Below, in pieces: positions 1-64,000 of a stretch of DNA of 64,000 nucleotides. A program made the translations under genes and the position numbers. Under the pieces are notes generated by a model. It did not search any database, was not told the origin of the DNA, and saw nothing but the letters and a program-made list of their open reading frames with translations. The stretch is from Chaetoderma sp. LZ-2023a (lineage: Eukaryota; Mollusca; Caudofoveata; Chaetodermatida; Chaetodermatidae): positions 92,265,624-92,329,623 of the forward strand of contig CM067373.1 in NCBI GenBank assembly GCA_034401795.1. Direction: 5' to 3'. Each line of letters starts with the position of its first letter. The stretch's first letter is position 1.

Positions 1-467
1 TTATGAATCTGATGCTATTTAGAAGATGTAAATTAATGTTTCAATAATTTGGGTGGCTCCCATCATGAATACAATAATAATCTTCCCATCTCTTACCAGT
101 ACTTTGTTAAACATTTGTGTTTATGATTATCACACCGTACACAATATCCACAAAGTGGCATGGCTTTTATTCTTCATCCATAAAATCACAGTATCTTTAG
201 AAATTACAAAGCACTCATACAAGAAGTCTATTGAGTATTGAATATTTTTCAAAATAATTTGACTGGAAGTTATTGCAACAACTTTCAGTCAAATTAAATT
301 TTTTTTCAAAATTCAACAGCAAGTTGTAATAAATTTGCATATCTGCTGAGTTGTGGCTCAATTTATAAATAGGGCAATTAAAATACCTTTTCACTTTAAG
401 TACATTATATTCCTAAAACATCCTAAAACATCTTTATTTCATGACATTGTTTAATAAGTTAACTCTT
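1..467. repeat. No gene seen; partial family-B palindrome at about 243-318
   Basis: AT-rich DNA. Around 243-318 lies a degraded copy of the TTGAATATTTTGAAACTAAT palindromic repeat that recurs through the window. Nothing else was recognised. Confidence 0.4.
433..438 (-). terminator. Candidate AATAAA polyadenylation signal
   Basis: AATAAA on the minus strand about 600 nt beyond the predicted stop codon. It could end the transcript, but the region is AT-rich and such hexamers are common by chance. Confidence 0.25.
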
Positions 468-936
468 TAACCCTCAAATTTCTTCCAATCGTCTCATAGA
501 AAATGTGTACTTGTAGACCCAGACTGGCTCAGTTATTGAGCCAGTCATTCCAGTGGTCAATCTTTAAAAATAGTCTTCTCTTGTTCTGCAAATGGACATT
601 TCTGAAGATCACAGCAGAAGCCATTTTCGGCCGGCTTGTGTGTTAATGGTTAACAAGAGGCAGAATATCCCTGTATTGTTCACCTGCAATGTCACTATAT
701 TTAACCCTTTCATGGTTAAGCTAGCCAATACCGGCCTCCGCAGTGATCTCGAGGACTGTCCCATTCCAGGACATAAAACCTATTTTTGAAAATTTATCAC
801 TGGAATGACTCGCTCAGTAACACCACCAGTCATTCCAGTTGTAAATTTACAAAAATAGGTTTCTCTTATCCAGCAGAGATATTCAATTAGAAAATATTTA
901 GATTTTCTTGAACAAATTTAGCCATTAAAGGGTTAA
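468..936. mobile_element. Two palindromic MITEs, family A (468-652 and 701-936)
   Basis: Each copy runs from TTAACCCTTT-like sequence to AAAGGGTTAA and folds on a central hairpin of the form ACTGGCTC...GAGCCAGT. Internal arms contain TGTCCATTTGCAGACC and its complement. There is no coding capacity. Confidence 0.65.
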
Positions 937-1035
937 ACCAGGAACATGAAATAAAAGATAATCCTGTCTGGCAACATGTCTGTAAGATGCATGGAAATCC
1001 AAATTCCAAATGTGAAAATCTTGAAAAATTAACAT

Positions 1036-1151
1036 TTATAAGTCAGAAATAACAGAATTTGGTTCCACAACTTCAAGGGTTCGCGATGAGAAGTTGTTTT
1101 TGCCCAAACCAGTCTTTCCTTGCGCTGTTATCCCTTTCGTCAGCGCCTTCT
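1036..1151 (-). CDS. Probable exon 9 with stop codon, residues 266-303
   Basis: It follows a 211-nt intron with a T-rich tract (TTTTCTTTAAATTTTTTT) and acceptor CGAAG. In the phase left by exon 8 it reads EKALTKGITAQGKTGLGKNN... and ends NSVISDL-TAA. If exon 8 were skipped, a second frame is also open for 25 codons, so the exact C-terminus is uncertain. Confidence 0.45.
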
Positions 1152-4100
1152 CTTCGAGCATAATGTTAACGATACCAAAAAAATTTAAAGAAAATCACCA
1201 AATTCTACAAGTTTTCTATTGGCTGATGAAATTACTCTTTACTAATTAATTTCTAAAATCTATATATACGGACGGCGTCTCTAGTACAGAACAGGATTTG
1301 TTGGACACCATATATATGGCATCATAGGTACAGATGATTTAGGAATTAAGTAAAGTACTTACCAAAAATATTCCATGTTATAAAATGTAATCCCTCTTGG
1401 AAATAGCTGTGTATGCTACGTGCACACGTTAATGTACAATACATAATCAATAATTTCACGAGTGCATTAGCTAATTAATGCATTTGGTTTCTGCAATTAC
1501 CTGTACCAAATTGATATTGCTTCTAGTAATTATAATTATGACATCAATAATTAATTACCCCTTACTCATCACCCTCGTTTATATGCTGGGACTGGTGGGA
1601 GTGGGGTGGGGGCAGGGTATCGCATTGGAATCCGTCTGCCTACCTATGGCTCACTTCTCGGAAACTATGCATCCAATTTAACTCAAATACAATGTTCCAG
1701 TAAATTAGCACTTTCAATATTTGGTCTCGATACGAATAAAAGGAGGAAGAGCGGGTTAGCGCATGTTGTTAACCAACTAAAACAAAGACTGGTTAAGAAG
1801 ATAACAAATTTAGCTCAGTTTATGTCCATTTGCAAGGAAAGAAGCCTTTTTTTTTTTTTAATTTTACTTAACCCTTTAACCCTTGAACTTGTTCAAGAAA
1901 ATTTCAATTTTCTCATGGTAAATGAGCAAATGTCCATTTGCAGACCACGATAACACTATTTTTGAAAATTTACCACTGGAATGCCTGCCTCGGTTACTGA
2001 GCCAGTCATTCCAGTGATAGATTTTCAAAAATGCTCTTCTCTTGGTCTGCAAATGGACGTTTCTCAAGACGACTGCAGAAGCCGTTTTTGGCTGATATGA
2101 GTGTTACAGGGATAAGCCAATGACTGGCTCACTTACCGAGTCATTCCAGTTCTCTAATTTTAGATGATAGTTTTCACTTGGCTTGCAAAGAGACCATTCT
2201 CAAGAGCACTATAGAGGCTAGATAGTCTTGATCATCTTGAGTTAATGTAATGGAGAAATCAAGTTTCTCAGTCAATCATATGACATCATAATCAACTACG
2301 TGATGCGTAGGATGATGTCATAATTAATTATGTCACGAATGCTTAATTGATGACGGACTAAGTGTTGTTGTATGAATTGTGTCTTTACTATTTAATAAAC
2401 ATATTTTGAATATTTTGAAACTAATTTGACATAGGCAGCAACATCACCCAGTCAAATTAGTTTCAAGATATTGAACAGCTTACCTGTACAGTTTTCTGGA
2501 AATTGATAGTCAGAGAGTTCAGGGATCGATTGATCCCAACACAGGTGAAGTGTGGGTGGAACTTAGCTAAAGATGGACAGGGCATAGTTAAGTGGATTCA
2601 TCCATTGTACTTCATTCCCAATCATAGGGCACAGATTGTCGAGGCATAATGATGAGCAGACTAATGCCATCATTAACCCTTTAATGGTCAAGTTTGGTCA
2701 GAAATTTTTTTAATATTTTCTTATTGAATGCCCATTTACTGGCCAAGAGTATAGAATTTGTGAAAATTTATCACTGGAATGACTGGTTCGGTTATCGTGC
2801 TAGTCATTCAAGTGGTAAATTTTCAAAAACTCTATTTTTTGGGCTTGTAAATGGACATTCCACAAGATCATAATGTCAGTTTTGGCCGGTATGATTGTTA
2901 AAGGGTTAAAAGATTTTTTGGTTGCCCTCTCCCGACCCTGATTTTTTAAGTAGTGTAGGTAGGTAGGGGAATTTATTTCTTCTGCCATCTGCTCAAATAT
3001 ATTGTCACAAGGATAGAATATCTAAATTATTTTTATTTCTGAAACAATTCAACTTGGAATAAAACATTGAAAGTGATTTCTATATCTGACTAGAAACTAA
3101 GCAGAGTGTTTAACCGTTAACTAGATATATTAAGAAAATATAAAATTAAAATAATTCTTGAAAGCAAATGACAATAAAAGATTTATGATAAACAGGTTTT
3201 CTACAGAGTCGGTAGGGAGAAGACAACCAAACAATCTTTTAATGATGGCCTAAGACATGTAAGATAATATAAATTCTAACTAACTCTTTCGACCTTATAA
3301 GCCAATGGACCACTCCATTGTTAGCATTGCCCCGCCAATCTAAAGCTCTAACCACACTTCGCTCGTGTTGGTATCGATTGATCTCTGAACTCCCTGGCTA
3401 TCAATTTCCAGAAAACTATACAGGTAAGCTATTGAATATTTTGGAAGTAATTTGTCCGGGTGTAGTTGCTGCCTATACGTCCAGTCAAAGTAGTTTCAAA
3501 ATATTCAAGAGCATGCTTATTAGATAGTAAACACGTACAATTCATACGTGTCGGACTATTAAGAGGGGCCAAATAGAATCATTTATGACAATGATTATGA
3601 TGTCATCATACATGCCGCTTAGCTGATTATGATGTCATATGATAGATGGATACTCTGGAAAGTTCATCACAATATGATCTACAATATGATCCGATGATCT
3701 ACATAAAGGTGGGGAGATGAAAGCGTGTACGAAACTCACCTTGGAGACGATACTGTACGAGAGAGATATCGAGATGAAATACTCTGTCTTGGACTAAACA
3801 CATTGTTGACATCTGCCAGTTTCTCTAAAGCATCAAGGTTTGTGTAGAACTTCTCGATTGGAATGGGCGTGAAATCTGGCGTGTCCTGCAGGAAATAACA
3901 AGTATTTGCCATATCTTATTCTAGTTGTTTGTCTGTATGGTTAAAACTACAGCAATCATATTATGTAGCGGCAAAAATAAATTCTAGCTGACATAGTGAG
4001 GGGGGGGGGGGGTTGCAGTGGGAGTGAAAAATGTCAGGAAAATATTACAGTGAGTCTAGTAGTAAAGTTTTTGTAAAATATTCTCATCGTCTGCAAATGA

Positions 4101-7100
4101 ACATTTTCTATGATAAAATTGCTATTACCTTGACAAGCTTTGACCAGTGAGTGGATAATGTCAACATTAGTGGGTTCTGAAGGCAAGCGGTAATAGGGGG
4201 GGATCTATTTCTAGCGGTGCCCTGCCCATGTCTAATTGAGTTCCAGCCACTTTTTTCATGTGGTGGAACTGATTTATATAATCAAATGAGTTTCAAAATA
4301 TTCAACAGAACGTTTTTGTAGTGTAAATTTATCAAAGACAAACAATTCGTACACTTGAAAGACTTTTCAATGTTCATGACAGAGCTAGATACATCATGAT
4401 GAGTGCTACATCAATCTACATGTGGCATAATTGAGTATGATATTATATATGGTCGAGTTGCTTAAATTCGTGAATACTGAAATTCGTGAATTTGTTTTTA
4501 TCGCTCTCGTTCTATGAGGTAACATTGCATGGAACGCATCTACACAGTAGCCACGTTTTGATTGACAGTTCTGAAGCTTTCGACAAAGTTTTGGGCAAAA
4601 TACGGTCAAAACAAGAAACTTTACATACAATTACTGATGGTAGTGATAAAAATTGCAAGCTTCCTTAATGCACTTTCTTAGATTACTAACTTGTGCTTAT
4701 TTAGCACCTAAAATGAGCAATTTTTACAATCCAAAGTTACCACCTGCTTTGCTTACATTTTTTCGCCGCGTCGGATTAGCCCGATTGACGGGAGCGCGTC
4801 TAAATTTTATTGGAGAGGATGTAGAGGATGGGGTGGGTGGTTATTAATCATTTACCAAAGTGTCAAAATAAACATAAAGTGCACACATGGTTTTTTTAAT
4901 GATAGAATTTTTTTTTATTCTTTCCTTCATGCCTGCTGAACATGTTTTAAAGACTCTAGCGTTAGCTCATTTCTTCAGCTCATTAATATTTGTGAATTTC
5001 ATGTGACGTCACTACCTAATGAAAGCAGCATCCATTTGGGGGCTTTTTCTTCTCTTCAAATGTATCAACTGCTTTTATAGTTTATACATTCATTTGTAGG
5101 ACAAATTTTTCGGTTAAAACGAGCAAAATTAGCAGTTGAAACATTCAACAAACTAATACAGTGATATTTAAGGATTTACAAGCATGTACCAGACAGCTGA
5201 AGATGAATAATCACCAATTCACGAAATTCGGTACCGTTACTTCACACATAACCTGGCGAGGTGGGTCAGTTCAAATGCTTGGGATTTGTTTAAAAATTAA
5301 AATTTTGTACTGAAATTTTTTCGTTTGTATTCGGAAGTGTTATTTCACATTGTGTTAAATTCTTGTGCACATCTGTTTAAGAGTTTTCTTTCACAAGTGC
5401 ATTACTTGCTTAGATTCACGAACTACGGTACCCATAGTATACTTGAGTAACAGATCAGCTCCCACACTTAAAATGTAACTGATGACGTTCTGCATGCATG
5501 AATAATTCGATGAGCTCATGCAAATTGCAACTGACATTAGAAAGTTACAAACATCAGAAGTCAGCATACATTAACTCACTCACTACCCGAGATAAATCAA
5601 CAGAATGTAACAGAGCAAGTACCCACATAACGTCACACAACTACCCACCATGTCAGGACTGGAGGTATACGATCTGTCACTAAAGTATCTGACATCATAA
5701 TCAAATTACATTACTACTTAGCTGATGTCACAATCATAATGAGGTATAGCTCCTTCACAAAAATCGAAGCATCTGTCACTAGTGTACGAATTGTCGAATT
5801 CTATGTCTTTTATGAATTTACAATGTAATAAAACATTCTGCTGCATATATATTATGGGCAGGAACAGACCGGTCAAATTACTTTCAAGACATCCAGCAGC
5901 TTACCTGTATAGTCACCATGAAATTCTTACCTGTATAGTTACATTGTACCATGAAATTTAGATTCTGCGACTTCAGATTTCAAAGTTTTAAACCGCGTAA
6001 AACGTGGGCGGAGCTTAGCTAGAAATGGATCCCTCTAACTTATCAAAACCAATTTGAGAGAACAATTCACCTTTTCAGAGTATCCATCCATCAGCTGACC
6101 TCGTATGATGTCATAATATGTATATGTATATGATGACGTCACAATCATTACGTCACAAAGGGTTCCATATAAACTGTCATCAAATCTCAAATGGTCTGAC
6201 ATGTTGTATGAATTGTATGTCTTTATAATTCTTTGCTATTTAATAAACATGCTGTATAATTTGACCGGGCGCTGTTGCTGCCTAACACCCAGTCAAATTA
6301 GTTTCAAAATATTCAACAGCTTACCTGCTTTTTTTTAAATTGAGTCAGGGTGTTCAGAGATCGATCGATCCCAAAATTAGTGAGATGTGGGTGGAGCTTA
6401 GGTAGAGATGAGCGGGGCATAGCTAAAACCAGAAAGGTCCATTGTGTCATTGTGTGGAGGTGAACATTCTGTGCTTACTAACAGTGACCTGGCCTTTCAA
6501 TCCCAAAATAACAGACTTCTCCTAGCAGGGTCAAGTCTAATAGACCATGTATTATTAGAATTGACTTGGTTGCATGAACTTGGGCTATCGTTTAGAAATA
6601 GAAATGTAATTTTTAGCAATGATTACCTTGACCGTTATCCATTTCATGTCTAAGACGCCCAAAAACGGCCTCTGTAGTTGTCTTGAGGAATGTCCATTTG
6701 CAGGCCAAGACTATTTTTTAGAATTTACCGCTGGAATGACTGGCTCGATAACCGAGCCAGTCATTTCAGTGGTAAATTCTAAAAAATAATCTCTTGCTGT
6801 GAACAATATAGCTCAAAGTAAAAGCTACATTATCAACGAAAGGTGGGTGACATGTACAAAAAGCTTGCAACAAATTGGCTCATACATGTGTCACCTCCAA
6901 ACAACAAGTCATTGTCAACAAAAACGTTGGCTTGAAAGTAGAACAATGCTCTATCTTCTACTAAGTTATTCAGCTAACAACTTGTTGGTTCGTGTGTCAA
7001 ACAACAAATTTGTTGCTAGCAATTGCTTGCTAGCGATTTGTACATTAAGCAACAAGATAATTCACCATCACTGGCAAAAAAACAAGTGAAACACACAATA

Positions 7101-10100
7101 GTTCTGACATAGGCAGCTTTCTCTGCAAAAGAGACAGTTATATAAATAGTTTGCAAGAACACATTCTCCTCCTTAGAATTGGCTAAAATTGATAAATCAT
7201 AGGGTTTTTCATACATGCAAGCATTTGGTAATCCAACAAGAGTTCCGTGAAATTAAATGTCTCACCTGTCTCCTGTTTGCCAGTGGCATTGACGCTTGAC
7301 CTTGTGACCTCCAAAGATTATAGGTAACCATGTATTCAATTTTAGTTCCAATAAGATTAACCAATCCTGAAATACAAGAGGCCCAAGGGGCCGGTGTCGC
7401 TCACCTGGAGCACCATCAATTTTTGCAGTCTCTTAAATGAGTTTGTAGACATTTTTGCAAGTGCAATATGGCCGCCAAACACACTACATTTTGGTTGGCC
7501 CACGGCGCCCATGTTTTTTTGATGAATCAACTTCCCATGAACAAATTTTAATGGCCCATTTTCGGGAAAACTAGGTCATCCAAGATGGTCGCCGAACCAT
7601 TTGGTCAATCAAGTCCTCTCGAATAAACTTGGCTTACCGCTTGGCCTAGATGAAGATTCCCAAGCGGTTTCGGAGAAGATTTTTAAAGACATTTCCTACA
7701 ATCGGCCAAAATCCAAAATGGCCACCGGCTAAATTGCCTGATCAGGTTCATTTGAACAAACATGGATCCCTATGCCCTAAAGGATGCTTCCTGCCAAACA
7801 TAATTGAAATCGGCCTAGTTGTTCTCGAGAAGACATTTTAAATTTCCCATTACTTTAGCATGGGAGCATTTGACCAGAAAATTATCCATGATGGCCGTCA
7901 TACTGTTGATCCGACAATTTCGAAAATTGCGAATTTGAGCTCAGAATACACAAAAACATATACAGAACCAAATTTGGCCTCAAAATCCATCAAATAAAAA
8001 AATCCAATATGGTCACCAAACAGGCTACATTTCGATTAGCCCACGGTGGCCATGTTTTTTGATGGAGCAACTTCCCTTGAACAAACTTTAATGGCCCTTA
8101 GTCCCTGATCATATCTCCCAAATTTCGGCCTGATCCTTTCAGCGGTTCTGGAGGTCGTTTTCGGGAAAACTAGGTCATCCAAGATGGCCACCGAACCATT
8201 CTGTTAATCAAGTCGTCTTTCCCTAGATGAGGTTTCATAAGTTTTGAATCGATTCCAAAAGCGATTTCGCAGATTTTTTAAAGACATTTCCTAAAATCAG
8301 TCAAAATCCAAGATGTCCACCGGGCAAATTAGCCGATCGGCTCCATTTGAACAAACTCGGATCCCTATGCCGTAAGTATGCTTCCTGCTAAAAATAATTG
8401 AAATCGGCCTAGTATTTCTCCAGAAGACATTTTAAAATTCCCATTGCTTTAGTATGGGCGCCTTTGGCGGGAAAATAATCCAAGATGGCCGCCAAACCGT
8501 TTATCCGACAGTTTCGAAAATGGCAAATGTGAGCTCAGAGTACCCCAAAGCAATATATAGAACCAATTTCGGCCTCAAAATCCATCAAATAAAGAAATCC
8601 AATATGGCCGTCAAACACGCTACATTTTGATTGCCCCATGGCGGCCATGTTTTTTTACGGATCAACATCCCATGAACAAAGTTTAATAATGACCCTTAGT
8701 CCCTGATCATATCTCCCAAATTTCGGCTTGATCCCTTCAGCGGTTCTGGAGAAGTCGTTTTTGGGAAAACTAGGTCATCCCAGATGGCCACTGAACCATT
8801 TGGTCAATCAAGTCTTCTTGAACAAACTTGGCTTACCGCTTTCCCTAGATGATGTTTCATGAGTTTTGTTAAAAACTTTCCTAAACTCTGCCGAAATCCA
8901 AGATGGCCACCAGCCAAATTGGCCGATTGGCTCCATTTGAACAAACTTGGACCCCTATGCCCTAAGGATGCTTCCTGCCAAATATAATTGAAATCGGTCC
9001 AGTGGTTCTTGAGAAGTCGTTTAAAGGAAAAGTTGATGGGCGGATGGACAGACGACGGATAGACACACGACAGACGATCGTCACAGCATAAGCTCACTTG
9101 GCCTTTCAGGCAAGGCGAGCTAATAATAAAACTGCAACAAGAGGCCCAAGGGGCCTGTGTCGCTCACCTGGAGCACTATGCATTTTTGTCAAAACTGTTG
9201 GTGGGTGGTTTGTGGACATTTTTGCCAGTCCAATATGGCCGCCAAACATGCTACATTTTGATTGGTCTACTGCGGTCATGTTTCTGATGTAGCTCCTTCC
9301 CTTGAACAAACTTTAGTGGCACTTGGTGCCAAATCATATCTCCCAAATTTCAGCCTGATTCACACAGGGGTTCTGGAGTTGTTTTGCCAAAAAATAGGTT
9401 ATCCAAGTTGGCCGACAAACCATTTGGTCAATAAAGTTCCCATGAACAAACTTCGTACAGCTCTTGCCTAGCTGATATTTCATGCATTTTGAACTGATTC
9501 CCAAGCGATATTGGAGAAGATTTTTAAAGACATTTCTAAAAATCGACCAAAATCCAAAATGGCACGAGAATACATTTTAAATTTCCCATTGCTTTAGCAT
9601 GGCAGATTTTGGCTGGTAAATGAACCAAGATGGCCGCTAAACCGCTCATCCAACAGTCTCAAAAATGGCAAATTTGAAATCACAATATGCACAAACATAC
9701 ATAAAACCAATTTCGGCCTCAAAATCTATCATATAAAAAAATCCAATATGGCCGCCAAACACGCTATATATTGATTGGCCCACGGCGGCCAGTTTTTTTG
9801 ACGGATCAACTTCTCTTGAACAAACTTTAATGGCCCTTAGTGCCTCATCATATATCACAAATTTCGGCCTGATCGCTTCAGCAGTCCTGAGGAAGTTGTT
9901 TTTGCGGAAACGAGGTCATCCAAGATGGCCACTGAACCATTTCGTCAATCAAGTTGCCTTGAACAAAATTAGGTCAGCTCTTGCCCTAGATCATATTTCA
10001 TGACGTCTGAATTGATCCCTCATACGGTTTCGGAGAAGATTTTCAAAGACATTTCTAAAAATCAGACAAAATCCAAGATGGCTGCCATCCAAATTGGCCG

Positions 10101-13100
10101 ATCGGCTTCATTTGAATAAAATGGAATCTCTATGCCCTAAGGATGCTTCCTGCCAAATATAATTGAAAGCGGCCCAATAGTTCTCAAGAAGACATTTTAA
10201 ATTTCCTATTGCTTTAGTATAGGAGCTTTTGGCGGGAAAATGATCAAAGATGACCGCCAAACCATTTATCCGACAGTTTCGAAAATTTCAAATTTGAGAT
10301 TAGAATACCCAAAAACCTATATAAAACCAATTTCGACCTCAAAATTCATCAAGTAAAAAAATTCAATATGGCCACCAAACACAATATATTTTGATTGGCC
10401 CACTGCGGCGATGCATTTTGAGGGATCAACTTCTCTTGAACAAACTTTAATGGCTCTTAGTCCCTAATCATATGTCGCAAATTTTGGCCTGATAGCTTCA
10501 GCGGTTCTGGGGAAGAAGTTGTTTTTGCAAAAACTAGGTAATCCAAGATGGCCGCTGAACAATTTGGTTAATCAAGTTCCCGTGAACAAACTTGGTTCAG
10601 CTATTACACGAGATGATATTTTGTGAGTTCTGAATCGATCCCTCAAACGGCTTCGGAGAAGATTCTTAGACATTTCTAAAAATCAGACAAAATCCAAGAT
10701 GGCTCAGCAGTTCTTGAGAAGACATTTTAAATTTCCGATTGCTTTAATATGAGAAGTTTTGGCGCGAAAATGATCAAAGATGGCCGCCAAACCGTTTATC
10801 CGACAGTTGCCAAAATTGCAAATTTGAGATTGGAATACCCAAAAACCTATATAAAACCAATTTCGGCCTCAAAATCCATTAAATACAAAAATCCAATATG
10901 GCCGCCAAACATGTTATATTTTTTGACGGAGCAAATTCTCTTGAACAAACTTTCATGGCCCTAAGTCCCTAATCATATCTGGCAAATTTCGGCCTGATCC
11001 CTTCAGCGGTTCTGGAGAAGTTATTTTCGCTAAAACTAGGTCAACCAAGATGGCCACCGAACCATTTGACCAATCAAGTTCCCTTGAACAAACTTGGTTC
11101 AGCTCTGGCCCTAGATCATATCTCCAGAGATTTGCTTTAATCCCACCAGCTGTTTCGGAGAAGATTTTTAAAGAGGTTTCTAAAAATCGGCCAAAGTCCA
11201 AGATGGCCGCTGGCCAAATTAGCCGATCAGCTCCGTTTGAACAAACTTAGATCCCTATGTCCTAAGGATGCTTCCTGCCAAATATAATTGAAATCGGCAC
11301 AGCGGTTCTTGAGAAGAAGTCGTTTAAAGGAAAAGTTGATGGACGACGGACAGACGATGGACAGGCGCCACGGCATAAGCTCACTTGGCCTTTTAGGCCA
11401 GGTGAGCTAATAATTGATTGATGAATGGAAAAATTTAAGGTTGAAAAAGCAGAGGTCAAATAGCAATATTAGAATGGCCTTAATCATTGACCGCCATGTC
11501 ACGATCCTGTATCCTCTTGGTATAAGCAACTATGTACCCAAGTTGTGTTCCATTAGAGTAAAGCAATCCCGAAATATAACATAAGATTTGCTACGCCTAA
11601 AAACCTAACATTGAAAAATAACAACATTTTGTAGAGGTCAGAATGATTGTGACCTTCGACATTGTAATGGCAGTGTCAACATGCTGTTTCCTAACATTAT
11701 AGGTACTGTATTTCGCTTAATAGTAGCCTTGGCTTCTATTAGGACAAGAGGTGTTCAATTTCCAACCAAACATCTCTGAGAAAGGGGGTGGGCTTATATT
11801 ACAGTTTTCCCAAAAAAGTTCTAAAATTGATACCACGGAAATTCAATGTATTTTCTCCCATAAAAATTCCCACCGCCTACGCCTATGTTTAATGTATACC
11901 TCAAAACATCACCGGGGAAGTGAAATTATTTGATTTTAGCTCCTAAATATTGCGTATCCTTTAATAAAGCTATTACATCAAAATTAATCCACAATTTGAT
12001 ATAAAATGGCGTCGCGAAAAAATACAAATCACATGATTCGCCTTCAATTGAAGAGTTTATTTTAGAGCGAGTACTCGGATATAAATATTCTGGAATCGGG
12101 GACTCGGAACTCGGGAATATCTATATATTATCGTTGCGCGATAGGAACTGAGTATTATACTGATCTTAAAAAATGGGTACCCGTTTGATAAACTCCCGTT
12201 AGAGTATAATATCTTGCGAGAATATGATGCCTCCCATCTCAAGAACTGCTGGCTCGCCAACTTAAGAAGCCTGCTATATTGTCGTTCGTAATAATTCAAT
12301 TTGGATCATTTAATGTTGATCAGCGTTTCAAAATTGATGCACATTTTCTCCCGTGCTTGAAGGTATTTAATCACGCCAAGACTGTTTTATGCGCATTTTG
12401 ACTACAAAAGTGTGGAATAAACTTTATTATATCTTGAACATACGTGGCCTACTATTAGGATTAATCTAATAGGCGGTCGAGATTTACAAATCCGAGGCCT
12501 GTATTGACTTCTAGAGTGGCCGGGAATGTATCAGGGCAGAGTAAGAGAAAAGGTTTCCTATACAGTCTGCTGAGCCAGGGGGTGGGCTTCTAGAGTTTTT
12601 CGTTTTGAAACTGCTAAGAAATCATTGGAGCTCATATATCAAAGTTAGGGGGTGGGCTTCTATTAGAGCATAGACTACTATTAAGCGAAATACGGTAACA
12701 ATATATCCACGTTTAGTTCCAATAGGATTACCCAATCCTGAAGTATAAGCTGAAGGTTTGCTAAACGCAAAAAATATTGAAAAAAACGTTTTGTATCAAC
12801 GTCACAGTGACCTTGACCTTTGACATTGTGACCTCAACATCAACATGCTGTTTCCTAACATTATAGATAACAATGTATCCAAGTTTAGTTCCAATAGGAT
12901 TAACCAATCCTGAAATATAAGCTAATAAGTTTTGCTAAACGCAAAAATGTAACATTGTCGCCGCCGCCATCGTTAGAAAAGTGACACATATGTCTTGCTT
13001 TCTGCTTCGCTAACTAAGCAAATTCCTGTAAGTAAATGAACCCAAACTTAATATTTAGTACATAACCTGCATCCTGAGAATCAATGTCTACACGACATGG

Positions 13101-16100
13101 ACAAACATATTGAAAACATCAAGAGAAAGTCTTACCACCGGAATTGGACAACTTGTGCATCTCTCAGATAGTGACCTGCACAACACACGCTTCATATCCA
13201 TGACAACCACAACACAAACTTGATATCATTCTACGATAAACGCAGGACAATTATCTTCATATCCACGGCGTGCACAACATGCAGTACAGTACACTAAATA
13301 AGTTTAAATGTTACCAAACTAAAAACAGAAACATGCTAGTAGGTACAATTTTGAACACAATGTAAGAAATGTTCTTTTGAAAGATATTGAACAGTACGTT
13401 GTATTTTGTTTTGGAAACATATTAAGTTATTTGTGGGCTGTACTGTATATCTTATATCCTTGATGCACACTCGGGTAAATTAACAGAAATATGGATAATT
13501 ACACAAATATATACGCATATTATAGCTTTCTGTGACAATAAGATTGTTCATAATTATTGAAAGTAAAAAGAAATAATTTAATAAATATATCTTTGTTTAT
13601 TTAGCCGATCGCTTGATAAAAGCTGCAACACAGACCCTGAAAATGTGCACCTGTGGCTATTATAATATATTATAATAGCCTATTTATTATGACAAGCTAA
13701 TTTATTCTAATCTGTTTAACCCATTAGTCCTCGAATTTATTCAAGATTTCAATTTTCTCATAGAGAATGTCCATTTGCAGACCAAGAGAACTCTTTTCGA
13801 AAATTTAACACTGGAATGACTCGCTCGGAGCCAGTCATTAGAGGTAAATTTTCAAAAATAGTCTTCTCTTGGTCTGCAAATGGATATTTCCCAACACCAC
13901 TGCAGAAGCCATTTTTGGCTCATATGAGCGTTAAAGGGTTAACACTCAAAGGCGAGAAATCATAAATTCTTTGTTATGTTCAATATATATATTGTGTTCA
14001 ACTGGGAGCTGTCGTTGCGAATGGCCAAATTATTTTCATAATATTCAACAGCTTTCCTGCATGGCTGTCTGGAAATTGTAACACTGACATCTCAAGGGTT
14101 ATATAATTAACCCTTTCATCCCACCAAACCACTATTTTTCCATAATGGATAGTCGATGAATATCTTGATAATAATTTGAGTGACATTTGTTGCTGCTTCA
14201 CACAGAAGCAACTTCTGCAGTAAATTTCAATCAATTTATCGTCAAAATATTCAGAAAAATATTGATTATAATATAATGACTGCCTAAGACATGTCTTTAA
14301 AGACCACCTACTTTTGAAGGGCAGACATCTTTTTAAACATTTAATGGTCACAGCAGCCAAAACGGTTTTGGGCCGCTGAGATGTGGACCCTTCACTCTTA
14401 TTTCTCCCAGTACAAGTTCTAGGGATGCGTCCATACACTCCCGTGACCAAAACCACATGCACCGCACGGGTAGTGTCGACTGTATCTGTCATCTGGCATC
14501 AGTACAGCCAATGCATGCGAGATATCACATGTGGGCAGTACCTTTATGTGCACTTTTTTAAACAAGGCAAATCAATAAATTGATGTATGCTCGCCGAAGG
14601 CATACTCCGCAGAGAAACTGAATGGATAACCCCGAAGGCATATGCTTCAGGGAAACACCTCGCTAAGATGCACCCACATACCAAGTCTGGTGACCATATG
14701 TGCACAAGTTTTGAAACTATGGCATGGACAAACATTTTCTGTGATATTCAGTCGACCATGCAAAGTAGGTCAGCATGACATACTGTTGACCTACTTTTCA
14801 TACTCCGCACACCTTCTCCCTAAGATGCATCCACATACCCAGTTTGGTGACCATATGTGAAGTCTTGAAACTATGTCCCGGACAAACTTATATATAGTGG
14901 ATGGATGGATGAACGGACGGACGAATGGATGGACGGACAGACAAAGCGGCGACTATATGTTCCCGCGAATTTTTTTTCGGGGAGCATAGAAATTTAAAAC
15001 CATACAGATGCCCATTTTGCCTGAATCAGTTGTCACAGGGAAAATGCCATAAGAACAGGTGCCCCCAAAAAGGACATCGTCTGCATACCCAATACCCTGC
15101 TACATCCCAAATCGGTGTCAAAGGCACACCACTAAATCACCTTGTGGTGCATCTTAATCCTGACAAAAAGACACTGCAAGTGCTATCAGTGTAGGGACAC
15201 CGCTTTAAGGTGCACTGGGAAGCTGACCAGGCCCGGACCATAGAGCATAAAAGGTCGAGAGGAATTCCCAGCAAACAAAGCCAGGAGAGGACCCCATTGC
15301 ATAAATCTGTTAAGCGTGTTGCAAGGCTAGCTCAAGAAATCAGGACTCGGTACACAAAGATCAAGAATGGACCTGAGGAAGCTCAAGATTTTGCCGGAGG
15401 ACAAGACATAGTGGTCAAAAGTGAAGAAGGAGTGATTGCAGCTGTAGGATGTTTCTACAAGTGCAGAACACAGTAATCACACGTGCATATGTCTGCAGTG
15501 ACCACACCCTGGTGATCTGGAAGGTGTCCTATGTAGCCAGGTGCAGGAAATGCATATGAGTGGCTAGTTCAGTTGAAATGGTTAATAATAACCTGTCTTT
15601 TTCTATTCAACAACAATACTGATAATCAGTCTTATAGAAAAACTGCTCTTTGCCATGCACCTTATCTATTAAATACTGCCATATAAATACACAACACAGC
15701 TGTCGATAAAATGACATCTTGTAAGGCTTGACTTTGGATGAACGGTAACCTTAAATGACACGACAAACAATACTGATATTAACCCTTACCACTCTGATGT
15801 CAAAAATTTTAATTTTCAAATTAAATTAAAAGATGAAGTGGTGTTCATTTTTCAACAAATTTGGTGGAAGATGGTGCTGTCATAGACAGCATCATCGTCC
15901 AACAAAATTGTTAAAAAATGAACACCAGTTTCTTTGCTAATGATGCAGTAAAATATATAATATTGACATCAGAGTGGTAATGGTTAAAGGAGTTATTAAA
16001 AGAGTAGATAAGCATTATAAATTCATTCTATATGTATCTTACATTGTAGTAATTAAAGTACTGCAAGTAATTTTCTGCATCAGCAGCACTCAATACAATC

Positions 16101-19100
16101 AAATTGTGATTGACAGTCATATGTCCTTTTAAAGGTCCCCTAAAATGCGACATACTTACTTAGTGAAATTGCATAGGAAAACCATGATAGAAATCACTTA
16201 CAAAAGTTATTTCATGAAAATTAGCTCAGTTTTTCGAAAATAGCAAAATTATGATTGCATGACGTTATCAAATTTGCAAAAAGCCTTATGACATCATCTG
16301 ATGAAGGCGCGTCAAAGAGCGAATGCCTTTATTTACATATGACGTAGTAGAAACGTAACTGCGTAAGTTTAATATAATTTTTATATATAATATACAAGTC
16401 ATCAGACGGCGCTTACACTAAGAAAGTCGTGTCAGAATCCCAGTTACGACCCCAGGGTTCCTACTTAGAAATGCGGCGGCATGGTTCAGTGTGAATGCCT
16501 GAAAATAATATTGTCGGAAACAGGAATAATAGAACTAACGCACAGGGCTTGTCATTATCATTGTCTATCCAGACAAATTTATCCTTTTAGCAGCAACATC
16601 GCAGGTTGCAACACTGATGACAACAACCAATGACGACGACGACAACATCAACAAATGACGACAACATCAACAAATGACGACAACGGTTGTGGCAGAACTA
16701 CCACCACCACTGCTAGTGTTCAGCACAGTGCCACAGCCAGAGCATTCTGTAGGGGTGGGTTGCCTGCACGGTGGGTGGGGGGTGTTCAAATGTGGATAGA
16801 GGGTTGAATAAGTGTGTCCGGGGCGCAAGTCTGGGGTGGGGTTGGGGATCCCGGAAATCTTTCAAATCTAGGGACTACATTTTAAGCGAGGAAAAACATT
16901 GTTTTCTTTGAACAATTATATATTTTATCTAAGCGTTGCTTTGGTGGATGATAAGCGATTGGCTGCATAAGCTGCATGGAATATTTGCCTTTCAGAAAAT
17001 TGGCGCTTATACATTTCTGAAAGCCCTTAAGAGATGCAAATTACCAGTACATTTTATATTCACAACCTATCAATATGAGGGGTGGGCGCACAACAAAAAT
17101 CTAAAATTAACTGCCCTGCGAAGCCATTTCCTGCATTCTGAGTGACACAAAAGCATCTTTAGTTTGCTTTAAATTGTAGATATCTTCATTTTAAGTGGAC
17201 TTAATGATACAATGAAATTATTTTGGATCCTAATCCGCACATGTAACCTCATGTACGCTACAACCTATGGTCTATCTAATTGAACTAGTGGAATTCTATA
17301 GGCTAGGCATAATGCATGAAATATTATGTTAATTATTAAAAATAAGATTGAGCTGGATTTTGAAAAAAGGATGAGATTAGGTTGTGGCCCCTCGACAGCC
17401 GACATGCTCCGAGGAAGTGACATCCCGCCTGGCCACCTAAACCACTACTCTCTTCATCACTGCATCTGGCAGATATAATAGCTATTGTTTGCTAGTCCAA
17501 CCACCCTATCAAGTTTCAAAGCAATCCTATAAATGGAAATGGAGTTATCATCTGGAAACCAATTTTCAAGATGGACACCCTTGGCTGGCAGCCATCTTGG
17601 ATTTTTGATTATCGTCGATTTCAATGAGTTTCTTCTCCAAATCTAGTCCACTAGTCCACCCACCATCTACCGGTGGCTGGCGACTATCTTGGATTTCAGA
17701 TCATTGTCAATTTCGCAACATTTCTTCTACAGATCTAGTCCAACCACCCTATAAAGTTTCAGTGATTCGATAAACGGTTCAGAGTGATCGTCTGGATACC
17801 TTTTGACCGCCTGTGCGGATGGCGCAATCACATAATATTCCGCCGAAATATTGGTGTCCTTGACACCATTAACCAATGGGAAAAGTAACACTGACCAATT
17901 GGGAAGCCATCCCTGACATTATAGACCGATCAGATGACATTTATAAATGGAACAAGAGGCCCAAGGGGCCTGTATCGCTCACCTGGACTTATTGGCCACT
18001 GACATATCCGAACAAAATGAGATGACCACTGGAAATAGAGCTTTTTAGACATTTTCAACTAGAGCCGACCTCCAGAGGATCCTTCTAACCAAATTTGGGT
18101 TAAAATCTGCCAGTAAACTAAGGAGGAGATGCGTTGTGACATTTTCAGTAAAATTTTCAAAAGTTTTTTACCCCCAAAAAATTGAAATCTGAATAGAATT
18201 TCTAAAGCCTTACCTCCATAGGATATTTCTAGCCAAATATGGTTGAAATCTGTCAGTAAACTAAAGAAAGGAATTTGTGTTTTGACAGTTTTCAGTAAGA
18301 TTTATACAAAATTTAAGTTTTTTACCCAAAAAATTGAAATATCAAAAATCTGAATAGATTTTCTAGAGCCTACCTCAGTATGACACTTCTAGCCAAATGT
18401 GGTTGAAATCTGTCAAGAAACTAAGGAGGAGATGCGTTTTGACACTTTTCGGTAAATTTTAACCCTAAGGAACCTACGAGCCGTCTAGACGGCGTGCAAA
18501 AAGCGTACAAATAAACCTATGAGCCGTCTGGACGGTTTTCAATAATTGAACGTGGTGGCCTATGCGCCGTCTGGACGGCTTTAAGAGCACCAGTTTTCGA
18601 TCGCATAATACGCAAGCATTGCGGGCGTTTTATCCAATCAAACTTAGCGTTACATTACGTCAGATGATTGAATTTTATAAATCTACTGTTGATTGGTCAA
18701 TTCAGTTTGTTTACAAATTTCTACGGGAAAATATAAATAGTTTTCTGTGAATGAAATTTCTAGCGTAAAATTGTCAACGATAGCGTGTCGATTCCTTTAT
18801 TTAACCGAGTACTCGATTCCCTGATGGCCGGAATCACTTACTGAGAATGTCTAACCTAATTTATAATTGCGTTCGATAAAATATTACATACAGCTGAATA
18901 TCTACTGACGCCTAAAAGATTTAAAGTGTGCATCCTTACATAGCTTGCCCATTAATACCATTATTTCACACCCGTCATTTAGCTTCTAGGGAGATATTGG
19001 CGTGCTTCTACGGTCTAATTTCTGTTCCTCAATCATCTATCATGATAATGCATGTTACGGGGCCGCTACTGGGTCAATATGGGCCCGTAACATGCATTAT

Positions 19101-22100
19101 TAAATTAAGGCCAGTCATTTGACATATTGGCTTGCTATTTGCCCTTTGAAATCACCTTTGTTGACTGTTCCAGTTTTATTTCCGTTTTCTATTGTTCTTT
19201 TATCTTGTAAATGTTTCTCTTCATTTTTTTCTTCAGGATCATATGGCGAATAGGACAGTTATCTGGTTGAGATTTCATGAAAATGATGATTCTGTAATCC
19301 TATCTTCTGCACTATTTTATTAACCCCTACCATTGTCAAAATTTTAAATTTTCAAATTAAATTAAAAGAACTGGTGTTCTTGTCTCAACAGATTTGGTGG
19401 AAGATGTTGCTGTCGTAGATAGCAACATCATCTACCAAACCAAAGTTGTTAAAAAATGTACACCAGTTTCTATTAGTAGGGGTAGAACAGTACCAGTTTT
19501 CCAGGCTATTGGCACATTAAAAGATAGAATATTGACAACAGAGTGTTAAGGGTTAAATCTAATGTGCTTGATGTAAATCTACTGTACCATTTTATTTCGA
19601 AAATCACTTATTGTATAAGCTGCCATTGTAAACTACATGTATGTCAAATACAGTTTCTTCTATGTAAGAGCGTCATATTACTTAGTAGGACTGGTGATTA
19701 AATTGTTGAATATTTTGAGATCGATTGGACTGGGAGATGTTGCTGCATTAGGTGACAACATGTTCCAGTGGTAAAGCTTGCGTATTAAAGGGTTGAATAC
19801 TGTATTATTTGTAAGCTAACAGTGTAAATATCAAATAAAGTTTACTCGAAGTGAGAGGGAGAGAGAGAATCTCATCTTAGGTAATCAGACTGCACTATGT
19901 ATAGTAGATTTGTTGAATATATCGAGTCCAATTTGATTGGAAACTGGTGTTGTTTTGGACAACAATAGATTCCAATTAAATTTGTCAAAATATACTCAAC
20001 AGATTGTTTCTTTAGATTGCAGGTACTTTTGATCTTTATTGCTATTCATTCCTGGATTATTACCCATGCCCTAAGGGGAAAGAGGGTATTATGTGTGTGC
20101 ATGCGTCCGGTATTGCATCTAAAAAACTACTGATCCGATTCATTTAAAATTTTAACACAACAAACCAACATAACCTAAACAAGGGTTTCCAGACTTTGGC
20201 TGTGATCTGTGTGATCATACATAAAGATTTAACAAATTTGGATATGACAAAAACGGTAGGGTGGTCTCGGCGGTGGTTTACAATCTCTGATTACTCCTGT
20301 TCATAATGTTATTTATCAAGCATCAAGTCTTCGACCATGATGGTAAGTAAGTCTTCTTCTTCTTCTTCTTTTCGATCGCTGGTATCACACTTGGAGAGCC
20401 GTTCTCAATATGAAATCTGTGGTTTTCTGCAGTTCTTCCACAGGCCCATACAGCCTTTCAAGAAGAGGTTGACAAAGGCCAGATCTCTTCTCTCAACAGC
20501 TGATACGTACTGCAACATTGAAGTATGTGCTCTGTAGTCTGTTCTGCTTCTCCACAGAGACAAGCGGGCGATGTCGTAAGGTGGAACCGCCTGTACATGT
20601 GTTGGTTTAGTCTGTTGTGTCCAGTTCTGAGGCGAAAAATGGTCACTTGCTCCGGCCTCGAGAGCTGATGGTAGGCATCTTCTGATTGAGGTGTTCTATA
20701 GAGTGACTTGATGATAGTCTTCATCTCTGTATGGGTAACCATGTTTTCTGTCTGATTCTCTTCTGCACCCACCTTTGCCATCTTGTCTGCTTCCTCATTT
20801 CCTTGGACTCCACAGTGTGAGGGGATCCACTGCAATGCTATCCGAAAGCATTTGATGGTTTGTAGTGCTTCTTCAAGTTGTGGCCGCTTACCTTTGGTGA
20901 TAGCCTCAAGGACGGAGTGGGCATCGGATAAAAAGACAATCTGTGCAATAGGGTCTGCTGTTCTGCTGATGGTATTAGCTGCATGAACCAGTGCTTCGAC
21001 TTCAGCTCTGTAGTTTGTGCAGTGTTTGCCCGTCGGTATTGCAGCTGACTCATGTTGTCCGTTTGGATACTGTATGTGTAGTCCGGCACCTCCGCTCCTA
21101 ATTGCATCTTTGGCTGATCCATCTGTGTAGATCCTTATCCATGTCTCCTGAGGGTACATTTCTTCCAGCATGGCTAGGGTCAGGGCCTTCTTGCTCACAT
21201 CACTGTGTTCATCTTTGGTTGTGAGATGAGGTACTGTGGTGTGAATAGCTATGCTCTCTAGTTTGTTTTCCCAGGGTGGAGGATCAAGCGTGTGGTTTGG
21301 GTCTTCTATTTGTGCTGGCAACATTTCTTGGTGTTTCCTTTGAAGTGCTTTTGTCTCTTTCACAAAACTTGATCTTTTAAGTCTTCCTGATGACAGCTGT
21401 GCTTGCCTGATCTTCATCGGGTGGTTGCTGAACGATTTGAACGTTGCAGCTTGGATCAGTGCTTTGCATTCCCTTCCTTTGCTAAGTGGGGGGATGCCTG
21501 CTGTCTGCTCCATTTTTTCTATTGGTGTTGATCTCATTCCACCAGTGATGATGCGCAGTGCCTGGTTTTGTACTCTGTCGAGGTTCTGTTGATGAGATTT
21601 AGCTGCTGTCATCCATGAGCTGGATCCATACTCAAGGTGTGGTCATACGGCACCTAGGTAGATGGTCTTGAGGATCCTTTCATTGGCACCCCACTTTGTT
21701 CCTGCCAGCTTCCTCATGATGTTTAGCTTTCTTCTGGCCTTTGCCTCTGTATGTGCTCCTTCCATGTTAACCTTCTGTCGTAGGTGACTCCCAGGTATGT
21801 CTGCTGGTCCTCGTACTCGAGTGGAGTACCGCCCAGTGTCAGATTGCCAACCTTGGTTTTGGTGGGCAGCGAGAATAGCATGGCTGATGATTTTTCTTTG
21901 TTGATGGTAATACACCAGCGATTGGCCCTAGCTGTAATTCTGTCCAAGGCGAGCTGCATTCTGAACGTGGCAGTCGTTGTGTACTCCTCGGTGCACCAGA
22001 GTACGAGGTCATCTGCATAGAGGGCTGCTTGGATCCCATTGGGCAGCTCTGCTACAATGTCATTAATGAAGCGTATGAACAGAGTTGGTGATAATACTCC

Positions 22101-25100
22101 GCCTTGTGGCACCCCTTGTCTCAGCAATACATTCTGTCCTGATTGTCCATCCACCAGCACTCTAGCTCTGCGATTGTGTAGGTACGACTTGGTCCATCGG
22201 AACATGTTGCCACCGATGCCTGTGCGCCGGAGCTTCACGAGGAGGCCATCCTTTCACACCTTGTCAAATTCCTTCTGCAGATCGATAAAGGCAGCTAGCA
22301 TCACCTTCTTGGCTTGAAAAGTGTCCTCTATGACTTGTGCAAGATGTGTTGTTTGATCTTCTGTGCTCCTGTATCTTCTGAAGCCGGCCTGCTCTGAAAC
22401 TATAATGTTCTCCGACTCCAGGTACCACTGCAATCGCTGGTTGATGATGCGCTCCATGGTCTTGCATATGCAGCTTGTAAGACTGATAGGACGGTAGCTC
22501 AGCACTTTCGTCTCGTTCTTCCCTTTTTTCAGAATAGGAGTCATTCTGGCTTCCTTCCAGCACTGAGGAACCTCTCCATTGGTCCAACTGAGATTAAAGA
22601 TGTCTAGCAACTTGCGGAGAGATACATTACCAAGGTGTTGGATCATTTCATTCGTAATGCCATCTGGCCCGGGAGATTTCTTCTTCTTCAATTGGCAGAT
22701 AGCCTTCTTAAGTTCTGCTAAACTAATGTCAACTTTCATTGCATCGTGAGTGTTGGTGTCTGTTCTTTCCTTTTGCTCTTTCCAAACCTCTTTTTGACGC
22801 ATCCGTTGTATATAAATGTTGCTTTCTTTTGCATATGCCTTCGCAAAGGCATCTGCAACCATCTTTCCTGTCAGTGTTTGTCCATCTTCTTCAAGAGTAA
22901 TCTTCTCTCCCCTGACACCCTCATCATTCAGTGCTTTAGTCAGTCTCCATAGCTTTGTGGTGTCTCTCTCTAAATTAAACTATGCCGTCTTTTCCCTCCA
23001 GCTTCTTCATTTGGCCTCCAGCTTCTTCTTTTGGCCTCCAGCTTGGTCTTTAGATACCTGGCTTTAGTTTGTTGTAGCGTGAAGTGGTTTTCATGACAGG
23101 GGTTACCCTCTGCATCTTCTCTGGCCTTGTCTAGTTTATCATGTGCTGCTTGCAGTTCTGTTGTCCAGTAGGGGCGGTAGTTTTTCCTGAACCTTCGAGG
23201 AATCGCTTCGTTGGCAGCCTTGAGGATACTTGAATTAAATTCCTTGACCACATTGTTGATGTTTCTCCCTTCTACTGCTATATTTTGTGTAAGCTCACTG
23301 GAACGAATGCCGAACAGACTCCAATTTGCCTTTTTGTAGTTCCACCTTGGATGTTGAGGTGTACTTGTCGAAATACTTCCAGAAAGAGAGAGGATGACTG
23401 GGCGGTGGTCGCTTCCTCCTAACTGCGATCCGACCACTCTACTGAGGTTTCTGTGAATGTCTTCTGTACAAAATTCCAAGTCCGGCGTTGTTGTCGAGTG
23501 CCACTGGCGTGAGTAGAAGGTAGGCTGATCTGTGGGATCGTTGACAAGTAAAAGGTGCTTTTCATCTTGCCATGCTTCAATGTCTTCTCGTTTATCAAGT
23601 GTTCTGTATCCCCAGCTCTGGGACTGGCTATTAAAGTCTCCCACAATGAGGAAGTGGCAGTCCAGGACCTGGATTGTGTCAAGTGAGAGAATCTTGTCAT
23701 AAAGGGCAAGTAAGTGATAACTAGATTCCTTGGTCGATGACGCATTATAGAAAACCCCCATGCTCACCACTTTGACCTCTTTACCCATCCCATCCCTGGG
23801 GGCGTATCCTCTGCACTCCATAATCACATAACAAATTTGTTTGAATTAGTTTCATTACACAGCGACTGGAGTGGATTGTTGTGAAAAATCTGGATGTCAT
23901 CAGAGGAAGTGATCTATGAGAGCAGGAGTTAAAATTAACATGAGCCAGAGGCTAGTAGAAATTGACCAGGGTTAGTACAATGACCAGCCCAATGGTAACA
24001 ATTTCATTTGTCAACCCTTTAATGGTCATGGTGGCCAAAGAATGCCTCTGCTGTGATCTTAAGAAATGTTGATTAGCAGAGCAAGACTTTTTGAAAATTT
24101 ACCACTAGAATGCTCGGTAATTGAGCCAGTCATTCCAGTTGTAAAATTTCAAAAATAGTCTTCCCTTGGTCTGTATAGAAAATTTGAAGGGCTAAAGTAG
24201 AATCTAGTAATCACCAGTCCTATCTGAACGTAATGGCTCATTTGGCTTAATTTCAATTCATGGAGAGGGTGTCAACTGGTGTGCGAGAGTGGTCTATGAA
24301 AAATCCAGAAATCTAGATAAATCTGGAAGACTCCAATCTCTGCTTACAATAAATTTCTTGACCTTTTAACCCCTTCTCCAACCCAAAGAAATAAATGTCA
24401 GGCAATCCACAATTATATGGGCAACCCACACACCAAATTTTTTTGAATTCCACACAACAGTTTGGGAGTAAAGTATGAGACATTTTTTTTGGATATTTGA
24501 ACTTTGGACTACACACCCTGACCTCCAGTGGGCGGGGCCAAATCTAAATGTTGTCTTGCAAAGCGCAATCATATGGGTAACCGCCATACCAAATTTGGTT
24601 GAAATTGACCCAATTGTTTGGGAGGAGATAGCATGATGGATGTACAGATAAGTGGATGGAGGCAATTATATCCTCATTTTTTCAAAACATGGAGATAATG
24701 AATGGACTCAAGGAGACAAGGTAGGTATGGGGATAATGAATGGACTCAGAGACAAGCTAGGTAGGTATAATCATACTAAAATGTAACTTTCTTTCGGATT
24801 GAGAAATTAGGCTACAACCATCATTTGCCATGCCACATTGTTTTCAGGACTTGTCATGAAAGAGTTAAACATAGTAAAAACTGGAATTGACAAAAGGAAG
24901 GACAAAGCAGAATTTTGATTTTCTAATGGATGGATCTACTTTTAGCTATGCCCCGCCCATCTCTACATATGCTCCATCGATGATTTGCGCGTGTTGGGAT
25001 AAATTTCTATACTTTGAATCCTGAATTCCAAATTTCATAGTAACCATAGATACCGCTAACCTGGTGAATATTTTGAAACCAATTTCAAGTACTTTGATTT

Positions 25101-28100
25101 GACTGAAAGCTGTTGCTGCCCAACTCACCAGGGCAGCAAAGGCAAACTAATTCTAAAATATTCACCAGCTTTCCTTTATAAATTTAAATTTATTTCCCCA
25201 TTAAAATGAGATATGGGCAATCCATCTCTTACCTTGACCGTGTGCATGTTACATTGTGTAGATTTCACTCTGCTGTCGGCGCTACTCACATAACAAATTC
25301 AGTTGACGTTTTGCCTCTCCCCCATCAGCCCCTTCCGACCCGAGCACTGTCACATACTACAACCATAGGGCCATGATATGGTAAATCACCAGATTTGGTT
25401 ATATTCCTTTAACTTTGACAGTCTTCCATCAACACCCCCCCCCTCCCCCCTCTGGGAATGGAGCCTAGTGTAAACGGTGTCTCCCAATCCACAAGCATAT
25501 CGGTAATTTACACAATAATTTTGATTGAATTCTACCAAAAGCTTTCTGAGTGGACTCAACAGTCTCAACAGTCTCAACAGACAACAGTCTGTCCAAATAT
25601 CTGTCACAGGGGCAGGTTGAGTCAGAGCAGACTCAGACTAAGGGATATACTGGTAAACATTATGACCCGACAACGGGTGTTATGGTCATACACCGCCCTC
25701 AGATTTTAGCGCAGAAATGAAATGAATAATATAATAAATGGTGGGCATATATCGTCCAAAGAGGGAGTATGACTACTAGTTACTGGATTAACCTTTTCAA
25801 ATGACAAGAGTGAATAATAAATTTGCTACGAATGTTTCAGAATTCTGTTGAATATTTTGAAACTAATTAAATTGGCTACGGCAGCACCAGCTTCACATTG
25901 GATTCAAAATATTCACCATCTTACATTTATAATGACTGTAAATGTGAAGTTCTGGAATTTCAGGTTCAAATGTGACAATTGTTTTTGATTTTGGGCACAC
26001 AAGTTTATTTCAGGGCCCTGGTTCTCTATATCTTTGATCAGAGGATACTGGCCACACAGTAAATGGTGATAGAATGTTTGTAACCAGGGCAATAGTGAAA
26101 TATTTGTTTTCTAAGGAATTATTAGTAAGTTCCAGTCATCAATGATTATTAGTAAATGTGCTGTTACTTGTAAGTTTTCAGTTACTCAATGACTAATTTA
26201 ACCGAGAAAGTTATAGATTGTGTTAAGAGAGCAGCTGAACCAATAATATATAAATCAATTTCGTTTACCTCAGGTCGCGAAATCACAATAAGGTTATAGA
26301 TAAACAATCCGATAGGCTCAATCATCGATGCGTGTCTTTGTTTACAGCTTCCGAGAAAATGTACTCTTCAAATTACCGTCAGTAATTAGGGCGAGTTGAG
26401 ATGCGAAAGTTGTCAAATATATCGGCATCCCACTTCCCAATTGGCAATATCGTTAATCTAGTCATCTGTCTACTTTTTAGTTTGTGGCGTACAAGAAATA
26501 TGCATAGATTGACATTTGAACACACATACTATTTTGCAAAACAGCTGATCGTGTCGCCATCTTGCCAGAAAAATTAATATTCATGTATTCCCGACCAATC
26601 AGACGCATCAATCTTATAGCATGTGATACGGTGTTGCCAATAACGGGTAATGAGCTTGGTACTCGTATATTAGATACGGGTACAATTCTACAAATTCCTC
26701 TCGCTCTCTCACGATCTTTCACAATAAATGATTCCTATTTGGGATGCCGATACGAAAAAATGTCTGATGCTATAGAATCTGTGTAAAACATTCGCGTTTG
26801 CTTTTTAAATGGCAGAGTGCACCCAGCAATGCTACATAGCATAAAATTTGCCATTTATTCGCTGTCAACGCTGAGAAACCCTGGTATGTGTTCGATTATG
26901 TATAAGGGAATTATTCAACATTGAATGAGGCCTCCCCCCAAAATCATGACCGGAATTTCTCAAAATTTTACGGTACCATGACATAATATGATTGTCATTT
27001 TCACATCTTATCGGATGAAAACCTTCACGAAAACTTTGGTATCTGTTAGTTTTAATACTATTGTGATTAAATTTATCAATGGCATTTGTAAAATTTAAAA
27101 AAAATTCGATAAACTTTGCAAAAATAGACCAATGTGTTTATCCTACAAGGTGTGGCCATTTTGAGAGGCACGTTAACTAACTAAAATATATTTTATTCAT
27201 ACAAATTTTATATGTACTTAAAGGTATTTTATTGCCCTTTCTAATGATATATAGTTTTATATATAGTGATCCGTTACTTTGCCAAAAATAGTTAATATAG
27301 TTGGCATGGTAGCACTACGCTGCTATCACACCACTACCGCTTATAGGCTAGTTTCTAGCTTTTGGCTGTAGGGTTTCTAGCACCTTTTTGAAAATTCTTG
27401 GTAGGGCCCAGAGGGTTAAACAAAATCTAAGTTTTTACCACAAAATTTTAAAAATAAAGAATCTGAAGAGAAGTGCTAGAGCCTACCTTCATATGATCGT
27501 TCTAGCCATATTTGGTTGAAATCTGCCAAGAAACTAAGGAGGAGTACAGTTTTAAAGCAATTTGAAAATTTCAGGCAAATTTTAAATAGAATTCAAGTTT
27601 TTTACCCAAAAAATGGAAATATAAAAAATCTGAATAGAAGTTCTAGAGCATACCTCCGTATGATCGTTCTAGCTAGATTTGATTGAAATCTACAAAGAAA
27701 CTAAGGAGAAGATGCATTTTGATACTTTCAGGTAAATTTGCAACAAAATCTAAGTTTTTTACCCAAAAAATTGAAATATCAAAAATTTGAATAGATCATC
27801 TAGAGCCTATGTCGGTATGACCCTTCTAGCCAAATTTGGTTGAAATCTGTTAAGAAACTAAGGAGGAGATGCGTTTTGACACTTTTCAGTAAATTTTAAA
27901 CAAAATCTAAGTTTTTTACCACAAAATTTAAAAAATAAAAAATCTGAAGTTCTAGAGCCTACCTTCATATGATCGTTCTAGCCAGATTTGGTTGAAATCT
28001 GCCAAGAAACTAAGGAGGAGTAGCGTTTTAAAGCAATTTAACAATTTCAGGCAAATTTTAAATAGAATCTGAGTTTTTTACCCAAAAAAATTGAAATATA

Positions 28101-31100
28101 AAAAATCTGAATAGAGGTTCTAGAGCATACCTCCGTATGATCGTTCTAGCTAGATTTGATTGAAATCTGCAAAGAAACTAAGGAGAAGATCCATTTTGAC
28201 ACTTTCAGGTAAATTTGCAACAAAATCTAAGTTTTTTACCCAAAAAATTGAAATATCAAAAATTTGAATAGAATTTCTAGAGCCTAGACACTTCTAGCCA
28301 AATTTGGTTGAAATTTGTGGACGGACGACGGACGGTCGCCACGGCAAAACCTCACTTGACCTTTCAGGCCAGGTGAGCTAACAATGGTCACAGTAAAAAA
28401 ATTGGATGAGGAAATGCAAGAATATTGATATCATTGCCATTATAGACCACTGGGAATGGTACGATTGATCAATGGGTCAGACATCCCTGACATTATTCAC
28501 CAGCAGATGACATTTACCAATGAGGAAATGCAAGAATATTCGTGTCTGATTGACTTTATTGAATAATGGGAAAGGTAGGACTGTAGGATTGATCAATGGG
28601 GCAGCCATACCTTACATTATTGACACAGCAGATGACATTTACCAACGGGTCAATGGTCACAGTAAAAAATGTTGATGAAGAAATGCAGGAATACTGGTGT
28701 CATTGACATTATTTAGCAATGGGAAAAGTACCATTGATCAAGGGGGCAGCCATCACAGACACTAGTGATCAATAGTTCAATTGTCACAACACTGACATTT
28801 CCCAAAGGGGCAATGGTAAGGTCACAGTAACAAATATGGATGGGGAAATGCAAGAATATTTGCATGATTGACCAACAGGAAGAGTGCCATTAATTAATGG
28901 GGCAGCCATCCCTGACTCTATTGTCCTTTGATTGAAGTGTACTAAAGGAACATTTCTGATAAATCTTGTTTTAGTCCATTACCAATTTACGAAACGCGAC
29001 ACAGATTATTTTCCCCATAGGGTTTAATACTTAAAATGCTTTGAAGAGCCAGTTATGCCCCTTATTTCAAGTCGTGGCTATTGCCTGAAGGAACATATCT
29101 GCTAAATTTGTTTATAATCCATCAACAATTGACAAAACAAATGTATTTTAACCAAAGAGTTCAATAGTTTCAAGTCTTAATGAACCAGACTTATAGCCCT
29201 TGTTTAAAGGTGAAGCCTCTTTATATTCATAGTTCAAATAGATATTTGACTGAAGAAACAAATCTGCTAAATTTGATTTTAATCCATTAACAATTGATGA
29301 AACAATTGGATGTTCACCATAGGGTTCAATAGTTTAAGACTTAATGAACCAGAATTATGGCCCTTGTTTAAAGATGCATACTCTTTACATCCATAGTTCA
29401 AACAGATATTTGACTGAAGGAACATATCTGCTAAATTTGATTTTAATCTATCAACAATTGGCGAAAACATGTATTTTCCCCAAAAATATGGCTCAATACT
29501 TAAAAAGACCTCAATGAATGTGAGTTATGGCCCTTGTTTCTGGGCGTGGTCACTTCATGTCCATAGCTCCAATAGATGTTGCCTAAAGGAACATATCCAC
29601 AAAATTTAGTTGGAATCCATCAATAAATGACGAAACGTGCAACAAACGTATTTTCCCCATATGCTTCAATACTTTGAAAATATAGCAAGGGACATAACTC
29701 TGCTGTTTGCGGGCGTAGCCACTTCATATTCGTAGCCCAAATAGATATTGCCTAAAGGAATATATTTGCCAAATTGGGTTTTAATCCATCAATAAATCAC
29801 GAGACGTGTCACAAATGTATTTTCCCCATAGGCTACAATGCCTAATAACGCATTAATAAACCAGAGTTATGGCCCGTGTTTAAGGGTTTGGCCACTTCAT
29901 CCTTATAGTGGGGCGGATATGTAACAAATTTGAGGTAAGATGTTCCATTCTGGCAGAAAGCATGAAATTTGGCATGTAGGTGGTTTAAGGTATGCTGAAC
30001 ATATTTAAATGCGGTGCCACATGATTCCACCAAGGGAACCCATTCAAAATGGCGGATTCAAAATGGCCGCCTTCCCTGCAGAAAATCTGCGTTACTCAAG
30101 TTCTAGATGGAGTAGAGGGCTGGAATTGATGTCAAATTAAGGGTTTCTTGGGTCACTGGTTATGATTTTACCCATTACATTACTCTAAATAGATAAACAT
30201 GCTGAAAAAATATATTATTATTATTATTATTGTTGTTGTTGTTGTTGTTGTTGTTGTGGTCATTCTTGTAACATTTGTAAATTAGTAGTATTATTGCTAA
30301 ACGTTTGTACACACATGCTCCGGGCGGAACATTTTAGAAACAAGTTTTCGCTACTCAAAACAATTGGTCTACACATTTTCTCCAGTAAAAGTAATTGTAT
30401 GCCAGCCCCTCGCTTCACCAAGCATTATTTCGTTGCGGATTTCCATATAATTATTGCAGTTTCCTAAACTCACACTGACTATTTAAATATATCAGGAGAA
30501 TACATAGCTATTCTGAAGGGTGATGGTGGAATTATCGGAATCACAGAAAATGAAGCTGCTTTGAAATGATGGATGGTGTCAGGCCCAGAAATAGGAAGGA
30601 TGATCAGCGAGTACGAAGTGAAACATACACACAGAAATATCAATGATAACTGTCACCATGAGCAGATTCCGAGTAAGCAGAAATTGTTTGCTTTAAACAC
30701 AATTTGTTTTATTGATCCAATCGAGGAAATGGGAAACCCATTTTTAGATGACAGTTTTGACTTAGTGACTCTAGATACCAAAGTCATTATGTCCGAGTCT
30801 GTAGTGAATGTGATCCGAAAAGCAGAAGAACTAGGCATCAGACAGTACCATGCATTCGTCGCAGATCGACTATCTGTATCATCAAAATCGGTATACGACC
30901 CAATCCAAAAGAACAATTTGGCTTTGTTCAAATCAAAACAGAGGAAGAGTACCAGAACCAACAAGAAGCTTGCTGCAATGAAGAGAGATGCACAGTTATT
31001 CTCTAGACTGTACATTTCCTGCCAATCCAGAGACGGAGACCTTGATTCATTCTTTGAGCATGAGAATCATCCATGGCCCCCATCACTTGCTGAGAGCAAC

Positions 31101-34100
31101 GCAATGCGCCAAGGCAGCAAATCAGATCTGATGGGATGTTTGGAAGCATTAGTAGCTCGTGCAGCTGATTGTCCAGAGGTTGAAGTGAAGATCATTGACG
31201 GAGCAGCTATGATGCATAATCTAGAGCCCAAGAAATCAAACGTGGTTGTGAACACATTTGGAGATTTTGCAGAGCACGTCTTCCTCCCACACATTGCTAG
31301 ACAACTTCAGACGGTTAAAAGATTGGATGTTGTATGGGGCGTGTATAAGGCGGGAAGATTGAAGACACACGCTAGAGAATTACGGGGACATGGTGAAGCT
31401 CTTCGTGTTGCATCAAGTACAAGACTCCCTCAAAATTGGAAAACTTTCCTACGAGTTCATGCAAACAAAACAGGCCTCTTCACCTTTCTTGCACATACAT
31501 TGGAGTCATTCGAGCTACCAGAAGGAAAGATACTCATCACAACATGTGAGGAAAACATGCTGATGAGGCCAGAGCATGATGTCTCACAACTCGCGCCATG
31601 CATGCAAGATGAAGCAGATGGTAGAATGTTGCTCCACGCCTTCCATGCATATCACCAAGGTTATCGAACAATAATGATTCATGCTACAGATACAGACGTC
31701 GTAGTCCTAGCCATACAGACAGCAAACCTTTTTCATGGGTGTTATCTCTGCGTCGCATTTGGCCATGGGAAGACCATCCGCTATGTATCAGCTCATGGCA
31801 TTGCAACAGTTTTGGGTGCAGAAGCGTCACAAGGACTGCTATTTATGCATGCTTTCTCTGGGTGTGACAGCATTTTGTGGGATTGGCAAGAAGACAGCAT
31901 GGGAAGTTTGGAGGACTTCAGATCTATTCAAGTCGCTATTTAGGAGACTGTCTGATGGCCCGGCGTCTCTGTGTGAAAATGACATGGAAACGCTGGAGAG
32001 GTTTGTCGTACTACTGTACAATCGCACATCACCATTGTCAAAGGTTAATGAGGCACGAAAACGGCTTTTCGCTTTTGGCAACAGGCAGCTAGAAAACATT
32101 CCTCCGACCAGTGCAGCTCTGCTGCAACACACCAAATGTGCTGCGTTTCAGGCAGGTCATCTTTGGGGCCAATCACTCTACGCAAATGCAAAAACGCCAT
32201 CGCCAGCTGACTGGGGTTGGATCAGAGATGGAGACACTTGATCACCGCAATGGAGTTTGCTTGCAGACGCATCTAAGGCATGCCAAAAACTCGTGAAATG
32301 TGCTTGCAAAAGTAATTGCACTGCCAGATGCAAATGCTATAAATCCACTTTACCTTGTACACAGTTGTGCTCATGCGGCGCACAGTGCGTGTGACGTCTG
32401 TGAATCATGATTCAACAATCAACAGCATTGCATACTCTAATAGGATAATTGAACATATCTATAATGACCATTACTTGGTTCGATATTAAGAAATCAAGTA
32501 ATTTAAACTATTTCTAGATGCTATATTGCTTTTGTTCTCAAGAGATAGATCTTTTAGATAACACATCTTAAAGAGCCACCGTCTTTTGACATCAAACACA
32601 GGTGGTCGCTATGGAAAGATTGATATTTACATATTTAGAGTATTGTAGTGAGCAAAATTATAACGATTGACCCATGAAACCCTTAATTTGACATTAATCC
32701 CATCTCTCTACTCCGTCTAGAGCTCGAGTAATGCAAATTTTCCGCTGGGAAGGCGGCCATTTTGAATCCGCCATTTTGAATGGGTTCCCTTGGTAGAATC
32801 ACATGGCACCGCATCTAATTATGATCAGGATACCGTAAACCACCTATATGCCAAATTTCATGCTTTCTGCCAGAATGGAACATCTTTTTCACATATCTGC
32901 CCTACTATTATGGCCAAAATAGACATTGCCTAAAGGAACATGTCTGCTAAATTTGGTTTTAATCAATTGATAAATGACGAAACGTGCCACAAAGGTATTT
33001 TCCCCATAGGCTTCAACTTTGAAAATATAGCCAGGGCCATAACGCTGCTATTTTTGGGCAGAGCCACTTCGTCTTCATAGCCCAATAGATATTGCCTAAA
33101 AGAAAACATTTCTCAAATTTGGTTTTAATCTGTTGATAGATGGCGAAATGTGTCACAAACATATTTTCCCCATAAGCTTCAATACTTTGAAAATACAGCA
33201 AGAGCTATAACTCTGCTTTTTGTGGGCGTGGCCTCTTTATCTTGAAAGCCCAAATAGATATTGCCAAAAGGAATGTGCCAAATTTGGTTTTAATCAATCA
33301 AGAAATGGCGAAACATGCCATAATTGTGGACAGACGACAGACAGACGAATTACGATTGGATAAGCTCACCTAGGCAAGCTAAAAATCCAATATGGCCACC
33401 AATCACGCTACATTTAGATTGGTCCACTGCAGACATTTTTTTATATACCAATTTCCCATGAACACATTTTAATGGTCCTTAATCATATCGATACCGATAT
33501 TATAACTGATATCATGCATTGATGGTTTCAAAACTGCTTATAAAATATAAATATTGAAAGACCGAATATGAACATATTTTCGTTTTTTCCTATTATCATT
33601 GTTAAAAATGAAAGATACTAACCAGCAACAATCGTGAAAAGCTCAATGAGTAATGATTGATGCCTGAGACATGTTTTTCTGGGCAATATATACATCGTTT
33701 AAGCCGCTTCTGCTGATCATTCCATTTCTGTTTTCTTATTGGCCAGCACGACAAAATTTATCCAAGCACTATTTGAAGAATAATTTTTCTCCCTATGAAT
33801 AAACATTGTTTATCTAATCACGTCGTGCTGACACTATGATCTTTGCCGCAATGAATGGTTATACACATATGATGTTAAATATCTGACACATGCTTGATAC
33901 TGTTCTTTCTTCTTCTTTTCGTTCGCTGATCATACCGCCAGTCCTGTAAGTGACTATCGACATGATACTGTTGAAATCGGGAATATCTTTTTTGCCTCAT
34001 TGTGTCTAAAATAGATTTCTTCAACTAGCATGTGACTTTAACAGAACTATAATAACAACCGAGTTACGTGATCAATCTACTTAGAAAAGAATTCTGACAT

Positions 34101-37100
34101 GTATTGGTTGACCTTCTCCCGGAACTCACGGAAGTTTGCTCGAAGATGCACATTCTTAGTCTCGAAAGATCTCATACACCAGAGAGAGAGAGAGAGAAAC
34201 TTGGGTTAAGTTTGGATATGTTATCGAGGTACTCTGATCAAAGGTATCACGTCATTGGTTTACCTGTCTATGCATGCATGCATGCACTTTTACTCTCACT
34301 TGAAGCAGGAATAATCAAGTAGATTTGTACCATGTGATACCGTTATCCGATTATACTCTCGGGCGTTTGGATATCCAATCGGGATAAGTGGGGTACCTCG
34401 ATAACATATCAGAACTTAGCCTATGATCGGATCGGATCTAAAGTACAGTAATCGGCCACCATTTCATAGATAGTAATTTCAGAGTTCCAAGACCAAACCA
34501 CATGAGTACTCAGCTACTCGCTATGAATACCGGAAAAAATCTTTCTAATATCATGTGATTTGCATTTTTTCACGACGAGCTGAAATGTCAAATTGTATAT
34601 TAATTTTTATGTAATAAACGATGGTTATTACAGTATACATAATATTTAGGTGGTCCCAGATAATAGGTTCGGTCCCGCAACGATGGGCATGGGGTATATT
34701 AAGCATATGTGTAAGGCGACAAGAATTTGTACCGGTATAGTGTTCTATTTTCGCTTTAACAACAATAGTTTTTTAACCGTTTTAGAGAATGGATTTCAAC
34801 TTTTTCTTAACATATACCTAACAGAAGTCACCCATAAAACCGATATTCGGTTAAAACCGATATGAAGTCATATTGAAACCGATATGGTTGTATGCCAAAC
34901 CGGGCAGCCCTAATGGAGCATAAGTGAGATTTGTGAGTTGTAATGCACTCCAAGCCGATAAACTCCTGATGATCACGACTGACACACGTCAAAGACAAAA
35001 CTCAACAAGAACTCAGCAAACGGCGCCTAATACTGTGCCATGATGACAAACCAATGAATGAGAACTATCAGAATATCTTCCTCAGACCGAGATCAGTCAG
35101 TCATCCTATTAAGTGCTAAAGCGATCCGTTAAATGGTCAAGGAGTTATCGTCCGGAAACCAATTTTCAAGATGGCCATCAGTGGCTGGTGACCATCTTGG
35201 ATTTCGGATCATCGTCGATTTCCCCAAACCTAGTCCAACTACCCTATGAAGTTTCAGTGATCCGTTAAATGGTTCAGGTGTTATCAGTTTCAAGATGCCA
35301 CCGGTGGTGGGCAACATCTTGGATTTCGGATCATTGTCACTTTCAATAGGTTTCTTCCCCAGACCTTCTTCCAACCACCCTCCGAAATATCAAAGCCATC
35401 CTATAAACGGTTAAGGAGTTATCATCAGGAAAACAATTTTCAAGATGGCAGCCTGTATTTGCTGGCCATCTTGGAGTTCGGGTAATAGTCAATTCTGATA
35501 GGTTTCTTTCCCTGCCCTAGTCCAACCACCCTCTGAAATTTCAAAGCGATCCAATAAACGGTAACAGAGTTATCATCCTGAAACCAATTTTCAAGATGGC
35601 CAATGGTGGCTGGTGGCCATCTTGAATTTCAGATCATTGTAAATTTTGATAGGATTCTTCCCCAGACCTAGTCCAACCACGCTATGAAGTTTCAATGCGA
35701 TCCGATAAATGGTTCAGCAGTTATCATTAGGAAACCGGTTTTCAAGTTGGCCGCCGGTGGCTGGTCGCCATCTTGGATTTTGGATCATTGCAGATTTCGA
35801 TAGGTTCTTCCCCAAACCTAGTCGAGTTATCAACCGGAAACCAATTTTCAAGATGGCCAATGGTGGCGTGCAGCCATCTTGAATTTCAAATCATTGTCAA
35901 TTTCGATACGTTTCTTCTTCAGACCTAGTCCAAGCATGCCATGAAGTTTCAAAAGCGATCCGATAAATGGTTAAGGAGTTATCATTCAGAAACCAATTTT
36001 CAAGATGGCCACCGCTGGCTAGCGGCCATCATGGATTTTAGATCATTGTCGATTTCAATAGGTTTCTTCCCCAGACCTAGTCCAACCACACCCTCAAGTT
36101 TCAAAGCGATCCGATAAACGGTAACGGAGTTATCATCCGGAAACCAATTTGAAGATGGCCACCGGTGGCTGGCGGCCATCTTTGATTTCGATTCATTGTT
36201 GTTTTCGACAGGTTTCTTCCCCAGACCTAGTCCAACCACGTTCTGAAATTTCAAAGCGATCTGACAAATGGCAACGGAGTTATCATCTGTAAACCAATTT
36301 TCAAGATGGCCACCGGTGGCTGGTGGCCATTTTGGATTTCGGATCATCTTCGTTTTCGATAGGTTTCTTCCCCAGACCAAGTCTAACCACCCTATGAAGT
36401 TTCAAAGCGATCAGACAAACAGCCACGTGCCCACCTGCCCGAACCGGGCCATTGCATAATAAACCCCAATTTATTTGGCGGAGTATAAAAAGAGATGTGC
36501 AGAGCTGTCTACCCAGTCAAACTACACAGTCACATGTGACAACTGTGATGAGACCTATGTGGATGAGACTGGTGGAGCATTAGGGTTGACGGTCAAAGAA
36601 CAAAAGATCAGAGCATCATTTACAATATACGATCAATGCATAATAATTCTGCATTGCTGCTTTTGTCATATCACCTGACATTGGTTTAAATGCTTGATAC
36701 TAAACATGCATATTAGACATATGTGACAAACACTCATACGTAGTGGAAAGTTGCTTTGCTTCTTTAATTCTACCTTAGTATCTGAAAACGCAAGTAACCA
36801 GGGAACACACTTCACTATTTTCAGAAAACTCCTCCACAAGGACAAAAGTAGGGACAATCTGCCACAATACAGTAATCCAGTGGAACTAGACAATCATTTT
36901 GGAAACTCTTTAAAGAAATTAAAGTTGATTCATGCTAGAAACATCCTACAGCTGCAATTAGTCCTTCTTCGCTTTTGACCACTGTGTCTTGTCCTCAGCA
37001 AAAATCTCTAGTTTCCTCAGGTCCATTCTTTATTTGACTGTACCGCAAGACCACTGTAGAGGCCAGCCTGACCTGAATAGGTGTCTGCAATAATCCACAA

Positions 37101-40100
37101 ATCACTAAGTCACAAAGGATGAGTATTTGTGTTTGTATTGGAAGTCATTCACTGATACTGATACACCTTCATTCCTCTTCCTAGAGGTCACATGATAATA
37201 AACACTAACCTTGCTAAGGATGTTATCAAGAGGCAAGTTCTTCACTGGTGTAGAAGGTAACGATAATGAGTCCTCTTCTTCTTCAGCATCTTCCAATGAT
37301 ACTGGCTCGGTACTGGATGAATCTGTACAAATATAACAAAAATATAGAAAGATTTGATATGCACCGCTTATTTCTAGCCAGCTCCAGCCACTTTTTGCGC
37401 ATGCTGGAATCCATTGATTTTCAAGGCAACGATACATGTAATTTGTTGAATATTTTAAAACTAATTAGGATTTCAACAAAATTTTTATTAAATTCTAAAT
37501 CAACCCAAGGCATACAATTTGTACACATTTGTGAGAGACTTCAAAATTCATGACGAAACTACATAATTATAATTGTGGTGTCATTGTGCCCTGTAGGTGG
37601 GGCTTAGAATACACCTTCCGTATCCTCTGCGTGTCGTAAGAGGCGACTAAAGGAGGTAAGGGTGAGGTAACCCTGACAGAAACCTCGAGTGCTGAAGACG
37701 GAGGTTCCAGGCCGCACGGCGCACTCTAATAAACCATGGATCCACGCACTTAACGCTTATGATCATGTCGATAATCACTTACAGGACTGGCGGTATGATC
37801 AGCGAACGAAAAGAAGAAAGAAGAAGAATTGTGGTGTCAGTTAACAAATGACATCATTGATTATGATGTAAAAAACTTAAGTGGCAGATCGGAACGTGCT
37901 ATTGTCAATCTCCAACAAAATAAGAGCAGTCATGGTCACATGTCCATCCACGTTAGTGAAAAATGGAATGAAGCATCACATTACTTAGAAGCGTCTAGTC
38001 AGGAAGTATTCATAAAATTCAAGACAACTGCTCTTCTTGAGCAGTTCTAAGGGAGATAACTCTGGTAAATATGGACATATTTTTCTGAAACAATCGCATC
38101 CAGTCGTTTCTCAAAGTATTATTTATCAAGTTTGATGCAAACTCACGAAGAAGTTCCAGAGTTATGCTCCTGAAACCAGATTAGCTATATATAGGGGCGA
38201 TAACATTGGGAAAAGTAAGAAGTGTTGTTGAAATGTAATGCCAGGCATAGTCTTCTCACAGTATGTATGATTACTGTATTCTGTGGCTGTAGTAGTAGAA
38301 ATATCCTACAGCTGCAATCAGTCCTTCTTCGCTTTTGCCCACTGTGTCTTGTCCTCAGCCGAAATCCTTAACTTCCTCAGTTACATTCTTGACTTGAGTT
38401 TACCGAGTCCTGCTTTCTTGAGATCACGTCGTAGCACGCGTAGCAGATTTATGCAATGACGTCCTCTCCTGACTTTGTAGTTGCTGGGTCCGAGTAGGGA
38501 GAATTCCAAGGTTTTCTGTGCTGGTGTGTCTTCTGGCATTCTTAGCACATGGCCAAACATGGACCATGTTTGCTGACCGACTTTTCCAGACAGCGGCGAT
38601 GTATTACACATCTTGTATAGTGCATCATTGGAAATTATGCTGTCTGGCCATCGGTGTCCAGTGATGGCGCATAGGTGTTTGCATTGGCAGGCAATGAGTT
38701 TGTCTAGAGCTGCCTTTGGAGCTGCCCCGCTGCTACAGTTATACAGCATCAATGCTACTCAGGTTGCAATGTATAAAAGTAGTCTTTTTATCAAGGGAAT
38801 CTTTGATCTACGAATCCATAGCTTCATGACGCATCGTGCAACAATGTCAGCAGTACTGCAAAGCAGTGAGCCCAGGATTTTACTTTTCCTCTGTGGTTCG
38901 CTGCCACGAAGTGGGTCGTCATTTTCTTTAGTTTCATGCTTTGTAGATAGGTATATGTGGGTGAACTCTGTTTTGGATTCATTCATAAAGAGATTCTCAA
39001 TTTTTCATTTGCTTGCAGCTATTGGGAGTTCGTCAAGGGTTTTCTTTTCCTCGTCTATGAAGTCCACATCATCGGCATATTCCATCTCTAGCGGCATACC
39101 CAGTATTCCATCTCTAGCGGCATACACGTCTTACAGTAGCCATGCTCTGAAAATCAGATTTTCAGATTAATTGTACGTTTTTTAGGGGAGATAACTGGTG
39201 ACTATGGACATATTTCACTGTAACACAATTCCAAATGTGTCCCTGTTACAAGGTAGTGATGCGCCTAATATGATGTCAATCCATGGGTTGCAATGGTATG
39301 GTCTGAAAATGAAACATGCCTGGCACATTGAGAGGCATGAATTCCCTGGCTCCTTGTAGAGCAATGTTTTTAACCCTTTAACACTGAAACTGTCCAAAAA
39401 TGGCTTCTGCAGTGGGCCTAAGAAATGTCCATTTTCACAAGAGATTAGTTTTGAAAAGTTATCACTGCAATGACTGGCTTCATTCCAGTGATAAATTTTC
39501 AAAACTAATCTCTTATTCTGCAAATGGACATTTTCTATGAGAAGACTGAAATTTCCTTGATAATAATACTATTGATACATGTTAAACATGGTCACATGCA
39601 AAACGGCTAAGAGACATGCAAGATATTCATTAATATCCTACACAGTTCCGGCCAATATCTGTGAATCAATACCCTATTGATGGCTATATTGTACATTAGA
39701 TATAGATATACAAATAGCAACATTTAGTAATGAATGTAGTGATTAATGATATTATTTTGAATACTCACCCCCATCTTTGATTGAAGATGTATCTGTAGCT
39801 GATAACGGTTTCAAGCGGCTCCTGCCCTCCTTCAGTTCATTCGCACTAATACCTATCACTTTGTATGAGCTGTGAAGACAATAGTGAAAATCTACTTAAC
39901 ACTTTAACACTCGAATTTGTTCAGGAAAATTTAAATTTTATCATACAAAATGTCCATTTGCAAATCAAGAAGACTATTTTTGAAAATTTACAATTGGAAT
40001 GATTCCAGTGGTAAATTTAAAAAAATAATTTCTTGGTTTGCAAATGGACATTTTTCAAGACCAATGCAGAAGCCGTTTTTGGCTGATATGAGTGTTAAAG

Positions 40101-43100
40101 GGTTAACCATTTAATGTTCAAGTCGCTCAAAATGTTTTTGCAATGGTCTTGAGAAATGTTCATTTGCAGACCAAAAGAAAACTGTTTTTGGCAATTTACC
40201 ACTGGAATGAGCCAGTTATTTCGGTGGTAAACTTTCAAATATAATCTGCAAATGGACAGTTTCTATGAGAAAATGTGAATATCCTGGAACAAATTTTAAC
40301 ATGGGCCTTTTGGGATTAAAAGATTATAGTTATTTAGCATAGCTGGCCAAACAACTGATTTACAGATCTCAAAGTTGGCCATACTACACGACATAGGTCC
40401 CTATTGGTATTGTTGTGATCCTTCCCATCATGCAATCGATCACTGAGTCAGGGACATTTTTGGAAAAACAATGATCAATATACACACACCTGGTGACCAT
40501 ATTAGATTTTGTATTAAAACCATACAATGAGATCCACCACATACCACACTCAAGTAATGGAGGGAGCTGATTTGTCAGCCAAGTATTTGACGTCATAATC
40601 AATTATGTCACATGTGAGCTAATGTCACAATCAAAATGACGGATAGCTCTGACACAAAAATCGAATTATATACATTGTATGGCTTTGATGAATTTACACT
40701 TTACTAAACATTCAATTGAATATTTTGAAACTAAAACTAGAGCTGTTCCTGCCATAGATAATAACAGTAGCCCCTTAAATTAGTTTCAAATTATTCAACA
40801 ACTTACCTGTATAGTTACCTTGATAATTAATTCTGTAAATTCAGATTTAACCCTTTAAACATCGAATTTGTTCAAGAAAATTTCTCATAGAAAATGTCCA
40901 TTTGCAGAACAAGAGGACTATTTTTTACCACTTACCACTGGAATGACTGGGTCGGTTATCGCGGCTGGCGCGATTATCGATCCAGTCATTCCAGTGGTAA
41001 ATTTTCAAAAATAGTCTTCTCTTGGTCTGCAAATGGACATTTCTCAATACCGCTTCAGAAGCCATTTTTTTGCTGATATGAGTGTTAAAAGTTTCAAATT
41101 GATTCAAACACTCGCAGAAAGTGGACTGAGCTTAGCTAAAAGTGGGTGGGACATAGCTAAACAAGGATCCCTCTTTTCAAACGTGAAATTTCAATGTCCT
41201 CCCTAAATTTACTGAATCCGCCATTGCGTGAAATTCTAATCAATACCTAAGACGTCATTCTGGCTCAGATGTAAGAGTAGGCTAGTAGATTATATTCAAG
41301 TCATAGGGAATAGAGCTGACACGCTTAACGGCCGTAATATGATTGCCCCTCAATTTTATCTAAGCCCTATGTTGAAATCACTAGACTCAGAAACACGAAA
41401 ATTCATAGGCAAATGTAAATCCTTCATAATTTATATTTAAGCCTTCTTGTGTCAACAGGGCCTCAATGCAGTCAGAATGCTGCTTAAATCAACTAACACT
41501 TTGATGTCAAGATTAGTCAAGAAAATTTAATTTTTTTCCTCAGTTATTGTCCATGTGCTGGTCAAAATTGTTTGTTGTCCTGCAAATGGGTATTTTACAA
41601 AACCACTGCAGAGGCTGTTTTGGCTGAGTTAACCAGTAAAAGGTCAAGGTCAAGAAAATTCAAATGTTTGCTTCATGGTAGTCAATGTCCATTTGCAGTT
41701 CAAGAAGATGATCTTGTGAAAATTTACCACTGGGATGACTGGCTCAGTTACTGAGCCACTCATTCAAGTGTAACGTTTCACACATAGTATTCTCTTGGCC
41801 TGAAAATGAGCATTCTAACACTCACATCAGACAAGAATGGCTTCAGCAGCCATCTTGAGAAATGGCCATTGGCAGACCAAGAGAAGACTATTTTTGAAAA
41901 TTTACCACTGGAATGCCAGTGATAAATTTTCAACAAATAATCTCTTGGGCTGCAAATGGACATTTTCTATGAGAAAATTAAAATTTTCTTGAACAAATTC
42001 GATGGTTAAAGGGTTAAGATCAATTTTATATGGCTAAGTTAGATGGAAATGTATTTGCATTTGACTCCCAAGTCGCGTCTGTACCTGTGGTTGAGTGTTA
42101 GTTACCTAGCATTTGAATCCGTTGTATCATCCATATCTGGTGGAAAATAAATAAGCTGTTTAGACACAGAGTCTATGGACTCCTCTCCTTCGTTGTCTCT
42201 TTCATCTTTCTCCAGACCTCCTACAGAGGTATGTGACCAACTGTCAATGCCACTTTTCGTCAAATCAATACTAGCAACACTGGTGTTTACCAGGCCAGAC
42301 AGCTGTGAAGAATAGAGATCGCATATAATAGTTATGCTAGTAATAATAAATAGTTATTCTGATTAGGCTTAAGAAAGTGGCACTTCTTTGGCTTACATTG
42401 AAAATAGATACCAGACTTTCACAAATAAATGTTTCCTCAGATCTCAATGAATCAAGTTTACATGAGAAAGAGTGATGAAAATCTTTATAAAATTAGACAT
42501 AACCATTATCGCACTGATGTCAAATGCTATATAGGAAATAGACGGCCCGATTCCTAGCTACGGTACACCAATTTCTAGCTAAACTCTGCCCACAGTGGGT
42601 AGACATTGGAATCGATTTCAACACTTTGAGCACACAACTCCCAGAATCTCAATTTTCACATAATAATACGGGTAAGCTGTTCAATATTTTGAAACTAATT
42701 TGATTGGGGAATGTTGCTGCTTATGGCAGTAACAGCACCCAATTTTCAAAGTTCACAGAAATATGATTCAGACGCTTTCGTGATGGACTCTTGTGACTTT
42801 CATGATGGACTTACAACCTCCATCATTTAGATTGTGATGACAAAGAAGTTACATATTCGATTATGACGTCAGATATTTGAGTGACAGATTGTATCCCTTC
42901 AATACAAATACAGCCATATTTTTGATCATATAATTCACCTTTCCAGAATTCCCATTGATGATCCGACGTCATAATCAGCTAATCGGCATGTAGCATGATG
43001 TCATAATCATTACATCATAAATGATTCTATTAGGCCCGTCTTTAATTCTTAATAGTTTGACACGTTGTAAGAATTGTATGTCTCTACTATTTAATAAACA

Positions 43101-45370
43101 TACTGTTGAATATTTTGAAACTAATTTGACTGGGTGCTGTTGCTGCCACAGGCAGCCAACAGCACCAAGTCAAATTAGTTACAAAATATTCAACAGCTTA
43201 ACTGTAGTTTTCAGGAAATTGATAGTCAAGGCATTCAGAGATCGATCAATCCAAACACGGCGAATTGTGGATGGAGCTTAGCTAGTGATAGGCGGGGCAT
43301 AGGTAAAACTGGAACGGTCCATTGCTGGTATTCTTAGAATTTAAACATGCACTAAGTGTATCGCAATCATGTATCAGTCACATGTTAAGAGTGCAGAATA
43401 TTGGCTGGAATTTAATCAAATTTGTCTTGTCATTTATGCAAGATAACATTTACATCATTACGCTCTATACAAACGTGCGCGTGCCGATTCTCACACACAC
43501 ATGCACGCACGCACACACGCACACACAAGGGTATGGGTAGGGTGGAGGGCAGAAAGTTAAAGTTGCAGAATTCAAACAAATTTGGTGTTAGTTACCCATA
43601 TGATTACGAATTGCGAGACAATGTTTACGATGAGGATGGTGGAGGTGGGAGTGGGTAAGATGGGGGTGGGGACAGAATGTTAAACTCTAGTTAACACATT
43701 CTGATAATATCTTACATCTGATTGGCTGTTATTCTGTGATGATGGTGATATCGAAGCTGGTCTGAAGTCGCTATCATCTTCAATATTGTCATCATCATCA
43801 GTAGTGATTGGTACCGTCTGTAATACAACAAACCAAATAAGCTAATATACACTCTTAAACCGTTCATATCCTCATCACAAGGCAACTATCAAAGACAGAT
43901 TTTGAATATTTTGAAACTAGGCAACAACAACTTCAAGTCAGACAACAGGCCGAAGGAGCTTTTATTGTTCACCTGTAACATAGGTATTGCAACTCGAAAG
44001 GCCATTGCCTATAAATAGAACCCTAAGGTTGTGGCCAGAATTGCAACTAGACCAAGACAGCCGCCAAACACTAAATTTTGATGGATCCACGGCGGGCATA
44101 TGTTTTGACCTATCAACTTCCGTTGAGCAGACATTAATAGCCTTTAGTCCTTAATCATATCTCCCAAATTATGGCCCGATCCGGCCAGCGGTTCTGGAGA
44201 ACCAAAATCCAAGATGGCCACCGGCCAAATTTGTCGATATACTTCCTTTGAACAAATTCAGATTTGAGTTGGCCCATGGAAGTCATGGGTTTTTTTACGT
44301 ATCAACTTCCCCTGAACATGCTTTAATGGCCCCATAGTCCCTAATCATATCTCCCAAATTTCGGCCCGATCCGTGTAGCAGTTCTAGAGAAGTCATTTTC
44401 GCAAAAACTACATCATCCAAGATGGCTGCAAAACTATTTGGCCAATCAAGTTCTCTTGAACATACTTGATTCAGCTCTTGCCCTAGATGATGTTTCATAT
44501 GTTTTGAATCGATCCCCCAAACGGTATTGTAGAATATTTTTAAAGACGTTTCTAAAATTCAGCCAAAATTCAAGATGGCCGCTGGCTAAATTGGCTGATC
44601 AGTTTTGTTTGAACTTGAATCCATATGCCCGAAGGATGCTTCCAGCCAAATACAATTGAAATCAGCACAGTGGTTCTTGAGAACTGGTTTAAAGAAAAAG
44701 CTGACAGATAGACAGACGATGGATGGATGACGGATAACTGCCATGGCATAAGCTCAGATGGCCATTCTGGCCAGTTGAGCTAATAAATGTTGCCATAAGT
44801 TACCTTAACATGCGTGTCTTCACTTTCTGACAACAGAAAACTTGACAATGATGACTCAGAATCTATGGCAGACCGTCTCTGCTCTGCAAACAAAAAAGAA
44901 ATGGGTACAATTTAACAGTAACTATAAATGTGAATGTTATTATCACACTTCCCGCAATGTTTGCTATCTTCTCTCGGCTTGTAAATGGACATTCAGTAAA
45001 AGATTTCTATTTTATCAGCATGTCATAGTTGGATAAATGGAACGTCAAACGTTTTCCTATTTAACTGTTTAATCCCCAAGATTTGCCATGAAAATTGAGA
45101 TTTTTGCTTACTGAATGTCTATTTGCAAGCCAAGATAAATCTGTTTTTAAAGATTTACTACTGGAATGACTGGCTCACTTATCGAGCCAGTCATTCCAAT
45201 GGTAAATTTTCATAAATAGTCTTGTCGTTGTCTGCAAATGGGCATTTCTGAAGACCATTGCAGGTGCAGGTTTTCACAGTATTGGGATAATATCAGAATT
45301 ATCAGCACAGCATAGCAAACAGTATTTCCAATGAGCTTGAGTGAATTAACTACTTACTAGATAAAGCCAT
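1036..45370 (-). CDS. Spliced host gene, 9 exons, 303-aa acidic Ser-rich protein of unknown function
   Basis: Coding segments on the minus strand: 45358-45370, 44804-44883, 43716-43817, 42106-42302, 39769-39869, 37210-37322, 3740-3885, 1363-1406 and 1036-1151. All introns are GT...AG. The segment lengths sum to 912 nt and every junction keeps one open frame, giving 303 codons plus TAA. The ATG at 45370 has an in-frame TAA directly before it. The protein looks disordered: acidic runs near residues 38-46 (DDDDNIEDD) and 174-180 (EDAEEEE), many Ser, and Ser/Thr-Pro sites (ISPSS, STPVKN, FTPIP, FSPRQ). There is no signal peptide, membrane segment or domain that I recognise. Exons 1-7 are strongly supported by phase matching. 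Exons 8-9 have weaker acceptors. Intron 6 is about 33.3 kb, so a missed phase-0 exon there is possible. I cannot name the protein. Confidence 0.72.
1363..1406 (-). CDS. Probable exon 8, residues 251-265
   Basis: 44 nt between an ACACAG acceptor with a weak pyrimidine tract and a good donor (G|GTAAGT). The phase from exon 7 gives Ser and then YFQEGLHFITWNIF, open throughout. Support is the donor, the phase match at both ends and the natural-looking peptide. The poor acceptor tract keeps confidence moderate. Confidence 0.45.
1868..2112. mobile_element. Palindromic MITE, family A
   Basis: Starts TTAACCCTTTAACCCTTGAA and has the central inverted repeat GAATG(A)CTGGCTC/GAGCCAGTCATTC. The right arm is slightly decayed. 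Confidence 0.65.
2230..2640. repeat. Interspersed repeat, family B, with internal palindrome
   Basis: It has an ATGACATCATAATCAA-type segment, then ATTTAATAAACATA, then a near-palindrome (TTGAATATTTTGAAACTAAT ... ATTAGTTTCAAGATATTGAA at 2397-2475), then GTGGGTGGAACTTAGCTA and GGGCATAG. The same order recurs at 5670, 6040, 42950 and 54360. Confidence 0.55.
2673..2909. mobile_element. Palindromic MITE, family A
   Basis: TTAACCCTTTAATGG at the left end and TTAAAGGGTTAA at the right, with a central hairpin around 2790. Similar in length to the other copies (about 235 bp). Confidence 0.7.
3290..3660 (-). repeat. Family-B repeat, reverse orientation
   Basis: The order is the reverse complement of the 2230-2640 copy: GCATTGCCCCGCC, then the palindromic core near 3430-3510, then the TGATGTCAT segment. 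Confidence 0.5.
3740..3885 (-). CDS. Exon 7, residues 203-250
   Basis: 146 nt, acceptor CCTGCAG, donor GTGAGT. It starts in phase 0, as exon 6 requires. It encodes DTPDFTPIPIEKFYTNLDAL, then a Leu/Ala/Val segment, FSPRQS and a Ser/Arg-rich end, and leaves AG for the next codon. It has no in-frame stop and looks like the best-ordered part of the protein. Confidence 0.75.
3999..4013 (+). repeat. G homopolymer run
   Basis: A run of more than 12 G within a GGGGTTGCAGTGGGAGTG context. The segment 3886-5670 otherwise shows only a half copy of the family-B core near 4270-4310 and AT-rich sequence. Confidence 0.6.
5670..6430. repeat. Two adjacent family-B repeats
   Basis: The copies are at about 5670-6040 and 6050-6430. 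Each has the TGATGTCA/CATAATCA segment, TTTAATAAACAT, the palindromic core (the second at 6238-6325, centred on GCTGTTGCTGCC) and GTGGGTGGAGCTTAG. The first is more diverged. Confidence 0.5.
6655..6800. mobile_element. Truncated family-A palindromic MITE
   Basis: The central hairpin GGCTCGATAACCGAGCC and both inner arms are kept. The terminal TTAACCCTTT ends are lost or diverged. Confidence 0.55.
7374..9123 (+). mobile_element. Pearl-like element E1
   Basis: Starts CAAGAGGCCCAAGGGGCC...CTCACCTGG and ends with a hairpin-bearing tail TTGGCCTTTCAGGCAAGG followed by GAGCTAA. The body is built of direct repeats of about 600 bp, themselves made of shorter related blocks each carrying AAGATGGCCNCC. 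A GACGG-rich stretch precedes the tail. Non-coding; inserted in F1. Confidence 0.65.
9136..11410 (+). mobile_element. Pearl-like element E2, head-to-tail with E1
   Basis: It begins 12 bp after the end of E1 with AACAAGAGGCCCAAGGGGCC and ends TTGGCCTTTTAGGCCAGG then GAGCTAA. The body has about four repeats of the ATCATATCTCCCAAATTTCG-type unit, with spacing of roughly 500-620 bp. Confidence 0.65.
11706..12695. mobile_element. TA-flanked non-autonomous DNA transposon (family D)
   Basis: The TIR is C(T/C)GTATTTCGCTTAATAGTA at both ends, flanked by a TA duplication (11704-11705 and 12696-12697). The interrupted F unit rejoins cleanly (TATAGG-TA-ACAATG). The length is 990 bp with no ORF. Target preference suggests the Tc1/mariner group. 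A 5'-truncated relative is at 56711-59739. Confidence 0.7.
13716..13942. mobile_element. Palindromic MITE, family A
   Basis: TTAACCCATTAG at the left and GTTAAAGGGTTAA at the right, with a shortened central hairpin (GCTCGGAGCC). The flank 13016-13715 shows only AT-rich sequence and a TATAATA palindrome near 13662. Confidence 0.65.
13975..14260. repeat. Degraded family-B palindromic repeats
   Basis: Two fragments of the core (ATTATTTTCATAATATTCAAC near 14030 and TTTGTTGCTGC near 14185). Too decayed for clear borders. Confidence 0.35.
14585..14990 (+). mobile_element. Pearl-like relic with GATGG/GACGG microsatellite tail
   Basis: Two direct units contain AAGATGCA(C/T)CCACATACC and GGTGACCATATGTG. 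They are followed by a GGATGGATGGATGAACGGAC-type microsatellite and the tail TTCCCGCGAATTTTTTTTCG. The layout matches the other pearl-like elements; the sequence family is different. Confidence 0.45.
14988..15476 (+). pseudogene. Orphan ORF remnant with Cys/His-rich start
   Basis: Open for about 160 codons in one frame, with a single TAG at 15192-15194. It starts HRNLKPYRCPFCLNQL with C-x2-C, then KCHKNRCPQKGH, a possible zinc-binding segment. The second half is basic (ERTPLHKSVKRVARLAQEI) and ends in VGCFYKCRTQ. It follows a pearl-like relic directly. I do not recognise it. It could be a fragment of a transposon protein or of a processed host gene. There is no other evidence for function. 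Confidence 0.3.
15779..15986. mobile_element. Palindromic MITE, family C
   Basis: TTAACCCTTACCACTCTGAT at the left and ATCAGAGTGGTAATGGTTAA at the right. The central inverted repeat is AATTTGGTGGAAGATG/CATCATCGTCCAACAAAATT. A second copy is at 19320-19556. Non-coding. Confidence 0.65.
15987..17480. other. No gene seen; short CAACATCAACAAATGACGA repeats
   Basis: At about 16620-16690 there are tandem copies of a 19-22 bp GACGACAACATCAACAAAT-type unit. Elsewhere a GGTGGGTGGGGGG stretch occurs near 16770. Nothing coding was recognised. Confidence 0.4.
17490..17820 (+). repeat. Fragment of ~150-bp tandem array (type I)
   Basis: Two to three units with AGTCCAACCACCCTAT, AAAGC(A/G)ATCCTATAAA, GAGTTATCATC and TTTTCAAGATGG. 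They are the same as the larger array at 35105-36440. Confidence 0.55.
18481..18578 (+). repeat. Three 43-bp subterminal repeats with palindromic core
   Basis: The cores CCGTCTAGACGG, CCGTCTGGACGG and CCGTCTGGACGG start exactly 43 bp apart, each preceded by CCTA(C/T)G(A/C)G. They sit just inside the left end of the TTAA element. Transposase-binding sites are a reasonable guess. Confidence 0.6.
19320..19556. mobile_element. Palindromic MITE, family C
   Basis: TTAACCCCTACC at the left and GTGTTAAGGGTTAA at the right. The central arm pair is TTTGGTGGAAGATGTTGCTG/CAGCAACATCATC-like, around a GTAGATAG loop. Confidence 0.6.
19680..20010. repeat. Family-B-like palindromic cores
   Basis: Two diverged cores, GTTGAATATTTTGAGATCGATTGGA near 19705 and GTTGAATATATCGAGTCCAA near 19912. 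The second closes with TTGTCAAAATATACTCAAC. Borders are unclear. Confidence 0.35.
20458..21612 (-). pseudogene. LINE RNase H domain and CCHC-type knuckle
   Basis: Open for 384 codons. RNase H motifs are IYTDGSAKD (Asp), NYRAEVEAL (Glu), FLSDAHSVLEA (Asp) and WIPSHCGVQGNEEADKMAK (His and Asp), so the catalytic set is complete. It is followed by CLCGEAEQTTEHILQCC (C-x-C-x8-H-x3-C), the C-terminal knuckle found in this superfamily. The N-terminal part (MTAAKSHQQNLDRVQNQALR) is the RT-to-RNase H linker and is in frame with it. Confidence 0.85.
21640..22975 (-). pseudogene. LINE reverse transcriptase domain
   Basis: Palm and finger motifs: KKSPGPDGITNEMIQHLG, YRPISLTSCICKTMERII, EQAGFRRYRSTEDQ, motif A FIDLQKEFDKV, RQGVPQGGVLSPTLF, and motif C YADDLVLW with both catalytic Asp. 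A TGA interrupts just after FDKV (about 22250), there is a frame change near 21780, and a TAG follows YLGAV near 21640. Motif A has Glu where Ala is usual. Otherwise the domain is well conserved. Confidence 0.85.
22970..23827 (-). pseudogene. LINE endonuclease, C-terminal part
   Basis: Exonuclease-endonuclease-phosphatase fold: FLIVGDFNSQSQSWGY carries the GDFN motif, followed by TTPDLEF and GGSDHRPVIL with the catalytic SDH. Then comes the linker typical of LINEs (FRKNYRPYWTTEL, KARYLKTKLEAKRR). The first half of the domain, with the N-terminal Asn and Glu, is missing. The frame is lost near 22975, before the RT linker RDTTKLWRLTKALNDEG. The domain would nick target DNA for primed reverse transcription. 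Confidence 0.8.
24012..24196. mobile_element. Palindromic MITE, family A (decayed)
   Basis: CAACCCTTTAATGGTCATG at the left, AAGGGCTAAAG at the right, and a central GAGCCAGTCATTCCAG arm. Slightly shortened. Confidence 0.55.
24400..24680 (+). repeat. Pearl-like relic, two units
   Basis: Direct repeats contain ATATGGG(C/T)AACC(C/G), CACCAAATTT and TTTGGGAG. They end in GATGGATGTACAGATAAGTGG. Only a fragment; no head or tail was found. Confidence 0.35.
25055..25925. repeat. Two family-B-like palindromic cores and microsatellite
   Basis: The cores are at about 25068-25175 (TGGTGAATATTTTGAAACCAA with its complement) and 25845-25925. Between them lie a C-rich run (25431-25450) and CAACAGTCTCAACAGTCTCA triplets near 25556. 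No gene was seen. Confidence 0.4.
25926..27415. other. Unassigned interior and right end of the TTAA element
   Basis: AT-rich DNA without a recognisable ORF. The last ~150 bp carry GCTTATAGGCTAGTTTCTAGC and end GGTAGGGCCCAGAGGG next to TTAA. Confidence 0.35.
29906..30200 (+). repeat. Left ~295-bp terminal inverted repeat
   Basis: It pairs with 32622-32907. The longest conserved blocks include CATTCTGGCAGAAAGCATGA, CCAAGGGAACCCATTC, two AAAATGG(C)(G/C) cores and GATGTCAAATTAAGGGTTTC. One 9-bp length difference lies near the outer end. Confidence 0.8.
30205..30256 (+). repeat. ATT/GTT trinucleotide microsatellite
   Basis: (ATT)n passing into (GTT)n just inside the left TIR of the nuclease element. 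Confidence 0.7.
30496..32394 (+). pseudogene. Decayed XPG/FEN1-like (PIN-fold) nuclease gene with Cys-rich tail
   Basis: The readable frame starts after an acceptor-like AG at 30494-30495, so earlier exons are likely lost or upstream. Numbering below is from Met at 30573. Blocks fit a 5'-nuclease core: VKIIDGAAMMH (Asp209), LDVVWGVYKAGRLK (the usual second Asp appears as Gly256), QDEADGRMLLHA (Asp346, Glu347, Asp349), HATDTDVVVLA (Asp373, Asp375) and FSGCDS (Asp432). The frame shifts near 31880 and continues with FCGIGKKTAWEVW, ERFVVLLYNRTS, ENIPPTSAALLQH and WGQSLYANA. A cysteine-rich tail follows beyond a TGA at 32239-32241 and ends at 32394. There is also a TGA at 30567. From memory, uncharacterised multi-copy invertebrate proteins share these blocks. 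The nuclease activity is inferred. Confidence 0.65.
32290..32394 (+). other. CXC/tesmin-like cysteine cluster at the gene's 3' end
   Basis: In the frame of the second half, after the premature TGA: CACKSNCTARCKCYKS and then PCTQLCSCGAQC. The spacing C-x-C-x3-C-x3-C-x-C-x6-C-x3-C-x-C-x3-C resembles CXC (tesmin/TSO1-type) zinc-binding DNA-contact motifs. Stop TGA at 32392-32394. Confidence 0.55.
32622..32907 (-). repeat. Right ~286-bp terminal inverted repeat
   Basis: Reverse complement of the left repeat over nearly its full length, ending CTACTA next to the TTA target duplication at 32908-32910. Confidence 0.8.
33345..33490 (+). repeat. Fragment of E-type pearl body
   Basis: CCAATATGGCCACCAATCAC, GGTCCACTGCAGAC and TCCCATGAACACATTTTAAT match the body of E1/E2. 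It breaks off after TTAATCATAT. Confidence 0.5.
33903..33975 (-). mobile_element. 3' fragment of a SINE
   Basis: The reverse complement ends AGCGAACGAAAAGAAGAAGA after CACTTACAGGACTGGCGGTA. It is nearly identical to the last 70 bp of the full SINE at 37584-37826. 5'-truncated. Confidence 0.6.
34780..34912. mobile_element. Possible right end of a hAT-like element
   Basis: It ends GTTTGG-type sequence followed by CCGGGCAGCCCTA; its complement AGGGCTGCCCGG resembles the TIR of the hAT at 51437-52885. AACCGATAT motifs recur next to it. No left end or target duplication was found. 33976-34780 is otherwise unassigned. Confidence 0.35.
35105..36440 (+). repeat. ~150-bp tandem array (type I), about nine units
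   Basis: The marker GGAGTTATCATCCGGAAACC recurs about every 110-155 bp (35145 to 36276). Each unit has TTTTCAAGATGGCC, GGTGGCTGG(C/T)GGCCATCTTG, GATTTCGGATCATTGTC and CCCCAGACCTAGTCCAACCA. The AAGATGGCC and GGCCATCTT halves make a short inverted repeat in every unit. Long translations here are by-products of the array. Confidence 0.7.
36490..36640 (+). pseudogene. GIY-YIG-like fragment, probably Penelope-like element
   Basis: It reads NYTVTCDNCDETYVDETGGA then LGLTVKEQK. This matches the usual C-x2-C-x2-YIGETGR-x-L-x-R-x-EH block of Penelope-associated GIY-YIG nucleases, with the first Cys pair kept but Arg and His positions altered. About 45 codons remain and no RT is next to it. A remnant. 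Confidence 0.45.
36751..36940 (+). pseudogene. Possible LINE linker fragment
   Basis: Translation contains THFTIFRKLLHKDKS and LPQYSNPVELDNHFGN. The second block resembles the stretch between endonuclease and RT in CR1/Jockey-like LINEs. Short, isolated and uncertain. Confidence 0.3.
36940..37045 (-). mobile_element. 3'-end fragment of a LINE
   Basis: It shares CATCCTACAGCTGCAAT(T/C)AG and CTTCGCTTTTG(A/C)CCACTGTG with 38290-38370, the 3' end of the LINE fragment in intron 5. A second, very short copy. Confidence 0.5.
37210..37322 (-). CDS. Exon 6, residues 165-202
   Basis: 113 nt, acceptor TGTACAG, donor GTTAGT. It reads SSSTEPVSLEDAEEEEDSL followed by LPSTPVKNLPLDNILSK and ends in phase 0. 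It contains an acidic patch and a Thr-Pro site. The intron after it is the 33.3-kb one that holds most mobile DNA in this window. Confidence 0.75.
37584..37826 (+). mobile_element. Full-length SINE with 13-bp target duplication
   Basis: It is flanked by AATTGTGGTGTCA at 37571-37583 and 37827-37839. It contains the block GTGTCGTAAGAGGCGACTAA and a B-box-like GGTTCCAGGCC at about 37703. It ends CAGCGAACGAAAAGAAGAAA plus GAAG repeats. The tail matches the 3' end of the RNase H LINE at 20340-23830. Length 243 bp; in intron 5, opposite to the gene's direction. Confidence 0.75.
38290..39130 (-). pseudogene. LINE reverse-transcriptase C-terminal fragment
   Basis: Minus-strand translation carries EYADDVDFIDEEKK (RT motif C with YADD), then TEFTHIYLSTK, CVMKLWIRRSKIPL, DKLIACQCKHLCAITGHRW and GHVLRMPEDTPAQKTLEF. 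The last blocks are the thumb and C-terminal region seen in RTE/CR1-type LINEs (GHVLRM...). Two frame breaks separate the blocks. The 5' part is missing. It sits in intron 5 in the gene's own direction. Confidence 0.7.
39370..39556. mobile_element. Palindromic MITE, family A
   Basis: TTAACCCTTTAACACTGAAA at the left. The arms ATCACTGCAATGACTGGC and its complement are present, and the right end is decayed. Confidence 0.6.
39769..39869 (-). CDS. Exon 5, residues 131-165
   Basis: 101 nt, acceptor CTTCACAG, donor GTGAGT. After one base that completes the Ser codon it reads SYKVIGISANELKEGRSRLK and then a Ser/Thr-rich segment. It ends with one base of an Asp codon completed in exon 6. The frame is open only in the phase demanded by exon 4. 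Confidence 0.75.
39897..40322. mobile_element. Two abutting palindromic MITEs, family A
   Basis: Copy one is 39897-40106, ending GTTAAAGGGTTAA. Copy two starts within that terminal TTAA (TTAACCATTTAATG) and runs to about 40322. One may have used the other's end as its TTAA target. Confidence 0.6.
40540..40846. repeat. Family-B repeat
   Basis: TGACGTCATAATCAATTATG, a TTTACTAAACATTC segment, and a core from TTGAATATTTTGAAACTAAA to TTTCAAATTATTCAACA, followed by CTTACCTGTATAG. Confidence 0.5.
40847..41090. mobile_element. Palindromic MITE, family A
   Basis: TTAACCCTTTAAACATCGAA at the left, the central pair ACTGGAATGACTGG/CCAGTCATTCCAGT, and the right end GAGTGTTAAAAG. Confidence 0.65.
41490..42017. 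mobile_element. Composite of two family-A MITEs
   Basis: It starts TAACACTTTGATGTCAAG and ends GGTTAAAGGGTTAA. Two hairpin centres (near 41745 and 41912) show that two copies are fused or nested. Confidence 0.55.
42106..42302 (-). CDS. Exon 4, residues 66-131
   Basis: 197 nt, acceptor TTCACAG, donor GTAACT. It starts in phase 0 with LSGLVNTSVASIDLTK and ends after AG of a Ser codon completed in exon 5. It contains a highly charged stretch (EKDERDNEGEE) and then the more hydrophobic KQLIYFPPDMDD. It is the longest exon and has no in-frame stop. Confidence 0.8.
42560..43320. repeat. Family-B repeats in intron 3
   Basis: A diverged copy is at about 42560-42740. A good copy is at 42950-43320 with core 43092-43205 (TGACTGGGTGCTGTTGCTGC and its complement). 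The unit ends GATGGAGCTTAGCTAG and GGCGGGGCATAGG. Confidence 0.55.
43490..43530 (+). repeat. CA/ACGC microsatellite
   Basis: CACACACACATGCACGCACG and further CACACG repeats. They give spurious His/Thr-rich reading frames on both sides. Confidence 0.7.
43716..43817 (-). CDS. Exon 3, residues 32-65
   Basis: 102 nt, phase 0 to phase 0, with acceptor TTACAG and donor GTAAGA. It encodes TVPITTDDDDNIEDDSD followed by an SISPSS motif and Asn/Ser-rich sequence. A symmetric exon with an acidic cluster. Confidence 0.75.
43946..44783 (+). mobile_element. Pearl-like element E4 in intron 2
   Basis: A diverged head AACAGGCCGAAGGAGC...TTCACCTGT; body units with ATCATATCTCCCAAATT and CAAGATGGC; a GACAGACGATGGATGG stretch; and the tail GATGGCCATTCTGGCCAG then GAGCTAA. 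A compact copy with two or three units. Confidence 0.6.
44804..44883 (-). CDS. Exon 2, residues 5-31
   Basis: The acceptor is a T-rich tract ending TTTGCAG and the donor is GTAACT. It reads KQRRSAIDSESSLSSF... and ends in phase 0. Two other frames contain stops, and the open one is the frame set by exon 1. A basic QRR sits next to a Ser-rich, acidic stretch. Confidence 0.7.
45061..45275. mobile_element. Palindromic MITE, family A, in intron 1
   Basis: It begins TTAACTGTTTAATCC. The central hairpin GGCTCACTTATCGAGCC and the arms ACTGGAATGACT/AGTCATTCCAAT are clear. The right end is worn. Confidence 0.6.
45358..45370 (-). CDS. Exon 1 coding part (MALS + 1 nt)
   Basis: It encodes Met-Ala-Leu-Ser plus the first base of a Lys codon, then a GTAAGT donor. 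TAA in the same frame immediately precedes the ATG, which fixes this start. Two upstream ATGs on the leader (ATGACGCG, ATGTGCGG) are in other frames: the first stops at once, and the second would meet a stop in exon 2. The transcription start was not identified. Confidence 0.6.
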
Positions 45371-45389
45371 TTAGTTCTTCCGCACATCA

Positions 45390-46600
45390 CGCGTCATTGG
45401 CAGTGTTCCGAAATAAGGATTTCTAAAGATAATCTACCCACTTGCTGAATCAAATGTTCAAACCAAGTAGAAGTGTGGAAAAAACTTTTAAATTGTTTGA
45501 ACTGTGATGCAAACTGAATGCAATGATGATATAAAACAAATCTGTAATCTTTCATTGTTTCATTGGGATTGGATCAGCCCTTGATAAATTATAAGTCCAT
45601 TGAAAAGCTAACATTCTTCTAATTCTTGGTCCACAATAAACTAAATTTAAACCCTGTAAAAATATGGAAAAGATTTTAAAATCATTTCAATTATGATTGA
45701 GACTGGATGCAATGATGGCATAGATCAACTATGCAAAGTTTTATTAGGATAGGTCCTTCATAAACTAAAGGTTCATTGAAAAACTTAACATTTATCTAAT
45801 TCTTGCTGCAAAATAATCTAAGTCCAAACCCCCTAAAAACATGGAAAAAATTTGAAAATCATTTCATTTATGATGGAGACTGGATGCAATGATGGTATAT
45901 ATCAACGCTCTAAATTTTAATTAAGATTGGTTAAGTCCTTGATGACTCAAATGGCCATTTAAAAACCGTACCATTTACGTAATTCATCTCACGACGAACA
46001 TCGCACGCCGGACGTCATTTGGATCGATATGTTGAGATCCACCACTTCACTATGGCCTCGACAAAAATTATTTATTAGATCAGGTTAATCATTTTTTTAC
46101 AATTAGATTAACACAAGCTTGAGATTCAATTATAGGACTAGGACTGCATTTGGCTCGAGAATCTAGCCAGGCATGTTTTTGTTGTTGTCTTGGTAATTTG
46201 TATCCAAGATTAATCCCATAGTGATGGGCATTTTATTCAGATCGGATAAGCCATTGATGATGTGAATGTCTATTAAAAAACTAAGATTTCTCTAATTCTT
46301 GCTGCTTACAGAAATAAACCAAACTCTGGAAAAAAGTTTCAAATTCATTTTCATTATGACGCAGACTGAATGCATTGATGGGTAGAGAAAAAATCTGTTC
46401 AGTTTTATTGAGACCAGTTAAGCCCTTGTTGAATTAAATGCCTAATGAAACATTTTAATATTCTTCTAATTCTTGGTGCATGCTGGACGAGGCACTGGAC
46501 GAGGCACAGCATTTAGATGGCTATGTCGAGAGCTATCCCGTGCATCGCATCGGGCTCGACAATAAGCCATATTTACTTAACGCTCTTGAATAATGCTGAA
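45390..46600 (+). repeat. Tandem array type L over the presumed 5' flank of the host gene
   Basis: Units of about 170-190 bp contain TGAATGCAATGATG, AGTTTTATTGGGATTGG, CATTCTTCTAATTCTTGGTG and AAAATATGGAAAA. Two short CACGCCGGACG/GGCTCGACAATAAGCC blocks (45990-46070, 46485-46570) look like worn ends. No promoter motif was recognised. Confidence 0.5.
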
Positions 46601-46683
46601 CTTAAAATCTGTATAATATATATACATAGCATAGCGAGAATAATGTATAATAAACGAAATCCCGGATTTCGGTTTGCACGAGA

Positions 46684-46860
46684 GAGTCGATACTTACCTC
46701 CCTAATGCTCTGTGATATTTCCTAAATATCAACCTTCACTCAATATAACTAGGATTTTAAAAGAAAGGTGCCCCTACTGGGCAGGGGAGTCAGCTGTCAG
46801 TCCACAGGAAGCCAGCCCCAAATTCGCACATGTGCAGACTGACACTTCCTCGACTTGTAC
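46684..46860 (+). repeat. Left inverted terminal repeat of the DIRS-like fossil
   Basis: It matches the complement of 54120-54300, including TACTTACCTCCCTAA, CCTAAATATC, AGAAAGGTGCCCCTACTGGG and TTCGCACATG. Confidence 0.7.
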
Positions 46861-47537
46861 GATTGGCTGACACATGCAACTAACTAGCCTGAAGACCGAG
46901 CCTCTGTGGGGCGGAGAGGATGGGTCCATGTTAGGGAGGTAATTATCAACCCTCTTGTGGAAAAAGAAATCTGTGACTTCATTTATTAGACTTCAAGAGT
47001 ATACTTACCTCTCTAACACTATGATATTGCCAGAATTCGTAAGTGAATTCGGCGGGAGGGAGGTGAGGTCAAAAGACCAGCTCATCCCAAGCTCTTTTTG
47101 CATATGAGGCACGAACATTTGAAATTGTGAAAAATACAACCAGGAATGATTTGAACATCGGCTAACACCACCGATGGTTGAGAGTAATGATCGTATGTCA
47201 AATGCGCTCCCCCCGCCCCTCCTTTGGGAAAGGAGAAGCTATGACCTCAATGTCCCGTACGCTCTCGAGGTACAAGTACTAATGTAATATAGGACATCGG
47301 AAGAAAGGGCTTCTTTCCGTATACTCTCAGGAAATGAACCACATAATATACGAACCATCACCATATTAGAACAATGGTAACATAACGAAAACAAAACTTA
47401 AACAAGACTGACCTTGAAATTCTTTTGCCGTGGACATCAACTTCCCAATGGTGAAGAAAAAAGTAACATGGATAAGTGGTTGTTTCCATTACTAAAATGT
47501 GCTGTATATAAACAGCGAGAAAACCATATCATCTATA

Positions 47538-47561
47538 CACCTGTGCAAAAGTTAAGCACCA
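47538..47561 (+). repeat. Tc1 left TIR
   Basis: CACCTGTGCAAAAGTTAAGC plus CACC-A, identical to the complement of the right TIR. TA precedes it. Confidence 0.9.
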
Positions 47562-47844
47562 GCAAAAACAATAGAACGTAGAAACATGATGGTACAACTA
47601 GGCTGCCATACTTTTTGTCCCCGCGTTAGCTGACATAATTCCAAGTACGAAATGCACATGCATGCATGACTTCACGCCGCTTGATGTCCGTGCGTGGCGG
47701 GAAACAGCACACGTGTTCAGTTATGTAAAAGTCCAGTTTGAGGTGTAGAACATTACATACAGATTTAGGCGACAAGATTAGGAATTGTGTTCATGACCGT
47801 GGTTTATTTGTACAGAGAGAATTAGCTCTTGATTGTGAACCGCT

Positions 47845-48872
47845 ATGGCAAGACGAAGGTTAAGTGATCGTGTGAAATGGCAAATCATAGGCATGCATAC
47901 CACTGGTATGTCATGCAGAGAGATTGGCAGACAGCTGAACATTAACCATACTGTAATCAGTCGTTTGATTGCAAAACATGGGCAAACTAACGAGGTGAAG
48001 GACAGGCCTAGATCTGGAAGACCGAAGAAGACTACTGCCCGTGATGATCGAGCCCTAGTACGCCTTGTTAGGAGATCTCCATTCACCAACAGCAGAGTGC
48101 TCAGCCAGCAATGGGAAACGCGCAATAGAGTGTCAATGTCTACCGTCAAAAGGAGACTGTATGCTGCTGGCATGAAAGCTAGGAGACCTGTCAGACGTCC
48201 TCTCCTCACTGCACACCACAAAGAGGAGCGTCTGAGGTGGTGCAACGAAAGAAGACACTGGAACATGAGATCCTGGAGACGGGTACACTGGTCCGATGAA
48301 AGTCGGTTCCTGCTTCATGCCACAGATGGTCGAACTCGTGTATGGAGGACCAGACGCACGGCGTACGACCAACGTAACATCATGGAAGAAGTTCCATTTG
48401 GTGGAGGTTCCGTTATGATATGGGGGTGCATATCATTTGATTGTAAGCTGGATCTGTTGACTGTACCTGGAACACTAAATGGACAAAGATATCAAGATTC
48501 CATACTGGATAGAGTTGTGGTCCCTCATTTTGTAAATCATGCACCTGGAACCCACCCTATATTCATGGATGACAACGCCCGACCACATCGTGCTAGAGCT
48601 GTGCATGAATACCTCCGCCAGAATGCCATCGAAACCCTACCATGGCCAGCAAGGAGCCCTGACATGAACCCTATTGAGCATATCTGGGACATTCTGGGAA
48701 ACATGGTGAGAAGGAGGGATCCTCTCCTGTGCAGAACCTACAGGAATTAACAGACGCACTCCATCTTGAATGGCAACGAATACCACAATGGCGTATCAGT
48801 CGGTTGGTGACCAGCATGAGACGTCGTGTCCAGGCCGTCATCCAGGCACAAGGTGGATATACCCGGTATTAA
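47845..48872 (+). pseudogene. Tc1-like transposase, one frameshift
   Basis: Cut-and-paste transposase of the DD34E class. The N-terminus has two helix-turn-helix regions (about residues 15-45, REIGRQLNINHTVISRLIAK, and 65-110) separated by a GRPKK AT-hook-like motif at 58-62. Catalytic residues visible: Asp151 (HWSDESRF), Asp243 (MDDNARPHRA) and Glu278 (PDMNPIEHIWD), with 34 residues between the last two. The first frame stops after 301 residues (48750). A single-base loss near 48725 moves the frame, and the expected C-terminus (LQELTDALHLEWQRIPQ..., ending QGGYTRY) continues to TAA at 48870-48872. The total would be about 342 residues, the normal Tc1 length. Confidence 0.9.
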
Positions 48873-49170
48873 TAATGACAGTCTCAAACTCGTGCACAGA
48901 TGTTAAACTTCGTTTTCAGACACCATTAATGACAATCTAGCCACGTGTGTCAACTGTAGGGCAATAGTTGTCAGTTGTGTCAACGTAACCATATTCAGGC
49001 CTCGTTTTCAAGTTCAAACAAAAACATACATTGTTTCCCCACCATCATAATCAGCATTCCTCTAGTTGCATTATTACCTCTTGCACTAAGATGGATGGGT
49101 ACATAAATGTTTATGCTATTGCTTTCTTCATAGCACATGAATATACCCTCGCATGTGCGTAAAAATAGGG

Positions 49171-49194
49171 TGGTGCTTAACTTTTGCACAGGTG
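49171..49194 (-). repeat. Tc1 right TIR
   Basis: Perfect inverse of the left TIR, followed by TA. Confidence 0.9.
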
Positions 49195-51436
49195 TATATA
49201 TACACCTGTTAATTTTTTGAATATCGATAAGGCGAGAGGATTAATGGTGTCACAGAGATAATGGTCGGTAAAGCTTGACTCACAGTGCTACTGAGCTACT
49301 GACATAATATCATCCACCTGAGCCCCATTAAACTGGGCGGTGGAAGCCACTCTCACGGACACTGTGAGCCCTGGCCATGTCAACTTGTTTACCAGTGACG
49401 GATCTGTGACAAAACTGGATGCATTCCACAATCCACCTTGAAATAGTGTCTTTTGACGCCTGCCCGGCCATGGGGTTCAATATATGACAACCATAACGAC
49501 GTTGGGCCCATCCGCCATTCCTGAGTAAGTTGTTTGTACTGGTTTAATACGCGGACTGGATACCAAGCTTTTGAAGTAGGATCATATCTAGTCAAAGCTG
49601 GGAAAATAATAGGTTGACCCGGGTATTTCAAAGACTGATTCTTAGCCATGAAATTAATCCTAGGTAGAGGCCTAAAGCCTTCCCCTGTAACCACATAAGT
49701 CTGCCTCGGCGAACAAGGCATGAATTTTGCTTTTCCACCTGGCGGAGCCTGCAGCAATTAAAAATACAATTTTAAGTGTCAACAGTTTCATTGAAATGGA
49801 ACTTAGTGGTTCAAAGGGTTTATCAGCTAGAACTTGAAGAACTAGAGATAAAACCCAAGACAGAATCGCTGGTGGATTTCTCAGTCTTGATTACCCATGC
49901 CTTTAATTTAAGTATTTAATGTACTTACTTCGTCACTTCCCCCCATTAGCCAAGCAAGGAATAACAGACATTAAAGCTGACTTGTAGCCAGCAATAGAGT
50001 TACATGTAAGCTTGAGGCTATAGGCATCATACAGGTGACAGAGGAAATCCATTGGATTAATACATCTTTTTGAGCACCATTCTGCAAATCTGTTGATTTT
50101 ATAATTATATGCTCTGGATGTTGACTGCCCTCTGGCTTTTGCCATAAACATGGCAGTTTGCCCAAAAAATCCCTCCTTAATTGCAGATTCCTTGATCCAC
50201 GCAGTCAATTGGAACATTGACGGACTACTGTGAAGGGACTTGCCCGGGAAGATAATATTGTGCATCAGAGGCAGAGGAACCGAATTGCAGACCAGAAGGT
50301 CCAGCCGATCCGTATACCATGATCGGCGTGGCCAATTTGAGGCAATCAGAAGCACTTGACACTCCTGTCTGATTTTCTAAAGAATTTTTTTGAATCAGGA
50401 TTGCCGGCATGTATGCGTATGCATACATTCCCTTCCAGCTGATAGCTAGCGCATCCGTTGCGATAGCGCTCAGAGGTGGAATCGGAGAGACATACATGGT
50501 CATCTTCGCATACTTCTTCGTTGCGAATAAATCTATGTTGGGTTTCCCCCAGTGGTTGAACAGACGATCCGCCACACCTTGATTTAGTTTCGATTCCATA
50601 GGCAAAACACTCATCCTTCGGCTCAGTGAGTCTGCTAGCAGATTTAGCCTTCCCAGAATATGAACTGCTGTCAAGGTGATCATGTGACCTATGCACCAGC
50701 AAGGCCGTTTCCATGTCATCATACAGAGATTTGGCGACTTCATTCCGCCCCGGCGGTTTATGTAAGTCACTACTGTTGAGTTGTCTGATCGAACTAGAAC
50801 TATCTGGCCCTGAATTTTCTCCACGAAATGTTCCAGGCCTAGAATCACTGACCATGATTCTAGCAGATTGATATGTTCCTGTGACTGATCCAGATTCCAA
50901 AGCCCTGATACAGTGGCTTCTTCCAGGCAAGCTCCCCATCCCTCCATTGATGCATCTGTATACATCGTTATTGCAGGTGGGGAGATTCTCCCTCCTCATC
51001 CACCATTGGGGGTGCCGAATAAGAGGTTCCAACACTGACACCTTTGAGTCCAGTGATTCTATACTCTGGGTCCACTGTGTCATGAGAAATAACTGGATAG
51101 GCCGCCTGCGTAGGGTCGCCTGTGGAATGACTGGTTCCAAAGAAACCATCAACCAGAGCATTCTCAAGTAAACCCATGCTAGCACATGACGGCTGTTGCA
51201 CACTGACTGTATTACTGAGATGAGTATTTCTACTCCCTCCCGAGTAGGATAAACATATCCATCTCTAGATCGAAGCACGTGCCCAGGTAAACAAACTTCT
51301 GGGATGGAGTCAGCTCTGATTTCTGAAGGTTTATCATCCAGCCTAAGTCTGTGAGAGTTTTCAAAACTATCTGCTGATAGACTTTCCTGAGTGTGTGCTT
51401 TTAACAGCCAGTCATCTATGTAAGTGTGGACTGCTA

Positions 51437-52885
51437 TAGGGCTTTGCGGTAAACTGGTATTGGAACCGTCACCGGTTTTGTAGATGTGCCGGTTCAAAAA
51501 CCGGTGTCATTATCTCATAACCGCATATTTGTGAAGAACTGGTTTTGGGAATATATCTTTTTAAATAGTATGTTTGCATTGCATAAAATTGAATCCATGT
51601 GGCTAATTGTTATAAAAGATTCGCTAAATAAACCATGGAAGAGGGTTCTTTTTCATTTGTATATCACGAGAATGTTGCTAGATTGTATTGCTACGTACGT
51701 TCAGAAATTGTAATCTGCTAGCGTTTTATTAACTTCTATGATACACATTTGAAAGTGTATAATAAGCAATCTAGTGTTTCTGATAGCTATGTTTATTATG
51801 AATTCTGAACGCGCATCGGGGACTCTAAACCGGGAAGTGATATAACCTGCCAACGTAAGTTGAGATCGAATTTGTCTAATAGGTTGGGCAATCAAGAGTA
51901 ATTTCTCATGAAAAATCATGAGCTAGCTCAACGTATGTTGGACGATAAAATTAACACTCGATGAGGGTCGATATACATTATTAGTGCCAGAAAACAACTT
52001 TTACAGCTACACAGTTTAAGTCCTTCCAAATTGCGATTATGATCTATATCAAAATAAGTCTGATTTCCTTTTCCGCGGAAAATGTATGCTAGTAAATAGT
52101 CTAAATGGCTGAGTTTGATTATACGTATCTGATTAATTGGATCAATAAATTAGATTTACTACACATGTGCATGCGTATACGACAGGCAGATTTGTACCAC
52201 ATTACAGTATTATGTCTATAAATAAATTCGGCCTAAGCGTGTGTAAACGTAGGCTATCAGGATACATTTGCATAATGCTTCTCATCTGACTGGTCTCCGA
52301 AATGGAGTCTGTGTAACAATCTAATTAGGTCCGCCATCTTTCAGAATTTATCACCGGCTCTTCGTTTCCATGACGCAAAATGACTAACTATCGAGTAGTA
52401 TTTTTAGCGAATGCTGTACAAATTTTCAAACTGTAGTTTGAAGTCATCCAAAACATATATTTGTAGTGTCCACTCCATGAACTGCTTGAATTGGTCGCTG
52501 AAAGCCACAGTAAATTTGGCAATGTATCTGTCTACTCGTTATCCTAGAGGGGGGTATACGAATTGCTAATTGTCTAGGAATCTGATATATGACTGACATT
52601 GCACAAGAACTCGAAATGACATCACGATCAAGTTAAAAGCGCAAAATCTAATGTTTTAAAGCAATTTAAGCAATGATTTCACTCTCTCCCCTAAAATTGC
52701 ATCGGATACTATGGCTACAGATTTAAGTCTATTGTTAACACATTCTATTTTCGTGGTATTGCAAATTTCTTTTTTTCCACGAAGAATAAAAACATTTACA
52801 GCCAATAAACTGGATATCCGGTTAAAACCGATTTCATGGCCAACACTGTCACTGGTTGTATTTTTACCAAAACCACACAGCCCTC
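51437..52885. mobile_element. Non-autonomous hAT element, 1,449 bp
   Basis: The 8-bp duplication GACTGCTA is at 51429-51436 and 52886-52893. TIRs are (T/G)AGGGCT(T/G)TG(C/T)GGT. No transposase ORF. It lies in the RT region of the DIRS-like fossil, opposite other hAT-like ends at 34.9 kb and 56.4 kb. Confidence 0.75.
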
Positions 52886-54119
52886 GACTGCTATGCTTCT
52901 TCTGCGGAGGTATGCTGTGATAGCAAGGACCACCTTGGCAAAAACCTGGAGCTGTGGAAATTCCAAAGGGTAGAACCCTGAATTCCCAGACGGCCATGAA
53001 ACGTGAATCTCAGGAACCGGCGAAAACTCCTCGCAATAGGAATGTGGAAGTAAGCATCCTTGAGATCTATTGATGCTGTCCACATCCCCTTCTGCAACCC
53101 TGCCAATACCATTTTGATCGTTTCCATCTTGAAACTTGGTGTGTCTATGAACTTGTTCAATGGCTTGAGGCTGAGAATTGGTCTCCACCCTCCAGTGCTT
53201 TTTGTCACTAGAAACATGGTTGAATAGAAGCCCGGGCAATTTTGTGCCAGTTGAATTGCTCCTTTTTGTATGAGGGAATTTATTTCCTCCTCGATACGCA
53301 ACCGTTGATCTGGATCGCTTGGATTTGGAGTCCAGATCGGGACCAGAGACAGATGCGATGGCAGTCCTTTTATCCAGTCGGGACGGTACCTGACTGAAAG
53401 CCATCGGAATCGCTCCCACTCTTGCTTGTGAAGGGTCAAGCGACCCTTCCCCCCCCCACCCACAGGTCCACCTAGGGAGAGCGGTGGACATCAGCAATGC
53501 AAGAGTGGCACTGTCTCTGGTTTTAGATGCCCTGGAATGGTCGCTGTGGTAACCGGCCCATTAGGCACGGTTACTACATCCAGATCATCGTGTGCCACAG
53601 CCCGCGCTGGGTGGCTGTCTGCCTGGCCTGTGCTGGCGTGGCCACTGCCTATGCTGCATCAGTGGCACCATAACACCATGCCTCTCCACCATAATATAAA
53701 TGGGACCACAGGGCAGAATGAAAGCTCACTCTTACTGGAGCCTAAATCACTCTGGGCAGACTTTTTTCCTAACATTCTTTTAGGGAAAATGGTGGAGACA
53801 AACCCTCTTACATGTGACCAAACTTCATGACAGCAACCTGTGGAAACAAAAATAAAGACAGATTAGTATATCATGGCGCCAAAATAAGATTTCACCAGTT
53901 TTCTAGGTGCCTATCACGTCTAACGCCCCTCACGGAAACACATAACAACATGCAACAATGACGAAAATTAGACAAAAATGTAATAGAATTCACCTTGATC
54001 CTGCCGCATCCTCAGGTGATTTAGTTTGATCAGACATCTTTTAAGCAACTCTACTAAAATTTGTGATGGAGTACAAGCAAAAATTAGCTTCACTAAGAAG
54101 AATTAGAGCATGTGTTCTT

Positions 54120-54300
54120 GGCCAATAGTCAAGAATGAGGAAGAGTCAGTCTGCGCATGTGCGAAATTGGGGCTGGTTTCGAGTGGACTGACAACTGAAT
54201 CCCCTGCCCAGTAGGGGCACCTTTCTGTTATAATTTGAGTTATATTGAGTGAAGGTCGATATTTAGGAAATATCAGTGTTAGGGAGGTAAGTATACTCTT
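54120..54300 (-). repeat. Right inverted terminal repeat of the DIRS-like fossil
   Basis: Inverse partner of 46684-46860. Confidence 0.7.
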
Positions 54301-54359
54301 GAAGTGAAACAAGAGGTGCAAGAAATCGTGGTGCAAACCAGGAACTGGAGTATTTGAAG

Positions 54360-54760
54360 TGATTTAGATCTTGAAGAATGGAAGAATCCAGTTTATCCAT
54401 CAACCATATGTCATAATCAACTGTGACGTGTAGGATGACATCATAATCAATTACGTCATGAATGGCATAGCTAAATTCATCACGAGCGCTTAATTGATGA
54501 CGGACGAAGCATTGTTGTACGAATTGTACGTTTTTACTACTGAATAAACATTCTGTTGAATATTTTGAAACTAATTTAAGTTAAATTGGGCGCTGTTGCT
54601 GCCCAGTCAAATTAGTTTCAAAATATTCAACAGCTTGTATAGTTTTCAGGAAATTGATATTCAGCGTGCAGGGATCAATTGATCCCAACACAGGCAAAGC
54701 GTGGGTGAAGGTTAGCTAGAGATGGGCGGGGCTTAGCTAAAACTGGATTCCTCTATAGCC
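54360..54760. repeat. Family-B repeat
   Basis: CATATGTCATAATCAACTGT, CTGAATAAACATTC, a core from TTGAATATTTTGAAACTAAT to CAAAATATTCAACAGC (54556-54634), then GATGGGCGGGGCTTAGCT. Confidence 0.55.
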
Positions 54761-56710
54761 AGATCAGAAGCCTCAAACCTTGCGAATGGAGGAATCTGAT
54801 CTCTCACAATCATAATGATATACAGTACAGGCTCCATCATGAACCAGAAATGTGGTTGCAATGCAACCACGTAAGCTCAACTTTATGACTTTGCAATGAA
54901 CTATGAAGCTTGACTTCAAACATAACATAAATATAGTTTAAGGACTTATCAACAAGAGGCCCAAGGGCCAGTAACACGAACCTGGACCATTAGTATTTGA
55001 ACCATTTGCATTTAAATACCGGTAGAATTGGATAATATTCGAGAAATTGAGCAATCAAATTACCACCACGCAAGTTTCGTTGAAATTGGCCCACTAATTA
55101 ATGGGTAGCATTTTAAATGGTTCTGGAAAGTTAGAAAAAGTGCTAGAGCCTACCACTATAGAATCCCTCCAGTCAAATGTGGATAACGTCCACCAAGCGG
55201 TTACGGAGACAATGCATTTTGACAATTTCCGGTAAATCTTTCATAAAATTTATGACCCATTAAAATTCTGAATAGATGTTCTGGAGCCTACCATGATAGG
55301 GTCTGTCTAGCTAACTAGGGTTGAAATCTGTCAAGCGGTTAATGATGAGTAGTGTTTAGACAAATTTTCGGTAAATTTTTCATAAAATCTCAGGTTTTCA
55401 CCAAAAAATTGGACTAATCAAAATTCTGTATATAAATTCTGAAGAATATCCCCACAAGCAAGTTGAAATCGGCAGAGCAGTCAATGAGGAGTAGTGTTTT
55501 GACAATTTCCAATTTTCCATAAAATCTAAGGTTTTCACCAAAAGATTTCACCAGTCAAAATTCTGTATAGAAGATCTGAAGCATGGCCAAAATAAGGTCC
55601 TTCCAGCTAAAGTAAGCTGAAATGTGACAAGTGGTTAATGAGGAGTAGCGTATTGATAATTTCCGGTAAATTTTTCATAAAATCGAAGATTTTCACCAAA
55701 ATACTTTACCATATCAAAATTCAGTAGGCCTATATAATCTCTGAAGCATAGCCCCATACAGTCCTTCCAGCCAAAGTAAGTTGAAATCTATGAAGTGGTT
55801 AATAAAGAGTTGAGTTTTAACAATTTCCCGTAAATTTTTTCATAAAATCAAAGATTTTCACACAAATAAATTGAACAATCAAAATTCTGTATAAATGTTC
55901 TGAAACCGAAAGCATTAGGGTCCTTCCAGGCAAATCAGGTTGAAATCTGCCAAGCGGTTAATGAGGAGTAATGTTTTGACAATTTCAGGTAAATTTTTCA
56001 CAAGATCTAAGATTTTAACACAAACAAGAATGCCGCGGAATTAAATGTCTCTCCTGTCTCATGTTTGTCACAGTGGCATCGACCTTTGACCTTGTGACCT
56101 CCGTGTTATCTTGCTGCTTCCTAACATTATAGGTAACCATGTATTCAAGTTTTGTTCAAATAGGATTAACCAATCCTGAAATATATTTAATAATTTGCTG
56201 AATGGAAAAACTTAAGGTTGAAAAAGCAGAGGTAAAACAGCAATGGCCTTGACCGTTGACCTGGTGACATCCCTTTGACCTGGTGACCTACATGTCACCA
56301 TCCTGTATCTTTTTGGCAGAAGCAACCATGTACCCAAGTTGTGTTCCATTAGGTAGGGTTGCACGATTTTTCGATTATTCGATTAATCGCGATTATATAA
56401 TTCAAAATGATCGTGGACGATTATAAAATGAAATAATCGTATAATCGCCATGTAGAAATTTTTGTCAAGACACTTTTACGCTTGTGAAACTCTGCTCGCG
56501 TTATCAAGCATGGAAACAAACATCCGGCTATCAGCCGAATGTGTGAATGATTAAATAAACTAAATAAATTAATAACTGATTTGTTTGTATTGACACATGA
56601 TTAGTTTTAGATGAATAAAGATTGTTCACTTGGTCGCTATTTGTCATTGTTGTTGTGATCACACACGCTTATCCCGCATTTCCCATTCTCTGAATAGCTA
56701 TGCGTTAACG

Positions 56711-59700
56711 GGTTTCCCAAAAAAGTCCTAGAACTGATATCACGGAAATTCAACGCATTTTCTCACTTAAAAATTCTCACCGCCTACGCCTAAATTTAAT
56801 GTATACCTCAAAACATCACCGGGGAAGTGAAATTATTTGATTTGAGCGCTTAAATATTGCGTATCCTTTAATAAAGGTCATTTATACATCAAAATTAATC
56901 CCCAATTTGATATAAAATGGCGTCGCGGAAAAAAATACAAATCACAGGATTCGCCTCCAATGGAAGAGTTTATTTTAGAGCGAGTACTCGGATATAAATA
57001 TTCTCGAATCGGGGACTCGGAACTCGGGAATTTCTATATATTATCATTGCGAGTATTACACTGATCTGAATAATGGGTACCAGTTTGATAAACTCCCGTT
57101 AGCGTATAATATCTTGCGAGAACACGCCGCCTCCCATCTCAAAAGAGCCGCTGGCTCGCCAACTTAAAGATGTTATGAGGACTAGATACCCGATCGCTCT
57201 GATTAACTTGACAATCATAATACAGATTCTCCTTTACTAGAAGAACAAATGCTTTTTTAATTTTTGTAATCGGCCCAGCCAAAGCTGAGATAAGCATATA
57301 GCAACCACCTTGACAACCAAACGTTTTTAGCTATCGCGCTAGAGTTGTGACGTCACACCGGGATGACACCAATTCCTATTAGTCTAGATTATTATCTCGG
57401 GAGCAAAGCTAGGCTCTCTACTGCTGCCCGTATTAGGCACCTATGCACATATTCTTTGACAATTCATTGTTCACACAGGAACACTACATTGTTCGAGATG
57501 CACAAAGGTTCAATAATATCGAAGTTGATGATATTTTTGTTGATTAAAATTTAAAGGACAGACCTCATGGTCACAGTGCCTGACATCACAATTCTAACGC
57601 ATAGGCCTGTTAGACGTGACAGTAACATCGGATTTCGTGTACGTGAATTAGGCTATATTTAATCAAACAAATGCATATATATGTTATTTTTCTGGATTGA
57701 TTGCAGAGATTTTGCATATATGATAGGAATGCATGTACACAACTTTTTAAATGATAGTTAAGTGGGCCTCAGTGCACGTACAATCGCAATTTACCATTGT
57801 GTAGGCTTATGAATAAATTTATGATTGCACTATAGCAGTTACTCCAGTTATGTGTTTAAAGTTAACTAAAATGTCGGGTAAATATAAATCTAATCAAAAC
57901 TAATCTATTTGCGTATAGTCTACATTGACATATTATTGAAAGTACATGGTTTGTTTACAATTTAGGCAGCAGTCGAGGTGCGTAGCGAGGCTTTCACTAC
58001 CGTCCGCATGCTTATAGTACAACTTAAATAACATATACTGCCGACTGTTTTGAACATAATTGTGTTGGATTTCAACCTAAATTGTGTTCAAAATATTCAA
58101 CATAACGTTTCTTGTATCATGTTCATATGGCTCTAACTACCATATTTGTGTTTTTGCTTTGGAAGCATTTAAACTTATTTATGAGCTGCACTGTAAGTAA
58201 AGATGATACGCTAGCGACCTCTGAAGATCTGTCAGTTCACCGACCTATTTAAAATTTGTTCATCCGCTACAGTTTTGCTTTTTCATAACATTGAAATATG
58301 AGTGTATGCTACTTCCATACATGGAAGAAGTTGGTTTGAAAACGATATAGTTCATATGGTTGTCACAGGCGTGATGCTCCCCCACCCCCACCCCCACACA
58401 CACCACCTTACGTGTTGACCCGTACATGCCTCTACATTATTATTATACAAACACATTGCCAAAAGCTTATAGGTAAACAATTGCATTCTAATCAATAATC
58501 ACGGGAAATTTCAGATAGGACACACTGACACACTTATTGTAGATTCGTAATCTTCAGAAAAAGTTGTAACTGCACTCTGTAGCCTATACATTGTACATTT
58601 AGATATGAATAATAGTACAACTATAGCCATCGTCAACCTCTCCCACCAACCTCGATCATCACGCTCACATCCAGCCATCCCAGATATTAAATGGTACACC
58701 GTCATTTCCAGAATGGTAATGGATCCGCAATTAGGCCTAATAGACTAGTATTTGTCACATGCATTGAAATATTGCCGATTTTCAGCACTGCCAATTGTTT
58801 ACCGTAGTTATAGGCCTATTATTATGCGAATATAGCTATCCATGAAACCATTAAAATGAGTAAATATCAAAATAGATTTTTTTTAAATCATGATTTTTTA
58901 TTTCTTGAAGCCTTAGCTTCAACCTGACATAATTTATGTTATGGTAGGTGAAGTCTATCCTGTTAAACACACGTTTTAAAATATGTTACCTTTGTACTAC
59001 AGGCAGAGAAATATTGACCTAGCTCATAGCGCCATTCCCGGTGTGACGTCACAGCGAGTGGTGATGTGATTCAGATTGAGGCGTCATTTAATCTCGTTAT
59101 TTGGGCTGCCTAACATATTTTTCTCACTACAAAGTGACGCTATTGTGTTTAAATAGTGTAGTAGACCATACAATTAATTAAAACTCGTTATCGACCGCAA
59201 GTCCTCACAAGACCTTTAAGAAGCCGGCTATATTGGCGCTCGTAATAATTCAATTTGGGTCATATAATGTTGATCGGCGTTACAAAATTGATGCACATTT
59301 TCTCCCGTACTTGTTTGGTACATAAATTTGTCTTAAAATATATTTATAAGGAAGCTATTTAATCACGCCAAGACCGTTTTAAGTGCATTTTAACCACAAA
59401 AGTGTGGGATATACTTTATTATATCTTGAACATACGTGGCCTACTATTAGTATTAATCTAATAGGTGGTCGAGATTTACAAATCCGAGGCCTGTATTGAC
59501 TTCTAGAGGGGCCGGAAATGTATCAGGGCAGAGATCGGTCTGAAGTAGATACACCCTGTGACACGATTGTTATTATTATTATACACGCTATTCTTACAAA
59601 TTATCTGCTGAGTTAGGGGGTGGGCTTCTAATACAGAGTTTTGCCATTTTGAAACTGCTAAGAAATCATTGGAGCTCGTATGTCAAAGTTATAGGGTGGA

Positions 59701-59739
59701 CTTCTATTAGAGGATAGGCTCCAATTAAACGAAATACGG
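56711..59739. mobile_element. 5'-truncated copy of the family-D MITE, itself interrupted
   Basis: Sequence from GGTTTCCCAAAAAAGTCCTA onward matches 11804-12695. It ends with the family TIR GAAATACGG next to TA. The left TIR is missing. It is split at TTAA by element 57168-59215. Confidence 0.65.
57168..59215. mobile_element. 2.05-kb TTAA-flanked element, innermost layer
   Basis: TTAA at 57164-57167 and 59216-59219; the host MITE rejoins cleanly (GCCAACTTAAGAAGC). Ends pair as AG(A/G)T(G/C)TT(A/G)TGAGGACT. GTGACGTCACACCGGGA lies about 180 bp inside both ends in inverted orientation. No ORF of note. Ends beginning AG with TTAA targets fit Kolobok or piggyBac-like non-autonomous elements. Confidence 0.65.
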
Positions 59740-61341
59740 TACCTTCCGTTTTTCGTCTAGAAAAATCTTGATACACTCCTTTGTTTGCAATCAGCAACTG
59801 GCGTATTCTGTCCATGTATGTATACCCATGTGCCTAACCCATAATCTTACAATCTGCAGTAGCATAATAACGTTCTCTAAGCAGCATTGACGTAGTTAAT
59901 ATAGTTCATGATTAATCGTATGATCGCGATTATTTTTCTTAAATGATCGCAATTATGAAAAGTGAATAATCGTGCAACCCTACCATTAGGGTTAAGCAAT
60001 CCAGAAATATAACATGATAAGATTTGCTGAGGCTAAAAACATAACATTGAACAATAACAAAGTTTGTAGAGGTGAGAACGAGCTTGACCTCTGATGTTGC
60101 GACTTCAGTGTCAGCATACTGCTTCCTAACATTATAGGTAACAATGTATCTAACTTTAGTTCCAATAGGCTCAAACAACCATGAAATATAAGCTAAGAAG
60201 TTTTGCTACGCAAAAACTTAATATTGAAATAACAGAGTTCTGTATCAAGGTCACAGTGACATTGATGTTTGACCTTGTGGACCCCAACATTATCATGCTG
60301 CTTCCTAACATTATAGGTAACCATGTATCCAAGTTCAGTTGCAATAGGCTTAACCAATCATGAAATATAAGCTGAGAAGTTTTGCCAAATGCAAAAACTT
60401 AATGTTGAAATAAGAGTTCTGTATCAAGGTCATTGTGACCTTGACCATTGACCTTGTGATCCCAACATCATCATGCCGCTTCCTATCATCATAGGTAACA
60501 TTGTAGCCAAGTTTAATTGCAATAGGCTTAACCAATCCTGAAATCTAAGCTGAAAAGTTTTGCTAAATGCAAAAACTTAATGTCGAAAAGGCAGAGTTCT
60601 GTATTAAGGTCACAGTGACCTTGACCTTTGACCTTGTGACCCCAATATCATCATGCTGCTTCCTAACATCATAGGTAACCATGTACCCAAGTTCAGTTGC
60701 AATAGGCTTAACCAAACTTGAAATATAAGCTGAGAAGTTTTGCTAAACGCAAAAACAATGTTGAAATAACAGAGTTCTGTATCAAGGTCACAGTGACCTT
60801 GACCTTTGACCTTGTGACACCCACATCATCATGCTGCTTCCTATCATTATAGGTAACCATGTATTCAAGTTTAGTTACAATAGGCTTAATCAATCCTGAA
60901 ATATAAGCTGAGAATTTTGCAAAAGGTAAAAACTTAATGTTGAAATAACAGAGTTCGGTATCAAGGTTACAGTAACCTTGACCTTTGACCTTGTGACCCC
61001 AACATCATCAAGTTGCTTCCTATCATTATCGGTAACCATGTATCCAAGTTTAGTTGCAATAGGCTAAACCAATCCTGAAATATAAGCTGAGAAGTTTTGC
61101 TAAACACAGAACCTTAATGTTGACGCCGTAGTCGCCATCGGAAAAGTAATACCTATGTCTCACTTTCTGCTTCGCAGGCGAGACAAAGAATGACCAATCA
61201 AAATTCTGTATACAAATTCTGAAGCCTACGCCTATAGGGTCCATCCAGCCAAATTAGGTTGAAATACGCCAAGCGGTTAATGAGGAGTAGCATTTTTAAA
61301 CAAAGGTTGACGGATGGATGACGGATGACAGACAGTAGCCA

Positions 61342-61495
61342 GGCGTATCAGTGACCTTGACTTTCTGACCATAATTTCATTGTGTGATGCTGTATCATTA
61401 TAAGGAGGCATGTGTCCAAGTTTGTGTCTAGTATGATTAACTAAACCTGAGATATAAACAGACAAGTTGAGCCAAACGGAAAATGTTAATGTTGA
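61342..61495 (+). repeat. Extra F-type unit fragment
   Basis: GTGACCTTGACTTTCTGACC, GGCATGTGTCCAAGTTTGTG and ATTAACTAAACCTGAGATAT match the F unit at lower identity. Confidence 0.4.
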
Positions 61496-61496
61496 A

Positions 61497-61977
61497 AAAA
61501 ACACCCCACAGAACCCCCCCCTTGTGGGTTGGTCTGTTGTTTTATTAACCACTATAAAAACATACTTACCGTTCAATCACTACTTGCTAAATCAATTATC
61601 TGCATTTAGCTATCAGAATAAGATTTTTATGCCTGCATACACACCTCCCCATGCCTATTCCTATTAATATGGACCCTCAACCAGGCTACTGGTTAAGTCC
61701 ATCTCCAGCATACTGACAGCTATAGACTGGCACCAGTCTATACTCACCCCATTGTGACGCTTGTCACTAAGCGCGCTTGCGCATGCGCACTGGAGCCCAA
61801 ATAGGAAACAAATTCACTTTTCTAAATTTAAGTGCTAAATATTAACGGCCAATTCTCAAATCTTACCACGTGGGGTGGCTGAGGCCGGGTCGTAGTGATT
61901 GAACGGTAAGTATGTTTTTATAGTGGTTAATAAAACAACAGATCAACCCACAAGGGGGGTCTGTGGGGGGTTGTTAT
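61497..61977. repeat. Inverted repeat at the end of the second DIRS-like fossil
   Basis: Arms 61497-61585 and 61895-61977 contain CCCCTTGTGGGTTG(G/A)TCTGTT and CATACTTACCGTTCAATCAC, with a ~310-bp spacer. Arm identity is high. Confidence 0.75.
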
Positions 61978-64000
61978 TACACCACAAAAACATCCATTAC
62001 CATTCAATCACTACTTGCTAAACCCGTAGATTTGGTCAGTGCCCCATTTAAACATTAGGTGGGAGGAGATTTGAGAATCAACAAACAAGGATAAAAATTG
62101 AACCAATCTTGTCCAAAAGTTAATAACATAACATAGTAGTGCATTTAACTCAATCACACCGTGATTAACAAATAAGGAAAACTTGAACTTAAAGAAATAA
62201 ATAAAAACCAAAAGAAGACTCACCATTTCTCACAGATGCACAGTCCTAACGAAAATGGTGGAAAGTGCTTGGTAAATGGTCTTCAGCTTTTTTAGTTAAA
62301 ATAGTAATGTTACGAAAGAAGAAGGCTGCTGCACTCTGGTCTTTGAGATAAAACGATGTAAAAGTGGATTCAGATTTCCATCCTGCCACCTGCATGACCT
62401 CATCTAAAGACAAACCGTTAAAAGAGTGAAAGAAGTAGCCATACCTCTAACGCATGGGCTTTAATCTGGGAGAGATTAATTTGATCCGGTGAGGCTATCT
62501 CATAACAAAGCTTAATTGTCTCACAAATCCATCTGGCAATCATAGATTTTGAGACTGGCTTAGATAACTCTTCCGCGTAGGGAACCCATAAATGGGATGG
62601 ATAGACTCTTTAAAATCGGTTCGCTGTTTGCAAGTTCTTAATGCCCTAAAAGGACACCCAAATTTATCGGATAGCGAAAAAGACGATACATATTTCAAAA
62701 TGATCGGACTAGCAGGAAAGCGGTTAGACCGAGTTTTAGATAAAAAGTCCCTTCTGGGATATAAAACCAAACCGTCTCCTGAAACTATAAATCTATCCTT
62801 TTCAGCAGAAAGAGCATGAATCTCTGAACGCCTTCTAGCAGAGGCAGTAGCAACAAGAAAAACAGCCTTGAGAGTTAAAAGCTTAATACTGATAGAAGAA
62901 ATAGGTTCAAAATGGCGACCTGCCAAAACTTGAAGAACCAAAGCCAAATTCCAGGAAGGTAAAGGCTTAGCAATCGGAGGACGAATATTACCTAGACCTC
63001 TAATAAAACTATTAAGAGTCTTAGTATCCTTGACATCAGCATTCAGAAGACAAGGAAGGGAAGATGCCAGAGAAAATCTATATCCCCTGACCGTATTAGC
63101 TGACAAATGTAAAGAATCAAACAGATAGGATAAAAAAATCTAATACTTGTGGAATAGAAACAGAATCGGGCACGAAACCTTGGTCTGAAAAACACTCACA
63201 AAATTTTTTTTAAGTCGACCCTTGTAAACTCGACAGGTCGATTCCATTCTGGCAGAGTCAATAATCTCCTGAGATCTTGAAGAAGCCCTATTCTCGAGGA
63301 CCTCAGACTCGAGATTCTCCAAACGCACAGATTGAAAATTTCTAGATTTGGATGCACACAAAGACCTCTTACTTGAGATAGAAGATCTTGGGATACTGGA
63401 AGAAGACGAGGGAAGTCCACCAGAAGATCTAGAAGGTCTATAAACCAAATCCTCTTGGGCCAAAAGGGAGCTATCAGAAGAACCTCGCAATCTTGGTCCT
63501 TGACCTTCTTCAAGACTAATGGAATCAAATTGTTGGAGGGAAGGAATAGGTGAACATTCCTGTCCAGGACTAAGACAGAGCATCCACCGCCAGGGCCTGA
63601 CTGTCCGGAAAAGGAGACATGTAAGAGGAGATCTGGGCATTCAGAAAGGTCGCGAATAGATCTACTAGAGGACGATCCATAGGACTGAAAAACGCTCCGA
63701 CAACCGACTTCTTTAACTGCCACTCTGTGTGGGCGAACTTGCTGGGACGTGCCAGTTGGTCCGCCAGAAAATTCAGACTGCATGGGACATGGGAGGACAC
63801 TAGAAAAATCTGCCTTTTGCGGCACCACAAGAGAAGATTCCACACTTCTAGACAAAGGAGAGACGACCTTGTACCTCTCTGCCTGTTGATATAAGACACC
63901 ACTGTTGAATTGTCCGACCGAATCGAGACTTTGAGACCTATCACAAGATCTGACCATGAAAGGAGAGCCTTCTTGACAGCCCACAACTCCAGAATGTTGA
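61497..64000 (-). mobile_element. Second DIRS-like fossil, runs off the right edge
   Basis: Minus strand. A tyrosine-recombinase remnant lies at about 62.5-63.1 kb and an RNase H region (with the RSDNSTVVSYINRQ and FLADQLARP blocks) at about 63.2-64.0 kb. To the left, an ~85-bp inverted repeat (61497-61585 versus 61895-61977) fits the end repeat plus internal complementary region. At least two or three breaks are visible in the part present. It is a different subfamily from the fossil at 46.7-54.3 kb. Confidence 0.7.

What the first reader, a model, noticed from the sequence alone, without database searches (positions are those of the whole stretch)
29906..32907. TIR element whose only gene encodes a predicted XPG/FEN1-fold nuclease
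Seen: ~290-bp inverted repeats, a 3-bp TTA duplication, clean rejoining of a 165-bp tandem unit when the 3,005 bp are removed, and one gene between the repeats. Known: FEN1/XPG nucleases use acidic residues in an IDG/A block, a VWD.Y-like block, an E-A-D/E block, a TxDxD block and a GCD block, and these appear here in that order. Inference: a PIN-type nuclease, not a DDE enzyme, is associated with this transposon class and might act in its mobility. I know of related uncharacterised multi-copy proteins in invertebrates but not of a named TIR superfamily built on them.
Basis: partly seen in the sequence, partly recalled or inferred. Interest (0 to 1): 0.88.

Follow-up and report, generated by a model that had tools for sequence, protein, structure and literature searches.

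The report
Decayed, probably Academ-type transposon copy
This is a broken "jumping gene" copy that keeps what looks like the nuclease part of its protein, most likely an old, shortened member of an already named transposon group (Academ), rather than a new kind of mobile element.

Summary
A 3,002-bp element (29906-32907) has terminal inverted repeats of 295 and 285 bp (251 of 285 aligned bases identical) and a TTA duplication; removing 3,005 bp rejoins a tandem unit gap-free against 2 of 6 neighbouring stretches. The single coding region is broken: in-frame TGA at 30567, a frameshift near 31870, TGA at 32239, and Gly where the second XPG-type Asp is expected.

The XPG/FEN1 reading rests on motif order plus a GIGKKTAW block. 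Pfam, PDB and two single-sequence AlphaFold models gave no support, and the profile score is weak.

The inference of a nuclease-only class without a DDE enzyme is not supported: this copy is short and dead, and a named superfamily fits. Academ has two lineages told apart by helicase or nuclease; AcademX makes 3- or 4-bp duplications (PMC10045372, passage). Curated bivalve Academ elements average 5,565 bp and carry DDE/D ORFs (PMC10294476, passages).

Most likely this is a dead, internally shortened AcademX-type copy. No Academ sequence could be compared, so membership is inferred.

The parts
29903..29905 (.). left target-site duplication TTA
29906..30200 (+). left terminal inverted repeat (295 bp, 5'-TAGTGGGGC...)
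30042..30067 (+). two direct copies of ATTCAAAATGGC 14 bp apart inside the left TIR; candidate transposase-binding site (inference)
   Evidence: in the 64-kb window the exact 12-mer occurs only here and, inverted, in the right TIR
30489..31868 (+). first part of the coding region in one frame (in-frame TGA at 30567-30569; ATG ORF 30573-31943), with acidic blocks IIDGAA, VVWGVY, DEADGR, TDTD, GCD; the start at 30489 is approximate and was chosen by recalled relatives
31866..31880 (+). frameshift zone between GCD (frame of 30573) and AFCGIGKKTAW (frame of 31735)
31870..32394 (+). second part of the coding region in the +1 frame: GIGKKTAW helix-hairpin-like block, in-frame TGA 32239-32241, then Cys-rich tail (10 Cys in 50 aa) to stop 32392-32394
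32623..32907 (-). right terminal inverted repeat (285 bp)
32756..32781 (-). inverted counterpart of the paired 12-mer in the right TIR
32908..32910 (.). right target-site duplication TTA

Best explanation
A decayed and internally shortened copy of an AcademX-type (Academ superfamily) cut-and-paste DNA transposon, inserted into a tandem repeat. Shown here: long TIRs, 3-bp TTA duplication, single insertion into a tandem unit, one protein-coding region with XPG-like motif order and a Cys-rich tail, several disabling lesions. Inferred: the intact relative also encodes a DDD/E transposase, probably upstream in the same protein, which binds the ~290-bp TIRs (perhaps at the paired ATTCAAAATGGC) and makes 3-bp staggered cuts. 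The C-terminal XPG-like nuclease would trim or open DNA structures made during excision or repair. This copy has lost the DDE part and was last moved before that loss, or afterwards in trans.
For: TIR, TSD and empty site. Motif order and spacing resemble FEN1: residues at aa 209, 256, 347/349, 373/375 and 432, against motif starts at 24, 78, 152, 171 and 234 in P. furiosus FEN1. A C-terminal-half pattern (written after seeing the sequence) fits FEN1 and the window protein once its two frames are joined, and 0 of 200,000 shuffles. The best local profile match of the joined protein to FEN1 puts FSGCDS..AFCGIGKKTAWEVW on [23 protein letters not shown]. AcademX has 3- or 4-bp TSDs, and the text relates the TSD difference between the two Academ lineages to their different enzymes, helicase and nuclease (PMC10045372, passage). 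A bivalve survey curated 100 Academ elements with TIRs, TSDs and DDE/D ORFs, mean length 5,565 bp (PMC10294476, passages) against 3,002 bp here. Only 372 bp lie between the left TIR and the ORF's ATG.
Against: No Academ protein or TIR sequence was available, so kinship is untested. That X in AcademX means XPG, and that Academ proteins carry a Cys-rich finger, is recalled; the primary paper (Kojima 2020) is not held. XPG homology is not statistically secure: hhalign P 0.059 with 10 of 200 shuffles at least as good for the joined protein; P 0.033 and 2 of 200 for the +1-frame ORF; the first ORF alone matched a wrong place with P 0.76; the global alignment was meaningless, P 0.73. The C-terminal-half pattern is in no single frame of the window: 0 hits in 1,006,550 residues of six-frame translation of the window and 53 loci. 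No Pfam or PDB match. The host was not identified; that it is a bivalve is a guess. TTA duplications also fit PIF/Harbinger (recalled).
Confidence: 0.6

Rival explanations
1. A nuclease-only TIR transposon class: the XPG-like protein itself, without any DDE enzyme, is the transposase.
For: The only coding region recognised between the TIRs is this one; no DDE-like Pfam match in the pieces scanned.
Against: The copy is broken and short, so what it lacks is uninformative; no clear start of the coding region was found; a known superfamily with a nuclease-encoding lineage is classed as DDD/E.
Confidence: 0.12
2. A non-autonomous element of another known DDE superfamily with 3-bp duplications (for example PIF/Harbinger) that captured a fragment of a nuclease-encoding gene.
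For: TTA duplication also fits Harbinger (recalled); non-autonomous elements can capture host sequence (recalled).
Against: Long TIRs of ~290 bp beginning TAGTGGGGC do not resemble the short Harbinger ends I recall; the coding region (about 1.9 of 3.0 kb) resembles multi-copy invertebrate proteins as I recall them, not a single-copy host gene.
Confidence: 0.13
3. The protein is a transposon protein but not an XPG/PIN nuclease; the acidic blocks are a coincidence or belong to a DDE-like fold.
For: No Pfam, PDB or structure-model support; weak hhalign scores, 10 of 200 shuffles as good; second Asp is Gly.
Against: Order and spacing of the blocks and the GIGKKTAW block coincide with FEN1.
Confidence: 0.15

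Closest known systems
Academ superfamily, lineage AcademX (Academ: Kapitonov and Jurka 2010, seen as a citation; lineages: Kojima 2020, seen as a citation)
   Same: 3-4 bp target duplication and encoded nuclease (PMC10045372, passage); TIRs (PMC10294476, passages)
   Different: Curated bivalve Academ elements are longer (mean 5,565 bp) and carry a DDE/D ORF; this copy is 3,002 bp, has no recognised DDE and is broken
AcademH
   Same: Same superfamily
   Different: Encodes a helicase, 9-10 bp duplications; neither is seen here
FEN1/XPG structure-specific nucleases
   Same: Order of acidic blocks and GIG-K-A helix-hairpin block
   Different: No significant overall sequence match; second Asp is Gly here; sits in a transposon
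PIF/Harbinger
   Same: 3-bp TTA duplication (Harbinger side recalled)
   Different: TIR length and sequence (Harbinger side recalled); no Harbinger transposase or Myb-like gene recognised

Membership tests
Academ (AcademX) | 3- or 4-bp target-site duplication | tested here: met
   TTA on both sides with a rejoined tandem unit
Academ (AcademX) | terminal inverted repeats | tested here: met
   295/285 bp, 251 of 285 aligned bases identical
Academ (AcademX) | encodes a nuclease (XPG type, recalled) | tested here: inconclusive
   motif order and helix-hairpin block; no Pfam/PDB hit, weak profile score
Academ (AcademX) | DDD/E transposase domain in the element | tested here: inconclusive
   none recognised in the pieces scanned; the copy is short and broken, so absence does not exclude
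Academ (AcademX) | protein groups with Academ proteins in a tree | not testable with these tools
   no Academ sequences, no eukaryote collection, host genome not held
FEN1/XPG nucleases | acidic blocks in order plus helix-hairpin block | tested here: inconclusive
   all blocks in order but second Asp replaced by Gly; helix-hairpin block only in the shifted frame
FEN1/XPG nucleases | profile match or fold match | tested here: inconclusive
   Pfam, PDB none; hhalign P 0.059 joined, 0.033 for the +1-frame ORF; models of pLDDT 34.1 and 32.9 not usable
PIF/Harbinger | Harbinger transposase gene | tested here: inconclusive
   no Pfam match in the reading frames tested; a non-autonomous copy would lack it anyway

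The most novel reading that the evidence does not exclude
A TIR transposon group in which an XPG/FEN1-fold nuclease, without a DDE enzyme, carries out transposition, with this copy as a dead member.
Probability: 0.1. Interest if true: 0.85.

Novelty: new member of a known kind. Interest (0 to 1): 0.25.

Why it matters
As an ordinary Academ-type copy it adds one datum: ~290-bp TIRs, a TTA target and a nuclease-like C-terminal half plus Cys-rich tail. What the nuclease does in Academ transposition, and whether it explains the 3-4 bp against 9-10 bp duplications of the two Academ lineages (PMC10045372 suggests a relation), is an open and testable question. If full-length relatives proved to lack a DDE domain, it would be a new transposition chemistry.

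Tried and rejected
Relatives were sought where they were unlikely to be, because no eukaryote collection is open: IMG/VR with the first ORF (no pattern match), with motif patterns (1 stretch: 23: 17: 2: 0) and with a guide alignment (128 stretches, 0 relatives); GTDB genomes with the guide alignment (51 stretches, 0 relatives) and a pattern (7 stretches); phages by protein with the first ORF (no match). Of the 53 loci fetched, 50 were compared with the two ORFs by tblastn and gave only short or chance-level matches; the other 3 (L049-L051) were only read for a FEN1 motif. A family search with XPG_I in the record of one locus found nothing (0 of 1). Absence here says nothing about animals.

XPG fold: two AlphaFold jobs on single sequences failed, so no fold search was run. 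A first five-block regular expression matched neither the window protein nor FEN1 because of how it was written; only the C-terminal-half pattern is used. A pattern for FEN1 in viral contigs brought 3 stretches: two carry nearly the same long ORF that looks to me like an RNA-phage polymerase, one a short ORF; none was usable. The first shuffle control for hhalign failed to parse and was redone. A profile of the guide alignment A1 found nothing XPG-like in PDB (2 hits, E 0.37 and 2) or Pfam (2 unrelated weak hits, none for the window row). The Cys-rich tail alone has no Pfam match.

Rejected: the idea that the 3-bp duplication is chance, since the tandem unit rejoins without gaps against two stretches. 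A script with an off-by-one right boundary was corrected.

Full report
Observation. The element is real and the coordinates are exact. The left TIR begins at 29906 (TAGTGGGGC), the right TIR ends at 32907 and TTA flanks both sides. The TIRs are 295 and 285 bp with 251 of 285 aligned bases identical and 10 gap positions. Removing 3,005 bp restores a ~165-bp tandem unit: 2 of 6 neighbouring stretches align without gaps over 122 and 109 columns across the junction; the other 4 alignments contain gaps. In a scan of 289 breakpoint pairs the two best remove exactly 3,005 bp, shifted 2-3 bp from the TTA; the third best removes 3,007 bp; the TTA boundaries score slightly lower (574 against 599). Inside each TIR lies a pair of ATTCAAAATGGC 14 bp apart; in the 64 kb the exact 12-mer occurs only at these two places.

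The gene. One coding region runs from about 30489 (a start chosen by recalled relatives) to 32394 on the + strand. It is broken. There is a TGA at 30567-30569 in frame with the ATG ORF, a change of frame between GCD (31866-31868) and AFCGIGKKTAW (from 31870), and a TGA at 32239-32241, after which the same frame continues with a tail holding 10 Cys in 50 residues. In the second acidic block the expected Asp is Gly (VVWGVY, aa 256). With TIRs about 12% apart, this is an old, inactive copy (inference).

Is it XPG-like? The GCD plus GIGKKTAW stretch aligns to the FEN1 helix-hairpin block as the best local profile match. But the score is weak: P 0.059 with 10 of 200 shuffles as good for the joined protein, P 0.033 with 2 of 200 for the +1-frame ORF; the first ORF alone aligns in a wrong place (P 0.76) and the global alignment is meaningless. 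Pfam, PDB and two single-sequence AlphaFold runs (pLDDT 34.1 and 32.9) give no support. A pattern for the C-terminal half, written after seeing the sequence, fits FEN1 and the joined window protein and 0 of 200,000 shuffles; it fits no single frame of the window or the 53 loci (0 hits in 1,006,550 residues), since in the window the frameshift lies inside it. I hold XPG-like as probable, not shown.

What it is. Academ is listed among the superfamilies with a DDD/E transposase (PMC9587614, passage) and is a Repbase superfamily (PMC4455052, passages). [quoted passage not shown] A bivalve survey curated 100 Academ consensus elements with TIRs, duplications and DDE/D ORFs, mean 5,565 bp (PMC10294476, passages). 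From memory only: the AcademX nuclease is of XPG type, a Cys-rich finger is typical, and many invertebrate genomes hold multi-copy proteins like this one that extend further upstream. The element here has the 3-bp duplication, the TIRs and a nuclease-like C-terminal half, and is about 2.5 kb shorter than the bivalve mean. The simplest account is a shortened, decayed AcademX-type copy without its DDE part.

How it works (inferred). The DDD/E transposase of an intact relative binds the TIRs and cuts with a 3-bp stagger at TTA. The nuclease acts on flaps or hairpins at donor or target. The copy here can hardly make either enzyme.

Limits. The host genome is not held and no animal collection could be searched; the searches made covered viral, phage and prokaryote data and found no relative. 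Kinship with Academ is therefore an inference from architecture and literature. Literature searches used for the Academ/XPG link; papers were opened by passages only, and none of the eight opened was shown to name XPG together with Academ. No claim is made that the link is not in print; I recall that it is.

Verdict. Observation confirmed; interpretation partly supported; most likely a new, dead member of a known kind.

Noticed in passing
47845-48750 (+): Tc1-like transposase ORF of 301 aa: HTH_Tnp_Tc3_2 E 3.5e-17 and DDE_3 E 1e-11.
   Followed up: partly
20458-23827 (-): Fragments of a non-LTR-like retrotransposon in four ORFs: endonuclease, reverse transcriptase in two pieces, RNase H.
   Followed up: partly
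49389-53497 and 62540-63986 (-): Pieces that look DIRS/Ngaro-like to me; a reverse transcriptase match only in 52894-53463 (E 7.6e-08); the three other ORFs of these stretches that were tested had no Pfam match, the rest were not tested.
   Followed up: partly
59987-61123: Tandem array of a ~179-bp unit whose consensus holds TGACCTTGACCTTTGACCTTGTGACCCCA.
   Followed up: no
35288-36420: Tandem array of ~150-bp units with AAGATGGCC motifs, reminiscent of the AAAATGGCCGCC stretch in the element's TIR.
   Followed up: no
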